Shown here in pieces: positions 1 to 64,000 of a DNA stretch of 64,000 nt. The DNA comes from Acidithiobacillus thiooxidans ATCC 19377 (GTDB lineage: Bacteria > Pseudomonadota > Gammaproteobacteria > Acidithiobacillales > Acidithiobacillaceae), in contig NZ_CP045571.1 in NCBI RefSeq assembly GCF_009662475.1, positions 494,501 through 558,500 of the forward strand, in the 5' to 3' direction. The first letter of the stretch is position 1. Every line of letters begins with the position of its first letter. The notes under the pieces are model-generated. The model was not told the DNA's origin and searched no databases. It worked only from the letters and a program-made list of their open reading frames with translations. Position numbers and translations under genes: made by a program.

Positions 1-331
1 AATCCTGAGCTGCAGCGAGCAGGCAGCAGCGTCGATCAAACCCCAGCGCTTCGCCGGGGATATAGGCGTTGGCGACGCGCTGGTTGAACACCGCCAGATC
101 AGGTTCGTGAAGACGTGCTTCGGGTAATAATTCCCGCCAGGTTTGCAACGCCTCCGGCACGACCCCTCCCAGCGCAAAAGTCTCTTCCTCTGCATGAGGG
201 CGTAGCTGTTCCCATTGCTGTAAAATATGCGCAGGATGCAGGGCGGTTGCGGCGCTGATGCTCTGAAAATGCAGGCCATCATTGCTCTGCGCCAGCAGGG
301 TTCGGGTATTGCCCACGGCGATGAATATCAT
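1..331 (-). CDS. coaX: Type III pantothenate kinase CoaX, N-terminal 110 residues (cut by window edge)
   Basis: CoaX phosphorylates pantothenate, the first step of coenzyme A synthesis. The frame starts at ATG 331 with a 4-base ATGA overlap with the birA stop and runs open off the left edge. The N-terminus reads [10 protein letters not shown], which matches the family's phosphate-binding strand (usually D-x-G-N-T/S), and a later stretch YIPGEALGFDR matches the family P-x-x-L-G-x-D-R motif. The family's near-invariant Asp before the glycine is Ala (residue 5) here, so activity is uncertain. Pairing with birA is common in proteobacteria. The family call is fairly safe; function is not. Confidence 0.75.
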   Translation of the reverse strand, partial: MIFIAVGNTRTLLAQSNDGLHFQSISAATALHPAHILQQWEQLRPHAEEETFALGGVVPEALQTWRELLPEARLHEPDLAVFNQRVANAYIPGEALGFDRRCCLLAAAQD

Positions 332-1275
332 GATGCCAATGGCCGCAGGCTGACGTCGCCGGCACTCAACCATACCGGGGCTTTGTCCGGCTCCTGTACC
401 TGCAGGCGACCATCCCCCCCGATGCCCAGTACTTCTGCCGGATAATGTCCCCGCGCATCGCTGATCTGCACAATCTGGCGCATCATGGGCGCTGCCGCTT
501 CATTCCAGAACGGCAGAAAGGGTTCCAGGCCGTCGCGATCAAAGCGGACGAAATCCTCCTGCCAGCGGCGAATGATTTGTCCGGCAAGATGGCTGCGGGA
601 CAGGTTGAGCTGCTGTTGCGCCAAACTCGTGGCAGTGTCCGGCAGGCTAGGATCGTCGTGCACATTCAGCCCCAGGCCAAGTACCAGGCGGTTTTGCCCG
701 GAGGGCAGGCGGCGCGCTTCCAGCAGCAGTCCCCCCAGTTTTTGCCCGCCAATCCAAATGTCATTGGGCCATTTGATCCACAATCCGCTGATACTTTTTT
801 GCAGCACCTGAAAAACCCCCAGACCAGCCACCAGGGTCAGGGCAGGGTTAATGCTGGCCGCTTGCGTCCAGCCATAACTCATGGCCAGATGCCGACCAAA
901 GGGTGAAGACCAGTGACGCGCCCGCCGCCCCCGCCCGGCCCACTGACTTTCTGCCAGACAAATACCGGGATTGGCATCGCTGTCCAGCATTGCGCTGTTG
1001 GTCGAAGCACAGGCTGGCAGTATCCGGATTTGTGCTTCCGGAATGTTGGCAACAGCGGCAATTTCCGGGCGGGAAAGGGGCGCGTGAGGATACTCCAGCT
1101 GCAGTCCCTCGGCAGTCTGGCGCAGGGGAATCCCCCAATGCTCTGCTTCCTGAAGCAGGGCCGTGGGCACCACCCCTGCATCGTTAACGCACTCGACATC
1201 AGCCAGAACTTCCAGCAGTTTTTGCAGTGCCGCTGTGGGGGCTTCAGGAGCGGATATGGCCGTCTCCCAATACAA
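328..1275 (-). CDS. birA: Biotin--[acetyl-CoA-carboxylase] ligase BirA
   Basis: This 315-residue protein activates biotin to biotinyl-5'-AMP and transfers it to the biotin carboxyl carrier protein of acetyl-CoA carboxylase. The adenylate-binding loop GRGRRARHW lies at residues 114-122, followed by SPFG, and the central domain holds KWPNDIW and KLGGLLLE. The first 65 residues align with the winged-helix region of bifunctional BirA, but the helix-turn-helix is shortened by roughly nine residues, so a repressor role is doubtful. The start overlaps the end of proA by 32 bases; a later start cannot be excluded. The stop overlaps coaX. Confidence 0.9.
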
Positions 1276-2503
1276 TCCATTTTTGCAAAGTCAGCCCTTC
1301 CAGACCAACCGGACCACGGACGTGCAGACGATTGGTGGAAATGCCAATTTCCGCCCCCAGACCATATTCGAATCCATCTGCGAAGCGGGTGGAGGCATTG
1401 ACCATCAATGAGCTCGCGTCGACTTCACGCAAAAAGCGGCGGGCGTGGGTATAATTTTCAGTGAGAATGGATTCGGTATGCTGGGACCCATAGCGATTGA
1501 TGTGCGCAATAGCGGCGTCGAGATCGTCGACAATTTTGAGGGAAATGATGGGCCCCAGATACTCCGTGCCGTAATCTTCTTCCGTAGCTGCCACGGCACC
1601 TGCAAGGCGTGGCAGGCTCCGTTCGCAGGCCCGGACTTCGATGCCTTTTTCCTGCAGTGCCGTGACGATAGGAAGCAGCAGATCTTCCATGCGATCCTTG
1701 TGGATCAACAGGCTTTCGGCGGTGTTGCAGGTGCCTAGTCTTTGGGTTTTGGCGTTGACCACCACTTTCAGTGCTTTGCGGGCATCCGCATCGGCATCAA
1801 CGTAAACATGGCAGTTGCCGTCCAGATGCATAATCACCGGCACTGTGGCATCAGCCTTGATGCGGGAAATCAGCCCTTTGCCGCCGCGCGGAATGACCAC
1901 ATCCACATGAGCATCCATGCTGATCAGCACCCCGACGGCTTCCCGGTCTGCCGTGTTAACGTATTGCACCAGATCCAGAGGTAATCCCGCCTTACCCAAA
2001 GCCGCCCGCAAGCGTTCGGCAATAGCCATGTTGCTGTTCAGGGATTCCGAGCCACCGCGCAAAATGACCGCATTGCCCGACTTGACGCAGAGACCGGCAG
2101 CATCAGCCGTGACGTTGGGACGTGACTCGTAAATCATGGCAATCACACCCAGCGGCGCCCGCATATGACCGACCTGGATGCCGCTGGGGCGATAACGCAA
2201 ATCCGTGATTTCACCAACAGGATCGGGAAGTGCGGCAATTTCTTCGAGGCCCCGGGCCATCGCCTCAATGCGCGTCTCATCCAATCGCAAACGGTCAATA
2301 AAGGCGGCATCCTTGCCCGCCTCTTCGGCACTGCGCAGATCTTTGCGATTGGCACGCTGCAAATTATCGGCATCACGCCGTAAAAATTCTGCCATCAGGC
2401 GCAAGGCTTGGTCCTTGGCGGCACTATCGGCGCTTTGCAGACGCCGTTGGGCGCTGCGCGCCCGTTCGCCAATTTTTTCCATTTCCTGGTGCAAATCCAT
2501 CAT
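1244..2503 (-). CDS. proA: Gamma-glutamyl phosphate reductase ProA
   Basis: ProA reduces gamma-glutamyl phosphate to glutamate-5-semialdehyde with NADPH, the second step of proline synthesis. The protein belongs to the aldehyde dehydrogenase superfamily; the catalytic cysteine lies in LGTCNTAES, and the [12 protein letters not shown] and RGGSE segments are typical of ProA. ATG 2503 (M-M-D-L-H-Q) is preferred because AGGAG lies just upstream; the frame itself opens 33 bases earlier. This gives 419 residues, the usual length. It lies in a leftward run between holA and birA; proB is not in the window. Confidence 0.93.
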
Positions 2504-2625
2504 CAGTCTCCTCTTTCGTGTCAGTCTGGCTGACATGAGTTCAGCGAAGAACCTTCCGTGTCGGGCAATATGTGACCTGCCAATGGGGATTCATTCGCGC
2601 GGATATTAGGTCTATTGTGCCGTTC

Positions 2626-3621
2626 TCAGGCTGATCCGGCAATTCGCAGGCATAAATCGGTCAGGGCGGGCCAGACCGGAGTAGGGTCCTGACCCTTGAT
2701 GCGGGCGTCAATTTCAAGGCATTCACGGATACCCGCCAGCAGGCTATGACCCGGCAAACGCCGCGCCGCCGCGCGGAACCAGTTCTGGCGGGGAGGGAAT
2801 ACCCGGTTCTGGCGAAAAACCTGATCAACGTCCACATGGGCAGCGCGTAATTCCGCCAGTATCCGCAAATCCTTGTGGAGTGCCCAGAGACAAAGGGCAG
2901 GTTCACCATCGCCACTGCGCAGACGGTCAATAATGCGCAGGATTTGCGTTGGTTCAGCGCGCAGCGTCGCATCCGCCAGGTCATAAATATTGAACTGACT
3001 GCTGTCGGCCAGTACGTTACGAATAGCGGCAACATCCACCGCCTGCCCCGGATAAATCTGCTGCAGCCGTAAAATGGCCTGATGACAGGCCCCAAGATTG
3101 CCCGCACTCAGATCCGCCAGCAACTGGATGGCCTCGTCATCTGCCGACATTTTTTGCAGTTTGAGGCGTTGTTCTATCCAGCGGATCCAGTCTGCGCCTT
3201 CGGGACGATACAACAACAGGGTCTGGCCGTGGCTTTCCAGGGCCTTGAACCATTGCGTTTTCTGGACGCTGGCATCGGGGCGTGGGCCGCTGAAGACGAG
3301 CAGGGCATCGGGGGGCGGCGAAGCCAGCCAGTACTGCAGGGCGCTGACGCCTTCCTTGGGCAGCTTGATGCTGTCCAGACGCAGGAGGAGCAGGCGTTGT
3401 TCAGCGAAAAGTGAGCCAGCATCCCGCTCATCCCGCAGCGCATCCCAAGGGGCGGAGGAATGATTCAGCCGTTGGCGTTGGGCAAAACCCTGTTCTGCAG
3501 CAACCTGGCAGAGTGCTTCTTCAGCTTCCTGCAAAAGCAGCGGTTCATCAGAGAACAAACCGTAGACGGACGCCAGCTTACCCTGCAGGTGTCCTGACCA
3601 CTGTCCCGGCTTGAGTCGCAT
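2626..3621 (-). CDS. holA: DNA polymerase III delta subunit HolA
   Basis: HolA is the clamp-opening subunit of the DNA polymerase III clamp loader. The 331-residue protein has the family pattern near its start (LASVYGLFSDEPLLLQEAEE, then an arginine-rich 'GFAQRQR' strand) and the AAA-like collar region FNIYDLADATL. The gene begins one base after the lptE stop; leuS-lptE-holA is a common arrangement in gammaproteobacteria and suggests co-transcription. A 120-base gap separates it from proA. Confidence 0.88.
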   Translation of the reverse strand: MRLKPGQWSGHLQGKLASVYGLFSDEPLLLQEAEEALCQVAAEQGFAQRQRLNHSSAPWDALRDERDAGSLFAEQRLLLLRLDSIKLPKEGVSALQYWLASPPPDALLVFSGPRPDASVQKTQWFKALESHGQTLLLYRPEGADWIRWIEQRLKLQKMSADDEAIQLLADLSAGNLGACHQAILRLQQIYPGQAVDVAAIRNVLADSSQFNIYDLADATLRAEPTQILRIIDRLRSGDGEPALCLWALHKDLRILAELRAAHVDVDQVFRQNRVFPPRQNWFRAAARRLPGHSLLAGIRECLEIDARIKGQDPTPVWPALTDLCLRIAGSA

Positions 3622-3622
3622 C

Positions 3623-4141
3623 TCAGCCGCCGGACTGACGGACGACCGGACTGTTCAGAACCCGCCGGAGAATCTGCCGGGCACCCTGCTCCATCAGCAA
3701 TCTTTCCATGCGAATTTGTTGCTCATTGGTAGCCAGAGGGTTCCCGCTGTTATAACTGAAACTGTTTTCCACCAGCAGTGACTGGGCGGGAAGAATGACT
3801 TTTTTCTGATCATCCATGACGCTGAATTGCGCATGGAGGGTATCCAGAAATTCCAGAGCCACGCCGCTACTGGGGCTGATGCTGATAATTCTTTGCGAGA
3901 CATAGGCATTATCAATGTGCAGGACAGGACCATCCGCGCGGCTGTAATTACCGTCGCGCTGCAATTCACGGTGAACGGCTGCGGCCAGGGTGCCGCCACT
4001 GGGACCGCTGCCAGACACACGCATCCCCTGCAACTTAGCCGGAACGGTTGATCCGGTCTGCAAATGAAACCCGCAACCTGCCAGCGCGAGCAAAAGCAGG
4101 CTCATCAACCCGTAAATGCCACGCTGGCGCCATGCTTTCAT
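3623..4141 (-). CDS. lptE: LPS-assembly lipoprotein LptE
   Basis: LptE plugs the LptD barrel in the outer membrane and helps insert lipopolysaccharide. The 172-residue product has a lipoprotein signal: a hydrophobic segment followed by the lipobox L-A-G-C with the lipidated Cys at residue 23. The mature part begins [11 protein letters not shown] and has the family pattern of a small beta-alpha protein. Its start overlaps the leuS stop as ATGA, so it is probably translationally coupled to leuS. Confidence 0.85.
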
Positions 4142-6603
4142 CCCAGCACCAGATTAACCAGACGGCCCGGCACGACAATGACTTTGCGCACGGTTTTACC
4201 TTCCAGATGACGCTGCATGGCGGGACTGGCCAGCACCGCCTTTTCGATGGCCTTATTGTCCGCTGCCACCGGAAAATCCATGCGTTCCCGCAATTTCCCA
4301 TTGACCTGGATGACCAGGGTCAGCGTGTCCGACTTGAGTGCCTCGGGGTCGGCGCTGGGCCATGGGGTATGGATGATATTGCTTTTCTGGCCCAATACTT
4401 CCCAAAGTATTTCAGTCATGTGCGGGGCAAAAGGCGAGAGCATCAGCACAATGGCACGCAATCCCTCGCCCAGTACGGCACGCAAGTCTTTGGGCGCATC
4501 AGCACCGACTTTCATGAGGCCGTTACTCAGTTCCATGATGGCGGCAATAGCCACATTAAAATGATAACGACCTTCCATATTGCGGCTGACGCGTTCAATG
4601 CACTGATGGACAGCACGACGCAGATCTTTCGCCTCGTCAGACAATTCTGCTGGTACCAGCAGATTCTCTGCTCCATATTCATGGACTAGACGCCAGATGC
4701 GGCTCAGAAAGCGATGCGCCCCTTCGACAGCCGCATCAGACCACTCCAGATGTTGTTCGGGGGGGGCCGCAAACAAAATGAAAAGGCGGGCAGTATCCGC
4801 ACCATAGCGATCAATGAGTCCCTGAGGGTCAACGGTGTTCCCCTTGGATTTACTCATTTTACTGCCGTCTTTCAGCACCATGCCCTGGGTGAGCAACTGC
4901 TTGAAGGGTTCATCGTGAACCGCATCTGCAGGCAACAACCCCACGTCCCGCAGCAGGCGATTAAAAAAACGGGCATAGAGAAGATGCAGTACGGCATGTT
5001 CCACCCCGCCCACATACTGGTCCACCGGTAACCACTCGGCGGCGCGTGCATCCAGCATGGTGTCGGCATCAGGACAGGCGAAACGGGCGTAGTACCAGGA
5101 ACTTTCCACAAAAGTATCCATGGTATCGGTTTCACGTCGCGCCGGAGCTCCACAGCGCGGACAGGGTACGTTCAGAAACTCCGGATCATCCAGCAGGGGA
5201 GAGCGGGGGTCCTTGAGTTGATAATGGGTGGGGAGCACGACCGGCAAGTCCTGCTCAGGAACCGGCACCACGCCACAATGTTCACAATGAATCATGGGGA
5301 TGGGCGTACCCCAGTAACGCTGACGGGAAATTCCCCAATCGCGCAGACGGTAATTGATGGTTTTCCGGCCCAGACCCCGTTCGGCAACGGCCTCGGTGAT
5401 GCGGGTTTTTGCCTGCACACTATCCAGACCGTTGAAGTCTCCCGAATGCACCAAAGTTCCGGCACCTGTGTAGGCTTCGGTCATGGCGGCTGCTTCAAGC
5501 GGCGCAGATTCTGCCGCAATGACAATCTGAATGGGCAGCCTGTATTTGTGGGCAAACTCGAAGTCACGCTGGTCATGGGCGGGCACACTCATCACGGCCC
5601 CTTCTCCATAACCCATCAGCACAAAGTTGGCCGTCCAGACCGGCAGTTCGGCACCAGTCAAGGGATGTTTGACGAACAGGCCGAGAGGATGTCCTTCTTT
5701 TTCCTGGGTTTCGATGCTGGCTTCGGAAACCGAGCCATGCCGGCAACGCTCCAGAAATTCAGCCAAGGCCGAATTCTGCTCTGCCGCCTGCAAGGCCAGA
5801 GGATGCTCCGGCGCTACGGCCAGATAAGTGGCGCCCATCAGGGTGTCGGGGCGCGTCGTAAAGACCTTGATAACCCCTTCTCCACTCGCCAGGGGAAAAT
5901 GAATTTCCGCCCCCTCAGAGCGCCCGATCCAGTTGCGCTGCATGGTCAGCACCTGTTCCGGCCAGCCTTCATTCAGGGTATCCAGGCCCTCCAGCAATTC
6001 TTCGGCGTAGGCGGTAATGCGCAAAAAATACTGAACAATTTCGCGCCGCTCGACGGGGGCACCGGAGCGCCAGCCGCAACCATCCACCACCTGTTCATTG
6101 GCCAGCACCGTCTGGTCAACCGGATCCCAGTTGACGGTGCTGAGTTTCTGGTAAACCAGACCCTTTTCCCAGAGCTTGAGGAACAGCCATTGCTCCCAGC
6201 GATAATAGTTGGGGGTGCAGGTCGCCAATTCCCGTGACCAGTCATAAGATAATCCCAGCCGCTGCAACTGCCCGCGCATGTGAGCAATGTTGTCCATGGT
6301 CCACTCGGCCGGGGCCAGACCATTTTTGAGAGCCGCATTTTCGGCGGGCAAACCAAAGGCATCCCAGCCCATGGGTTGCAGGACATCCTTGCCGCGCATG
6401 CGCTGATAACGGGCGATGGCGTCGGCAATACTGTAATTGCGGACATGGCCCATATGCAGTTGTCCCGAAGGATACGGAAACATGGCCAGAGCATAGAATT
6501 TTTCCTTGCCGGGCACGCTGGCTGCACGGAAAGACTGCTGCTCCTGCCAGCGTTTTTGCACTGCCGGCTCAAGTTCTTGGGGGGAATAGGCGGGAATATC
6601 CAT
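4138..6603 (-). CDS. leuS: Leucyl-tRNA synthetase
   Basis: Class I aminoacyl-tRNA synthetase that charges tRNA-Leu, 821 residues. The HIGH signature is HMGH at residues 50-53 in [16 protein letters not shown], and the KMSKS loop is KMSKSKGN. The editing domain (CP1) is present with [21 protein letters not shown] zinc-ribbon-like CEHCGVVP...CPRCGAP segment is also present. It is the first gene of the leftward run and is divergent from the Fpg-like gene. No leader regulatory structure was recognised in the 166-base gap. Confidence 0.97.
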
Positions 6604-6700
6604 GGATTCTGTTGTTCAGCCGATTTGTTGAAGTGGCACAAAGGTTGCCACAGGCACCCGAGTGGCGCAATGTTCCAGCGCGAGGAACGGTCTCCTGCCA

Positions 6701-6729
6701 TTGGCGCATTGTCCCATGCAGGTTAGACT
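6701..6729 (+). promoter_or_regulatory. Possible sigma-70 promoter of the Fpg-like gene
   Basis: TTGGCG at 6701-6706 and TAGACT at 6724-6729 are separated by 17 bases, and the coding start lies 41 bases further on. Each hexamer has four of six consensus bases. This is a visual prediction only. Confidence 0.35.
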
Positions 6730-6769
6730 AACCCCTGACAGCAATTAAAATATCGAATTTGGAGAAAAC

Positions 6770-7573
6770 ATGGCTGAATTGCCAGAACTGGAATTACTGA
6801 AACAAAAATTACGCCGCAACATCCTCAACAAGCGGGTAAATGTCATGCAGGTGCATAACGCCAAAGGCGAGTTGCTGACCGATGGCGCGGGCATTGAAGA
6901 AGCCGCTTTCAAGGGCAAACCAATTACCGATTTGCATCGCTATGGTCAGTACCTGTTTCTGGAATTGGCGCGCAAGGATATTCTGGCCATGCAGCTGGGT
7001 GGCGAACTCACTGTCGATTTGGAGCGCGGGCCTGCCCAGGCAGAAAGTGAAGAAGAAGCGCGGGCCGTTCTGGAAATCCAGATTAATGGGCATCAACGCT
7101 TACGCCTGCATGGCACGCAGTTAGGTAATCGCCTGCGGATGCTCGACGAAAACAGCGATGTGGATTTTCTGACCAAGCTTGGACCCGATCCTTTGATGGT
7201 GCATGGCGAAGGACTGGCGGTTTTGCGTGAAGCATTGTCTCGCCGCCGCAGCGCCCTGCGCAATATTCTTCTGGATGATGCTTTTGCGCCGGGTATTGGT
7301 GCGGTGTGGGCCGATGAAATCCTGTACCAGGCGCGCCTGCGTCCTGATCGCACCGCCCCCAGTCTGACGGACGAAGAGCGCGACCGTTTTCTGGAGCAGA
7401 TTCCCAAGGTGCTGGACCGGGCAGTTCGCTGTCAGGCCAAAACCAATCTGCTACCCAAAACCTTCCTCACCCGGCACCGGGAAGACAACCAGTGTCCCGG
7501 CTGTGGTGCCGCCCTCGAAACCCTATCGGTGGGTGGTAAAAACGCGCTGTTCTGCCCGGCTTGTCAAAGCTGA
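6770..7573 (+). CDS. Fpg/Nei-family DNA glycosylase homologue lacking catalytic residues
   Basis: The 267-residue protein has the full Fpg/Nei layout: N-terminal beta sandwich, helix-two-turn-helix (GIGAVWADEILYQARLRPDR) and a four-cysteine zinc finger (CPGC...CPAC) at the C-terminus. The family's active site is missing. The N-terminal Pro nucleophile is Ala (M-A-E-L-P-E), the Lys of the R-x-A-K-Y loop is Gln (residue 60), the Met of HLGMSG is Gly, the Asn of G-I-G-N is Ala, and the zinc-finger Arg of G-G-R is Lys. The following Glu is kept. ATG 6770 has GGAGA in front. It may bind DNA without cutting; the fold is clear, the role unknown. Confidence 0.85.
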   Translation: MAELPELELLKQKLRRNILNKRVNVMQVHNAKGELLTDGAGIEEAAFKGKPITDLHRYGQYLFLELARKDILAMQLGGELTVDLERGPAQAESEEEARAVLEIQINGHQRLRLHGTQLGNRLRMLDENSDVDFLTKLGPDPLMVHGEGLAVLREALSRRRSALRNILLDDAFAPGIGAVWADEILYQARLRPDRTAPSLTDEERDRFLEQIPKVLDRAVRCQAKTNLLPKTFLTRHREDNQCPGCGAALETLSVGGKNALFCPACQS

Positions 7574-7610
7574 GTCAAACTGCCCCGGTCTGGTAAGCTT
7601 CTGCCCGGCC

Positions 7611-8078
7611 TTACTTGTGTTTCCACGGCAGGCCGCTGGCTTTCCAGCCCTCGACTTTGCCGCGCTGACCCTGGTGGTCCTGCTTACCCTCAAAGCCCCC
7701 CAGAATGTTGTAGCAGTGGTGATAACCCAAGCCAGCCAGATGCTCGGCAGCCGCCAGTGAACGGCCACCGGTACGGCAAAGCAGTAGCAGGATATTATTG
7801 GGCGTCACTTCTTTTTTGATCTGCTGGTCAAAATCCGGATTGGGCGTCATGCCGGGATAGTTCTGCCAGGGAATATGTTTACCCCCTTCAATCATGCCCA
7901 CGAAATCCAGCTCCGGATGCGAGCGGACATCCACCAGCACGGCGTCGGGGTGTTCGCGAAGCAGCGCGTGGGCTTCTTCCGGCGTCATATCACCGGCATG
8001 GCGTTTGCCTGCAGCCTTGGCGCGTTCATGGGCTTTTTCAAGAATTTCTGCGGTACTCATGGCGGTTGTCATGTTCAT
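7611..8078 (-). CDS. Rhodanese-like domain protein
   Basis: Single-domain sulfurtransferase-like protein of 155 residues. The active-site loop is CRTGGRS with the persulfide-forming Cys at residue 101; the VLVDVRSHPELDFVG and HIPWQNYP strands are typical of rhodaneses. There is no signal peptide, so it is probably cytoplasmic. AGGAG lies seven bases before ATG 8078. It ends convergently with the Fpg-like gene. Sulfur oxidisers carry many such proteins, but the substrate here cannot be told. Confidence 0.85.
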   Translation of the reverse strand: MNMTTAMSTAEILEKAHERAKAAGKRHAGDMTPEEAHALLREHPDAVLVDVRSHPELDFVGMIEGGKHIPWQNYPGMTPNPDFDQQIKKEVTPNNILLLLCRTGGRSLAAAEHLAGLGYHHCYNILGGFEGKQDHQGQRGKVEGWKASGLPWKHK

Positions 8079-8246
8079 GTCGGTCTCCTGATGGCGGGAT
8101 CATGCTTATCCCTGCCTTTCATTGTCAAATATAGCACGCCCTGCTGAATTTTAAGGCGACCTTACGGCCGGAACTGTTTTTGCTGAAGCACGTTGATACA
8201 TCGCTATTCGGTGTTGGTTCATCATGTGTTTGCCCAACGGCAAAAT

Positions 8247-8561
8247 TCAGCGGCGTGATTTTTGCGTCCGCTGGGATGCTTTGTTAGCCATTAAATCCTG
8301 AAGCCCGCCAGACACATATTTATGCAGGACGCTGGATACCAATGTTTGATATGGAATCCCTTCTTCAAGGGCTCGCCTTTGAAGTGACTCTAAATCATGG
8401 CTGGAAATCCGGATATTAATCCGCTTATCCTTTTTGAAGGTTTCCTCGGCAGCCGCTTGCAGCATTTTTATACGCCCGGGCGTGAGTACAGATTTGAACT
8501 CACCCGCTTCAAATTCTTCAAGAATTTCTTTTTCTTCTTTGCTTAGTTTAGGCTCAGTCAT
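8247..8561 (-). CDS. BrnA-like ribbon-helix-helix antitoxin (pair 1)
   Basis: A 104-residue protein with a C-terminal ribbon-helix-helix DNA-binding segment (RINIRISSHDLESLQRRALEEGIPYQTLVSSVLHKY divided over about residues 47-83), the pattern of CopG/BrnA antitoxins. The acidic N-terminus (SKEEKEILEEFEAGEF) is the likely toxin-binding part. It overlaps the upstream toxin gene as ATGA. By analogy with other BrnTA systems it would neutralise the toxin and repress the shared promoter. Confidence 0.75.
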   Translation of the reverse strand: MTEPKLSKEEKEILEEFEAGEFKSVLTPGRIKMLQAAAEETFKKDKRINIRISSHDLESLQRRALEEGIPYQTLVSSVLHKYVSGGLQDLMANKASQRTQKSRR

Positions 8562-8836
8562 GATTTCTCTCCAAGATACTGTTGGGTCGCCTTTCTGCTC
8601 GGAATTACTGTTTTCAAGAAAATCTCTTTTCGGTTTTCAACATAGGGTACAAGACGCACATAACCATCTATGTCGATCACAAATATACGTTGACTCGGAT
8701 ATTTGTCTCTGTTTGGATGCTCAATATCGTCCAGCAATGCGCCTTGCTGTAAATAGAAAACGACGTCCTCAAACGAAATCCCACGCTCTGAAATAAGCTG
8801 TTGGTTTTTCTCAGGATTCCAGTTGATCGGCTTCAT
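8558..8836 (-). CDS. BrnT-like ribonuclease toxin (pair 1)
   Basis: A 92-residue basic protein placed before its antitoxin, the gene order of brnTA. Its N-terminus INWNPEKNQQLISERGISFEDVVFYL fits the BrnT/DUF497-like pattern 'W-x-x-x-K-N-x-x-L-x-x-x-x-I-x-F-E', and the middle has a beta-rich core ending in RKEIFLKTVIPSRKATQQYL. This pair is clearly different in sequence from the second pair at 14.5-15.0 kb. Toxin identity is inferred from pattern and neighbour. Confidence 0.7.
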   Translation of the reverse strand: MKPINWNPEKNQQLISERGISFEDVVFYLQQGALLDDIEHPNRDKYPSQRIFVIDIDGYVRLVPYVENRKEIFLKTVIPSRKATQQYLGEKS

Positions 8837-9043
8837 GACGCACAGTATAACCCAAATGTGTGCCTTTTGGCATCAGATCGGAGGGTTTTAAGGTGTGAGT
8901 GAGATCGAAAGTTACGTGATTGGGGGCTGTACAATTTGCGCAATGGTATTGTTGGGAACATTCCGCCGCGCGCCTTCCCGCCGTGCCTCCAATGCCTTAT
9001 ATTCAGGTCACATACATAAAACCACTGACCGCAAGAGACACGC

Positions 9044-10498
9044 ATGTTCGAGCAGGCTTTCAAGAATATCGATGACATCCTCCACAAAGATGCAGGCTCC
9101 TCCAGCGAACTTGATTACACCGAACAGACCTCCTGGCTGCTGTTTTTAAAGTACCTGGACGCCCTGGAGCAGGACCGGGCCATGGAGGCGGAGTTGGAAG
9201 GCCGTCCCTACACCTTCATTTTGGAGGATGCCTTCCGCTGGGAGCATTGGGCGGCGCCCAAAACGGCAGATGGCAGGATGGACCACCACAAGGCCATGTC
9301 CGGGGACGACCTCCGGGATTTTGTGAATATCCGGCTGTTTCCATATCTGTCAGGCTTCAAGCGTCGTGCTACTGGTTCCAACACCATCGAGTACAAAATC
9401 GGTGAAATCTTCAGTGAAATCAAAAACAAGATTCAAAGTGGCTACAACCTGCGGGAGATCGTGGAGATCATTGATGGTCTGCGCTTCCGGTCTCAGACGG
9501 AGAAGCATGAGCTCTCCCACCTGTATGAAGCCAAGATCAAGAACATGGGGAATGCCGGTCGTAACGGCGGCGAATATTACACACCCCGCCCTCTGATTCG
9601 GGCCATTGTGCAGGTGGTGGCGCCCAAGGTCGGCGAGAAAATTTATGACGGCGCCGTGGGCTCTGCGGGCTTTCTCTGCGAAGCCTTCGACTATCTCAAG
9701 GCCCAGTCGGGACTGACCACCGGCGACATGCAGACGCTGCAGGAGCGTACCTTCTACGGCAAAGAGAAAAAGAGCCTGGCCTACGTCATCGCCATCATGA
9801 ATATGATCCTGCATGGCATCGATGCGCCGAACATCGTCCATACCAACACCCTGGCCGAAAATCTCATGGATATCCAGCCAAAAGACCGGGTAGATGTGGT
9901 GCTGGCGAATCCACCCTTTGGCGGCAAGGAACGCAAGGAGGTTCAGCAGAACTTTCCTATCAAGACCGGCGAGACGGCGTTTCTATTTCTGCAGCACTTT
10001 ATCCGCATGCTGAAGGCTGGCGGTCGGGCCGGTGTAGTCATTAAAAACACTTTCCTGAGCAATACAGACAATGCCTCGGTCAGTCTGCGCAAACTGCTAC
10101 TGGAAGACTGTAACCTGCATACCGTCTTGGATCTGCCGGGCGGGACTTTTCAGGGGGCGGGAGTAAAAACCGTGGTGCTGTTCTTTGACAAGGGCGCGCC
10201 GACCCGCAAGGTCTGGTACTACCAGCTCAACCCCGGACGGAACATGGGGAAGACGAACCCCCTCAATGACAACGATCTGGCGGAGTTTGTCGCACTTCAG
10301 AAGACCAAGGCCGACTCGCCGCAGTCATGGACGGTGGACGTGTCCGGCATCGACACCCATACCTATGACCTGTCGGCCAAGAATCCCAATGGCGGTGATG
10401 AAAAGGTGCTGCGTAGCCCGGAAGAAATACTGGATGAGATTGCCGCACTGGATGCGGAGAGTGCTGAGGTGCTGGCGGTTATTCGGGGACTGCTGTGA
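9044..10498 (+). CDS. hsdM: Type I restriction-modification DNA methyltransferase subunit HsdM
   Basis: HsdM is the N6-adenine methyltransferase of a type I restriction system and works as a complex with HsdS. The 484-residue protein has an N-terminal HsdM helical domain (residues 1-150), the SAM-binding motif I YDGAVGSAGFL near residue 200 and the catalytic motif IV NPPFGG starting at residue 289. Its stop overlaps the hsdS start. A 207-base gap separates it from the divergent toxin-antitoxin pair. Confidence 0.95.
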   Translation: MFEQAFKNIDDILHKDAGSSSELDYTEQTSWLLFLKYLDALEQDRAMEAELEGRPYTFILEDAFRWEHWAAPKTADGRMDHHKAMSGDDLRDFVNIRLFPYLSGFKRRATGSNTIEYKIGEIFSEIKNKIQSGYNLREIVEIIDGLRFRSQTEKHELSHLYEAKIKNMGNAGRNGGEYYTPRPLIRAIVQVVAPKVGEKIYDGAVGSAGFLCEAFDYLKAQSGLTTGDMQTLQERTFYGKEKKSLAYVIAIMNMILHGIDAPNIVHTNTLAENLMDIQPKDRVDVVLANPPFGGKERKEVQQNFPIKTGETAFLFLQHFIRMLKAGGRAGVVIKNTFLSNTDNASVSLRKLLLEDCNLHTVLDLPGGTFQGAGVKTVVLFFDKGAPTRKVWYYQLNPGRNMGKTNPLNDNDLAEFVALQKTKADSPQSWTVDVSGIDTHTYDLSAKNPNGGDEKVLRSPEEILDEIAALDAESAEVLAVIRGLL

Positions 10499-11700
10499 GG
10501 GAAGGGTGGATATCTAAGAAGCTCAGTGAATTGAGCAGCATTGAGCTTGGAAAAACACCGGCTAGAGATAACGTAAAATATTGGGATACATCTCGCACCA
10601 CGGGAAATGTTTGGTTATCAATAGCTGATCTTCTGCGTGCAAATGATAGTATAGTAAACGATAGTAAAGAGCATATATCAGATGAGGGTGCGTTGCTCTG
10701 CAAACCCGTAAAATCAGGCACCTTATTAGTTAGTTTCAAGTTGACGCTTGGTAGACTGGCATTTGCTGGTCGAAATTTATATACTAATGAAGCAATCGCA
10801 GCGCTCAATATAAAAGACGAAATAATATTATCAAAATATTTCCTTCGTTATTATCTGCAATATTTTGATTGGGATAAGGCTACTGAAGGCGACCATAAGA
10901 TAAAAGGCCGCACCTTTAATAAAGCCAAGCTAAAAGAAATTGATGTACCCTTCCCTCCCCTCCCCGAACAGCGCCGCATTGTCGCCATCCTCGACGAAGC
11001 CTTTGAAGGCATAGCGACTGCAAAAGCGAACGCCGAAAAGAATCTCCAGAATGCCCGCGAGGTCTTTGAGAGCCATCTGAATGCGGTGTTTTCGCAGCGG
11101 GGTGAGGGATGGGTGGAGAAGCGGTTGGGCGACGTTTGTAGGCGAATAACTGTTGGTCATGTTGGCCCAATGGCAAAGCAATATAAAAGCAACGGCATTC
11201 CGTTCCTTCGCTCACAGAACATCCGACCTTTTTCTATCGACTTAGATAATGTGGTTTTTATTGATGAAGCATTCCATTCATCTCTAGCAAAATCAAGTCT
11301 TGAGGTAGGTGATATCGCTATAGTTAGGACGGGTTATCCGGGGACAGCGGCAGTGATCCCAGAGTCGCTAGGCATAGCAAATTGTAGCGATCTTGTCATA
11401 GTTCGCCCTGGGATAGATATCGATGCACATTTTCTTGCTGCGTTCTTCAACTCACAATACGGCAAGCAGCTTGTTCTAGGAAAAATTGTTGGCGCTGCCC
11501 AGAAGCACTTCAATGTTAGTGCAGCGAAAGAAACGGTCATTTATATTCCACCAGTAACCGAGCAATTAGAAATTATTCGGGCTGCGAATGAAATGCGAGA
11601 AGAAACCCAACACCTCGAATCCCTCTACCAACACAAACTTGCCGCCCTCGACGAACTGAAGCAATCCCTTCTGCACCAAGCCTTTAACGGCGACCTATAG
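10495..11700 (+). CDS. hsdS: Type I restriction-modification specificity subunit HsdS
   Basis: HsdS reads the DNA target for methylation and cleavage. The 401-residue protein has two target-recognition halves, each starting with a 'W...KLxD/ELSS' type strand (residue 5 and about residue 204) and each followed by a conserved coiled segment (PPLPEQRRIVAILDEAFEG and PPVTEQLEIIRAANEM). The two recognition regions are visibly richer in A and T than the flanking genes, as expected for exchanged recognition domains. The start is GTG, overlapping the hsdM stop (GTGA). Confidence 0.93.
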   Translation: MREGWISKKLSELSSIELGKTPARDNVKYWDTSRTTGNVWLSIADLLRANDSIVNDSKEHISDEGALLCKPVKSGTLLVSFKLTLGRLAFAGRNLYTNEAIAALNIKDEIILSKYFLRYYLQYFDWDKATEGDHKIKGRTFNKAKLKEIDVPFPPLPEQRRIVAILDEAFEGIATAKANAEKNLQNAREVFESHLNAVFSQRGEGWVEKRLGDVCRRITVGHVGPMAKQYKSNGIPFLRSQNIRPFSIDLDNVVFIDEAFHSSLAKSSLEVGDIAIVRTGYPGTAAVIPESLGIANCSDLVIVRPGIDIDAHFLAAFFNSQYGKQLVLGKIVGAAQKHFNVSAAKETVIYIPPVTEQLEIIRAANEMREETQHLESLYQHKLAALDELKQSLLHQAFNGDL

Positions 11701-11710
11701 GGACTCTGCC

Positions 11711-14008
11711 ATGAATGAAGCCGACACCCGCGCCCAACTGGTAGATCCTGCCCTCAAGGCCGCTGGCTGGGGTATGGTGGAGGGCAGCAGGGTACTCCGG
11801 GAGTACCGGATCACTCAGGGGCGGCTGCAGGGCGCCGGGCAACGCGGCAAGCCGGAAATTGCCGACTACGTGCTGGAGTACCGCAACGAGAAGCTCGCCA
11901 TCGTCGAAGCCAAGCGCCGCGATCTGCCCCATACCGAAGGAGTCATGCAGGCCAAGCAATACGCGCTGAAGATGGCCATTCGCTTCACCTATGCCACCAA
12001 TGGTCAATCCCTCTATGGGATGGATATGGAAACGGGTAGCGAGGGCGACATCACCCGCTATCCCACTCCCGAAGAACTTTGGAATCAAACTCATGCCGTA
12101 GAAAATGCCTGGCGGGATCATTTTGCCGCCATTCCATTTGAAAGTGTCGGCGGATCATTCCAACCCCGCTACTATCAGGAGACCGCCGTACAGCGCGTTC
12201 TGGAAGCTATTGCGCAGGGACAGGAGCGCATCCTCCTGACGCTGGCTACCGGCACCGGCAAAACCTTCATCGCCTTCCAGATCGCCTGGAAGCTTTTTCA
12301 GGCCCGCTGGAGCATCTCCCGCGAACCCAGCCGCAGGCCACGTATTCTTTTTCTTGCGGACAGGAATATCCTCGCCAATCAGGCTTTCAATGCCTTCAAC
12401 GCTTTCCCCGAAGATGCCCTGGTGCGGATAGCCCCTGAGGATATCCGCAAGAAAGGCCGCGTCCCCACCAACGGCAGTATCTTTTTCAGCATTTTCCAGA
12501 CCTTCATGAGCGGCCCCGGTGAAACACCGTACTTTGGGGACTATCCGCCAGACTTCTTCGACTTCATCGTGGTGGATGAATGTCATCGGGGCGGCGCCAA
12601 GGACGAAAGCAGCTGGCGGGGCATCCTCGAATACTTTGCGCCTGCGGTACAGTTGGGCCTCACCGCCACCCCCAAGCGACGGGACAACGTGGATACCTAT
12701 GCGTACTTTGGCGCGCCAGTCTATATCTACAGCCTCAAGGACGGCATCAATGACGGTTTCCTGACCCCTTTCAAGGTCAAGCAATTCGCCACCACCATCG
12801 ACGAATACATATACACCCCCGATGATGATCTCCTCGAAGGCGAAATCCAGCGCGGCAAGACCTATCTGGAAAAAGACTTCAATCGCAAAATCGTCATCCC
12901 CGAGCGCGAACGCTATCGGGTAAAGCTCTTCATGAGCCACATCGATCAGCGCGAGAAGTCCTTGGTGTTCTGTGCCAATCAGGAACACGCCGCCCTGGTG
13001 CGGGACATCATCAATCAGGAAAAGACCAGCACCGATCCCCTCTACTGTGTCCGCGTCACGGCCAATGACGGCAGCATGGGCGATCAGTATCTGAAAGACT
13101 TCCAGGACAACGAAAAAAATATCCCCACCATCCTGACCACCAGCCAAAAACTGAGCACCGGCGTCGATGCCCGGAACATTCGCAATATTGTTCTGCTTCG
13201 CCAAATCAACAGCATGATCGAATTCAAACAGATTATCGGTCGGGGCACCCGGCTGTATGAGGGGAAGGACTTTTTCACCGTCTATGACTTCGTGAAAGCG
13301 CATCATCATTTTGGAGATCCGGAATGGGATGGCGAGCCGCTGGAACCGGAACCTACAGGGGGAAGCGGCGAAGTGCGGGAACCCCGGCTACCTTTACCGC
13401 CGACGGAGCGGCCCGTCAAAATCCGGGTGAAACTGCGGGATGGGAAAGAGCGCAGCATTCAAAGTATATCCTCCACCATCTATTTCGGACCTGATGGAAA
13501 TCCCGTTACGGCAGCGCAGTTTCTGGAAGGGCTCTTTGGCACACTGCCGGAGTTCTTCAAGGATGAGGACGCACTTCGCCAGATATGGAGCGATCCTGAG
13601 ACGCGGAAGGGCTTTCTGCAGGGACTGGCCGAGAAAGGCTACAACCGGGAACTACTCATGGAGATGCAGCAAATCATCGACGCGCAGAATAGTGATCTCT
13701 ATGACGTGCTGGCCTATGTGGCTTTTGCCTTGCAACCGGTTCCCAGATCAGAGCGGGCGGAACACGCCAAGCAGAGTATGGACCAGCAGTTCACCGACAG
13801 ACAGCGGGCCTTTCTGGACTTTGTGCTGGCGCAATACGTGAAAGTGGGAGATGCGGAACTGGATACCGAAAAATTATCGCCCCTACTCCGGCTGAAGTAC
13901 AACAACGCTATCGCCGATGCGTTTGCGGAGCTGGGCACACCGGTACAGATAAGGGAAGTGTTCAGCGGGTTTCAGCGGTATTTGTATGATGCACGGCAAA
14001 GGGAATAA
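11711..14008 (+). CDS. hsdR: Type I restriction endonuclease subunit HsdR
   Basis: HsdR is the motor and nuclease of the type I system, 765 residues. An N-terminal PD-(D/E)xK-like nuclease core is seen (IADYVLEY, then LAIVEAKRRD near residue 65), followed by a superfamily 2 helicase with Walker A TGTGKT near residue 180, DECH near residue 288 and motif VI QIIGRGTRLYEG. The C-terminal part resembles the EcoEI-type R subunit domain. It starts ten bases after hsdS with its own ribosome-binding region, so hsdMSR is one operon. It looks intact. Confidence 0.94.
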   Translation: MNEADTRAQLVDPALKAAGWGMVEGSRVLREYRITQGRLQGAGQRGKPEIADYVLEYRNEKLAIVEAKRRDLPHTEGVMQAKQYALKMAIRFTYATNGQSLYGMDMETGSEGDITRYPTPEELWNQTHAVENAWRDHFAAIPFESVGGSFQPRYYQETAVQRVLEAIAQGQERILLTLATGTGKTFIAFQIAWKLFQARWSISREPSRRPRILFLADRNILANQAFNAFNAFPEDALVRIAPEDIRKKGRVPTNGSIFFSIFQTFMSGPGETPYFGDYPPDFFDFIVVDECHRGGAKDESSWRGILEYFAPAVQLGLTATPKRRDNVDTYAYFGAPVYIYSLKDGINDGFLTPFKVKQFATTIDEYIYTPDDDLLEGEIQRGKTYLEKDFNRKIVIPERERYRVKLFMSHIDQREKSLVFCANQEHAALVRDIINQEKTSTDPLYCVRVTANDGSMGDQYLKDFQDNEKNIPTILTTSQKLSTGVDARNIRNIVLLRQINSMIEFKQIIGRGTRLYEGKDFFTVYDFVKAHHHFGDPEWDGEPLEPEPTGGSGEVREPRLPLPPTERPVKIRVKLRDGKERSIQSISSTIYFGPDGNPVTAAQFLEGLFGTLPEFFKDEDALRQIWSDPETRKGFLQGLAEKGYNRELLMEMQQIIDAQNSDLYDVLAYVAFALQPVPRSERAEHAKQSMDQQFTDRQRAFLDFVLAQYVKVGDAELDTEKLSPLLRLKYNNAIADAFAELGTPVQIREVFSGFQRYLYDARQRE

Positions 14009-14010
14009 AG

Positions 14011-14329
14011 ATGAGCGTAACAGACAAGAAATGGCGCGCTGCCATAGATGAGGTATTGGCGGAATCATCTATGCCGTTACACTACACTGGGCGCTACTCC
14101 AGCGGCTACTGTGAACGCTGTTTACCACGAGACCGGTAGTATTGGGGTTATGCCAGCATCATATCCAGCGGAAAAGCTGATTCCTGCATTGGAAGCAATA
14201 CTTATTGAGGCCCTGGAACCACGGCAAAATCGAAAGCGGGGGGATGATCTCGCGGCAGTGGAATATAGCCAGAAGACTGACCCAGATATTGACAAGAGAA
14301 AGGCTAAAGCCCTTATCGACAGGATATAG
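14011..14329 (+). pseudogene. Degraded HARE-HTH / GIY-YIG gene downstream of hsdR
   Basis: From ATG 14011 one frame encodes MSVTDKKWRAAIDEVL then PLHYT, which fits the start of HARE-type winged helix proteins, but it stops at about 14137. Near 14085 the similarity shifts to the next frame (LGATPAATVNAV), with about a dozen expected residues missing between. That frame then jumps to a segment (LIPALEAILIEALEPRQNRKRGDDLAAVEY) like the C-terminal end of GIY-YIG nucleases, ending at 14329. So the gene has a frameshift and at least two internal deletions. The family match is from memory of the motifs. Confidence 0.6.
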
Positions 14330-14522
14330 TACGGGCACAGGAGATCAGTAAACCAACTTGTTAAGAAAATGGACTGCTATTTCAGATTATGATCTCCAGA
14401 CCACTGGGGTAGTATTATGCGGAGCGAACTTCAGGTTTAGACTGGAAACCGCCCATTGGTGGTCAGATACCTGGGCAAATGGCTGAGTTGCGTTTGTGTA
14501 GACGCACGCCTACACTTCTCTC

Positions 14523-14804
14523 ATGGAGATAGTGGGCTTCGATTGGGATAGCGGCAACTGGCCGAAGTGCGGAAAGCATGGCGTTTCCCGCCAAGTGATA
14601 GAGCGATTGTTTCTCGAAGGAAAGGTGATGGTTGCTCCCGACCCGAAGCACTCCCTCCCGACAGAAGGTCGGCATATTGCGGTGGGCCGGGTCGATGGCA
14701 GGCCAATGTTCGTGGCGTTTGCCATCAGGGATGATCTCATTCGCCCGATCAGTGCCCGTTACATGCACGAGAAGGAGATTACGAATTATGAAGCAGGTAC
14801 CTAA
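14523..14804 (+). CDS. BrnT-family ribonuclease toxin (pair 2)
   Basis: A 93-residue protein with the BrnT pattern: FDWDSGNWPKCGKHGVS at the start, then a beta core with HSLPTEGRHIAVGRVDGRPMFVAFAIR and the C-terminal RPISARYMHEKEITNYE. BrnT toxins cut RNA and are blocked by BrnA. It lies 193 bases after the broken gene behind hsdR and overlaps its antitoxin gene by 17 bases. Confidence 0.85.
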   Translation: MEIVGFDWDSGNWPKCGKHGVSRQVIERLFLEGKVMVAPDPKHSLPTEGRHIAVGRVDGRPMFVAFAIRDDLIRPISARYMHEKEITNYEAGT

Positions 14805-15045
14805 GTTCAAGACTGATGCAGAGGCCGAAGCGTTCCTAGAGCAGGACCTGTCCGACCTCGACTTCCGGCAGTTCCAGCCAATGCGCTTCGAAATCGCGCC
14901 GAAAGACGCCGCCCTGAACATGCGGTTACCCGAAGCATTGCTGGAAGCCGTGAAGGCCAAAGCCAAAGCCAAAGGTGTGCCCTACACCCGCTACGTGCGC
15001 ATGCTTCTGGAAGCCGATGTAGCTCGACCACGTCATCAGCAGTAG
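14788..15045 (+). CDS. BrnA-family antitoxin (pair 2)
   Basis: An 85-residue protein starting at ATG 14788 inside the end of the toxin gene; the longer upstream frame only runs through toxin sequence. The N-terminal half is acidic (DAEAEAFLEQDLSDLDF), and the C-terminal half has a ribbon-helix-helix (LNMRLPEALLEAVKAKAKAKG, then VPYTRYVRMLLE). This is the usual layout of BrnA, which binds the toxin and its own promoter. Confidence 0.82.
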   Translation: MKQVPKFKTDAEAEAFLEQDLSDLDFRQFQPMRFEIAPKDAALNMRLPEALLEAVKAKAKAKGVPYTRYVRMLLEADVARPRHQQ

Positions 15046-15049
15046 CCGA

Positions 15050-15240
15050 GTATTGTACCCACTCTCCAACGTAAGCAATGGACAGCTTCCGACCCACTCC
15101 CGCCGGTCGCGTATTGCAGGTAGAACAACCTTATCGAATAGTACGTAAGCATCCACAAATGATGAAACTCTAGATACTAGCTCGGAAGACCAAGCGCTTA
15201 TATATGATCGAGGCATGACGAAGTATATAAATGCGTCCAC
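15050..15240 (-). pseudogene. Possible N-terminal gene fragment
   Basis: Leftward from ATG 15240 an open frame encodes MDAFIYFVMPRSYISAWSSE, then VSSFVDAYVLFDKVVLP, which reads like the start of a real protein. It soon runs into the antisense of the BrnA gene, so any gene here is cut off. I do not recognise the family. The remaining 95 bases up to nrdB show nothing clear. Confidence 0.25.
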
Positions 15241-15335
15241 AGACTAAAATGGTATAGTTGCTTTATTTGACACGGAATCTCCTTATGTGTCGCGTCAGTC
15301 TCACGTTATGTGGCGGCCAACGATCACCCCAAACA

Positions 15336-16451
15336 TCAATCCCAACTCAGCGCCCCGCCCGTCTGATACTCCGTCACCCGAGTTTCAAAAAAGTTCTTTT
15401 CCTTTTTGAGGTCCATCATTTCGCTCATCCACGGAAAAGGGTTTTGTACGCCCGGATATTGCTGGGGCAGGCCCAGTTGTACCAGGCGCCGGTTTCCGAT
15501 GAATTTGACGTAGTCCTTGAATATCGGGGCATTCAGACCCAGAACCCCACGGGGCATGGTGTCGTCGGCATAGGCGCATTCCAGTTCCACGCCACGACGG
15601 ATCAGATCAATAATTTCCTGCTGGAAGCTTTCTGTCCAAAGCTGCGGGTTTTCGACCTTGATCTGATTGGCTAAATCAATGCCAAAATTACAGTGCATGG
15701 ATTCATCGCGCAGAATGTACTGGTATTGTTCGGCGGCGCCTACCATCTTGTTCTGTCGGCCCATGGCCAGAATCTGGCTGAACCCGACATAGAAAAAAGT
15801 CCCTTCCATAATGGCCGCAAAAACAATCAGCGAGCGCAGCAGTTTCTGGTCATTTTCCAGGGTGCCCGTCTTGAAATTGGGGTCGGCCAGGATGTCGATG
15901 AAGGGCATCAGAAACTGGTCTTTATCCCGCACCGACGGTACTTCGTGGTACATGTTGAAGATTTCACCTTCATCCAGGCCAATGGATTCGACGATATACT
16001 GGTAGGCGTGGGTGTGAATGGCTTCCTCAAAGGCTTGCCGTAACATGTATTGGCGGCATTCCGGCGCGGTAATATGCCGATAGGTGCCCAGTACAATGTT
16101 ATTGGCAGCGAGGCTGTCGGCGGTCACAAAAAAACCAAGATTACGCTTGACGATACGGCGCTCATCTTCCGTGAGGCCTTTGGGGTCTTTCCAGAGGGCA
16201 ATATCACGGGACATCTGGATTTCCTGGGGCATCCAGTGGTTGGCGCAGGCGGCCAGATACTTGTCCCAGGCCCACTGGTACTTGAAAGGAACCAGTTGAT
16301 TGACATCCGCACGACCGTTGATGATGCGTTTGTCTTCGGCCCGTACCCGGGCGAAACGCATGCTTTCTTCTTCCGGCACAGACTCCGGCAAATCATTCAG
16401 GCTGCTGCTGCGCAGTGCTTCGGGACGCAGGCTGTTTTCAAAATTCAACAT
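15336..16451 (-). CDS. nrdB: Ribonucleoside-diphosphate reductase beta subunit NrdB
   Basis: NrdB houses the di-iron centre that makes the radical used by NrdA to reduce ribonucleotides. The 371-residue protein keeps the metal ligands: Asp in [13 protein letters not shown]-x-x-H in EEAIHTH, and the second pair in DESMHCNFG. The radical Tyr is kept (HTHAYQY). The sequence otherwise resembles the Chlamydia-type R2c clade, where those positions are Glu and Phe, so this is read as a class Ia enzyme. It lies 20 bases after nrdA, in the same operon. Confidence 0.95.
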
Positions 16452-16471
16452 AACGGCAATTTCTCCTCTGC

Positions 16472-19324
16472 TTATTGGCAGGCTTCACAGGTGGGATCAT
16501 CAATGGCACAGGCCTTGGGCTGGTGGCCGGACACGGCATTGAGAGTGCCTGTTTGTACAGTAGATTTTTCCGCCGCTGTGGCTCCCAGCGAGCGGAGGTA
16601 ATAAGTGGTTTTGAGCCCGCGCTTCCAGGCCAGACGGTAGGTTTCATCAATTTTCTTGCCGGACGGCTGACCAAAATACAGGTTCAGACTCTGCGCCTGA
16701 TCCAGCCATTTCTGACGACGGGCAGCGGCCTCGACCAGCCATTCCGGATCGGTTTCGAAGGCATTGGCATAAAGCGGCTTGAGGGCAGCAGGAATGCGGT
16801 CCACGGGCAAGACCGATCCGTCGAAGTATTTGAGGTCATTGACCATGACTTCGTCCCAGAGTCCCTGACGTTTGAGGTCATGCACCAGGTAGCTGTTTAC
16901 CACCGTAAATTCGCCGGACAGGTTGGATTTGACGTAAAGGTTTTGATAGATGGGCTCAATCCCCTGGCTAACGCCAACAATGTTGGAAATGGTCGCCGTG
17001 GGGGCGATAGCCAGACAATTGCTGTTACGGATGCCTTTGCGAACCTTGTCCCGCAGCCCGTTCCAGTCGAGGCGCATGCTGCGGTCTACGTCAACGCCAT
17101 GTTCACGGCTGGCAGCCAGCAGTTCGATGCTGTCGATGGGCAACACCCCCTGACTCCAGAGTGAACCCTGGAAGCTCGGATAACTGCCTCGCTCCTGCGC
17201 CAGATCGGCAGAAGCCTCAATGGCGTAGTAGGAAATCACTTCCTGACTGATGTCGGCAAAGGCGACGGCCGCTGGCGAAGCATAGGGTATCCGCATTTCC
17301 AGCAGGGCATCCGAAAAGCCCATCAGACCCAGACCCACAGGACGATGGCGCATATTGCTGTTGCGCGCCTTGGCCACGGCGTAGTAGTTCATGTCGATGA
17401 CATTGTCGAGCATGCGCATGGCGGTGCGGATGGTCCGGCTGAGCTTGTCGGTGTCCAGCAGTTCCAGCAGATCTTCGGGCGTGCTGTCGGTGCGCAGGGC
17501 GGATTGATCGGTGCTTGCGGTATTTTTCAGGTGCGCAATCAGGTTCACGGAGCCCAGATTACAAACGGCAATTTCCTTGTCGTTGGTGTTGAGGGTGATT
17601 TCCGTGCAGAGATTGGAACTATGTACGACACCCACGTGCTGCTGCGGGCTGCGCAGATTGCAGGGGTCCTTGAAGGTAATCCAGGGGTGGCCGGTTTCAA
17701 ACAGCATGGTCAGCATTTTGCGCCACAGCTGCAGGGCGGGGATTTTTTTGTACAGTTCGATTTCACCCGCATCGGCCATACGCTCGTAATGTTCGTAGCG
17801 TTCCCGGAAAGCGGAGCCGGTCAGATCATGCAGATCTGCCGTTTCATTCGGGCTGAACAGCGTCCAGGCAGTACCACTTTCCACCCGCTCCATAAACAGG
17901 TCAGGAATCCAGTTGGCGGTGTTCATGTCATGGGTGCGGCGGCGGTCATCGCCGGTGTTTTTGCGCAGTTCCAGAAATTCCTCGATGTCCATGTGCCAGG
18001 TTTCGAGGTAGGCGCAGACTGCACCCTTGCGCTTGCCGCCCTGGTTGACGGCAACAGCGGTGTCATTGACCACCTTGAGGAAGGGCACGACTCCCTGGGA
18101 TTTACCATTGGTGCCCTTGATGAAAGAACCCAGCGCCCGTACGGGGGTCCAGTCGTTCCCCAGGCCGCCGCTGAATTTGGAGAGCAGGGCGTTTTCCTTG
18201 ATGGCCTCGTAAATATCGTCCAGATCGTCGCCCACGGTGGTCAGGAAGCAGCTCGACAATTGCGGCCGCAAGGTTCCTGAGTTGAAAAGAGTGGGGGTCG
18301 AACTGACAAAGTCGAAGCTGGACAGCACTTCATAAAAGGCGATGGCCTGTTCTTCACGGTCCACTTCATTGACAGCCAGACCCATGGCCACCCGCATCCA
18401 GAAAGACTGAGGCAGTTCAATGTGGCGTTCGCGGACATGCAGGAAGTAACGATCATAAAGAATCTGCAGGCCCAGATACTGGAAATTGAGATCGCGCTCG
18501 GGTTTGATGGCCGCCGTAATACGGTCCAGATCATATTGACCAAGGCGCGGATCAATCAGTTCGTGGGCAATGCCGGTCTGCAGGTAATCCCGGAAGTATT
18601 CGGGATAGCGGGCGGCCATTTCCGCCTGGGTGGCGGCTTCTCCCAACACTTCCCAGCGTACCCGGTCCAGCAACAGGCGGGCAGAAACATAAGCATAGGC
18701 GGGGTCGCGCTCGATCATGACCCGGCTGGCCAAAATGGGAGCCTGAAACAGTTCATCTTCACTGATGCCATCGTACAGATTTTTGCTGGTGTTGCTCATC
18801 AGGGTATCAACGGAAACAGCCTCGCCAAGGCCACTGCAGGCTTCCTCAATGACGGCTCGCAAACGCTTCAGGTCAAGAGTCCGCTGCGTACCATCCGGAT
18901 ATTTCACCTGAATTTGCGGTATGTCCGCCTGCGGGGCTGAAATGCTCTGTTGACGGCGTTCGCGGGCGCGCTCTTCGCGGTAAAGCACGTAGGCACGTGC
19001 GACCTCGTGTTCGCCCGCCCGCATCAAGGCCAGCTCCACCTGATCCTGAATGTCTTCTATATGAAAGGTGCCACCACCCGGCTGGCGTCTTTGCAGCGCC
19101 TCAATGACCTGCCCGGTCAGACGCGTGACGAGGTCGCGCACCCGGGCGCTGGCGGCACCGCTGCCACCTTCCACGGCCAGAAAGGCTTTGGTCATGGCAA
19201 TATGAATTTTGCTGGCGTCAAAGGTAACCATCGCATTGTTGCGACGGATGACCTTGTAATGACTGGCTTCTGATGGATCGTATGCAGGATTGCTGACAAC
19301 AGTTTGAGCGGCGGGATTGGGCAT
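16472..19324 (-). CDS. nrdA: Ribonucleoside-diphosphate reductase alpha subunit NrdA
   Basis: The catalytic subunit of aerobic ribonucleotide reductase, 950 residues. An ATP-cone activity domain lies at about residues 20-115 ([20 protein letters not shown]), the active-site region has [10 protein letters not shown] and CNLGSVNL, and the C-terminal tail ends with the redox pair C-E-A-C that is reduced by thioredoxin or glutaredoxin. It is longer than the E. coli protein. The gene is divergent from tldD, and its upstream region carries two NrdR-like boxes. Confidence 0.96.
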
Positions 19325-19419
19325 GTTGAGACTCCGAAGCTGGGCGTAAAGGGCCTGGAAAAAGCGGTTATGTCACGCAATGGGCACCCGGAAAACAAAT
19401 TGCCTGCCAGACGCCCCAC

Positions 19420-19466
19420 ACACCAAATATAGTCTTGCTGGTGCTGTTGTCAACTACATATTGTGG
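19420..19466 (-). promoter_or_regulatory. nrdAB promoter overlapped by two NrdR-like boxes
   Basis: Read leftward, TTGACA (19453-19448) and TATATT (19431-19426) are 16 bases apart, a near-consensus sigma-70 promoter about 100 bases before nrdA. Two 16-base boxes resemble the NrdR consensus: ACACCAAATATAGTCT at 19420-19435 covers the -10 region, and CAACTACATATTGTGG at 19451-19466 covers the -35 region. They are 31 bases apart, three helical turns, as in known NrdR sites. No other clear signal was found in the 313-base gap 19325-19637 between nrdA and tldD. Confidence 0.65.
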
Positions 19467-19637
19467 ATGAAAGGGTGGATAAATGGCTTGCAAGTTGTGG
19501 ATAAGATAGCCAGTGCAATCATTTTGCGAAGGTTTTGTGGGAATTACCGATCATGTCTAAAGAAATTAAAATTTGGACTTGTTCTAATTGGTCTCTTGGG
19601 CGCATACTGACGGCATAGACTCTCAAGGAAGGATGAT

Positions 19638-21083
19638 ATGACTGCTTCAACCCTCGATATAGCGCGTGCCACCTTGTTTACTCCCGGCGGTATCAGTGAA
19701 GGGGAGCTGGAAAAAGTGTTTGGCCGACTGTCTCATCGGGCGCTGGACGATGCCGACCTGTACTTTCAGTACAGTCGCAGCGAAGGCTTCAGTCTCGAAG
19801 AAGGGTTTGTGAAAAACGGGAGTCATTCCATTGAACAGGGGGTAGGGGTGCGCGCCATTCAGGGTGAGCGGCAGGGCTTGGCCTACTCCGATGAAATTGG
19901 CGTCGAGGCGCTGCTGACGGCGGCCGATGCCGCGCGCGCCATTGTCCATCAGCCGGGTGAAAATCGGGGCCTGGTCTGGCAGCGGCGCAATGGGCTGTCC
20001 TTGTATCAGCCAACCGATCCATTGGCCTCTATTCCCAACGAAGAAAAAATCGCCCTGCTGGAGCGGGTGGAGCAGGTGGCGCGGTCGGTAGACCCCCGCA
20101 TTGTTCAGGTAATGGCCAGTCTGAGTGCCAAATTTGAGGCGGTGCTGGTGGCACGGCTGGATGGCACCATGGCGGCAGACGTCCGTCCTTTGGTGCGTCT
20201 CCATGTTTCGGCCATTGCCGAGCAGGGCGGACGGCGCGAGCAGGGGAGCGCCGGTGGTGGTGGTCGTTATGATTACCAGACCTTCCTGAAGGGCCAGATG
20301 GCCGATGATTTTGCCCGCGAAGCCGCGCGTCAGGCACTGATTAATCTGGAAGCTGAAGCGGCCCCGGCAGGGAGTATGGATGTGGTGCTGGGGCCGGGCT
20401 GGCCGGGCATTTTACTGCATGAAGCCATCGGCCATGGCCTGGAAGGTGATTTCAATCGTAAGGGTACCAGTGCATTTAGTGGTCGGGTCGGTGAGCGGGT
20501 CGCGGCTCCTGGGGTGACCGTGGTGGACGACGGTACCCTCGAAAATCGCCGGGGCAGCCTGAATGTCGATGACGAAGGCACGGAAACCCAGTGTACCACC
20601 CTCATCGAAGACGGAATCCTCAAGGGCTATTTGCAGGACACACTCAACGCCCGCCTGACCGGCACCCGTTCTACCGGCAATGGTCGGCGCGAGTCCTATG
20701 CGCACCTTCCCATGCCCCGGATGACCAATACCTACATGCGTGCGGGGGATCGGGATCCTCAGGAAATTATTGCCAGTGTCCGGCGTGGTCTTTATGCAGT
20801 GAATTTTGGCGGAGGGCAGGTGGATATTACCAACGGTAAGTTCGTGTTTTCTGCTTCTGAAGCCTATCTCATTGAAAATGGTAAAATAACCCGGCCGATA
20901 AAAGGGGCGACGCTGATTGGTAATGGTCCGGATGTGCTGACCAGGGTTGAAATGATCGGTAATGACCTCCAATTAGATACGGGTGTGGGTACTTGTGGCA
21001 AAGATGGTCAGAGTGTGCCGGTGGGCGTCGGTCAGCCTACTCTCAAAATACGCGATCTGACGGTGGGAGGAACACAGGGTTGA
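19638..21083 (+). CDS. tldD: Metalloprotease TldD
   Basis: TldD is the catalytic half of the TldD-TldE zinc protease, which trims modified peptides and antitoxins. The 481-residue protein has the zinc motif H-E-A-I-G-H starting near residue 261 ([19 protein letters not shown]), the glycine-rich C-terminal half and [20 protein letters not shown] typical of the family. Its partner TldE is not in the window. A GGAAGGA ribosome-binding site precedes ATG 19638. Confidence 0.95.
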
Positions 21084-21179
21084 AAAAAATCTTATTGTCA
21101 GTGGCTTTTCAGAGGGCTAACATCAAAGCATCTGTCAGCCTTGAATCTGGATCAAATTCTCCCTTGCGGGGGGTAACTT

Positions 21180-23105
21180 ATGAATAATGTCTTAAAAAAC
21201 GTTTTGTTATGGGTGGCCATAGGCGTCATCCTGATGCTGGTGTTTCAGAACCTCAATACGAGTAGTTCGACACCCGCTCAGGCTATGGACTTTTCGACGT
21301 TTGTGAATAGCATCAAGCAAGGGCAAGTAGCCGATGTGAATATTGATGCCAATCATGTAACGGGTAGTCTCAGTTCCGGGCAAAAGTTCAGCGTTTACAC
21401 GCCGACCAATGATACCCAGCTGGTGCCCCAGTTGCTTGCCGCAGGTGTGAAAATCAATGTGAAACCCCCGGCAGGACAATCCATTTTGCTGTCTATCCTG
21501 ATTTCCTGGTTCCCCATGTTGCTGCTGATTGGCGTCTGGATTTTCTTCATGCGCCAGATGGGTGGCGGTGGCGCGGGTGGCCGTGGCGCCATGACATTCG
21601 GGCGCAGCAAGGCCCGGATGCTGACTGAAGAAAACAACAAGGTCACCTTCGCTGATGTGGCGGGCGTTGAAGAGGCCAAGGAAGAGCTGGCGGAAATTGT
21701 CGACTTCCTGCGCGATCCCCAAAAATTCCAGCGTCTCGGTGGTCGTATTCCCAAGGGCGTGCTGTTGATGGGTTCACCGGGTGCCGGTAAAACCTTGTTG
21801 GCACGCGCCATTGCCGGTGAAGCCCGGGTACCGTTCTTCTCCATTTCCGGCTCTGATTTTGTGGAAATGTTCGTGGGCGTCGGCGCCTCGCGGGTTCGCG
21901 ACATGTTCGAGCAGGCGAAAAAACATGCACCCTGCATCATTTTCATTGACGAAATTGATGCAGTTGGACGCCAGCGTGGCGCGGGTCTTGGCGGTGGTAA
22001 TGATGAGCGCGAACAGACCCTCAACCAGTTGCTGGTAGAGATGGATGGTTTTGAAGGTACGGAAGGAATTATTGTGGTGGCTGCCACCAACCGTCCGGAT
22101 GTGCTGGATCCTGCCCTGTTGCGTCCTGGCCGTTTTGATCGTCAGGTCACTGTGCCTCTGCCCGATATTCGTGGTCGTGAACAGATTCTACAGGTTCACA
22201 TGCGCAAAGTGCCTATTACGCCCGACGTGGATCCCAAAGTCATTGCGCGGGGTACGCCTGGTTTTTCCGGGGCTGATCTGGCCAATCTGGTCAACGAAGC
22301 AGCCTTGATGGCGGCGCGCAAGAGCAAGCGTCTGGTCGATATGCATGACTTTGAAAACGCCAAAGACAAGGTCATGATGGGTGCCGAACGCAAATCGGTA
22401 GTGATGAGTGACAAGCAGCGGGAAACTACGGCATATCATGAATCGGGTCATGCGGTGGTTGCCAAGTTGTTGCCCGGCACGGATCCGGTGCATAAGGTGA
22501 CCATCATTCCTCGTGGCCGTGCCTTGGGTGTCACCATGCAGTTGCCCACCGAGGATCGCTTCAACTACGAGCGTGAGGAAATTCTCTGTAACATTTCCAT
22601 CCTCATGGGTGGGCGTATTGCCGAAGAGGTCTTTCTGAATCAAATGACCACGGGTGCGGGTAATGATATTGAACGCGCCACGGATCTGGCCCGGAAGATG
22701 GTGACCCAGTGGGGTATGTCCAGTATTGGCCCCATGGTGATTGGTGAGAAGGAAGAAGAAGTGTTCATCGGTCGGGAAATGACTAAGCATAGTAACATTT
22801 CCGAACAGACAGCCATGACCGTGGACGGAGAAATCCGGGGCATCATTCGTGAACGTTATGATGTGGCGCGCAAGTTGATCGAAGGTAATCGTGACAAGGT
22901 CGAAGCTATGGCTAAGGCTTTGTTGAAGTACGAAACCCTGGATTCCAATCAGGTGAGTGACATCATGGCCGGGCGTGATCCACGTCCGCCGGTAGATGGC
23001 GCGGGCAGTTATCCGACCATGCCCACGGATGGTAATGCTGCCAGTTCGGATAAGACCGGTGGTCAGACCCTGCCGGGCCTCAATCCCGGAGAACATCCCG
23101 TTTGA
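21180..23105 (+). CDS. ftsH: ATP-dependent zinc metalloprotease FtsH
   Basis: Membrane-anchored AAA+ protease, 641 residues. Two membrane segments (about residues 5-22 and 100-120) flank a periplasmic domain. The AAA module has Walker A GSPGAGKT near residue 198, Walker [12 protein letters not shown] and the second region of homology ([21 protein letters not shown]). The zinc site HESGH lies near residue 420. The FtsH pore motif [13 protein letters not shown] is present. The stop overlaps the folP start, linking the genes as in many proteobacteria. Confidence 0.97.
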
Positions 23106-23971
23106 CCGTAACGCTGAATTGCAATGGGCGCCCGCTGTATTTGGGGCGCCCTTGTGTTATGGGGATTTTGAATGTCACCCCCGACTCTTTCTCCGATGGC
23201 GGAACTTATATCCGCCCGGAGTTGGCGGTTATGCGGGCACGCCAAATCTGGGAGAGTGGCGGCGATCTTATTGATATTGGTGCGGAATCTACCCGTCCAG
23301 GTGCCCCCGCTGTTTCCGAGTCCGAAGAAATGGATCGCCTGCTGCCCGTTGTGGAAGCGGTGATGGCAGCAGTGCCTTTGCCGGTGTCCATAGATACTTA
23401 CAAAGCCAAGGTCATGCGCGAAGCCTGGTCCCTGGGGGCAGGGTTGATGAATGATGTCACGGCACTGCAAGGCGACCCGCAATCGCTGGCCATGGCTGCA
23501 GAGTTGGACATTCCGGTTTGCCTGATGCATATGCGGGGTACGCCACGGAATATGCAGACCAACACCCGCTATGACGATGTGCTTGGCGAGGTAATCGGTT
23601 TTTTCAGGGAACGTATGGCTGCATGCGCAACTGCAGGAATCCGCCGTGAACAGTTATTGCTGGACCCCGGATTGGGTTTTGCCAAAGATCTGCAGGGAAA
23701 CTGCCGGCTTTTGCGGGAGTTGGACGCAATTCAAAGTCTAGGATTGCCGATTGTGGTCGGGGCTTCCCGAAAAAGCATGATCGGCGAGTTGTCCGGTGTC
23801 GCCCTTGCCGCTCAGCGGCTGGCCGGTAGCATTGCCGCCGCACTCTGGGCTGTGGCCCATGGTGCGCAGGTGTTGCGTGTCCACGATGTGGCAGAAACAG
23901 TGCAGGCCATCAAAGTCTGGGCAGGTATTCAGGAACAAGGGGCTGAAAAGCCGTTGAGGGAAGTACCATGA
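23102..23971 (+). CDS. folP: Dihydropteroate synthase FolP
   Basis: Condenses 4-aminobenzoate with the pterin pyrophosphate in folate synthesis; the target of sulfonamides. The 289-residue TIM barrel has the signatures GILNVTPDSFSDGG near the start and DIGAESTRPGA, then DPGLGFAK. The start is TTG overlapping the ftsH stop (TTGA), fitting the N-terminus [13 protein letters not shown] and leaving no room for a later standard start. Confidence 0.94.
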   Translation: MTVTLNCNGRPLYLGRPCVMGILNVTPDSFSDGGTYIRPELAVMRARQIWESGGDLIDIGAESTRPGAPAVSESEEMDRLLPVVEAVMAAVPLPVSIDTYKAKVMREAWSLGAGLMNDVTALQGDPQSLAMAAELDIPVCLMHMRGTPRNMQTNTRYDDVLGEVIGFFRERMAACATAGIRREQLLLDPGLGFAKDLQGNCRLLRELDAIQSLGLPIVVGASRKSMIGELSGVALAAQRLAGSIAAALWAVAHGAQVLRVHDVAETVQAIKVWAGIQEQGAEKPLREVP

Positions 23972-25308
23972 GCAGAAAATGGTTTGGCACCGATGGTGTC
24001 AGAGGGCGGGTCGGAGATTCTGTCATTCACCCGGAATGGGTACTGAAGTTGGGATGGGCGGCGGGACATGTGCTGACCGCCGGCGCCACAGAGCGTCCCC
24101 GGGTAGTCATTGGCAAGGACACACGGCTTTCCGGTTATTTACTGGAATCCGCACTGGAATCCGGTCTGGCCAGTGCTGGTGTGGATGTGTTGCTGGTCGG
24201 TCCACTGCCAACACCAGCCATTGCCTATTTGACGCGTACCCTGCGTGCGGACGCCGGAATTGTCATCAGCGCTTCGCATAACCCCTATCAGGACAATGGG
24301 ATCAAGTTTTTCTCGGGCGATGGCTATAAATTGCCCGATGCCCAGGAAGAAGCTATTGAGGCCTGGATGGATCGGCCAATGCTGGTTTGTGATTCCGAAC
24401 AGCTTGGTAAGGCGCGCCGTGTAGAGGATGCAGCAGGTCGGTATGTAGAGTTTTGCAAAACCACTTTTCCCGCCAACCTGGACTTGCGTGGCCTGCATCT
24501 GGTTGTGGATTGTGCTCACGGCGCCAATTACAAAGTGGGCCCCATGGTGTTCCGGGAGTTGGGTGCACAATTGACTTTGCTGGGTGTGGAGCCCAATGGC
24601 ATCAATATCAATGCCGGAGTTGGTTCGACCTGTCCGGAAAGCCTGCAGGAGCAGGTGCGCAGCACTCAGGCTGACTTGGGTATTGCTTTTGATGGTGATG
24701 GTGATCGACTGATTTTGGTGGATGGGCAGGGCGCGCTGCTGGATGGCGACGAACTCATCTGGCTTTTGGCCCGCGACATGCAGCAGCAGGGTATTTTGTC
24801 TGGCGTGGTCGGTACGGTCATGAGTAATCTGGCCCTTGAGCAGGGCCTTGCTGATTTGGGAGTGCCCTTTGTGCGTAGCGCCGTCGGTGATCGCTATGTT
24901 CTTGAGGCCATGCAGCAGCACGCCTTCCCTCTGGGTGGCGAATCATCGGGGCATATTATTACGCCAGCCAATACCACGGGGGATGCAATTCTGGCCGCCT
25001 TGCGCGTGCTGGCCATTATGCGCAAATCCGGCAAAAGCTTGAAGGCACTTCGGGAAGGCTATCAGCCCTATCCGCAGGTGCTAATTGGCGTACGTCTGGC
25101 AGATGCACGACATTTTCTGGATCATCCCGCAGCGCAAGAACGGGTTGCGGCCGCAGAACAAGAACTGGCGGATAAAGGGCGGCTACTGGTGCGGCCATCA
25201 GGTACAGAACCATTGTTGCGGGTCATGGTCGAGGCAGTGTCAGCAGACCTGGCTGCGCGGGTCGCCGAAAAGCTTGCCAAAGAACTCAGTGATCTGGCGT
25301 CCGGATAA
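23968..25308 (+). CDS. glmM: Phosphoglucosamine mutase GlmM
   Basis: Converts glucosamine-6-phosphate to glucosamine-1-phosphate for UDP-GlcNAc, needed for peptidoglycan and LPS. The 446-residue protein begins KWFGTDGVRGRVG, has the phosphoserine loop ISASHNPYQDNGIKFF with the catalytic Ser at residue 103, the metal loop DGDGDR and the C-terminal phosphate-binding RPSGTEPLLRVM. It overlaps folP by four bases (ATGA). Confidence 0.96.
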   Translation: MSRKWFGTDGVRGRVGDSVIHPEWVLKLGWAAGHVLTAGATERPRVVIGKDTRLSGYLLESALESGLASAGVDVLLVGPLPTPAIAYLTRTLRADAGIVISASHNPYQDNGIKFFSGDGYKLPDAQEEAIEAWMDRPMLVCDSEQLGKARRVEDAAGRYVEFCKTTFPANLDLRGLHLVVDCAHGANYKVGPMVFRELGAQLTLLGVEPNGININAGVGSTCPESLQEQVRSTQADLGIAFDGDGDRLILVDGQGALLDGDELIWLLARDMQQQGILSGVVGTVMSNLALEQGLADLGVPFVRSAVGDRYVLEAMQQHAFPLGGESSGHIITPANTTGDAILAALRVLAIMRKSGKSLKALREGYQPYPQVLIGVRLADARHFLDHPAAQERVAAAEQELADKGRLLVRPSGTEPLLRVMVEAVSADLAARVAEKLAKELSDLASG

Positions 25309-25325
25309 AATCAGAAAATGCAAAA

Positions 25326-25354
25326 TTGACCGCTTCGAGTGGAGTCTTTACACT
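25326..25354 (+). promoter_or_regulatory. Predicted sigma-70 promoter for tpiA-secG
   Basis: TTGACC at 25326-25331 and TACACT at 25349-25354 are separated by 17 bases, about 50 bases before the tpiA start and just after glmM. Both hexamers are close to consensus. Confidence 0.5.
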
Positions 25355-25405
25355 CGGTCGCACATTAGACGATCATGACATATAGCTGAACAAGGAAGAT
25401 TTGAT

Positions 25406-26179
25406 TTGCGTCCCACCATGGTTGCAGGAAACTGGAAGATGAATGGCCTCAGTGCCGATGCCGTGCATCTTACCCAAGCCATTCTCAGCGCCGATCTGGA
25501 GCAGATGCGTCCTGAAGTGGTGCTGTTCCCGCCGTATACCCTTTTGCATGCAGTGACTCAGGAAGCAAAGGGAACTGCTTTGCGCTGGGGGGGGCAGAAC
25601 TTGTTCTGGGAAGCCAGTGGGGCGTATACCGGAGAAATTTCGGGTGCCATGCTCCGCGACATGGGTTGTCGCTATGTTTTGGTAGGACATTCGGAAAGAC
25701 GGCAGATTTTTGCGGAAACGGACGAACTGGTGGCCCGTAAGGTCAAAGCGGCGTTGTCATCGGGCCTGATACCCGTAGTCTGTGTGGGTGAGAGCGAAAC
25801 TGAGCGTGCCCAGGGCGCTACCGAACAGGTTCTGCAGCGTCAGGTGGAGGCGATATTGCCTTTGTTGAATCTGGAGTCCAACCAGCCTAATCTCATCATT
25901 GCCTACGAACCCATCTGGGCCATTGGCACCGGACAAAGTGCCAGTCCGGAACAGGCCCAGGCCGTACATGCTTTTATTCGTAAGCTGGTGGCAGGGCATT
26001 CCAGTCAGTTGGCCAAGCGCCTGATTCTGTTGTACGGAGGCAGCGTCAAAGGCAACAATGCAGCAGCGCTGTTTGATCAGGAAGACATTGATGGCGCTCT
26101 GGTGGGCGGAGCATCCCTGAGCGCGGGAGAATTTATCCAAATTTGTCGTGCTGCCGAATTGGCAGGACGAGGAGGTTGA
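25406..26179 (+). CDS. tpiA: Triosephosphate isomerase
   Basis: Interconverts dihydroxyacetone phosphate and glyceraldehyde-3-phosphate in glycolysis and the Calvin cycle. The 257-residue barrel shows the substrate Lys in AGNWKMNG, the electrophilic His in LVGHSERR, the catalytic Glu loop AYEPIWAIGTG and the phosphate loops YGGSVKGNN and GALVGGASL. The start is TTG at 25406, since the family N-terminus RPTMVAGNWKMNG begins right there and AAGGAAG precedes it. Confidence 0.95.
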   Translation: MRPTMVAGNWKMNGLSADAVHLTQAILSADLEQMRPEVVLFPPYTLLHAVTQEAKGTALRWGGQNLFWEASGAYTGEISGAMLRDMGCRYVLVGHSERRQIFAETDELVARKVKAALSSGLIPVVCVGESETERAQGATEQVLQRQVEAILPLLNLESNQPNLIIAYEPIWAIGTGQSASPEQAQAVHAFIRKLVAGHSSQLAKRLILLYGGSVKGNNAAALFDQEDIDGALVGGASLSAGEFIQICRAAELAGRGG

Positions 26180-26183
26180 TTTG

Positions 26184-26621
26184 ATGTACACCTTGTTATT
26201 GGTGTTTCAGGTGATTATTTGTGTCGTCCTGGTAGGGCTGGTTCTGATTCAGAAAGGTCAGGGGGCGGATATGGGCGCAGCATTTGGCGGCGGTGGATCG
26301 CAAACCGTATTTGGCGCCCAGGGAGCGGGAAACTTCCTCAGCCATACTACGGCAGTTATTGGTGCCATATTTTTTCTGAACAGTCTTGGTCTGGCGTATC
26401 TTTCTGATCATGCTGCAAGCAGTGCGGTTTCCGGGATTACTTTGCCAAGTAAGGCACCGGTTACCAGCACGCTACCGGAGAAACCTGCTACCGCGAAACC
26501 CACGGTCGTTCATCCTGCGGCAGCGGCTACGGGTTCTGCGGCAGCAGCCGTAAGCACATCTGCAGCAAGCAGTGTGCCGGCAGCGCCAGTTTCTACAGCA
26601 AAAACACCTGTGAAGCCTTGA
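26184..26621 (+). CDS. secG: Protein-export membrane protein SecG
   Basis: Small subunit of the SecYEG translocon. ATG 26184 (MYTLLLVFQVIICVVLVGLV) follows AGGAGG and begins with the first membrane helix; the conserved LIQKGQGADMGAAFGGGGSQTVFG loop and a second helix (TTAVIGAIFFLNSLGLAYL) follow. The 145-residue protein then has a long Ala/Thr/Pro-rich tail of low complexity, which is common in this family. It lies four bases after tpiA. Confidence 0.92.
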   Translation: MYTLLLVFQVIICVVLVGLVLIQKGQGADMGAAFGGGGSQTVFGAQGAGNFLSHTTAVIGAIFFLNSLGLAYLSDHAASSAVSGITLPSKAPVTSTLPEKPATAKPTVVHPAAAATGSAAAAVSTSAASSVPAAPVSTAKTPVKP

Positions 26622-26658
26622 CGTAGCAAGCGGGTCATGAGAAAGTTTTAAGACTTCG

Positions 26659-26743
26659 GCCGAAGTGGTGAAATTGGTAGACACACCGTCTTGAGGGGGC
26701 GGCGGCGCAAGCTGTACCGGTTCGAATCCGGTCTTCGGCACCA
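26659..26743 (+). tRNA. tRNA-Leu (anticodon GAG)
   Basis: An 85-base cloverleaf with acceptor arms GCCGAAG and CTTCGGC, anticodon stem CCGTC/GGCGG around loop TTGAGGG (anticodon GAG), a long class II variable arm and T arm CCGGTTCGAATCCGG. The CCA end is encoded. It stands between secG and nuoA, a frequent position in proteobacteria. Confidence 0.96.
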
Positions 26744-26748
26744 AATTG

Positions 26749-26770
26749 CAGCCTATAGGGCTGTTTTTTT
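26749..26770 (+). terminator. Intrinsic terminator after tRNA-Leu
   Basis: CAGCC-TATAG-GGCTG forms a five-base-pair hairpin followed by seven T. It probably ends the tRNA transcript before the nuo operon. Confidence 0.65.
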
Positions 26771-26877
26771 GTCTCTGGAGTATACCAGAGCATTGATTTA
26801 TATATAAGAAAATTAATTTATAGCGGATTTTGAAGGTGGTATTTTCAGGTCCATATTTGGGTGGAGGAGTGTTGGGG

Positions 26878-27234
26878 ATGTTGAACCACTATTTACCCGT
26901 GCTCATCTTTATTGTGGTGGCACTGGTGGTCGGTGTGGTCCCATTGCTGATGGGAGCCTCGCTGGGACCGCACAAACCGGATAGCGAAAAGCTCTCGCCC
27001 TATGAATGTGGCTTTGAGGCTTTTGAAGATGCGCGTGTCAAATTTGATGTGCGCTATTATCTGGTGGCCATTCTGTTCATTCTCTTTGATCTGGAAATTG
27101 CCTTCCTGTTCCCCTGGGCCGTGGTCTTTGATCAGATCGGCATGATGGGTTTTCTGGCCATGATGATTTTTCTCGCCATTCTCGTGGTGGGTTTCATTTA
27201 TGAGTGGAAAAAAGGAGCCTTGGAATGGGAATAG
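26878..27234 (+). CDS. nuoA: NADH-quinone oxidoreductase subunit A
   Basis: Membrane subunit of complex I with three hydrophobic segments. ATG 26878 ([19 protein letters not shown]) follows GGAGGAG and gives 118 residues, the normal size; the frame opens earlier at 26830. The conserved loop [26 protein letters not shown] is present. First gene of a complete nuoA-N operon; it overlaps nuoB by ten bases. In iron or sulfur oxidisers complex I may also run backwards to make NADH (family knowledge, not visible here). Confidence 0.95.
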
Positions 27235-27701
27235 AAGGCATCCTCGAAAAAGGTTTTGTGACCACCAGCATCGATACCGTGGTCAACTGGAGTCGGACCG
27301 GCTCCTTGTGGCCCATGACTTTTGGGCTGGCATGCTGTGCCGTAGAGATGATGCATGCCGGAGCAGCCCGTTATGATCTGGATCGTTTTGGTATCGTGTT
27401 TCGTCCCAGTCCGCGTCAGTCGGACGTGATGATTGTGGCAGGGACTCTGGTCAATAAAATGGCCCCGGCATTACGTAAGGTCTATGACCAGATGCCGGAA
27501 CCGCGTTGGGTAGTTTCCATGGGTTCCTGTGCCAATGGTGGTGGCTATTATCACTACTCGTACAGCATAGTGCGTGGTTGTGATCGCATCGTGCCGGTGG
27601 ATATTTATGTTCCCGGTTGTCCGCCCACTGCCGAGGCGCTACTTTACGGTCTGATCCAATTGCAGAAAAAAATTCGTCGAACCAATACGATAGCCAGGTA
27701 A
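27225..27701 (+). CDS. nuoB: NADH-quinone oxidoreductase subunit B
   Basis: Peripheral-arm subunit that binds cluster N2, the electron donor to quinone. The start ATG 27225 follows AAGGAG and gives 158 residues. The cluster ligands are seen in [18 protein letters not shown] and [12 protein letters not shown]. It overlaps nuoA, and nuoC starts four bases after it. Confidence 0.96.
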
Positions 27702-27704
27702 GCC

Positions 27705-28313
27705 ATGACTGACGCACTCGAAAATCTGCGCCAGATACTGAGCGCAAAGCTGGGAGATAATCTGCACGCTGCCCGTATTGATCGTGAAGAATTGACGGTG
27801 GAAATAACGCTGGAAGGATTCCACGCAGCTTGTCTCTGGTTGCGCGACGATCCGGCCTGCCGCTTCGACATGCTGATAGATGTATGCGGCGTCGATTACT
27901 CCGAATATGGCGACGGCACCTGGAAAGGGCCGCGTTTTGCGGTGGTGTACCATTTACTTTCCCTGCCACACCGGCAGCGCATCCGTTTGCGGATATTTGC
28001 AGATACCGAATTGCCGATTGTCCCCTCCGTAGTGGATGTCTGGGCGGCCGCTAACTGGTTTGAGCGGGAGACTTTTGATCTTTACGGGATTTTGTTTGAT
28101 GGTCATCCCGACCTGCGCCGTATTCTTACCGATTATGGTTTTGTGGGTTATCCATTCCGTAAGGATTTTCCGCTGGTGGGAACCGTAGAAATGCGTTACG
28201 ACGCCGATCAGGGGCGCGTCATTTACGAACCCACGCGCACCGAAGAACGGGTAGTTGTCCCGCGCATCATCCGGGCCGAGGAGGAGGGGCGCTACAATGC
28301 CAGAAATCAATAA
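27705..28313 (+). CDS. nuoC: NADH-quinone oxidoreductase subunit C
   Basis: Hydrophilic subunit of the complex I connecting arm, 202 residues, separate from NuoD rather than fused. Typical strands are [54 protein letters not shown]. The gene overlaps the start of nuoD by 17 bases. Confidence 0.95.
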
Positions 28314-29550
28314 TTTTACGATGAACTTCGGGCCGCAGCATCCTTCGGCACACGGGGTGTTGCGTCTGGTGCTGGAGCTGGACGGGGAAGTCATCGAGCG
28401 TGCTGATCCGCATATTGGTTTGCTCCATCGTGCTACGGAAAAGCTGGCCGAAAATAAAACCTATTTGCAGAATTTGCCCTATATGGACCGTCTCGACTAC
28501 GTGTCGATGATGTGTAACGAGCATGCGTACTGCCTGGCCGTGGAAAAGCTGCTGGGTCTGGAAGTGCCAAGGCGTGCCCAGTATATTCGTACGCTTTTCG
28601 ACGAAATTACCCGGGTTCTCAACCATCTGCTCTGGCTGGGTGCCTATGCGCTGGATGTGGGTGCCATGAGTGTCTTCCTGTACTGCTTTCGCGAGCGAGA
28701 AGACCTTATGGACGTGTATGAGGCGGTTTCCGGTGCGCGGATGCATGCAGCTTATTATCGGCCTGGTGGAGTGTATCGTGATCTCCCGGCGCAGATGCCC
28801 CAGTATGTGGCCTCGCCTTACCGGGATGCCAGGCGCCTGGATGAACTCAATGCCAATCGCCAGGGAACGGTGCTCGATTTCATTGAAGATTTTACCCGGC
28901 GTTTTCCCGGTTATGTCGACGAATATGAAACATTACTGACCGATAACCGCATCTGGAAACAAAGAACAGTGGGGATTGGTGTGGTAGGTTCCGAGCGGGC
29001 GGTGCAGCTGGGCTTTACCGGTCCCATGTTGCGGGCTTCCGGGGTAGCCTGGGATTTACGGCGGACCCAGCCTTACGCGGCCTATGCGGATCTGGATTTT
29101 GAGATTCCCGTCGGTAGTACCGGGGATTGTTATGACCGCTATCTGGTACGGGTGGCGGAAATGCGGCAAAGCAACCACATCATTGCCCAGTGCGTGAATT
29201 GGCTGCGGCAGAATCCGGGGCCGGTCATTACGGATGATTTCAAGGTGGCAGCACCCCCGCGTGAAGAAATGAAGGGCAGCATGGAAGCCCTCATCCATCA
29301 CTTCAAACTGTTTTCGGAAGGCATGTCCGTTCCGGCAGGAGAAGTGTACACAGCCGTTGAGGCTCCCAAGGGCGAATTCGGTATCTACATGATTTCTGAT
29401 GGTGCCAACAAACCCTACCGGATGAAAATTCGTGCCCCCGGTTTTTCTCATCTGGCAGCGATGGATGAAATGGCCAAGGGACACATGATTGCAGATGTGG
29501 TGGCGATACTGTCCACCATGGATATTGTTTTCGGCGAGATTGACAGGTAG
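28297..29550 (+). CDS. nuoD: NADH-quinone oxidoreductase subunit D
   Basis: The 49-kDa-type subunit that forms the quinone pocket with NuoB. ATG 28297 ([20 protein letters not shown]) follows GAGGAGGGG and gives 417 residues. The quinone-site His and Tyr regions ([13 protein letters not shown] and [17 protein letters not shown]) and the C-terminal [34 protein letters not shown] are conserved. Confidence 0.96.
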
Positions 29551-29553
29551 AGC

Positions 29554-30045
29554 ATGTTATCGGAAAAGTCCCTGAAAGCTATTGCCTTTGAGCGCAGCAA
29601 GTATCCGCAGGAAGAGTCGCGTTCTGCGTTGTTGGCGGCACTGCGTATTGCCCAGGAAGAACAGGGTTATCTGCGTGATGAACTGATTGAATATGTGGCA
29701 GAAATTCTGGGTTTGCCAGCCATTCAGGCATTTGAGGTGGCGACTTTTTACACCATGTATGACCTCAAGCCCGTGGGTCGCCACAAGCTCTGCGTCTGTG
29801 GCAGCGTGTCATGCTTTCTGAACGGATCAGACAGAATCATTGCTCATCTGAGTAAAACCTTGGGAATCGGTCTGGGTGAAACGTCGGCTGATGGCTTGTT
29901 CACCCTGCAGGAAGTGGAATGCCTGGGTGCCTGTAAAGATGCGCCGATGATGCAGCTGGGAGATCGCTACTACGAAAACCTGACTCCAGAAAGTCTGGAT
30001 GCCCTGATTGCCCAATTGCGGGGAGGATCTGAAGATGTACGTTAA
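29554..30045 (+). CDS. nuoE: NADH-quinone oxidoreductase subunit E
   Basis: The 24-kDa-type subunit of the NADH module, 163 residues, binding one [2Fe-2S] cluster through CVCGSVSC and CLGACKDAP. An N-terminal helical bundle ([16 protein letters not shown]) precedes the thioredoxin-like domain. The end overlaps nuoF by 11 bases. Confidence 0.95.
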
Positions 30046-31318
30046 TGGCGTTACGCTGCAGAATCGTGGTATTCCCGACTCCCATCGTCTGTCCGTGTAT
30101 GCCGGAACCGGTGGTTATGAAGCTTTGCGCAAGGTCCTCCAGGAACCGATGGCGCCCGAGCAGATTATTGCCGAAATGAAAAAATCCGCTCTGCGTGGAC
30201 GCGGTGGTGCCGGCTTTCCGACCGGACTGAAGTGGAGTTTCATGCCCAAAGGGGTCAGTGGCACGAAATACCTGCTCTGCAATGCCGATGAGGGCGAGCC
30301 CGGTACCTGCAAGGATCGGGATATTATGCGCTATGAACCGCATCGCCTGATTGAGGGGATGATTATCGGTGCCTATGCCATGGGTGCCACGGCGGGCTAC
30401 ATTTTTATTCGTGGCGAGTTCATTGAACCCATCCATATTGTCGAGGATGCGGTGGCTGAAGCCTATGCAGCGGGGTATCTCGGCCAGAATATTCTGGGTA
30501 CCGGTTTTTCCTTCGATTTGTATGTATATCGGGGTGCCGGGGCCTACATTTGTGGGGAAGAAACCGCGCTCATGGAAGCCCTGGAAGGCAAAAAGGGTCA
30601 GCCGCGCTTCAAGCCACCTTTTCCCGCCAGCTACGGACTTTATGGGCGCCCCACCACCATCAACAACGTCGAAACGTTCGCCTCGGTGCCGGACATTATC
30701 ACCAGGGGCGGCGAGTGGTTTTTGAATCTGGGTAAACCCAATAATGGGGGCACCAAGATTTTCTCCGTCACTGGTCAGGTCCAGAAACCCGGAAATTACG
30801 AAGTCCCCATGGGGCTTCCGTTCCGGGAATTGCTGGAGATGGCCGGGGGCTTGCGTCCTGGTCGCCGGCTGAAAGCGGTGATTCCCGGTGGAACCAGCAC
30901 GGCGATGGTGGCTGGGGAGGTGATGATGGATGTCACCATGGATTACGACTCCATTTCCAAGGCGGGTTCGGCTTTGGGTGCGGGTTCCGTGATTGTCATG
31001 GATGACAGTGTGTGCATGGTCCGCACGGTGGAGCGCATTGCCCGTTTTTATATGCATGAGTCTTGTGGTCAATGTACACCCTGCCGCGAAGGCATGGGTT
31101 GGTTGTGGCGGGTCATGCATCGCCTCGAAAACGGTCAGGGTCGCGAAGAAGACCTGCAACTGCTTCTGGATGTGGGTTCACGCATTGAGGGGCGGACCAT
31201 CTGCGCCCTGGCAGATGGTGGGGTTGCGCCGGTGGTGAGCTCCATCAAGTTATTTCGTGAGGAATATGAATACCATATTGAACACAAAAGCTGCATGATC
31301 AGTATGGGAGAACACTGA
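30035..31318 (+). CDS. nuoF: NADH-quinone oxidoreductase subunit F
   Basis: The NADH-binding and FMN-binding subunit, 427 residues from ATG 30035, which follows GGAGG. The FMN/NADH loop [13 protein letters not shown], the acidic [16 protein letters not shown] segment and the cluster N3 ligands in [12 protein letters not shown] are present. The last base is shared with the nuoG start. Confidence 0.96.
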
Positions 31319-33666
31319 TGCTGCATATTGAAATAGACGGACAGCAAGTCGAAGTGGCAGCCGGGACCACGATCATGGAGGCCGCTGAGTCTCTAGGGAT
31401 TTATATCCCGTTTTTCTGCTATCACCCCAAACTTTCTGTTGCCGCCAATTGCCGGATGTGTCTGGTGGATGTGGAAAAAGCGCCAAAACCCTTGCCCGCC
31501 TGTGCCACCCCGGTGTCTGACGGAATGAAAATAGCCACGGCTTCGCGCAAGGCAAAAATGGCCCAGCAGGGTGTTCTGGAATTTTTGCTGATCAACCATC
31601 CCCTGGATTGTCCGATTTGTGATCAGGGCGGCGAATGTCCATTGCAGGACATCACCATGGGCTTTGCCAATCCCCACAGTCATTACAATGAGGAGAAGCG
31701 GGTTGTCGAAGACAAGGATATCGGTCCGCTGATCACTACGGAAATGACCCGCTGCATTCAGTGTACCCGCTGTGTGCGTTTCGGGCAGGAAATCGGTGGC
31801 ATCAAGGAGCTTGGGGCTACCGGACGCGGTGAACACATGGCCATTGGCACTTATGTAGCCAAGGCTGTGAAATCGGAATTATCCGGAAACATGATTGATT
31901 TATGTCCGGTGGGCGCGCTGACCAGCAAACCCTTCCGCTACAAGGCCCGCTCCTGGGAACTGAAGCACACCCCCGGCATTTGTCCGCATTGTTCCACGGG
32001 CTGCAATACCGATGTCCAAAGTCTGGGCAAGGAAGTGCTGCGGGTTTTGCCGCGCAATAATGAAGCTGTCAATGAACAGTGGATTTGTGACAAGGGGCGC
32101 TATGCCTACACCGGATTGAATGCGCCTGATCGGGTGACCAAGCCTTTGTTGCGCGATTCACAGGGTAAGTGGACGGAAGTCTCCTGGGCCGAAGCCCTGG
32201 AAGCGACGCTCGCCGGACTGGAAAAAGTGCTGGCCCGTCACGGTGCAGACAAGCTGGCCGGACTGATTTCCGGACAGTCCAGCAACGAAGAACTGTTTTT
32301 GTTCCAGGCCTTGTTGCGCGGACTGGGTAGCCCGCATGTGGATCATCGTCTGCATCAGCAGGATTTCCGTGCGGATGCGGCCATGCCTCTTTATCCGGCG
32401 CTGAATATGAGTCTGGAAGAACTGGAAAGGGAACCACTGATTGTGCTCTGTCATGGCTTCACCCGACACCAGCAGCCGCTGACCAACCATCGCCTGCATA
32501 AGGCGGTACTGAACGGCGGCAAGGTAGTGAGCATTGACAGCATGCGTCAGGATTTCAACTTTCCGGTCACTCAGATCGTTGCCGGGGCGGGTGAAGATCT
32601 GGCCTTGTACCAGCAACTGGCGGGGCATTTTGCCCATGTTCATGAAGAAAAACAGAGCGATGGTCTGGTAGATTTGGCCCGGGAAATGGCGGCAGCAGAT
32701 AATCCGCTCATTTTGATTTGCAGTGCCCTGCTGCATCATCCCCAGGCTGCTGATCTGCTGGCGCAGGTGGAAAGCATTGCCGAGCTGGCGGGTGGGCGGA
32801 TTGGCTGGCTGGCAGATGAAAGCAACAGTGCCGGAGCCTGGTTGAGTGGCTGTGTACCCCAGCGCGCTCCTGGCGGTCACCTGCTGGCAGAGTCCGGTTT
32901 ACCTGCAGGTGCCTGCTGGAATACCGACATGCAGGGCTTTATTCTTTTCGGCGTAGAGCCGGGTGTGGATAGTCTTGCAGGAGCACAAGCCGTCCAGCGC
33001 CTGCGCGATGCCGAGTTTGTTTTAAGCATCAGTCATTTTGGGAATGAAGCCCGGCAGTATGCGGATGTTATACTACCCATGGCCGCGTTTGCCGAGGGTT
33101 CAGGTTCTTATGTGAATAATGAAGGACGCTGCCAGTCCTTCCGCGCGGCAGTGAAATTACCCGGTGAAGCCCGGCCCGGCTGGAAAATATTGCGGGTATT
33201 GGGTGATGGTCTGAAACTGCCGGACTTTCAGTACAATGAACTGAGCGAAGTGAGCGCCGCCTGGCATCATGCCGTAGGCGACTATGGTATGGATATTCCG
33301 CCTTTCCACGCCTTCCCAGCACTGGAAGCAGTGCAACCCATACCAGCAGGCGCGTTGTTGCGCCTTGGCGACTGGCCCATATATCAGGGGGATCCTCTGG
33401 TACGCCGGGCCAAGCCGCTGAGTACCCCCCTGGTTGCCAGAATGCATCCCGATCAGGCCCGTCAGTCGGGAATTCAGGGTGAGGCCGTGGAAGTCAGTTC
33501 CGCATCAGGAAAAGTCACTCTGGCCCTGGATCTGGATACGCATATTCCTCTGGGTTGCATCTGGATTCCTCTGGGCTACCCGGAAACTTCAGGACTTGCT
33601 GCGCCTTATCTGCCCTGTTCCGTAGCGATGGCAGCATTACTGCCGGAAACCCAGAGGGCATCATAA
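31318..33666 (+). CDS. nuoG: NADH-quinone oxidoreductase subunit G
   Basis: The large iron-sulfur subunit, 782 residues. Ligands for four clusters are visible: a ferredoxin-like N-terminus ([15 protein letters not shown]), the His-ligated site ([14 protein letters not shown]), a CIQCTRC site with the later CPVGAL, and the extra cluster N7 motif CPHCSTGC found in some bacteria. The rest is a molybdopterin-oxidoreductase-like domain without obvious cofactor role. Its TAA stop overlaps the nuoH ATG. Confidence 0.95.
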
Positions 33667-34691
33667 TGCATGATTTTTATCAAACCGGCTGGTGGGCAGT
33701 CATCTGGTCGATTATCAAAATTGTCATTGTGGTGGTGCCGTTATTGCTGGGTGTGGCTTACCTGACCCTGGCAGAACGCAAGGTCATTGGTTACATGCAG
33801 GTCCGTCTGGGACCCAACCGGGTGGGTTTCAGAGGTTCGCTGCAGCCTATTGCCGATGCGCTGAAGTTGATGTTCAAGGAAGTCATCATTCCCACCAGTG
33901 CCAACCGCTTTCTGTTTCTGGCAGCGCCGGTGCTGGCGTTTGTCCCTGCACTACTGGTCTGGGCGGCAGTACCCTTCGGGCCGGATGTGGCTATCTCCAA
34001 CATGAACGCCGGTTTGCTGTACGTGCTGGCGATTGCCGGGTTGGGCGTGTACGGCATTATCGTGGCGGGCTGGGCTTCCAACTCCAAGTATGCGTTTCTG
34101 GGTGCCATGCGTGCCGCCGCACAGCTGGTTGCTTACGAAATCGCCATGGGTTTTGCGCTGGTCGGAGTGTTGATGCTGGCCCAGACCCTGAATCTGAGCA
34201 AAATTGTCGAGGCCCAGGCCGGTGGCGGGTTCTGGTCCTGGTACTGGTTGCCCCTTTTCCCGTTTTTTCTGGTGTATTTTATTTCCGGTGTGGCGGAAAC
34301 CAACCGCGCACCTTTTGACGTAGCGGAAGGCGAGTCGGAAATTGTCGCCGGTTTCCATGTGGAATATTCTGGAATGGCTTTCGCCCTGTTTTTCCTGGCG
34401 GAATATGCCAACATGATTTTTGTGTCATTGTTGACGACGGTCCTGTTTCTGGGCGGTTGGTATGCACCCATCAACACCCCGTTATTGACCTGGATACCCG
34501 GCCTGGTCTGGTTGCTGCTCAAAACCGCTTTTCTGCTGTATGTGTTTTTGTGGATTCGGGCAACATTCCCACGCTATCGCTATGACCAGATCATGCGCCT
34601 GGGCTGGAAAGTGTTCATTCCGGTAACCATTGCCTGGATTGTGGTGGTGGGTATTGCCCTGGAAACACCCATGCGTGCCATTCTGCGCTGA
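33666..34691 (+). CDS. nuoH: NADH-quinone oxidoreductase subunit H
   Basis: Membrane subunit that joins the two arms and forms part of the quinone channel. ATG 33666 overlaps the nuoG stop and gives 341 residues with about eight membrane helices. The hallmark loop [20 protein letters not shown] and the acidic loop [22 protein letters not shown] are present. Confidence 0.96.
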
Positions 34692-34701
34692 GGAGAACAA
34701 T

Positions 34702-35193
34702 ATGCAAATTCGCCCGAAGCAGTGGTTCAAGACTTTTTTCCTGACGGAAATGCTGCGCGGTATGCAGCTGACCGGCCGGTATTTTTTTGCCCGCAAAATC
34801 ACCGTGCAGTATCCCGAAGAACAAACGCCCCAGTCTCCGCGTTTTCGGGGGCTGCATGCCCTGCGCCGTTATGAGAACGGTGAAGAACGCTGTATCGCCT
34901 GTAAATTATGTGAAGCCGTCTGTCCGGCATTGGCTATCACCATTGAAAGTGAACAACGTAATGATGGAACCCGGCGCACCACTCGTTATGACATTGATCT
35001 GAGCAAGTGCATTTTTTGTGGTCTTTGTGAAGAATCCTGTCCGGTGGATTCCATTGTCGAAAGTCGGGTGTTGTCCTATCACGGCGAAATTCGTGGGGAT
35101 CTGATTTATACCAAGGATATGCTCCTCGCCAATGGTGATCGCCTGGAAGCAGAATTGGCAGCGGATCGCGAAGCAGACCGCGCATATCGTTGA
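34702..35193 (+). CDS. nuoI: NADH-quinone oxidoreductase subunit I
   Basis: Ferredoxin-like subunit with two [4Fe-4S] clusters bound by [12 protein letters not shown] and [15 protein letters not shown] 34702 follows GAGGAG and yields 163 residues. It lies ten bases after nuoH. Confidence 0.96.
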
Positions 35194-35209
35194 CAGGAAA
35201 ATAATTATT

Positions 35210-35806
35210 ATGATCATAACCACCATCCTTTTTTACCTTTTTTCGGCGATATTGCTGGGTTCTGCGACAGCGGTCATCACGGCAAGAAATCCGGTCTATG
35301 CGTCTTTGTTTCTGGTGCCGGCGTTTTTCAATGCCGCCGCCCTGTTCATTTTGCTGGGCGCAGAATTTTTGGGTCTGATCCTGATTCTGGTTTATGTGGG
35401 CGCGGTCATGGTGCTTTTCCTGTTTGTGGTGATGATGCTGGATATTAATTTGACCCGTCTCAAGGAAGGGTTTTTGAGTTACCTGCCGCTGGGGCTGGCC
35501 ATTGCCATTCTGGGCGTGCTGGAACTGGCCGTGGTTTTCTGGACTTCGCCGTTGGGCCATATTCCTGCTCCCGGCCCTATTCCTGCCAATGCAGATAATA
35601 CCCGCGCCCTGGGCGTATTGCTTTACACTCATTATTTATATCCCTTTGAAATTGCGGCGGTGATTTTGCTGGTTGCGATTATTGCGGCTATTGCCCTGAC
35701 CTTGCGGCGCCGCCAGGGCACTAAAACCCAGAGTGTTGATGCGCAAATGGCAGTGCGTGCCAAAGACCGCATCAGCCTGGTGAATTTGCGGGGGCCGGAA
35801 CAATGA
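35210..35806 (+). CDS. nuoJ: NADH-quinone oxidoreductase subunit J
   Basis: Membrane subunit of 198 residues with five predicted helices; the family core [28 protein letters not shown] contains the pi-bulge helix. ATG 35210 was chosen because the first helix ([14 protein letters not shown]) begins there; the frame runs 78 bases further upstream through nuoI. It overlaps nuoK by four bases. Confidence 0.94.
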
Positions 35807-36123
35807 TGATGGGTGGACAACCAACGCTCGCCGCTTATCTGATACTCGGGGCTATCCTTTTTTCCATCGGTGTGGTGGGGATTTTCCTGAACCGCAAAAA
35901 CGTGATTATTTTGCTGATGGCCATTGAATTACTGCTGCTGGCAGTGAATATCAATCTGGTGGCATTTTCCCGCTATCTGGGGAATCTCGAAGGGCAGGTT
36001 TTTGTGTTTTTCATCCTGACGGTAGCTGCTGCTGAAGCGGCCATTGGTCTGGCCATTCTGGTGGTTTACTTCCGGAACCGCCGGAGTATCAACGTAGAAG
36101 ATATTGACGAGTTGAGAGGCTGA
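35803..36123 (+). CDS. nuoK: NADH-quinone oxidoreductase subunit K
   Basis: MrpC-like membrane subunit of 106 residues and three helices, with the proton-channel Glu residues in [17 protein letters not shown] and [13 protein letters not shown]. The start overlaps the nuoJ stop (ATGATGATG; which of three ATGs is used is open). Confidence 0.95.
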
Positions 36124-36124
36124 T

Positions 36125-38107
36125 ATGTGGGTTTTTGACTGGTTGAATACCTTTCCACCTCTCCTTGTGTACCTGATTATTCCGTTGGCACCGCTGGCTG
36201 GTTCTCTGGTGGCTGGTTTTGGCGGCTGGAAGCTGCAGGAACAAGCGCACTGGGCGCCCTTAGCGGGGGTCGCGGTCTCTTTTTATCTGGCCCTGGCGGT
36301 ACTGTTTCAGACCCTGCATGGTGTCGATTTTTACGGCAATATCTATATATGGGCTGTGCTCGGCCATCTGCAAGTCCCCATCGGATTTGATGTGGACAGC
36401 CTGACCGCGCTGATGCTGGTGGTGGTTACCTTTGTGTCGCTTTGTGTGCATTTATATACCATAGGCTACTTGCATGGTGACCCTGGTTATGCCCGCTTTT
36501 TCAGTTATATTTCCCTGTTCACTTTCAGCATGATCATGCTGGTGATGAGCAACAATTTTCTGCAGTTGTTTTTTGGCTGGGAAGCGGTGGGTCTGGTTTC
36601 CTATCTGCTCATCGGTTTCTGGTTCCAGCGCGAAAGCGCCAATGTCGCCGCCCTGAAGGCATTTATTGTCAATCGGGTCGGCGATTTCGGTTTTCTGATT
36701 GGTATTGCGGCTATTTATCATTACTGCGGCAGTCTTGATTACCGCACGGTATTTGCCATGGTGCCCCATCTGGTCGGCCAGACCGTAGAAATTTTTCCCG
36801 GACATCCCTGGAATGTACTGACCTGGATTGCCTTGCTGCTGTTTATTGGTGCCATGGGCAAATCAGCCCAGGTACCGCTGCATGTCTGGCTCCCGGAATC
36901 CATGGAAGGTCCAACTCCCATTTCGGCGCTGATTCACGCCGCGACCATGGTCACTGCCGGGATTTTCATGGTGGCCCGGATGTCGCCCATTTATGAACAG
37001 TCGGCCACGGCGTTGACCGTCATTTTGTTGATTGGCTCTATTACCGCCTTGTTCATGGGGCTGATCGGCCTGGTGCAAAATGACATCAAGCGCATTATTG
37101 CCTACTCGACCCTTTCCCAGTTGGGATACATGACGGCTGCACTGGGGGCTTCGGCCTTTTCAGCGGCTATTTTTCACCTCATGACCCATGCTTTTTTCAA
37201 AGCGTTGCTGTTCCTGGCGGCGGGCTCGGTGATTCATGCCATGGCCAATGAGCAGGACATCCGTAAAATGGGCGGCTTGCGCAAGGCCATGCCCATCACT
37301 TACATCACCTTTCTGATAGGCGGCCTCGCGCTGTCAGGTATCCCGCCCTTTGCCGGGTTTTTCAGCAAGGATCTGATTATCGAAGCCGTGGGCCTCTCCA
37401 CCCTGCCGGGAGCTGGCTGGGCCGAGTTCATGCTGGTTGCGGGGGCCTTCGTCACAGCTCTTTATACTTTCCGTATGTTTTTCATGGTGTTCCACGGTAC
37501 ACCCCGCATGGACCCCTACACCCGGGACCATCTGCATGAGTCACCCTGGGTGATTACGGTGCCACTCATTGCCTTGGCTATTCCTGCGGTATATGCCGGT
37601 TGGGCGTACATCGGTCCGGTAGGCTTGGGGCATTTTCTCGATTCTTCGCTGGTTATTGCTCCGCAGTTCAACACCATCGGTGAAATTGCCGCGCATTGGC
37701 AGGGCGCTGCTGTGTTTCTTTTGCATGGTCTGGAAGCCTGGCCCTTTTGGTTGGCCGTGGCGGGTATTGTCTGTGCTGCCTACTTTTATGCCTGGAATAC
37801 GGGTTTACCCGAATGGCTCAGCCGCATCCTCAGTCCGGCAGTGTGGCTGCTGGAAAGCAAATACGGTTTTGATGCTTTTAATAATACGGTTCTGGTACGC
37901 GGAGTGATTCAGTTTGGACGGTTGTTCTGGCATGTTGGTGACGAAAAACTGATTGACGGCCTGATGGTCAATGGCACCGCTTTCGGCATCGGCAAGTTGG
38001 CGTTGTCCTGGCGTAAAGTGCAAACGGGATACATTTATCATTATGCTTTCGCCATGATTATCGGGTTGATTTTATTCATGACATATTTTGTGATCTGGAA
38101 GGGGTAA
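36125..38107 (+). CDS. nuoL: NADH-quinone oxidoreductase subunit L
   Basis: Antiporter-like proton-pumping subunit at the distal end of the membrane arm, 660 residues with many helices and the long lateral helix at its C-terminus. Key residues are in the GWEAVGLVSYLLIGFW (channel Glu) and AMGKSAQVPLHVWLPESMEGPTPISALIHAATMV segments. Confidence 0.96.
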   Translation: MWVFDWLNTFPPLLVYLIIPLAPLAGSLVAGFGGWKLQEQAHWAPLAGVAVSFYLALAVLFQTLHGVDFYGNIYIWAVLGHLQVPIGFDVDSLTALMLVVVTFVSLCVHLYTIGYLHGDPGYARFFSYISLFTFSMIMLVMSNNFLQLFFGWEAVGLVSYLLIGFWFQRESANVAALKAFIVNRVGDFGFLIGIAAIYHYCGSLDYRTVFAMVPHLVGQTVEIFPGHPWNVLTWIALLLFIGAMGKSAQVPLHVWLPESMEGPTPISALIHAATMVTAGIFMVARMSPIYEQSATALTVILLIGSITALFMGLIGLVQNDIKRIIAYSTLSQLGYMTAALGASAFSAAIFHLMTHAFFKALLFLAAGSVIHAMANEQDIRKMGGLRKAMPITYITFLIGGLALSGIPPFAGFFSKDLIIEAVGLSTLPGAGWAEFMLVAGAFVTALYTFRMFFMVFHGTPRMDPYTRDHLHESPWVITVPLIALAIPAVYAGWAYIGPVGLGHFLDSSLVIAPQFNTIGEIAAHWQGAAVFLLHGLEAWPFWLAVAGIVCAAYFYAWNTGLPEWLSRILSPAVWLLESKYGFDAFNNTVLVRGVIQFGRLFWHVGDEKLIDGLMVNGTAFGIGKLALSWRKVQTGYIYHYAFAMIIGLILFMTYFVIWKG

Positions 38108-38113
38108 GCACTG

Positions 38114-39595
38114 ATGAACGCTTCGCTCCTCAGCTATTCTATCTGGATACCCATCGTCGGCGGCCTGCTGGTTTTAGCCGTTGGAGATCACCGTGCGGCG
38201 CTGGCGCGTTGGTTGGCCCTGATCGTGTCCTTGCTGGCCTTTGCCGTTACCATCCCCCTCTATACGGGTTTTGATACGCACACTGCGGCCATGCAATTCA
38301 GTGAGCGGGTTGCGTGGATTCCTTCCCTGAATATTTATTATCACCTCGGTGTGGATGGTATATCCCTGTGGTTTATATTGCTGACCAGCTTTTTGACCGT
38401 ACTGGTGGTCATCAGCTCCTGGCGTAATGTCCAGACCCGGGTTGCCCAATTCATGGCGGCTTTCCTGATTATGGAAGGCATGATGATCGGCGTGTTCTGC
38501 GCCCTTGATGCCATTCTCTTTTATGTATTCTGGGAAGCCATGCTGATTCCGATGTTCCTGATTATCGGCGTCTGGGGTGGACCACGACGGGTGTATGCCA
38601 CCATCAAGTTTTTTCTATATACCTTCCTGGGTTCCGTGTTGATGCTGGTGGCTTTGTTGTACCTGTATTTTCACAGCGGCAACAGTTTCGACTTGCTGGT
38701 TTATCAGCATACCCCCCTGGGAATGACAGCGCAGATTCTCATATTTATTGCTTTTTTTGTGGCGTTTGCGGTAAAAATTCCGATGTGGCCAGTGCATACC
38801 TGGTTACCGGATGCCCACGTGGAGGCGCCTACCGCCGGATCGGTGGTACTGGCAGCTATCATGCTGAAGATGGGGGCTTACGGTTTTCTGCGCCTGAGTC
38901 TGCCCATTGTTCCGGATGCCAGCCACAAACTCGCCTGGCTGATGATTCTGCTTTCCCTGATCGCCATTATTTATGTGGCGCTGGTGGCTATTGTTCAGGA
39001 AGACATGAAAAAACTGGTGGCGTACTCCTCCATTGCCCACATGGGCTTTGTGACGCTGGGCTTTTTTGTGTTTGATAGTGTGGCCATTGAAGGCAGTATT
39101 ATTCAGATGCTCTCTCACGGCTTTATCAGTGCCGCCATGTTCCTCTGCATCGGCGTGCTCTATGACCGTATGCATACCCGGAATATCAAAGCCTATGGAG
39201 GGGTCGCCAACGTCATGCCGATATTTGCGGCGTTGATGATGTTATTCGCCATGGGCAATGTGGGGTTGCCGGGGACTTCCGGTTTTGTGGGTGAGTTCAT
39301 GGTGGTACTCGGCACGTATCAGGTGAATCCGTGGTACGCGATTCTTGCCGCTACCGGTCTGGTTACCGGAGCCAGCTACACTTTGTGGCTGTTCAAACGC
39401 GCTATTTTTGGTGGAATTGTGCACCCCGAGGTGGCAGCCCTGAAAGATCTCGATGCCCGCGAAATGCTGGTGCTTGGGACTCTGGCGGCGTTCACCCTGC
39501 TCTTGGGCGTATGGCCCGCACCTTTCCTTGATATCGTACATACCTCGGTACAGCATCTGGTGGCGCAGATAGCTGTTTCGAAAATTCCGGCGTAG
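38114..39595 (+). CDS. nuoM: NADH-quinone oxidoreductase subunit M
   Basis: Antiporter-like proton-pumping subunit, 493 residues. The channel Glu is in FYVFWEAMLIPMFLIIGVWG and the central Lys/His region in FAVKIPMWPVHTWLPDAHVEAPTAGSVVLAAIMLKMG. It begins six bases after nuoL. Confidence 0.96.
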   Translation: MNASLLSYSIWIPIVGGLLVLAVGDHRAALARWLALIVSLLAFAVTIPLYTGFDTHTAAMQFSERVAWIPSLNIYYHLGVDGISLWFILLTSFLTVLVVISSWRNVQTRVAQFMAAFLIMEGMMIGVFCALDAILFYVFWEAMLIPMFLIIGVWGGPRRVYATIKFFLYTFLGSVLMLVALLYLYFHSGNSFDLLVYQHTPLGMTAQILIFIAFFVAFAVKIPMWPVHTWLPDAHVEAPTAGSVVLAAIMLKMGAYGFLRLSLPIVPDASHKLAWLMILLSLIAIIYVALVAIVQEDMKKLVAYSSIAHMGFVTLGFFVFDSVAIEGSIIQMLSHGFISAAMFLCIGVLYDRMHTRNIKAYGGVANVMPIFAALMMLFAMGNVGLPGTSGFVGEFMVVLGTYQVNPWYAILAATGLVTGASYTLWLFKRAIFGGIVHPEVAALKDLDAREMLVLGTLAAFTLLLGVWPAPFLDIVHTSVQHLVAQIAVSKIPA

Positions 39596-39608
39596 AAGGA
39601 CACTGCCT

Positions 39609-41054
39609 ATGAATGCTTTTCTGCTGCATTGGACTTTTGCGATACCGGAAATCTGGGTGTTGATCATGGCCTGCGTGGTGTTGCTGGCGGATTTGTACCT
39701 GGGCGAACGACTGCGGGACGTGGCTCCGGTGCTGACCGTACTGACGCTGCTGGGTGCAGCAGTGCTGACCTTTTTTGAATTGGGACAAAGTGGTACGACT
39801 TTCGCCGGTTTGCTGGTGCTGGATCCGTTTACCAATGTGGCCGAATTGTTCAGCTATCTGGCCGTATTGATGGTGGTGCTCTATTCGCGACGCTATCTGA
39901 TGGATCGTGGCATATACCGGGGCGAAATCTATGTGTTGCTGCTTTTTGCCCTCCTGGGTGTCATGGTGATGGTCTCGGGCGCCAACCTGTTGAGCATCTA
40001 TCTGGGGCTGGAGCTTTTGGCGCTGAGTCAATATGCGCTGGTTGCCTTCAATCGCGACAGTCTGGTCGCAACCGAAGCCGGGCTGAAATATTTTGTTCTG
40101 GGCGCCCTGGCTTCGGGTTTGCTGCTTTACGGTATGTCGCTGCTCTACGGACTGACAGGAACCCTGGAGGTTCGCCATATTGCTGCAGCACTGGTGAATG
40201 TTACCAGCAGTAATCTGATTCTGGTATTTGCCCTGGTCTTTATCGTGGCGGGTATTGCTTTCAAGCTCGGCGCAGCCCCCTTTCACATGTGGTTGCCGGA
40301 TGTCTATCAGGGCGCACCCACGGTGGTAACGACCTTTCTGGCTTCGGCACCTAAAATCGGCGCCTTTGCCCTGATTATTCGCCTGTTGGTAGATGGTGGG
40401 TACGGCATGCTGGAATCCTGGCAGCAGATATTTATTGCCCTGACATTGGTGTCTCTGCTGGTAGGCAACCTGATTGCCATTGCCCAACAGAATCTGAAAC
40501 GGATGCTGGCCTACTCAACCGTAGGGCATGTGGGTTTTCTTTCCCTGGGCATAGTTGCGGGGACAGAAGCTGGCTTTGCCAGCGCATTTTTCTACACCAT
40601 TGTTTATGTGCTGATGTCTCTGGCCGGTTTCGGGATGATTCTGCTCCTCACCCGGGCGGGTTTTGAGGCGGATCGCATTGATGATTTCAAGGGATTATCG
40701 CAGCGCAAACCCTGGTATGCTTTTTTGATGCTCATCATCATGTTTTCCATGGCGGGTGTTCCACCGACGGTGGGCTTTTATGCCAAGCTGGCGGTGTTCC
40801 AGGCCGTCATTGCAGCGGGATATGTGTGGTTGGCGGTAATCGGCGTATTGCTGGCAGTAATTGGCGCTTTCTATTATTTGCGGGTCGTTAAAGTCATGTA
40901 TTTTGATGCCCCTGAACCGGAAGGCGGGCCGATCGTGCGCGATGATCTTGCCAGTGCTACCCTCAGTATCAACAGTCTGGCCTTGCTGGTTCTGGGGATT
41001 GTCCCCGGACCGCTGATGGCCTTCTGTTTTTATGCCATGCAGGGAGTGATTTGA
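39609..41054 (+). CDS. nuoN: NADH-quinone oxidoreductase subunit N
   Basis: Third antiporter-like subunit, 481 residues. It has YLGLELLALSQYALVAF, FKLGAAPFHMWLPDVYQGAPT and the late helix MFSMAGVPPTVGFYAKL typical of NuoN. It overlaps the following DUF2818 gene by four bases, so both are probably made together. Confidence 0.96.
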   Translation: MNAFLLHWTFAIPEIWVLIMACVVLLADLYLGERLRDVAPVLTVLTLLGAAVLTFFELGQSGTTFAGLLVLDPFTNVAELFSYLAVLMVVLYSRRYLMDRGIYRGEIYVLLLFALLGVMVMVSGANLLSIYLGLELLALSQYALVAFNRDSLVATEAGLKYFVLGALASGLLLYGMSLLYGLTGTLEVRHIAAALVNVTSSNLILVFALVFIVAGIAFKLGAAPFHMWLPDVYQGAPTVVTTFLASAPKIGAFALIIRLLVDGGYGMLESWQQIFIALTLVSLLVGNLIAIAQQNLKRMLAYSTVGHVGFLSLGIVAGTEAGFASAFFYTIVYVLMSLAGFGMILLLTRAGFEADRIDDFKGLSQRKPWYAFLMLIIMFSMAGVPPTVGFYAKLAVFQAVIAAGYVWLAVIGVLLAVIGAFYYLRVVKVMYFDAPEPEGGPIVRDDLASATLSINSLALLVLGIVPGPLMAFCFYAMQGVI

Positions 41055-41368
41055 TGGATATGCATAATTGGGAACTACTTTATATATTACTGGCTTTTGT
41101 GGCAGCCAATTTGCCCTGGCTGAGCAATCGCCTGTTTTTTATACGCCCGGTTGCGGGAGGCAAGGCTCTGCAGTGGTATCTGCTGGAGTGGTTGGTGATG
41201 TACTTCATTGTGGGGCTGATCGGCATGGCTGTTGAAAACAGTCTGGATGGTAGCCTGCATGCCCAGGGGTGGGAATTTTATGTGATTGCCCTGTGCATGT
41301 TTGCCGTTTTTGCCATACCGGGTTTCATCTGGCGCTTTAACGTGCTGCCCATGTTGCGTAGATCTTGA
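41051..41368 (+). CDS. DUF2818 membrane protein behind nuoN
   Basis: A 105-residue protein with three predicted membrane helices (ELLYILLAFVAANLPWL, LLEWLVMYFIVGLIGMAV, FYVIALCMFAVFAIPGFIW). The pattern N-L-P-W-L-S-N-R-L-F near the start matches DUF2818 as I remember it, a family usually found directly after nuoN in beta- and some gammaproteobacteria. Overlap with nuoN suggests a complex I assembly or accessory role; this is inference from position. Confidence 0.75.
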   Translation: MMDMHNWELLYILLAFVAANLPWLSNRLFFIRPVAGGKALQWYLLEWLVMYFIVGLIGMAVENSLDGSLHAQGWEFYVIALCMFAVFAIPGFIWRFNVLPMLRRS

Positions 41369-41403
41369 CCGGAGCCTGCGTAATGGGTACATTTGCGGGC
41401 TGC

Positions 41404-41478
41404 AGGCGCGTAGCTCAGGGGGAGAGCGCTACCTTGACACGGTAGAGGTCGGCGGTTCGAAACCGCCCGTGCCTACCA
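41404..41478 (+). tRNA. tRNA-Val (anticodon GAC)
   Basis: A 75-base cloverleaf with acceptor arms AGGCGCG and CGTGCCT, anticodon stem CTACC/GGTAG around loop TTGACAC (anticodon GAC), T arm GGCGGTTCGAAACCGCC and encoded CCA. Confidence 0.96.
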
Positions 41479-41484
41479 AATCCC

Positions 41485-41520
41485 GCACCAGAGGGAGGAA
41501 TCTCTCTGGTGCTTTTTCTT
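41485..41520 (+). terminator. Intrinsic terminator between tRNA-Val and thrS
   Basis: GCACCAGAG pairs with CTCTGGTGC across a ten-base loop that can extend the stem, followed by a T-rich run. It ends 12 bases before the thrS ATG, so it either ends the tRNA transcript or acts as an attenuator in the thrS leader. Confidence 0.7.
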
Positions 41521-41532
41521 TGGAGGGGACAT

Positions 41533-43467
41533 ATGCCAGACATTCAGTTGCCAGACGGTAGTCATCGACAGTTCCCTGAACCCCTCACCGGGCTGGAACT
41601 GGCGCGCACTATCGGCAGCGGACTCGCCAAGGCAGCAGTAGCCATGCGCGTCGATGGTACCCTCAAGGATCTCTCCACGGTGCTGGATGAGAATGTGGCA
41701 GTAGCCATTATCACCAAGGACAGTCCCGAAGGTCTGGAAGTAATTCGCCACTCGACCGCGCATTTGCTGGCGCAGGCGGTACAGTCGCTGTTTCCGGATG
41801 TTCAGGTGACTATCGGCCCGGTAATTGAAAACGGCTTTTATTATGATTTTGCCAGTGCACGCAGCTTTACGGTGGAAGATCTTGCCACCATTGAAAACCG
41901 GATGCGCGAACTGGTGAAACAGAATCTTGCCGTCCAGCGCGAAGTATTGTCTCGTGATGCCGCCATTGATCTTTTCGAGAGCATGGGTGAAGACTATAAG
42001 GTCCAGATTATCCGTGATATTCCGGCCAGTGAAGCATTGAGTTTGTACCGCCAGGGTGATTTCGTAGATCTCTGCCGGGGTCCTCATGTGCCCTTTACCG
42101 GATCACTGGGTGCTTTCAAGTTGCAGCGGGTTGCCGGAGCCTACTGGCGTGGAGACTCCCGCAACCCCATGTTGCAGCGTATTTATGGAACGGCCTGGGC
42201 GAGCCAGAAAGATCTGGACGCCTATTTGCAGCAGCTGGCTGAAGCTGAAAAGCGCGATCATCGCCGTATTGGCACCGAACTGGATTTGTTCTCCATTCAG
42301 GAAGATGCCGGGGGTGGATTGGTTTTCTGGCATCCCATGGGTGCCCGGATCCGGCGGGTCATTGAGGACTTCTGGCGCAGTGCCCACGTGGATGGGGGCT
42401 ATGAATTACTGTTTACTCCGCATATTGCCCATGAACAGTTGTGGCACACTTCTGGACACAAGGATTTCTACGCGGAATCCATGTTTGATCCCATGCAGGA
42501 CGAGGGCCAGCCGTATCAGCTTAAGCCCATGAACTGTCCTTTTCATATTCTGATTTATAAAGACAAGTTGCGTTCCTATCGGGATTTGCCCCTGCGTTGG
42601 GCGGAACTGGGGACGGTATACCGTCATGAAATGTCTGGAGCACTACATGGTTTGATGCGGGTGCGCGGCTTTACCCAGGATGACGCCCATGTGTTCTGCC
42701 GCCCTGATCAGATTGCGGTGGAAATTGGCGAAGTGCTGACGCTGGTTCAGAAAATTCTCGGTACCTTTGGTTTTGACCGCTACGAAATCAACCTTTCCAC
42801 CCGGCCAGAGCACTCCGTGGGTAGTGATGCCATCTGGGAAACAGCTACCGAGGCTTTGCGGACCGCTTTGGATCGTGCGGGCCTGGAATATCAGGTGGAT
42901 GAAGGGGGCGGAGCTTTTTACGGCCCGAAAATCGATCTGAAAATTCAGGATGCCATTGGCCGTAAATGGCAGTGCAGCACCATCCAGCTCGATTTCAACT
43001 TGCCCGAACGTTTCGGGATGGAGTATGTGGCCGAAGATGGTTCGCGGCAGGTGCCCATTATGGTGCATCGCGCCATATTTGGTTCTGTGGAGCGCTTTTT
43101 TGGCGTGCTCATCGAACATTACGAAGGAAAATTCCCATTGTGGCTGTCACCCGTGCAGGTTGCGGTACTTCCGATCAGTGAGCATTTTGTCGAATATGCG
43201 GAATCTGTCACGGCAGTATTGAGCAAAATCGGCCTCCGTGTCGAAACGGACTTGAGAAACGAGAAGATAGGTTATAAGATACGCGCCCACACCCTGCGCC
43301 GGGTGCCCTATATGCTGGTCGTCGGAGAACGCGAGCAGGAAGCGGGAACCGTGGCGATCAGGGATCGGAACGGTCAGGACTTGGGTTCCCATAGCATTGC
43401 TGCGCTGGGCACCGCTCTGCAGAAAATGCATCAGGAGCGGCAGAATACCCTGGAGTGGCAAGGCTAG
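41533..43467 (+). CDS. thrS: Threonyl-tRNA synthetase
   Basis: Class II synthetase that charges tRNA-Thr, 644 residues from ATG 41533, which follows GGAGGGG; the frame opens 24 bases earlier. The TGS and editing domains occupy about residues 1-240 ([19 protein letters not shown]). The catalytic core has the zinc ligand region MNCPFHI, motif 2 [26 protein letters not shown] and motif 3 near [12 protein letters not shown]. It leads the translation-gene cluster with infC, rpmI, rplT and pheST. Confidence 0.97.
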
Positions 43468-43483
43468 CGAGGAGGATAAGGCG

Positions 43484-44002
43484 ATCGCGACGGAGAAAGA
43501 GGTCAATATCAACCGGGAAATTACCGCAGCGCGGGTCCGGCTGATAGGGGTGGAAGGTGAACAAATGGGTGTGGTTTCCTTTATGGAAGCCTTGTCGGCC
43601 GCTGAAGAAGCCGACCTGGATCTGGTGGAAATTGCCCCACAGGCCGAACCACCGGTTTGCAGGATCATGGATTACGGCAAGTTTCGCTTTCAGGAAAGCA
43701 AACGTCAGCATGAAGCGAAGCGTCGGCAAAAGCAGACCCAGGTAAAGGAAATCAAATTCCGTCCGCGTACGGATGATGCCGATTACCAGATCAAGCTCCG
43801 TAATATCATGCGTTTTATTGATGATGGAGACCGGGCCAAAATCACCCTGCGCTTTCGTGGTCGTGAGATGTCTCACCCGGAACTGGGCATGGAACTGCTC
43901 AACCGGGTAGAAAAGGATTTAGCAGAAGTCGGGGTGGTTGAACAACGGCCACGCATGGAAGGACGGCAAATGGTGATGATTGTCGCCCCAAGGAAAAAAT
44001 AG
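43484..44002 (+). CDS. infC: Translation initiation factor IF-3 (probable AUC start)
   Basis: IF-3 keeps ribosomal subunits apart and checks start codons, 172 residues. Two domains are clear ([20 protein letters not shown] and [20 protein letters not shown]). There is no ATG, GTG or TTG at the expected N-terminus. ATC 43484 follows GAGGAGG (43469-43475) with eight bases between, so it is the best start. A rare start codon is the known device by which infC controls itself in E. coli (AUU there). It begins 16 bases after thrS. Confidence 0.9.
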
Positions 44003-44011
44003 GAGAGCATC

Positions 44012-44209
44012 GTGCCAAAAATGAAGAGCAATCGCGGAGCGGCCAAGCGTTTCAAGCGCACCGGATCCGGCAAGTTTAAGCATCGTCAGGCGTTTTTGAA
44101 CCACATCCTGACCAAAAAAACGACCAAGCGGAAGCGTCATCTGCGCCACACCTTGGTGACTTCGGGAAGCGATCAGGCTGCCTTGCGGCGCATGCTTCCC
44201 TACGCTTGA
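44012..44209 (+). CDS. rpmI: Ribosomal protein L35
   Basis: Very basic 65-residue protein of the large subunit. It begins [22 protein letters not shown] and has the KRKRHLR stretch typical of L35. GTG 44012 is the start, after AGGAGAG. It belongs to the infC-rpmI-rplT operon. Confidence 0.95.
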
Positions 44210-44227
44210 TGACAGAGGAATCGTACT

Positions 44228-45630
<1,403 letters not shown>

Positions 45631-45642
45631 GGAGCGAAGGTT

Positions 45643-48036
45643 ATGCGTATCAGTATTCAGTGGCTTCGTGATTGGTTGGATTTTTCCTGGAATACGGAAG
45701 AAATCGCCCGTCGCCTGACCATGGGCGGTATTGAAGTAGAAGCGATGGAGCCCGCTGCTCCGCCTTTCCATTCTGTGGTCGTTGCGGCAGTACAAAGCGT
45801 GGCAGCGCATCCGGAAGCCGACAAGCTGCGAATCGCTCAGGTAGATGCTGGTGACGGTACCCTGCGGACGATTGTCTGTGGCGCTGCAAATCTGGCTGAA
45901 GGGCAGCGGGTACCCCTGGCTTTGCCGGGAGCGGAGTTGCCGGGTAATAAAAAAATAGCCATTTCGGAACTGCGCGGGGCGCGTTCGGAGGGCATGCTTT
46001 GTGCGGCTGGTGAGCTGGGTCTGGAGGATGGCAGTAGCGGATTGTTGATTCTGGATGCAGAGGCTCCCGTAGGTGCGGATCTGCGGACCTACCTGCATTT
46101 GGATGATGAAATTCTGACTTTGGGTATTACCCCTAATCGCGGTGATGCCTTGTCCATCAAGGGCGTGGCGCGCGATCTGTATGCCCTTGGGGCGCAGCAA
46201 CTGCATGACCCCCGGGCTGTCACACAAGACCACGAATGGTCTCAGCAGGACTCCACCCAAGAACCCGTGCAGGGTGATTACTCTGTCTCAATAGAGGCTG
46301 AAGCCAGAACGGCTTGTCCCAGTTATACCGCATTGTGGATTGACGGCGTACCAAATCGCTTACCGGATTTTTTGCGCGAGCGTTTGCGCCGGGCCGGCCA
46401 GCGCAGCATCCACCCGATGGTGGATTTGCTGAACCTCTGGATGTTTGATACCGGTCAGCCTTTGCACGCTTTTGATGCTGATACGATTCAGGGTGGACTG
46501 TGTGTACGCTGGGCCAGGACCGGAGAAGTCCTTGATGCGCTGGATGGCCGCGATCTGAACCTGGAGCCGGATATGCTGGTCATTGCCGACGCGCAGGGAC
46601 CAGTGGCACTCGCGGGTATTATTGGCGGACGCCGTAGCAGTGTGACCGCGCAAACCCGTTCCATTATTCTGGAAGCGGCGTTTTTTCAACCCAAGGCCAT
46701 TCAGGGCCGCGCACGTCGACTGGGTTTGCAAACCGATGCCGCCATGCGCTATGAGCGGGGTGTGGATTTTAATCTGGCTCCGCAGGTAGCCAGAGGCGTA
46801 CTCGCGCAAATGATGGAACTGGCCACCGTGCAGTTGCGAGCCTCCCATTCATTTACCCTGAAGGGCCAGTTGCCAGCTTCCGTCGAAATTTCATTGCGGC
46901 AGAAACGTCTTGAGCGGGTGATGGGAATGCCCTACGCGGCGGCCGTTGTTGAGCAGTTGCTGACGCGTTTGGGTCTGCAGATCCGTCCGGTGCAGGATGG
47001 TTGGCAGGCTACTGCCCCCAGCCACCGTTTTGATCTGCGGATTGAGGCAGATCTGATTGAAGAGGTGGGAAGAATTTACGGTTATGACCATCTGCCAGCC
47101 CATCGCCCTCGTGGCCTCTTGCAGGCGGTGCCCGATAATCAATCATCATCTCAGCAGTTGCGTCATATTTTGCAGGCCCGCGATTATCACGAAGTCATTA
47201 CCTACAGTTTTATCAGCCAGGAAGCTCAGGATGATTTCCAGCCGAATGCGGATGCACCCGCCTTGCTGAACCCCTTGTCAGCAGACCTGGCGGTGATGCG
47301 TGCCAGCCTCTGGCCGGGTTTGCTGCAGACCTTGCAATTTAATGCGAAGCGTCAGCAGGATCGTATTCGTCTTTTTGAAATGGGGCGGATATTTTCGGCA
47401 GATCGGCAGAGCATGATCCTGGCAGGTTGTATCTGGGGCGCCGCAGATCGGGAAAACTGGGCGCAAACGGCCCGGGATGTGGATTTTTTTGATCTTAAAG
47501 GGGATGTAGCCGCCATTCTGGCGTTATGGCCACAAACCCATTTTGAGTTCCAGACTTTGTCCACTGAGCATGCGCTGCATCCCGGACAGGCCGCAGAAAT
47601 TCTGGTTGAAGGCTGCAGAATCGGGATGCTCGGGGCTCTGCATCCGACCCTTGCAGCGCGCTATGACCTGGACAAATCGGCCTTTTTCTTCTATCTAGAC
47701 ATAGAGATGCTGGAACATCTGCAGAAAGGGCGACATTTTACGGCGTTGTCACCCTATCCTGCCTTGCGCCGGGATATGGCGTTGGTCATACCCGATAACA
47801 TTGAGGCAGGAGCTGTTCTGGCCGCAATGCAGCAAGCTGCCAGTGCGGTGGTGCAGGAAATTCGTATTTTTGATCGCTATCAGGGGGAATCCCTGCCAGC
47901 AGGGACCTACAGTTTGGCATTTGCGCTCATTTTGCAGGATCGTGAGCGTACGCTGACTGAGGCTGATGTACAAATGGAATTGGAGCGAATGCTTACAGCA
48001 GTGAAGCAAATCGGCTCCATAGAACTCAGGGCATAG
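45643..48036 (+). CDS. pheT: Phenylalanyl-tRNA synthetase beta subunit
   Basis: Large PheRS subunit with tRNA-binding and editing parts, 797 residues. An EMAP/OB-type domain lies at residues 40-150 (HPEADKLRIAQVDAG), followed by the B3/B4 editing core (HPMVDLLNLWMFDTGQPLHAFDAD), B5 and the C-terminal ferredoxin-fold anticodon domain (SPYPALRRDMALVI). It starts 12 bases after pheS. Confidence 0.96.
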   Translation: MRISIQWLRDWLDFSWNTEEIARRLTMGGIEVEAMEPAAPPFHSVVVAAVQSVAAHPEADKLRIAQVDAGDGTLRTIVCGAANLAEGQRVPLALPGAELPGNKKIAISELRGARSEGMLCAAGELGLEDGSSGLLILDAEAPVGADLRTYLHLDDEILTLGITPNRGDALSIKGVARDLYALGAQQLHDPRAVTQDHEWSQQDSTQEPVQGDYSVSIEAEARTACPSYTALWIDGVPNRLPDFLRERLRRAGQRSIHPMVDLLNLWMFDTGQPLHAFDADTIQGGLCVRWARTGEVLDALDGRDLNLEPDMLVIADAQGPVALAGIIGGRRSSVTAQTRSIILEAAFFQPKAIQGRARRLGLQTDAAMRYERGVDFNLAPQVARGVLAQMMELATVQLRASHSFTLKGQLPASVEISLRQKRLERVMGMPYAAAVVEQLLTRLGLQIRPVQDGWQATAPSHRFDLRIEADLIEEVGRIYGYDHLPAHRPRGLLQAVPDNQSSSQQLRHILQARDYHEVITYSFISQEAQDDFQPNADAPALLNPLSADLAVMRASLWPGLLQTLQFNAKRQQDRIRLFEMGRIFSADRQSMILAGCIWGAADRENWAQTARDVDFFDLKGDVAAILALWPQTHFEFQTLSTEHALHPGQAAEILVEGCRIGMLGALHPTLAARYDLDKSAFFFYLDIEMLEHLQKGRHFTALSPYPALRRDMALVIPDNIEAGAVLAAMQQAASAVVQEIRIFDRYQGESLPAGTYSLAFALILQDRERTLTEADVQMELERMLTAVKQIGSIELRA

Positions 48037-48048
48037 GGAGACAAGAAA

Positions 48049-48348
48049 GTGGCCGTCACGAAAGCAGAAATTGTTGATATGTTGTTTGAAACCATGGGCT
48101 TGAACAAGCGTGAAGCCAAAGGCGTTGTGGAAGCCATGTTTGATCATATTCGCGAAAACCTGGCCCAGGGCGAAGAAGTGAAACTCTCCGGCTTTGGTAA
48201 TTTCACCCTGCGCGATAAAAACCCCCGCCCAGGACGTAATCCCAAAACCGGCGTGGAAATTACCATCACCGCACGGCGGGTGGTGACTTTCCATCCGAGC
48301 CAGAAGCTCAAAGCCTACGTCAATGGTAGCGAACCAGATAACGGCTAA
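48049..48348 (+). CDS. ihfA: Integration host factor alpha subunit
   Basis: DNA-bending protein of 99 residues. The sequence has the HU/IHF fold with the DNA-insertion arm ([29 protein letters not shown]) and [10 protein letters not shown]. The start is GTG 48049, just after AGGGAG. pheST-ihfA is a conserved order. IHF also assists many phage integrases, and one lies close by. Confidence 0.95.
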
Positions 48349-48775
48349 GGGTAAAGCTGGCAAAGAGCTCGTCGCGCTACCAGAAATTCCTGAAAAACGG
48401 TATTTCTCCATTAGCGAGGCGTCTCTGCTTTGTGGGGTAAAGGCCCATGTACTGCGCTATTGGGAGCAGGAATTCCCGCTACTCAGTCCGCTGAAAAGAA
48501 AAGGTAATCGCCGTTATTACCAGCGCCACGACTTACTATTGGCGCGACAGATTCGTGAGCTTCTATATGGAGAAGGTTACACCATCCACGGCGCTCGTGA
48601 ACGACTTCAGGGGCTGCGCAACGAATCCAGTCACGGACATCCGGTCTCAGCAGCACAACTGGAATTCGAAATGGAGGATAATGCCTCCGGCCTGAACAGG
48701 GGCACGGGCAACCGTCTGACCTACCTGCGGACTGAGTTATCCGAATTGATAAAAATATGTGCCGGCAAGCATTGA
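48323..48775 (+). CDS. MerR-family transcriptional regulator
   Basis: A 150-residue protein with an N-terminal MerR winged helix ([43 protein letters not shown] split over residues 25-68) and a short C-terminal part without metal-binding Cys residues. A MerR-like gene directly behind ihfA is common in proteobacteria. It overlaps ihfA by 26 bases. The ligand is unknown. Confidence 0.85.
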
Positions 48776-48811
48776 CCCGACGCCAGCGAAGCATTAGAGT
48801 AGCGGCTCTTG

Positions 48812-48889
<78 letters not shown>

Positions 48890-48901
48890 TTAATCAATGG
48901 G

Positions 48902-49933
48902 TTAGGACGTTTTATCCTGATTCATTTTTCTACAATCATCCCCTTTTTCTACAATCCTGCTCAGTGGGGTGATTCGCTCCGCTTCTCTGGCTCTGATATA
49001 TGCCTCGGTCATATCGCCGCTGGCATGGCCAGCCAAGGCTTGCGCGTAGTCTCTTCCAGAGACCCGCTTGGCGTCGGTAAGCGCCTTTGCTCGTATGTCA
49101 TGAAAGTGAATATCCTCCACGCCAACTTTGGCCACGATACGCCGCCAGGCGCTGTTCCAACCACTGACACTATAGGGTTGCCCGTCGCGTGTACAAAAGA
49201 AGTAGAGCGACCCTACCCTGCGGCGCAAGCTCTTGGAACGTGAAATCACTTCCTCCAATGCAGGGCTAATGATGAAGGCCATCTTTTTTCCAGTCTTGCT
49301 CTGGCTGATGAGCAGAGAGTCACCGTTGATATCCGAAAGTCGAAGTCTCATGATGTCACCGCGCCGCATGGCGGTGAGGTAGGCGATATCAATGATGCAC
49401 TGCCACTGGCTATCAGCATGTGACCTGATAAGGTCGAACTCTTCGTCAGTGATGTAGCGGTCCCGAGGTTTCTCCTTGTTTCGCCTGACACCTTTGGTTG
49501 GATTGTGTTCACACCAGCCCCATCGAATAGCGAAGGAGAATACCGTCGAAAGAAGGGCCATCTCGCGATTGGCTGCAACCGGTGATGGATGCTGATCAAG
49601 GTATGCGGCGATATCCATACCCCTCACCTCGACGATCTGCATGTGTCCAAACACGGAGCGCAGCAGCGCGGATTGACGGATGTATTCCTTTCTGGTGGAC
49701 TCTGCGAGCTTGGATAGCTCCGTACCGATATAGCGATCTATGGCCTGTCCCACTGTGGAGCCAGAGGCATTGTGTCCTTCCATCTCGGCCCACTTGGCAA
49801 CAGCCTCAGGATAATTGTCTGCGAGCCTGGTCCACTGGCGCTTTCCGGCGACGAGCGTGACGTAATAGTACACCTTGCCTTTCTGGTGCATCCTTGGTGG
49901 AAGATTATGGTGTGACGATCTATGCCGTCCCAT
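48902..49933 (-). CDS. int: Tyrosine recombinase / phage integrase
   Basis: Site-specific recombinase of 343 residues. An N-terminal arm-type/SAM-like domain is followed by the catalytic domain with Arg in TAMRRGDIMRLR, Lys in SQSKTGKKMAF, H-x-x-R in HFHDIRAKAL and the nucleophilic Tyr in GDMTEAYIRAR. The gene ends 13 bases from tRNA-Pro, implying integration there. Its start overlaps the DUF4224 gene by 14 bases. Confidence 0.93.
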   Translation of the reverse strand: MGRHRSSHHNLPPRMHQKGKVYYYVTLVAGKRQWTRLADNYPEAVAKWAEMEGHNASGSTVGQAIDRYIGTELSKLAESTRKEYIRQSALLRSVFGHMQIVEVRGMDIAAYLDQHPSPVAANREMALLSTVFSFAIRWGWCEHNPTKGVRRNKEKPRDRYITDEEFDLIRSHADSQWQCIIDIAYLTAMRRGDIMRLRLSDINGDSLLISQSKTGKKMAFIISPALEEVISRSKSLRRRVGSLYFFCTRDGQPYSVSGWNSAWRRIVAKVGVEDIHFHDIRAKALTDAKRVSGRDYAQALAGHASGDMTEAYIRAREAERITPLSRIVEKGDDCRKMNQDKTS

Positions 49934-50159
49934 GTCGTCGTTGCTCCTGCTTCAGAACATCCAGTCTCGGCACATTACGTCTGGGCATTGCCCCTGATCC
50001 AACGAGATGACGTTCGACCTCTGCCCAAAGTACCACTGGTCGCCCGGTTGCCGCCACTTCATGCCTGTAACCATGGTCACATAGCCATCTGACCTGCCCA
50101 GGCTTGGTCTTCAGTCCTGTGAGGCTATATAGATCTTCCGGCGTTAGAAAAGTAGCCAT
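49920..50159 (-). CDS. DUF4224 phage protein (possible excisionase-like)
   Basis: A 79-residue protein starting FLTPEDLYSLTGLKTKPGQVRWLCDHGY, the DUF4224 pattern often found directly before phage integrases. The fold looks like a small winged helix, so a directionality-factor role is possible but unproven. It overlaps the integrase start. Confidence 0.75.
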   Translation of the reverse strand: MATFLTPEDLYSLTGLKTKPGQVRWLCDHGYRHEVAATGRPVVLWAEVERHLVGSGAMPRRNVPRLDVLKQEQRRHGTA

Positions 50160-50251
50160 GATTCCAAAATCCAGTCTGCCACGCGGAAGTTCCCGCGGTG
50201 ATAGCGCGTGATCCGGCGAGAGGGTTCTTTTAGGGGTAGGGCGCCCATGGA

Positions 50252-50515
50252 TCAGCTCCCAAAATGGATTGCCAGCGGGGGCTGTGCCTGACGCCTTGCC
50301 GCAGCGTTATCCCAGGCTTCGGAAAGCGCTGGCGTAGCATCTTCCAGAGAGTATCCGAAAGCGATGGCGGCACCAATGGTCGTCTCGAACTCCACGTAAA
50401 CGCCTGTTACTGAAATTTTCCCTTCGGATTGAAGCCCGGTTATGGGCAGCAGCCGGGTGCCGTTGGGCCGGATGAGCATGCCAAGACGCGAGGCGTCCTT
50501 TGCGGTCGAGATCAT
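50252..50515 (-). CDS. Small phage protein of unknown function (87 residues)
   Basis: From ATG 50515, which follows ACGAGG, the frame encodes ISTAKDASRLGMLIRPNGTR, then SVTGVYVEFETTIGAAIAFG. The start overlaps the stop of the preceding 67-residue gene as ATGA. I do not recognise it. It is the third of three linked tiny genes behind a predicted repressor-controlled promoter. Confidence 0.6.
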   Translation of the reverse strand: MISTAKDASRLGMLIRPNGTRLLPITGLQSEGKISVTGVYVEFETTIGAAIAFGYSLEDATPALSEAWDNAAARRQAQPPLAIHFGS

Positions 50516-50715
50516 GATGGTACCTCGTCCCAGAGCAGAACAGAGCACCACCGTGAGGGGGTATCACCACGCGCGGCTATCCCGACGCGGCCCGGCTCCC
50601 GAAACAGAAAGGACCCTCTCGTCGCACACAAGAGTATCTGGCAAAGCAGCAACTCAGAATGGCTCCGTTGCTCCGGGTCCTTCTCTGTGGTTATGAACAG
50701 GAGGGTGCGATCCAT
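50512..50715 (-). CDS. Small phage protein of unknown function (67 residues)
   Basis: Starts at ATG 50715 (a GTG three bases earlier is possible), directly overlapping the stop of the 77-residue gene (GTGATGG), and its stop overlaps the next start (ATGA). The product begins MDRTLLFITTEKDPEQRSHS. The overlaps on both sides are the main reason to accept it as a gene; no family is recognised. Confidence 0.5.
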   Translation of the reverse strand: MDRTLLFITTEKDPEQRSHSELLLCQILLCATRGSFLFREPGRVGIAARGDTPSRWCSVLLWDEVPS

Positions 50716-50948
50716 CACAGCACCACCTTCCGCACCGTGCCGGCGCGGGAGACCATGGTCATCAGGTCCACAATGGTTGTGGAGCGATCGAAGATGAAGG
50801 TCAGTACAGCGCCGTCGCGGTAGGCGACGGAAACCGTTGCGTGATTCTGAGAGAATCTGAGAGGGATTAGGTGCTGCGGAGCAACCCCGTCCGCATTGGG
50901 GCGGAACCCCTGCCTGGTTGGCTCACCATTGAGCATGGCTCTTTGCAT
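50715..50948 (-). CDS. Small phage protein of unknown function (77 residues)
   Basis: First gene of the leftward early set, about 70 bases behind a predicted promoter and operator. The product has a strand-rich middle (HATVSVAYRDGAVLTFIFDRS) and a basic end. Start ATG 50948 or, in frame, 50936. No family is recognised. Confidence 0.55.
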   Translation of the reverse strand: MQRAMLNGEPTRQGFRPNADGVAPQHLIPLRFSQNHATVSVAYRDGAVLTFIFDRSTTIVDLMTMVSRAGTVRKVVL

Positions 50949-51001
50949 GGCTGTTAGTCTCCATGATGCCGCGCCGGGTGGGCGACTTCGATGGATTAAG
51001 A

Positions 51002-51054
51002 TTAGCCAAAGCTAACAACTTAATCAATATCTGCAGCTAATCATTTTGAGTCAA
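51002..51054 (-). promoter_or_regulatory. Predicted leftward early promoter with repressor operator
   Basis: Read leftward, TTGACT (51054-51049) and GATATT (51031-51026) are 17 bases apart. The perfect palindrome TTAGCCAAAGCTAA at 51002-51015 lies right after the expected transcription start, and an imperfect copy (ATATCTGCAGCTAA, 51027-51040) lies in the spacer. The same palindrome recurs at the cI/cro promoters, so this looks like the phage PL, controlled by the repressor. Confidence 0.6.
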
Positions 51055-51129
51055 CGCAATCCCGGCGTGCCTAACGCTTACGGGGCTTGAGGGGCTGTGG
51101 CCCATGCCTGACTGCGGCAACAAAGATGC

Positions 51130-51858
51130 TCAGTTTTTCCTTGGCCTCTTAATCCTGTTGTGCTGCACCTCAGTACCAATGATGCGCAAATGCTCTACAT
51201 CTGATCGCAATGTTGGGTAGTCGGGATTGAGTGGCACAAGTTCGAAGTATTCAACACCCTGCTCATTGCGGCCTCGTGGTCGAAACTTTTTGAACGTCGC
51301 CTCATGCTCGTGATTCTTTGCCACCACGCAATCTCCAGGTTGTGGGGATGCTTGAGGGTCGATGATGACGATATCCCCATCCGCATATTCGGGCACCATG
51401 GAGTTGCCGGTGATCCTTAGTGCAAAAGCAAATCTGGATACCTCAGCTAACACTGCGATCTCCTTCTCGCACGCTCCAAGAGCGTATGGATCGGTGACCT
51501 CAGTCAAGCGCCCAGCCGCCACGCTGCTGATAAGGGGGACAGTGCGTATGGGTTCCTCTACGGGCACTACATTTTGGTCGAAGGGTCTCGGCCCACGAAG
51601 ATTAAGGTTTTCCGTTGATTGAAGGGCCCACCATTCTGGGGACTGCAAGACGGATCCAATCTTGATCGACAACTCCTCTCCACACTTCCTATTCCCGAGG
51701 ATTACTTGGGATAGGTGAGAAGGGTCCATCTTTAGAAGCTCAGCAACACGGCGGTGGGCACCACGCTTGCCCCCACGCAGTTTTTCATCTTCCACCATGC
51801 GGGCAAGCGTAGCCCGCCGCTTTTCGTATATCTCGGGTAGGTTCTTTACTGTTTCCAT
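51130..51858 (-). CDS. CI-like phage repressor (LexA/S24 family)
   Basis: A 242-residue repressor from ATG 51858: an N-terminal helix-turn-helix (HRRVAELLKMDPSHLSQVILG) and a C-terminal S24 self-cleavage domain with the Ser in ITGNSMVPEYADGDIVII and the Lys in EATFKKF. The Ala-Gly cleavage site is probably in SSVAAGRL. The frame extends 87 bases upstream, but that stretch is the promoter-operator region, so Met30 is preferred even though no good ribosome-binding site is seen. The self-cleavage residues imply release on DNA damage (RecA), by analogy. Confidence 0.85.
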   Translation of the reverse strand: METVKNLPEIYEKRRATLARMVEDEKLRGGKRGAHRRVAELLKMDPSHLSQVILGNRKCGEELSIKIGSVLQSPEWWALQSTENLNLRGPRPFDQNVVPVEEPIRTVPLISSVAAGRLTEVTDPYALGACEKEIAVLAEVSRFAFALRITGNSMVPEYADGDIVIIDPQASPQPGDCVVAKNHEHEATFKKFRPRGRNEQGVEYFELVPLNPDYPTLRSDVEHLRIIGTEVQHNRIKRPRKN

Positions 51859-51868
51859 AGCGACGATG

Positions 51869-51936
51869 CTAGCTGACGCTAATCGGTCATACGATGAGCT
51901 GTAGCTGTTGACAACATGCTTAGCCATAGCTAATTT
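51869..51936. promoter_or_regulatory. Divergent cI/cro promoters with two operators
   Basis: Rightward promoter: TTGACA 51908-51913, 17 bases, TAATTT 51931-51936. Leftward promoter: TTGTCA (51914-51909), 17 bases, TATGAC (51891-51886). The two -35 boxes overlap. Operator TTAGCCATAGCTAA (51920-51933) covers the rightward spacer and -10; operator CTAGCTGACGCTAA (51869-51882) covers the expected leftward start. The layout implies that the repressor shuts off cro and limits itself. Confidence 0.7.
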
Positions 51937-51943
51937 ATTTGGC

Positions 51944-52168
51944 ATGAACCTGATCTCCTACCTTGATGAATTTGGAAACAGCGCACTTGCACAGGCGCTT
52001 GGCGTCACGCCATCGCTTATTTCTCAATGGAAAACGGGGCGTCGCAACATCTCGCCTGAGAGCGCGATTCGCATCGAGCGCGCCACCGCCGGCGCTGTCA
52101 CCCGTGCCGAACTCCGCCCCGACATCTTCGGCCCCTTGGGCGGGATCAGAGACCAGGGGGCTGTATGA
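51944..52168 (+). CDS. Cro-like DNA-binding protein
   Basis: A 74-residue protein with a helix-turn-helix (GNSALAQALGVTPSLISQWKTGRRNISPE), the YdaS/Cro type. ATG 51944 is the first base or nearly so of the predicted transcript, and no ribosome-binding site precedes it, so the message may be leaderless. Divergent from the repressor, it is the first gene of the rightward early operon. Confidence 0.8.
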   Translation: MNLISYLDEFGNSALAQALGVTPSLISQWKTGRRNISPESAIRIERATAGAVTRAELRPDIFGPLGGIRDQGAV

Positions 52169-52293
52169 ACGCTCCACCAGAAACCACTTCTTTGCCAGGA
52201 AACGGGGGCACCCGGATTGCGTTTCCAGCCGCGCTATCATTCCTGGCGCCTATTCGTAGGGCTGGGAAGGCTGGAAGAGACCATGCCGAGTGA
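52165..52293 (+). CDS. 42-residue ORF linking cro and the replication gene
   Basis: A short frame starts in the cro stop (ATGA, 52165) and stops 11 bases inside the next gene (start 52283). The product begins MNAPPETTSLPGNGG and ends RRAGKAGRDHAE. Tight coupling on both sides suggests it is translated, perhaps only to carry ribosomes to the replication gene. No family recognised. Confidence 0.4.
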   Translation: MNAPPETTSLPGNGGTRIAFPAALSFLAPIRRAGKAGRDHAE

Positions 52294-53281
52294 TGCACAA
52301 AAACTGGATTGTTCAGCGCTTCCGCCCCCACCAGTACCAGCAGACATCGATCTGCGTTCATATTGCTGGATGAAGCTGGATTTGAGCCGACTTCATTCCA
52401 GCGACTTCATCCACCTGGCCAGCAATGAGGAGTTCGGCGCAGCTGTAAAGCTATGGACCGAATCCATGCGGCAAGTACCTGCTGGTAGCCTTCCCAACGA
52501 TGACAAGATCCTGGCGTGCCTCGCTGGATATCGAGGCTCACCCCGGCGGTGGATGAAAGTCAGGACTATTGCGCTGCATGGTTTCTCCCTTTGCTCCGAT
52601 GGCCGCCTGTACCATCCCGTGCTTGCCGAAATGGTACTGGATGCCTGGGGCAACAAGACCCAACAGCCGACATCAAGCCCTTCGGACCCACGCGCCAAGG
52701 ATCGTGAGCGCCTTCGTCGCTGGCGGGCGGCACAGAGGGCCAGGCAGGAAAACGCTCAGTCTAACAGAACTGAGGAAGCACACTACTCTACCCAAGCCGA
52801 TGAAACGGCTGAAACGTTTCAAGACCGTTTCACCGAAACGTTTCCTGAAACGGCTGAAACGTTTCACAGAAAAGAAAGAGAGAGAGAAAAGAGAGAGAGA
52901 AGAAACGTTAATAACGTTTCAGAAACGGCGGGTGAAACGTTTCAGGAAACGCCACCACCAGAGCCCTCTCCACTGCCGACAGCAACCCGCGAAGGCACGT
53001 TGTGCAAGAAACTACGGGGGCTTGGCGTCCGTGCGGCCCCACACATGGTTGTTGTGCAGGAGATGTGCGCCCGTCATTCCGACGAGCACATCCTGGCTGC
53101 GGCGGAAATCGCCCTGGAGAAAAAAGGCAGCGGCATTCATGTCGGCTACATCGCCGCGATGCTGAAAGATCCTGGGAGATCTTCAGTGAAAGGAGCAAAG
53201 AACAAGCAAACAGATGGTCCGCCCAACCGCTCTCTCCTGCCGCCCGTCGCCGTTGCCGAATCTCATTTCATTGCCCTGTAG
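52283..53281 (+). CDS. DUF1376-type phage replication protein
   Basis: A 332-residue protein. Residues 25-140 fit DUF1376 (WMKLDLSRLHSS, then PNDDKILACLAGY, then the WMKVR stretch), a domain seen in phage replication initiators. Residues about 170-222 form a Glu/Thr/Phe and Arg-rich linker encoded by repeated GAAACGTTTC palindromes. The C-terminal part (about 235-310) is helical and resembles initiator C-termini. With the DnaC-like gene next it mirrors lambda O and P. ATG 52283 is preferred over the longer frame because it overlaps the preceding small ORF. Confidence 0.75.
   Translation: MPSDAQKLDCSALPPPPVPADIDLRSYCWMKLDLSRLHSSDFIHLASNEEFGAAVKLWTESMRQVPAGSLPNDDKILACLAGYRGSPRRWMKVRTIALHGFSLCSDGRLYHPVLAEMVLDAWGNKTQQPTSSPSDPRAKDRERLRRWRAAQRARQENAQSNRTEEAHYSTQADETAETFQDRFTETFPETAETFHRKEREREKRERRNVNNVSETAGETFQETPPPEPSPLPTATREGTLCKKLRGLGVRAAPHMVVVQEMCARHSDEHILAAAEIALEKKGSGIHVGYIAAMLKDPGRSSVKGAKNKQTDGPPNRSLLPPVAVAESHFIAL
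52802..52951. other. Probable phage replication origin: GAAACGTTTC iterons in the replication gene
   Basis: The palindrome GAAACGTTTC occurs at 52811-52820, 52835-52844, 52856-52865 and 52934-52943. A longer form, GAAACGTTAATAACGTTTC, lies at 52902-52920, and half-sites (GAAACGG, CCGTTTC) lie at 52802, 52826, 52847 and 52922. A pure A/G tract of about 30 bases (52869-52900) splits the cluster. Iterons plus a strand-biased tract inside an initiator gene next to a helicase loader is the lambda origin plan. Confidence 0.65.
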
Positions 53282-53291
53282 GAGAGCCGCC

Positions 53292-54152
53292 ATGGCAATA
53301 CCGAAGAAGTCCGAGAATAAACATCAGCCATTAGTTCACACGGGCGATGCTGCCAGGGATCTCCTTGCCCGATGGGGGTTCGATCCCAATAACGTGGCGA
53401 TCCTGCCCGACCGGCATCCCCAGTACCGCGAGTGCGCGCGCCATGGCCGCTATCCGATCTCCATGGTGGATGAGCGGGATGCCATCCGCTACATGTCGCC
53501 AGTCTGTCCGGTGTGCGCGGCGGAGCAGGCCTCCCGCCGGCTCATGGAGAGTGCGGCCATCCCAAAGCGCTACGTTGACTGCGGCTTCGACAACTACGTG
53601 GTCGATGTCCCGGGTCAGCAGACGGCCCTCAATGTCTGCCGGGACTACGCAGATTATTTCGAGGAGCACGCCCGCAAGGGATCCTGTCTCGTCATCTGCG
53701 GGAATCCCGGCACGGGCAAAAACCACCTGGCGTCTGCCATCGCCCACGTTGTGCTGGCCAAAGGGCACAGCGTGCTCCAAGTCACTGCCTACGACATCAT
53801 TGCCCGGATCCGCCAGACCTGGCAGCGGGGAATTGGCAACAGCACGGAGCTGGAGGTCATCCGCGGGTTTGCGGAAGTGGGCCTGCTCATCATCGACGAG
53901 GTCGGGAAAACCTTCGGCAGCGATGGAGAGCGGGTGCATCTCTTCGAGGTCATTGATCACCGATACCGCGATCTGAAGCCGACCCTCATCCTGTCCAACG
54001 AGAGCATTGGCGGTGTGGAGAAATACCTGGGTCCGGCCGCCTTCGACCGGCTGTGCCAGAATGGCGGGCTGCTGCTCTTTGACTGGCAGAGCCATCGTCG
54101 GGGGAGGGAGTACAAATCCGATACGGCAGCCTGCCTGCGGGGTGAACTATGA
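53292..54152 (+). CDS. DnaC-like helicase loader ATPase
   Basis: A 286-residue AAA+ protein with Walker A GNPGTGKNHLASAI (the same GKN form as E. coli DnaC), Walker B LLIIDEVGKTFG and sensor region LILSNESI. A Cys-rich N-terminus (CARHG ... CPVC) may bind zinc. It would load the replicative helicase at the phage origin. ATG 53292 follows GGAGAG. It overlaps the next gene by four bases. Confidence 0.88.
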   Translation: MAIPKKSENKHQPLVHTGDAARDLLARWGFDPNNVAILPDRHPQYRECARHGRYPISMVDERDAIRYMSPVCPVCAAEQASRRLMESAAIPKRYVDCGFDNYVVDVPGQQTALNVCRDYADYFEEHARKGSCLVICGNPGTGKNHLASAIAHVVLAKGHSVLQVTAYDIIARIRQTWQRGIGNSTELEVIRGFAEVGLLIIDEVGKTFGSDGERVHLFEVIDHRYRDLKPTLILSNESIGGVEKYLGPAAFDRLCQNGGLLLFDWQSHRRGREYKSDTAACLRGEL

Positions 54153-55348
54153 ACAGAAATCATGAGCAGCAGCGTCTGCTGATAGCTCGTCTCTCAGAAG
54201 GCCACCCGATGCTGAACCCTCATCCTATCCGTTCTGGCTGCGCCCGAAGCACAACCGGGAACATGACATCCTACCTGATTGACCTCGGCCCATTCTTTTC
54301 AGAGCCAAAGCAGTTCCTGGAAGACCTGCGTGCGAGTGATTTTGCTCCGAAGGGATACGATTGCAGCGCTCAGATTGCCATCCGCCTGATGCGCTGGTCG
54401 CAAAGCATCCAGTTGACCCCCCGCCAAAATCACGTGATGAACCAGATCGTCTCTGAAGCCATTCGGCGCGGAGCCGCGATCATCGAATCCAAAATAAGGA
54501 TGGCTGAATGGTCTATACCAGATCATCGCGACGATCATCACGACCTCGCCGTCTCTGCGGCCACCAAGGCATTGCAACACTTTACGGAGAAGCACGACCT
54601 GGCAAAGGTGCCGCACCCCAATATCGCGACATTCGTTGACGTGCATACCCGGTTTGCCTCCCGTGATGCCATGGAAGATTTTATTTATCGAAAGCGCCTT
54701 GATGCGGAATCTGCATTGCCACACGAACCGACGTTCTCCAAAGCATCGCTGGAAAGAGTCATCCGGCAGAGGCGATCGGAGCTCAAGAGTCTCTCCGGAG
54801 AAAAGCGGCAGACGAAAATGCGGGAGCTGGAAAGAATGGAAGCCACGCTTCATGGAGTGCGAACAGAGGTTCGCCTGGAATATGCGCTGGAAGAAAGGGG
54901 AGACCATGAGGCACGAGGCAGTAGCGAGCGACTTTCGCTGGAGGAGCAGGTGTCCATCGCAGTCGGAGGTATTGACCTGGAAGAGGAAGACGATAGTTAT
55001 GAGATGCCCGCCGACCAGCGGGAGTTCCTGGACCTTCTGATTCAGGTGGGTAACCAGCAAATCGCTGCAAAGCAGCTCATACCTTACCTGGCCGAGGCAA
55101 GGGAATACCGTGCCATTCTCGGCCTTCTTCAGGTGCTGAAGAAAACCGATGAAATCAGCCTTGAAGCAGCATCGCTGCGTGAACTGCTGGGCAATCGAGG
55201 GTTGACCGATATTCGCAAGCAGGTCCTGCGTGTTGGCAGGGCCGACGGCTGTGAAGTGGTCTCCCTTTTCGACACATGCAAGGCATACCTTCGTGGGGAG
55301 AATGGTGAACGTGAAGTGTTGGCTGCACTGCAGGTGGCCTCCGTATGA
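54149..55348 (+). CDS. Phage protein of unknown function with a sigma-like segment
   Basis: A 399-residue protein between the DnaC-like and Dam genes, overlapping both as ATGA. Residues about 130-185 (DLAVSAATKALQHF, then ATFVDVHTRFASRDAMEDFIYRKR) recall sigma-70 region 2, and a charged coiled stretch follows at 195-260. A second helical domain lies at 290-390. No catalytic motif was recognised. A phage transcription factor is one possibility, held weakly. Confidence 0.6.
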   Translation: MNRNHEQQRLLIARLSEGHPMLNPHPIRSGCARSTTGNMTSYLIDLGPFFSEPKQFLEDLRASDFAPKGYDCSAQIAIRLMRWSQSIQLTPRQNHVMNQIVSEAIRRGAAIIESKIRMAEWSIPDHRDDHHDLAVSAATKALQHFTEKHDLAKVPHPNIATFVDVHTRFASRDAMEDFIYRKRLDAESALPHEPTFSKASLERVIRQRRSELKSLSGEKRQTKMRELERMEATLHGVRTEVRLEYALEERGDHEARGSSERLSLEEQVSIAVGGIDLEEEDDSYEMPADQREFLDLLIQVGNQQIAAKQLIPYLAEAREYRAILGLLQVLKKTDEISLEAASLRELLGNRGLTDIRKQVLRVGRADGCEVVSLFDTCKAYLRGENGEREVLAALQVASV

Positions 55349-56235
55349 GAGTACATCCGCCATTTCCCTGGCTGGGCGGAAAGGGGAAACTTGCTGACCA
55401 GATTCTTGCCCGGCTTCCCGAGCCGGCACGGGAACTGACCTACGTCGAGCCCTTCTTTGGTGGCGGAGCGGTGTTTTTTGCCCGTCGTCCATCCGGCATT
55501 GAGGTCATCAATGATGCAAACGGCGAGATCGTGACCTTCTTTCGTGTGCTCCGTGACCGCACAGACGAACTGATCCGATACTTGCAGAACACCCCCTACT
55601 CGCGCCAACTGTTTTATGAGTGGCGGGCCATTCAGGACCCAGCCCAGCTGCCAGAGATAGAGCGTGCTGCGCGGTTTTTCTATATTGCCAGATCCGCATT
55701 CGCGGCCGAATCCACCCGCAAAAATCCAGCGTGGGCCTTCGCCAAGGTTTTTGACAATAAGGCTCGGTCCATGGCCGCAGTCATCGATTCGGAATTGCGA
55801 TTGGTTCGGGATCGGCTGCGGTACGCGCTGATTGAGAACGATGATGCCATTGCGGTTGTCCGGAGATTTGATACCCCATCCGCCGTCATCTACTGTGACC
55901 CGCCTTATCTCCAGGCCACCCGCAGAGACGGGCAATATGCCGATGAGATGAGTGACCAGGATCATGAAAACCTGCTTCAGGTGCTCTCAGCATGTGATGC
56001 CTATGTCGCGATCTCCGGCTATCCCAGTGATTTATATTCGGATCATTTGGAATCCGGGCAAGGATGGTCCTTTGTGGATGTCGCCCACTCCTGTCACGCG
56101 AACCGATCAGGGCAAGCTGGAGAAGATATTGATCGAGAGCGGACAGAAAGGATCTGGTTGAATCCGCGCCTTACGGATTGGTACGACCGGCACGCTCCGC
56201 GCCAGTGTTCCCTATTGGATCTGTGCGCCGTGTGA
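55345..56235 (+). CDS. Phage DNA adenine methylase (Dam/D12 class)
   Basis: N6-adenine methyltransferase of 296 residues. The SAM motif PFPWLGGKGKLADQI is at residues 6-20, VEPFFGGGAVFF follows, and the catalytic DPPY is in VIYCDPPYLQATRRDG. Phages use such enzymes to mark their DNA or evade restriction. It is the last intact gene of the phage part. Confidence 0.9.
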   Translation: MRVHPPFPWLGGKGKLADQILARLPEPARELTYVEPFFGGGAVFFARRPSGIEVINDANGEIVTFFRVLRDRTDELIRYLQNTPYSRQLFYEWRAIQDPAQLPEIERAARFFYIARSAFAAESTRKNPAWAFAKVFDNKARSMAAVIDSELRLVRDRLRYALIENDDAIAVVRRFDTPSAVIYCDPPYLQATRRDGQYADEMSDQDHENLLQVLSACDAYVAISGYPSDLYSDHLESGQGWSFVDVAHSCHANRSGQAGEDIDRERTERIWLNPRLTDWYDRHAPRQCSLLDLCAV

Positions 56236-56408
56236 CCCGCGCCCGATCTATACCGAGCCTGAATAATGATGGCCACTCCGGTAAATCTGGCGGGGGCGGT
56301 GGAAACCCCGCTCCGATGGATGATCTGGGCGAAGAGGAGATTCCATTTGTGACGCAGGCAGATGTTTTATTCCAGACGCGCAGCCTGCTGCGGCGTGTAC
56401 GGTTTTGA
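56178..56408 (+). pseudogene. Remnant carrying an SSB-like C-terminal tail
   Basis: In this frame a Gly-rich linker leads to NPAPMDDLGEEEIPF, which looks like the acidic tip of single-stranded DNA-binding protein (usually ending D-D-D-I-P-F and then a stop). Here 19 more residues follow; a +1 shift right after the Phe codon would give TGA at once. No OB-fold is encoded before it, so most of an ssb gene seems deleted. The upstream part overlaps the Dam gene and is probably not native. Confidence 0.45.
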
Positions 56409-56461
56409 TAGCGGAGTAGGTGGTCTTCAGTGTATTTAATAGGTGTTTAACCCCAATAATG

Positions 56462-56531
56462 TTTAGTTAGTGCCTGACAGAAAGAGGCTGATTTTCAAAA
56501 ATCAGCCTCTTTCTGTCAGGCACTATTTAGT
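56462..56531. repeat. 58-bp perfect palindrome flanked by TTTAGT direct repeats
   Basis: Bases 56468-56525 form two perfect 28-base arms (starting TAGTGCCTGACAGAAAGAGG) around a 2-base centre. TTTAGT flanks it on both sides (56462-56467 and 56526-56531). It lies between the rightward phage genes and the leftward helicase gene, so it could serve as a two-way terminator, but no T run follows the stem. The direct repeats suggest an inserted mini-element or an excision scar. Confidence 0.8.
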
Positions 56532-56576
56532 CATTTAAGCAAAAAAACATAGCCGCAAAGCAGCCCTCCAATATGT

Positions 56577-58502
56577 TTAGTCTGTGAGAACCTCAACCTC
56601 TTCGGCAGTGAACCATCCCTCACCTACGACACTATTTCGAACTGCGTCCGGTTTTTCGGAATAGGCCACAATCGCAAGGCTTTCCATAGCTCGACTGCAT
56701 GTCACATAAAAGAGGCGGCGCGTACGATCAATCGTGGTCTCGTCACCTGACTCTTCGTTTCTAATGTCTGAGGCACTTTTGGCTTTTGCACCGAATAATT
56801 TTTCATAGCTGAATGTGAAACCACGCGCTTCCTCGTCGCTGACTACGACTTTAACCCTCTGAAATTCGAGACCCTTCACGCCTTGGTGCGTACCGAAGGG
56901 GGATTTCCCTGCGACGTAGTCTGCGTATGCCTTGATCTGATCAAAGGGTGTGGCAAGAAATTCCCGCCACCCCTCCAACTCGATGTCAATCTTACTTGTC
57001 TCGTCCTCTTCCTTATCATCGACTGCCTTGTCCTCTGCCCGCTGATCTCCGGTTTCATCCATATCCGCTTGCGAAAGAAAGATCGCGAGTGCGTCAGGAA
57101 TGACAAACAACTTCGTCGCTGCGAGTGTGTCTAGCACCAGCTGGAAGGATGGATGAGCATCGTTGTTCCACAGCTTTGCAAGTTCTACCACGGCCGCTTT
57201 TGTCTTTTGAATCTGGATCAGTTGGTTTGATCCGGCCGCAGAAAGCGCTTCCGGACGCAGGAGTGGGGAATGTTTTCGGGTGATCTCTGCAACACGAAAG
57301 GCGTTGTCACTTCTAAATGCCTCAACTACGGGTAAGACTTCTTCAGAGAAAAGGCGAAGGCTGGAGAGCGAACCGTCCAGCAGCGATGTCCTGAGCCGTT
57401 CAATTGCATAGAGGGGTGTGAACATCGCATCGAATCCCAAACGGCGAGCGGCCATATGATGTTCGAGAATGAGCGTCTTAAATTCACCCTTCAACCAGCC
57501 AGAGTCTCCAGTTACCTCCGCCATCTTAGTGGCGAACTGCTCTTCTACATCAGCCACGTCCGCCATGTTGTTGGGGAGAATGAAAAACCTCACAAAACCC
57601 TGTACACTGTCTTTGGGTCCCTGCTGCATTTGTCCATCAGCAGCTGAGCGGACTCGATTAATGAGCTGAATGATGCGATGGGGGCAGCGATAATTCAACT
57701 TCTTGACCGGAGTTGCCCAGTCGGCTGGAATGGCTTTCTCTAGTCCTACTTTTCCATCCGCATAAATGCGCTGCATGGTATCCCCGAAGAGTCCCAAACA
57801 GAAGCGATCCTTTTGAGCTTGCTGGATCGCCAGGAATGCATCCATCAGGTTCTTGTTAGTATCCTGGCTTTCGTCGATGAAGATGATTGGATACTTGCTT
57901 ACCAGAATGTTCTGGAGAAGTGGCTTTCCTTTTAGGAAATCGGCAGCTATACCGATGACTTCGCTGTGATTGAGAGAGTCCCGAGTGCGGTTATCACCTG
58001 TAGGGCTGTAAACAAAGCGTTTGATTGAATCGAGGCGGCCGAGGCGTTTTTTACCGATTGCGATTGAGCGTTGACGATCCTCTGCAGCCTTGGTTCCCAG
58101 CCTGCCCTTTGCCGCAGCTGCTTCCAGTTCAATTAGTTTTTGCTTGATGTTCTCTCGAAGCCACTTACGGATATCCGCGTGATAACCACCGATTAACGAC
58201 CATGCCAAGGAATGGATTGTGGAGACTTCAACTAGCGGATCAAAGTCGAGGCGCTGCTTGATCTCCTCGCAAGCGTTGTTGGTATAGGTGATGACTGCTA
58301 CGCCGCGCCCAGCAAGAACTAGTTGTTTTCGTGAGCTAGTTTGAACTTCTTTGAGGGCATTTACGAGCGATCTAGTTTTGCCAGACCCCGCTCCAGCATA
58401 GAGGAAGAAGCTACGGGGTTGTGCAAGATCAAGGCACGCGTGTATCTCTTCCTCGACACCCGCATCCATTGTACTGTTATCTATTGCGTCTGGATCGCTC
58501 AT
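56577..58502 (-). CDS. UvrD/Rep-family helicase (GajB-like partner of the OLD protein)
   Basis: Superfamily 1A helicase of 641 residues. Walker A AGAGSGKT lies at residues 36-43, motif Ia/Ic region VAVITYTNNACEEIKQRL follows, Walker B is IIFIDESQDTN, motif III FGDTMQRIYADG, motif IV NYRCPHRI, and motif VI LFYVTCSRAMESL. The start overlaps the OLD gene stop as ATGA, the fixed order of Gabija gajA-gajB and of class 2 OLD systems. It looks intact, but the IS insertion upstream may block its transcription. Confidence 0.88.
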   Translation of the reverse strand: MSDPDAIDNSTMDAGVEEEIHACLDLAQPRSFFLYAGAGSGKTRSLVNALKEVQTSSRKQLVLAGRGVAVITYTNNACEEIKQRLDFDPLVEVSTIHSLAWSLIGGYHADIRKWLRENIKQKLIELEAAAAKGRLGTKAAEDRQRSIAIGKKRLGRLDSIKRFVYSPTGDNRTRDSLNHSEVIGIAADFLKGKPLLQNILVSKYPIIFIDESQDTNKNLMDAFLAIQQAQKDRFCLGLFGDTMQRIYADGKVGLEKAIPADWATPVKKLNYRCPHRIIQLINRVRSAADGQMQQGPKDSVQGFVRFFILPNNMADVADVEEQFATKMAEVTGDSGWLKGEFKTLILEHHMAARRLGFDAMFTPLYAIERLRTSLLDGSLSSLRLFSEEVLPVVEAFRSDNAFRVAEITRKHSPLLRPEALSAAGSNQLIQIQKTKAAVVELAKLWNNDAHPSFQLVLDTLAATKLFVIPDALAIFLSQADMDETGDQRAEDKAVDDKEEDETSKIDIELEGWREFLATPFDQIKAYADYVAGKSPFGTHQGVKGLEFQRVKVVVSDEEARGFTFSYEKLFGAKAKSASDIRNEESGDETTIDRTRRLFYVTCSRAMESLAIVAYSEKPDAVRNSVVGEGWFTAEEVEVLTD

Positions 58503-60404
58503 TCCGCCATTACTCCGTCTTCAATGCTGGGAAGCACGTCAACCTGCTTTTTCTTTAGACGTTCCTCAAGCCAGATGAGGCCTTCAGCAATGTAGTCTGG
58601 GCATTTGAGTGTCTTGAACTCTTCGCTTAGTAACACGTCCAGAGCGAACTCTGCCTTATTGCCGCTCCGCAGCGCGACAAACATAGCATCCGCAGCTGTA
58701 ATATCTGACGTAACCTTAGAATTATTAAGGGCATCTTTGAACTTTTTGACTAGCCCATGGCCATTTAATTGCGAGAAGAAATCAGCGTTCTCAAAGACTA
58801 GCGCATCCTCGAATGTACTGGGTAGTGCCTCTTCTTCAACTTCTCCGTCATTTTTTTGTACGGTGATAGGAAGCTGATAGGCCACACGTACCGCAAATAA
58901 TTGGTCACCTTCGAGAGTCTTCTGCTCGGTCGTTGCCACCAGGAGGTCGTCGACGCTATCGATCTTGGGGACCCAAGTCTTCAAAACATTGTTGTGGGTC
59001 CGTTGACTCGCACCGCGCTTTACTGGCGCGGCCGTGACCTTTGTGCCTTCCACCTCAACCGCATCCAGATCAGTGACTACCAGCGTGAGGAGGCCTAGCG
59101 CGTTGATGAGAGGCTTTAGTCGATGCGCGTGGCTACCGTTGATTTCAAGGAGAGTGATGTAGCACTGTGTCAAAAACTCATGATGCTCCCGAATAAAGTT
59201 GGGAACGAGCATCTTTTCCGCTGGGCCTTCAACGAGGATTGCAGCATCGGCAAAGAAAAGGTCGCTATGCTGAGCACGCAGATATCTAGTCACGAACCGC
59301 TCTGTCTCGGTCCCTTCCCCAAACACGTCAGACAGATTGACGACCGTGGAAATCGGAACTGTTGCCCCCCCCATTCCTGCTGGCAAGCGGCGAAAATACC
59401 TTAGACACGCGAATTTAGCTTCGTGCGCCACATGGCTTGAGTGTGTGCTGACAATGAGCTGAGTCTGTAGATCTGGGTTCTCGCCAAGGTGGCCATGGTC
59501 CCTGAGCACCTTATATGCCTTATTGATGAAAACCTGCTGCACCTGGGCGTGTAGATGGGCTTCCGGCTCTTCAACCAGAACCAGATGAATAGGTTCAAAC
59601 TTCGATTCGGTTCCGATTTTGCTCGCTTTTCCGACACGCATCCATGCGTCGCGAAAACTCATAAGCCGGAAGATCATGGAGATCAAATTCTGGTAGCCGA
59701 GACCGTTGTAGCTTTCCGGCAACCTCAGAATCGGCACTGTCGCTCCAGCCTTGCTGACCATCTTAATCTCGAATGAGAGTGCGGCATCGTGATCTAGGCC
59801 ATCAACCGTCTTGAGCTTGGAAGTGATCTTTAACTTTGGGTCCGATACTCCCGGGTAACCCATTCCCTCCACTTCTGTGAAGGCATCGGCGAAGCTCGCG
59901 TGCAGTCGCTTATCAAAGGCTTTTTGGGCTGTTTCGATAGCCTGAAGCGCGGCAAGGTCGGCAACGCCTGGTGTCTGAAACGGATCAAGGTGCTTCGTGT
60001 AATACGTGCGCAGTTGGTCTGAAAGTTTTTGAGTGTCATGGTCCTTGGCCGCTTCGGGGTCAATGTCTGCGCCGTCCGTCTCACCCAAGCCACGTTGAGC
60101 ATTGATCTCATTCACGCGAATGAGCCCGTGGAGTGGGTCTGGGTCGAGCGGAAGAGTGTCCTCTGCAAGCTCCTGTGGCTTCGCATGACCATTAACAGGG
60201 TCAACCAGCTTTTCCGGATCCAATACGTATGTCTGCATCTCCAGATGTTGCGACAGCTTGTGGCTGAGAAAATCAGTGAGGCTGACTGGCCAGAGTGTCA
60301 GCTTCATCTCCGCTTTTTCTGCGCCTTCCTCGGCCTTTGTTTCGGCGTCTTTTATTGCCTGATGGAGTTTATGAACATCTTGGATAGCAACCCGGAATTC
60401 GCGA
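58499..60404 (-). pseudogene. Class 2 OLD ATPase/TOPRIM nuclease, C-terminal part (split by IS256 element)
   Basis: From the IS junction the open frame continues without stop into MKLTLWPVSLTDFLSHKL (ATG 60307) and on to 58499. It holds the ABC signature region LPESYNGLGYQNLISMIF, Walker B LVLVEEPEAHLHAQ, the D-loop His region VSTHSSHVAHE, and a TOPRIM domain with ILVEGPAEKMLVP and the VTDLDAVE acidic motif. The Walker A part lies on the other side of the insertion. Joined at the 9-base duplication the frame matches and would give 774 residues. Confidence 0.88.
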
Positions 60405-61819
60405 GAGCTATGCTCGAAAGTGGTGTACGGGCGCGTTACAACTGGCTTGAATGAGGTGGCGTACTGTTGCTACAAAGGGTTTCCGACTCAAAGAGCAACA
60501 TAAGGAGTACGCCGTGGAAAAGAATACCGTAATAGCAGGTGGGATGGGAGAGTTGGGTCTGGGCATTGAAGGGATACTTCGACGCGCGGCACGCTCTCTG
60601 ATTGAGCAGGCCATAGAGGCAGAGGTGGCGGTATTGCTGGAAGAATTTGCGACAGTGCGGATGGTTGATGGGCGTCAGGCGGTCGTGCGTAATGGGCATC
60701 TGCCGGAGCGCGAGATCATGACCGCTCTGGGTCCGGTACCCGTCAAAGTACCCAAGGTGCGGGACCGCTCAGGATCGGGGATCAAATTCAATTCGGTACT
60801 GGCGCCTCCGTATGTACGCAAATCACGAACGGTAGCCGCTACAGTACCTTGGCTCTATCTGCATGGGGTGTCTTCCGGCCACATGCAGGAAGCCCTTTCC
60901 ATTTTGCTGGGTGATGAGGCCAAGGGACTTTCACCTGCGGTGTTGGGACGTCTCAAGGCGGAGTGGGCGCAAGAGTATGCCCATTGGCAACACCGCTCCC
61001 TACAGGGAAAGCGCTATGCTTACTGGTGGGTAGACGGTATTTATACGAACCTCCGTGCGGAGGAGGATCCGCGTATCTGCCTGCTGGTGATTATCGGCGT
61101 GACGGCAGAGGGCAAGAAAGAGCTGGTCAGTGTCAGTGACGGCCTGCGCGAATCCAAAGCTTCCTGGCTGGAGATCCTGCGTGACCTGCAGGCGCGCGGT
61201 CTGGAGGCGGCCCCTTTGCTCGCCATTGGGGATGGTGCCATGGGGTTTTGGGCCGCACTGGATGAAGCCTATCCCGAAACTGGTCAGCAACGCTGCTGGG
61301 TGCATAAGACCGCCAACATTCTCAACGAACTTCCCAAAGCCCAACAGAGCAAAGCCAAGGCAGCGTTGCAGGAAATCTGGATGGCCGCCAATCGCCAGGC
61401 TGCGGAAAAAGCACTGGACGTGTTTGTGCGCAATTACCAGGCAAAGTATCCCAAGGCCGTGGCTAAACTGGAAAAAGATCGGGCTGAATTGCTCGCTTTC
61501 TATGATTTTCCAGCCGAACACTGGCGGCATATCCGGACCACCAATGCCATTGAGTCCACCTTCGCTACGGTACGCCACCGGACTACCCGGACGAAGAACT
61601 GTGTATCACGCAGCAGCTTTCTGGGATTGGGTTTCAAGATGCTGCAGCAGGCTGAAAAACGCTGGATTGGGATTTATGCTCCAGAGAAAGTCCTGCAGCT
61701 TTTTGCAGGGGTGAAATTTATCGATGGCTTACCGGCTAACCTCACCCTGCCGGATGATCAACAGACCGCCGCCTGATCTATGTCAGAAAATGCTCATACA
61801 CCAGATTTGACTATAGCTC
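60405..61819 (+). mobile_element. IS256-family insertion sequence, 1,415 bp
   Basis: Ends are defined by terminal inverted repeats starting GAGCTAT (60405 onward, and the complement ending at 61819); 22 of the first 28 bases match. The element is bordered by the perfect 9-base duplication AATTCGCGA (60396-60404 and 61820-61828), the size typical of IS256-family insertion. It carries one complete transposase gene and has split the OLD nuclease gene. Confidence 0.92.
60514..61776 (+). CDS. IS256-family transposase
   Basis: DDE transposase of 420 residues from GTG 60514, which follows AAGGAG; the frame opens further upstream at 60451. The catalytic acids are in WWVDGIYTNL, LAIGDGAMGFW and TTNAIESTFATVRHR, and the C-H region QRCWVHKTANILN is typical of the mutator/IS256 group. 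No frameshift or stop was seen, so it could be active. Confidence 0.93.
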   Translation: MEKNTVIAGGMGELGLGIEGILRRAARSLIEQAIEAEVAVLLEEFATVRMVDGRQAVVRNGHLPEREIMTALGPVPVKVPKVRDRSGSGIKFNSVLAPPYVRKSRTVAATVPWLYLHGVSSGHMQEALSILLGDEAKGLSPAVLGRLKAEWAQEYAHWQHRSLQGKRYAYWWVDGIYTNLRAEEDPRICLLVIIGVTAEGKKELVSVSDGLRESKASWLEILRDLQARGLEAAPLLAIGDGAMGFWAALDEAYPETGQQRCWVHKTANILNELPKAQQSKAKAALQEIWMAANRQAAEKALDVFVRNYQAKYPKAVAKLEKDRAELLAFYDFPAEHWRHIRTTNAIESTFATVRHRTTRTKNCVSRSSFLGLGFKMLQQAEKRWIGIYAPEKVLQLFAGVKFIDGLPANLTLPDDQQTAA

Positions 61820-62247
61820 AATTCGCGATAAAGGGCTTCAAGGTCTTTGGGCCTGAGACACAACCTCACGCCCAATAACCCACCAGCCCAGTCGAGGCTG
61901 GGCAACAAGGCGCTGACGTGGTGAATTTCATTGTTCTCAGCCTGCAGCCAGATATCCAGCATCGGGAGGAGAGGGGCCCAAAGCTTGGGATCGAGTTCTG
62001 TGGGTTTGTCGTCTGTGGCTGCTGCCCAAGCTTTACCGATGTCGTCGATGGCGCTCCAATGCGCCAGGGTGAAATCTTGCGTCCTGAATCCCTTCCCTTT
62101 TTTGACAAGAAAACGACGTATGGCTTGAATGGCGGATGTCTTCCCGCTATTGTTTGCGCCGACAAAGAGCGTAGTCTCGTCCGCTAGATCGATCCGGACG
62201 GAGTAGAGCTTACGGAAATTAGCAATTTCAATATGAGAAATACGCAT
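61783..62247 (-). pseudogene. Class 2 OLD ATPase/TOPRIM nuclease, N-terminal part
   Basis: Starts MRISHIEIANFRKLYSVRIDL and has Walker A VGANNSGKTSAIQAIRRFL, as in OLD/Gabija GajA proteins. Residues 1-142 (to ...LEALYRE) are native; the last dozen residues, read into the IS256 end, are not. The missing remainder of the gene continues at 60395. AGAGG lies 11 bases before ATG 62247. The gap of 107 bases to the DUF262 gene shows nothing clear. Confidence 0.85.
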
Positions 62248-62354
62248 TCAAAAATTTCCTCTACGAAGGGAGTTGTCCATGTAGGTAATATGCACAAGAT
62301 CCAGCCCCAACCATCGGGCTCGTCCCTATACGCTCAGTATGCATTTCGCCTAAC

Positions 62355-63437
62355 TTATCTATCGGATTTCCTGCGATTGCATTCTCGACAGAGCATTTGT
62401 CCATTAACCAATTCCGTCTTGCCTCCTTGCGACCATGGTGTTACGTGGTCTGCCTCCATCTGGCCAATCTCAAAAATTTTCAGGCATGCGGCACAAGCAC
62501 CGTTCTGACGTTCGTAGAGAGTACGCTTATTCCCGTCCGTAAACTCACGGATACTCAAGTATTTCTCGTTTCTTGTAAGTAGAAACTCATATATTCCTTT
62601 CTTCCTTGTCACATCGTCATCTGCCATAAGACGCGCCACCGATTCCTCCAGCGTCCTCGGATCAAGATCGTCATCCTTATATTTGTTATAAAGAATTCCC
62701 CAAGCGATACCCTTCATCTCCCTACGGTACTTCGTGAAAGTGGCCTTTACCCAGTTAATAACAGTTTGGAAATAAAGCCACAGTGGATTGGCGTTTTTAT
62801 CATGCTGGTGTTTTGCCATATAACCATCTATGTCACCATTATTTATCCATGAGATGGCGGTTTCTAGGTAGTCTTGGCGGTTGGGCGCACCGTTCATATA
62901 TTTTTCTGAGACTATCCAGGCAGCACACTGGTTCTTGGAGAAATAGCGCTTGGCATCTGCCGTCCATGAGCCTGCGTAGACCGCGTTTCGCAACTCTTGA
63001 TCTGTCAGTTTTTCACCAGCAATATTGATAATACGAAACCAGTCCAGTTTCTCACTATCAGCGCCCTGACATTGGTACACGGTTAGTTTGTAGTTGAGGA
63101 TGCTATCTCTCTCATTATGTTGAAGGTTATGGAAGTAACGATCTTTGTAGGAAAATACACCATCCACATACTGGCAGATCGAAATGGTACGCTGTTGACC
63201 GTCGATAATCTCGAAACCTTCAGGAGTTATAGCCCAGTACATCGTGTTGAGCGGAAAGTCTCTAGTGATAGTATCGATCACCGCCTCACGTTGTTTATCG
63301 TTGTAAACAAATTCTCTCTGGTAGGGCGGGCGGATATTTAGTCTGTCGCCGAAACCGACAACTCCGGCCTCCTGATTGTCCTGGTAACCTTCGACCAAAT
63401 CTCTGATCGCGATATTATGCAGTTTTATCTCCATCAT
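62355..63437 (-). CDS. DUF262-HNH endonuclease (GmrSD-like)
   Basis: A 360-residue protein. The N-terminal DUF262 (ParB/Srx-like NTPase) has the key motif IDGQQRTISICQY and RPPYQREFVYN. The C-terminal HNH nuclease has two Cys pairs (CAAC ... CREC) around MEADHVTPWSQGGKTELVNG. Such proteins cut foreign or modified DNA. The start overlaps the stop of the methyltransferase gene (ATGA), so the two probably act as a restriction pair with the methylase protecting the host; this pairing is inference. Confidence 0.85.
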   Translation of the reverse strand: MMEIKLHNIAIRDLVEGYQDNQEAGVVGFGDRLNIRPPYQREFVYNDKQREAVIDTITRDFPLNTMYWAITPEGFEIIDGQQRTISICQYVDGVFSYKDRYFHNLQHNERDSILNYKLTVYQCQGADSEKLDWFRIINIAGEKLTDQELRNAVYAGSWTADAKRYFSKNQCAAWIVSEKYMNGAPNRQDYLETAISWINNGDIDGYMAKHQHDKNANPLWLYFQTVINWVKATFTKYRREMKGIAWGILYNKYKDDDLDPRTLEESVARLMADDDVTRKKGIYEFLLTRNEKYLSIREFTDGNKRTLYERQNGACAACLKIFEIGQMEADHVTPWSQGGKTELVNGQMLCRECNRRKSDR

Positions 63438-64000
63438 TTCTCCGAAGCAATATTATGGTTGCGGATGAAAAGGCGTTTGTAAACCCGCTTTCCTTTTATA
63501 ACCGCCTGCGAAATGCCGCTTTCAGGTTTCCATAGCCCAAAAGAAAAGCCTGAGCCTTCACTTTCTGTTGCACCAATTATCTTGAATTGTTCAGGGTTAT
63601 ATTTAGTGAGGAACGTGATTGGGACGCCCATTGCGCCCTCATAATCGAGAGGAATATCCTGCGTCTTTGAGACCTCTATGGCATCATAGTTGTCATAGAG
63701 AGGATAAGCTGATTCATTGCCGTCGTAACGCTTTACCAAAATCATTTCCTCATGACGCTTGTGGTGGTCGAGGTTTGTGTACCAGACCACCCCAGATACC
63801 CGGATCATACCGTCCCGATGATCGGCGTCAGAAGCAGTATCCTTATAATGTGGTGCAACAAAATGAGCCATATTTCTTTTGAAACCGTAGCCAAGCCACA
63901 TTTTGTTGTTCTTAATGAGAGGGAAAACATCTTTATAGGTAATCGCGTTTTGGTGCCCTATGATGATGAACTTTTTATTGTGGTTGGCTAACTGCGCCAC
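63434..64000 (-). CDS. EcoRI-family adenine-specific DNA methyltransferase, C-terminal part (cut by window edge)
   Basis: The frame is open to the right edge; 188 residues are seen. FIIIGHQNAITYKDVFPLIKNNKMWLGYG, then YDAIEVSKTQDIPLDYEGAMGVPITFLTKYNPEQFKIIG, are the pattern of M.EcoRI-like N6-adenine methyltransferases. The catalytic NPPF-type motif would be further right, outside the window; the GTG at 64000 is not taken as the start. It is the first gene seen of the leftward defence cluster. Confidence 0.8.
   Translation of the reverse strand: MAQLANHNKKFIIIGHQNAITYKDVFPLIKNNKMWLGYGFKRNMAHFVAPHYKDTASDADHRDGMIRVSGVVWYTNLDHHKRHEEMILVKRYDGNESAYPLYDNYDAIEVSKTQDIPLDYEGAMGVPITFLTKYNPEQFKIIGATESEGSGFSFGLWKPESGISQAVIKGKRVYKRLFIRNHNIASEK

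Follow-up and report, generated by a model that had tools for sequence, protein, structure and literature searches.

A candidate lambda-type replication origin within the DUF1376 initiator gene of an integrative conjugative element from Acidithiobacillus thiooxidans

What function might a dense array of inverted repeats serve inside a protein-coding gene? We met such an array in a 64,000-nt stretch of the Acidithiobacillus thiooxidans ATCC 19377 chromosome (contig NZ_CP045571.1, positions 494,501 to 558,500; hereafter the window, whose own numbering is used below), in the middle of a gene for a DUF1376 protein. A preliminary description had proposed a replication origin in the style of phage lambda, i.e. 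one embedded in the gene of its own initiator. In lambda, according to passages of PMC5043065 and PMC7466680, O binds as a dimer to iterons that are inverted repeats, and nearly all purines of the A+T-rich region beside them are on one strand. We asked how far the window DNA follows this plan, what is conserved in it, and which protein would read it.

Layout of the repeats and the surrounding module

The gene lies in a module with a repressor and a Cro-like gene upstream and a putative helicase loader downstream (strand in brackets, followed by the basis of the assignment):

51130-51945 (-): CI-like S24 repressor; Pfam, PHROG
51908-52168 (+): YdaS/Cro-like regulator; PF15943, PF14549
52283-53281 (+): DUF1376 initiator gene (332 aa), with the candidate origin in its linker; ORF list, Pfam PF07120, PHROG 22470 replication protein
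52367-52630 (+): DUF1376 domain, predicted winged-helix-like and DNA-binding, the proposed specificity module; Pfam residues 29-116, AlphaFold model
52988-53281 (+): C-terminal block of the initiator, apparently recombined independently of the N-domain and iterons; DNA identity of four genes
53292-54152 (+): DnaC/IstB-like AAA+ helicase loader; Pfam, PHROG
54149-55348 (+): 399-aa protein linked to the module; no Pfam or PHROG match
55345-56235 (+): D12-class adenine DNA methyltransferase, linked to the module; Pfam, linkage

Between the two ends of the initiator gene lie the following elements, without strand except for the tract:

52802-52951: iteron cluster of 15 GAAACG/CGTTTC half-sites, four pairs of which form GAAACGTTTC; motif counts, DNA kept in 8 related genes
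52811-52820: palindromic iteron 1, GAAACGTTTC; motif search
52835-52844: palindromic iteron 2; motif search
52856-52865: palindromic iteron 3; motif search
52934-52943: palindromic iteron 4; motif search
52868-52905 (+): 38-nt pure purine tract, the proposed unwinding or strand-asymmetry element; run search, tract common in DUF1376 genes
52902-52920: 19-nt inverted repeat GAAACGTTAATAACGTTTC at the tract end, near the hairpin position of many relatives; pattern search, shuffles

All four exact copies of GAAACGTTTC that had been described were present (starting at 52811, 52835, 52856 and 52934; spacings of 24, 21 and 78; all in codon phase 0). Each is an overlapping pair of half-sites, and the 15 half-sites, which are spread over all three codon phases, fill exactly the interval of 52802-52951 in which they were said to crowd. 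The whole 3,415,726-base genome holds five copies of GAAACGTTTC, four of them inside the cluster; the pattern read backwards occurs 12 times. The 19-base extended palindrome GAAACGTTAATAACGTTTC was also where it had been placed, perfect apart from the base at its centre; judged by 100 shuffles of the window sequence, no match to a repeat of this type was expected. The A/G tract proved as pure as described and longer, 38 nt rather than 30. It is the sole pure purine or pyrimidine run of at least 30 nt in the window, lies between iterons 3 and 4, and shares its final four bases with the first four of the inverted repeat. In 300 synonymous-codon shuffles of the gene, the clustering was never equalled (p about 0.003), and with the purine tract masked it stood at z = 9.1. 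Folding of the strand as DNA far exceeded that of shuffles (z -6.6), and no known RNA family matched within 51800-54400 at E<=1.

Two features of a lambda-type origin are thereby present, several palindromic iterons within the initiator gene and a strand-asymmetric purine region (the 38-nt run) beside them. A third, a helicase-loader gene directly 3', is there by family match: the next gene, already named as DnaC-like, encodes an IstB/DnaC-like AAA+ protein (PHROG DnaC-like helicase loader, E 1.3e-63).

The window gene matches PF07120 with E 2.5e-7 and 31.4 bits, above the gathering cut-off of 30.1. An AlphaFold model of the DUF1376 domain had a pLDDT of 91.3. Fold matches of this model were weak; DNA-binding protein, Rep-DNA complex and initiator entries scored Z 4.1-4.9 and ORC domains Z 3.4-3.9, amid unrelated entries such as a ribosomal protein (Z 4.2) and a kinase (Z 3.7). 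Foldseek gave no match to the model at E<=0.001, and a sequence search of solved structures with A2 as query returned nothing meaningful (best E 0.55). PF04492 (Phage_rep_O) had no match in the window initiator at E<=10, a search in which it matched lambda O at 6e-36 and P22 18 at 7e-38. Comparing A2 as a profile with A3, an alignment of two sequences, likewise gave no match. Homology of DUF1376 with the lambda O domain was rejected on these two results, and by its sequence the window initiator is outside the lambda O Pfam family. A DNA search of the C-terminal block against phage DNA gave no match.

Recurrence in the DUF1376 family and among phages

To see how widely this arrangement recurs, we collected 80 viral-contig and 79 genome-contig loci together with the earlier loci. 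Of 201 ORFs with a DUF1376 match, 182 were kept once 15 loci present in duplicate or as second pieces, and ORFs with ambiguous letters, had been set aside, and 139 remained without near-identical genes. As controls we used 246 other ORFs from the same loci, each 700-1500 nt long and also non-redundant, and clusters of inverted 6-mers were scored against synonymous shuffles. With the tract masked, a cluster at p<=0.01 was found in 43/139 DUF1376 genes and 3/246 control ORFs (unmasked, 52/139 and 5/246). The test is insensitive (Rac ydaU, p 0.09), and some of the 96/139 genes without a significant cluster may truly have none. Where clusters were found at p<=0.02, their centre lay 0-330 nt past the DUF1376 domain in 45 of 48 genes. 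Purine tracts (score >=20) occurred in 99/139 DUF1376 genes against 7/246 controls and pyrimidine tracts in 0/139; the tract started 3' of the cluster centre in 35 of 49 genes. Hairpins were scored in the 117 genes with a tract score of at least 16 and enough sequence. An arm of at least 6 within 50 nt past the tract was found in 41/117, compared with 127/1602 other windows of these genes, although in about 8 of these 41, all from the group to which the window gene belongs, the hairpin is a pair of iterons. Iterons, purine tract and hairpin therefore recur in part of the family, mostly in the order of the lambda origin. A CTAACG or CTGACG loop on varying stems was seen in 10 of the 41 post-tract hairpins (e.g. 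L169, L135, L086, L121).

The half-site itself varies by group, with GAAACG, GTAACG, TGTCCC, TTCC-GGAA, GCGATC and other types. Motif classes were assigned by hand, with similar 6-mers merged by hand, for 47 of the 48 genes at p<=0.02 (L007 was left out). Pairs of genes shared a class in 24/24 cases at N-domain identities of at least 80%, in 74/95 at 70-80% and in 25/498 below 50%. Below 70% identity, the nearest neighbour agreed in class for 22 of 47 genes, where 2000 shuffles gave a mean of 11.5 and a largest value of 22. L045 and L024 carry GAAACG-type iterons, and their nearest labelled relatives, at under 70% identity, belong to another class; domain similarity therefore does not always predict the site. 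A loader was recognised beside 18/128 relatives, and 76/128 matched none of the five query proteins used in this limited search.

The comparison with lambda is close in layout: palindromic iterons in the middle of the initiator gene, then a strand-asymmetric purine or AT-rich tract, then the loader gene. It differs in the N-domain (DUF1376 rather than the PF04492 of lambda O), in the DnaC/IstB-like loader, in the ICE that carries the module and in that the window iterons flank the tract on both sides. In the cluster test lambda O and P22 18 each gave p 0.01, and the non-initiator controls lambda P and the window DnaC gave p 0.95 and 1.0. Lambda O has a purine tract past its iterons (score 21); P22 18 has no long one (score 11). 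The N-domains of phages phi297, Magia, Hali, Solano and Alize are 46-54% identical to that of the window (tblastn) and are followed by a purine-rich tract, but their linker repeats (e.g. TGTCCC and GTGAC types by eye), C-terminal parts and neighbours are different. Repeats inside an O-like gene are also described for Pseudomonas phage MD8, in a passage of PMC8508860.

Another close system is the Rac prophage of E. coli, whose YdaU is a DUF1376 protein (E 2.7e-26). Rac encodes YdaS, YdaT, YdaU and the IstB-like loader YdaV in this order, so that its YdaS-like regulator, DUF1376 protein and loader follow one another as in the window, with ydaT in between. The ydaU gene holds TGTTCAAACA and its complement; the likeness to the window gene lies in these and in internal TGTTTGAACA repeats, together with a stretch of AT/purine character and a hairpin rich in C, both noted on reading the sequence, and the difference in another iteron sequence and the cluster-test value given above. 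Rac has an active origin, oriJ, according to a passage of PMC3945230; in the literature passages on Rac we found no statement that oriJ lies within ydaU. In Rac-SA53 the first 156 residues of YdaU are kept at 94% and the C-terminal part differs (DnaT domain); each of the two genes has three TGTTCAA sites and one TTGAACA site.

The O-like protein of Gifsy-2 has a C-terminal domain 47% identical to that of YdaU and an adjoining IstB-like loader, but its N-terminal domain is PF04492. A YdaU-type C-domain also follows a third N-domain without a Pfam match, in phage 673R7, again beside an IstB-like loader. As common C-domains stand behind either DUF1376 or PF04492, DUF1376 occupies the position of the lambda O DNA-binding domain. 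GTAACG/CGTTAC half-sites were seen by eye in the linker of the 673R7 O protein (L345:1054-1842), possibly a third class of such initiators.

An exact search of viral contigs for the C-rich hairpin of the P22 origin gave, among the 80 matches listed, 60 in genes that directly match P22 18 and lambda O. Grouped by sequence, 68 of the 80 listed clustered with P22 18/lambda O and 4 were in DUF1376 genes; a further 6 belonged to a cluster whose DUF1376 match was sub-threshold, and 2 to others. The hairpin thus seems to be common to different initiator families.

Carrier, reader and conserved DNA

The module sits within what is, by its gene content, a 101-kb integrative conjugative element (ICE). 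Its left end is in the window:

48842-48891 (+): attL, 50-bp core at the 3' end of tRNA-Pro; exact repeat at genome 644578-644627
48902-49933 (-): tyrosine integrase of the element; Pfam
49920-50159 (-): DUF4224 protein beside the integrase, presumably excisionase-like from its position; Pfam

The exact 50-bp att repeats lie 101,236 bp apart. Between them are the CI, Cro, initiator, loader and methyltransferase genes, defence genes, ArdC, a relaxase (just above the Pfam cut-off), VirB11-, VirB4-, TrbL- and VirB8-type proteins and VirD4. With integrase, att repeats at a tRNA gene, relaxase, type IV secretion system (T4SS) and coupling protein all in one interval, the carrier is therefore classed from its genes as an ICE with a phage-type replicator. 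A phage or prophage was rejected on the same genes; none of the element proteins scanned for families was a capsid or tail protein, the other listed ORFs being judged by eye. Nor is the combination confined to this element, as DUF1376 modules lie near T4SS genes in four genomes. In tblastn searches with the window-element proteins, the module was within about 65 kb of relaxase, VirB11, VirB4 and TrbL in G003 and G007, and within 20 kb of VirB8, VirD4, ParA and ParB in G011; no T4SS gene was found near the second G003 copy (L206-L208) or on the G008 contig (L211) in the stretches covered.

PADLOC named several defence systems on the ICE: a Gabija pair (window 56577-62247, minus strand), with GajB at 56577-58502, one piece of GajA at 58499-60307 and another at 61783-62247, and between these pieces an ORF (60451-61776) that is transposase-like by eye, and type II restriction-modification genes with an AbiEi/AbiEii pair (window 62355-64000; L196:3838-5398).

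The presence of a relaxase allows another account, in which the repeats are the relic of a true former origin and the ICE now replicates via relaxase and oriT like R391. There is precedent for this, since a passage of PMC4489591 reports replication through TraI at oriT for the R391 family of ICEs. We nonetheless consider it unlikely, given that the iterons are conserved in eight related genes (below) and that the module recurs near T4SS genes in the four genomes.

If the repeats form an origin, the type of iteron should be inherited with the part of the initiator that binds it. A natural swap among four genes of one genus bears on this. L016 and L021 have a common N-domain (76% DNA identity) and the half-site GAAACG; L027 and L022 have another (83%) and the half-site GTAACG. 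The C-terminal blocks pair crosswise, L016 with L027 (90%) and L021 with L022 (95% DNA identity), the other pairs being at 75-77%. The N-domain and iterons have therefore apparently recombined as a unit onto two C-blocks. Next to L027 (read in L117), the loader, the methyltransferase and the 399-aa protein show 93-97% identity with their window counterparts. In the cluster test L022 and L023 were significant and L027 was not (p 0.34); L027 has six GTAACG/CGTTAC half-sites, a motif that is significant in L022, and retains one GAAACG. A swap of this kind would be expected of an initiator whose DUF1376 domain recognises the iterons and whose C-block cooperates with the loader. Inheritance of iteron type with the N-domain is thus seen in these four genes and is weaker across the family.

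Two Acidithiobacillus genomes have a partial second DUF1376 N-domain just 5' of the full gene (L120:2543-4109, L143:3591-5230), perhaps a remnant of specificity-domain exchange. The window's own genome has a second DUF1376 gene (L028; G000:C1:1640303-1640764, minus strand) with 13 CGTTAC/GTAACG half-sites, unlike the iteron type of the window; its open frame is far longer, at 739 aa. In G003, two DUF1376 genes share one iteron class, which counts against the origin reading in so far as copies that avoid interference would be expected to have distinct iterons.

Could the repeats instead be operator or silencer sites, through which either CI or Cro of the element, or a LacI/Cra-type repressor of the host, controls the replication operon? 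The sites are short palindromes, a repressor and a Cro-like gene lie upstream, and the E. coli consensus for a LacI/Cra-type repressor resembles TGAAACGTTTCA. However, the half-site changes along with the DUF1376 domain, and the cluster is internal to the initiator gene, where a purine tract and a hairpin accompany it as they do in many relatives; we regard regulation as very unlikely. The LacI/Cra-type candidate was rejected: PF00356 had no match at E<=0.001 in the whole genome, and the same search was positive in 9 of 14 control genomes.

Whether DNA or protein is kept was examined in an alignment of eight genes: that of the window, six from same-genus genomes (73-93% protein identity) and one from a viral contig (90%). 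Searching the whole class added little, with matches in 3 of 369 genomes including that of the window itself. Across the eight genes 7/82 iteron columns vary compared with 37/68 between iterons (Fisher P 6e-10), and third codon positions vary at 2/26 inside iterons and at 190/283 elsewhere. The full inverted-repeat pattern occurs in 5/8 genes. It is translated in phase 1 (RNVNNVS, RNVDNVS) in four of them, the window gene reading RNVNNVS, and in phase 0 (ETLITFP) in one, L005, small indels having shifted its reading frame among relatives. In L026 and L020 the arms are kept around a longer loop, and in L021 the repeat is lost. As the repeat persists despite frame-changing indels, the DNA is what is kept. 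The homologue comparison that had been suggested thus came out on the side of the DNA, which is retained while residues change, once via a change of frame; the case that would have told against it, E-T-F residues kept over destroyed palindromes, was looked for and the opposite was found.

The contrary view, that E-T-F and charged repeats are selected as a structural linker with the DNA repeats as by-product, can point to the single codon phase of the four full palindromes. It can also point to the P22-type C-rich hairpin, whose codon phase is identical in 79/80 among the matches listed; such constancy may reflect a shared peptide or a recombination joint, and it weakens this hairpin as a proof of DNA-level selection. 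Yet the half-sites of the window occupy all three phases, as does the (GGGACA)2G purine repeat of relatives (22, 8 and 4 genes), and together with the frame shift over the conserved inverted repeat and the conserved third positions this makes selection on the protein extremely unlikely, in keeping with the original argument that the DNA is selected. A centromere-like partition site, or another maintenance site, is barely credible: the element does encode a ParA-type protein and a neighbour that is ParB-like by eye, but both are about 80 kb from the iterons, and the repeats travel with the DUF1376 domain in a layout like that of the lambda origin.

Proposed function and its meaning

The lambda-style origin first proposed for this locus is thus supported by the conservation of the DNA, by a half-site that follows the N-domain, by the lambda-like layout and by the adjoining loader. 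On this comparative evidence, we consider the best explanation to be a lambda-type in-gene origin, which the DUF1376 domain probably recognises and for which the DnaC-like loader would act, with a probability of roughly 85%. The ICE would thus have its replication origin in the 52802-52951 interval, inside the gene that encodes its initiator. The predicted winged-helix-like N-terminal DUF1376 domain, as a dimer, would bind the GAAACGTTTC palindromes and half-sites, and the bound array would open the strand-asymmetric purine tract and the AT-rich bases alongside. The C-terminal block and the DnaC-like loader could then load DnaB, the helicase of the host, onto the strand so exposed, in the manner of lambda O and P, with the inverted repeat at the tract end as a putative third origin element. 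From this site the excised ICE would copy itself.

Three points appear to be new: the family to which the initiator belongs, the swap in which domain and iterons change together, and an ICE as host. A published statement of an origin inside a DUF1376 gene was not found in the open-access literature, which is no proof of absence.

Besides an ICE, phage records and the genome loci of many bacteria contain DUF1376, which is called a domain of unknown function in a passage of PMC5795418; the present reading proposes a testable function for this Pfam family. We lean, with the balance only somewhat in its favour, towards a broader view in which the many DUF1376 proteins are interchangeable modules for origin recognition, with cognate iterons in their own genes, a cassette that moves between phages and conjugative elements and that copies Acidithiobacillus ICEs in a lambda-like manner, instead of or besides relaxase-driven replication. 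Because each gene would carry both domain and target, the family may offer a natural library of domains matched to their DNA sites. If this is true, such matched sets would be useful for reading the specificity code and for compatible mini-replicons. For the elements themselves, this reading suggests that some ICEs replicate by means of a phage-type initiator and helicase loader.
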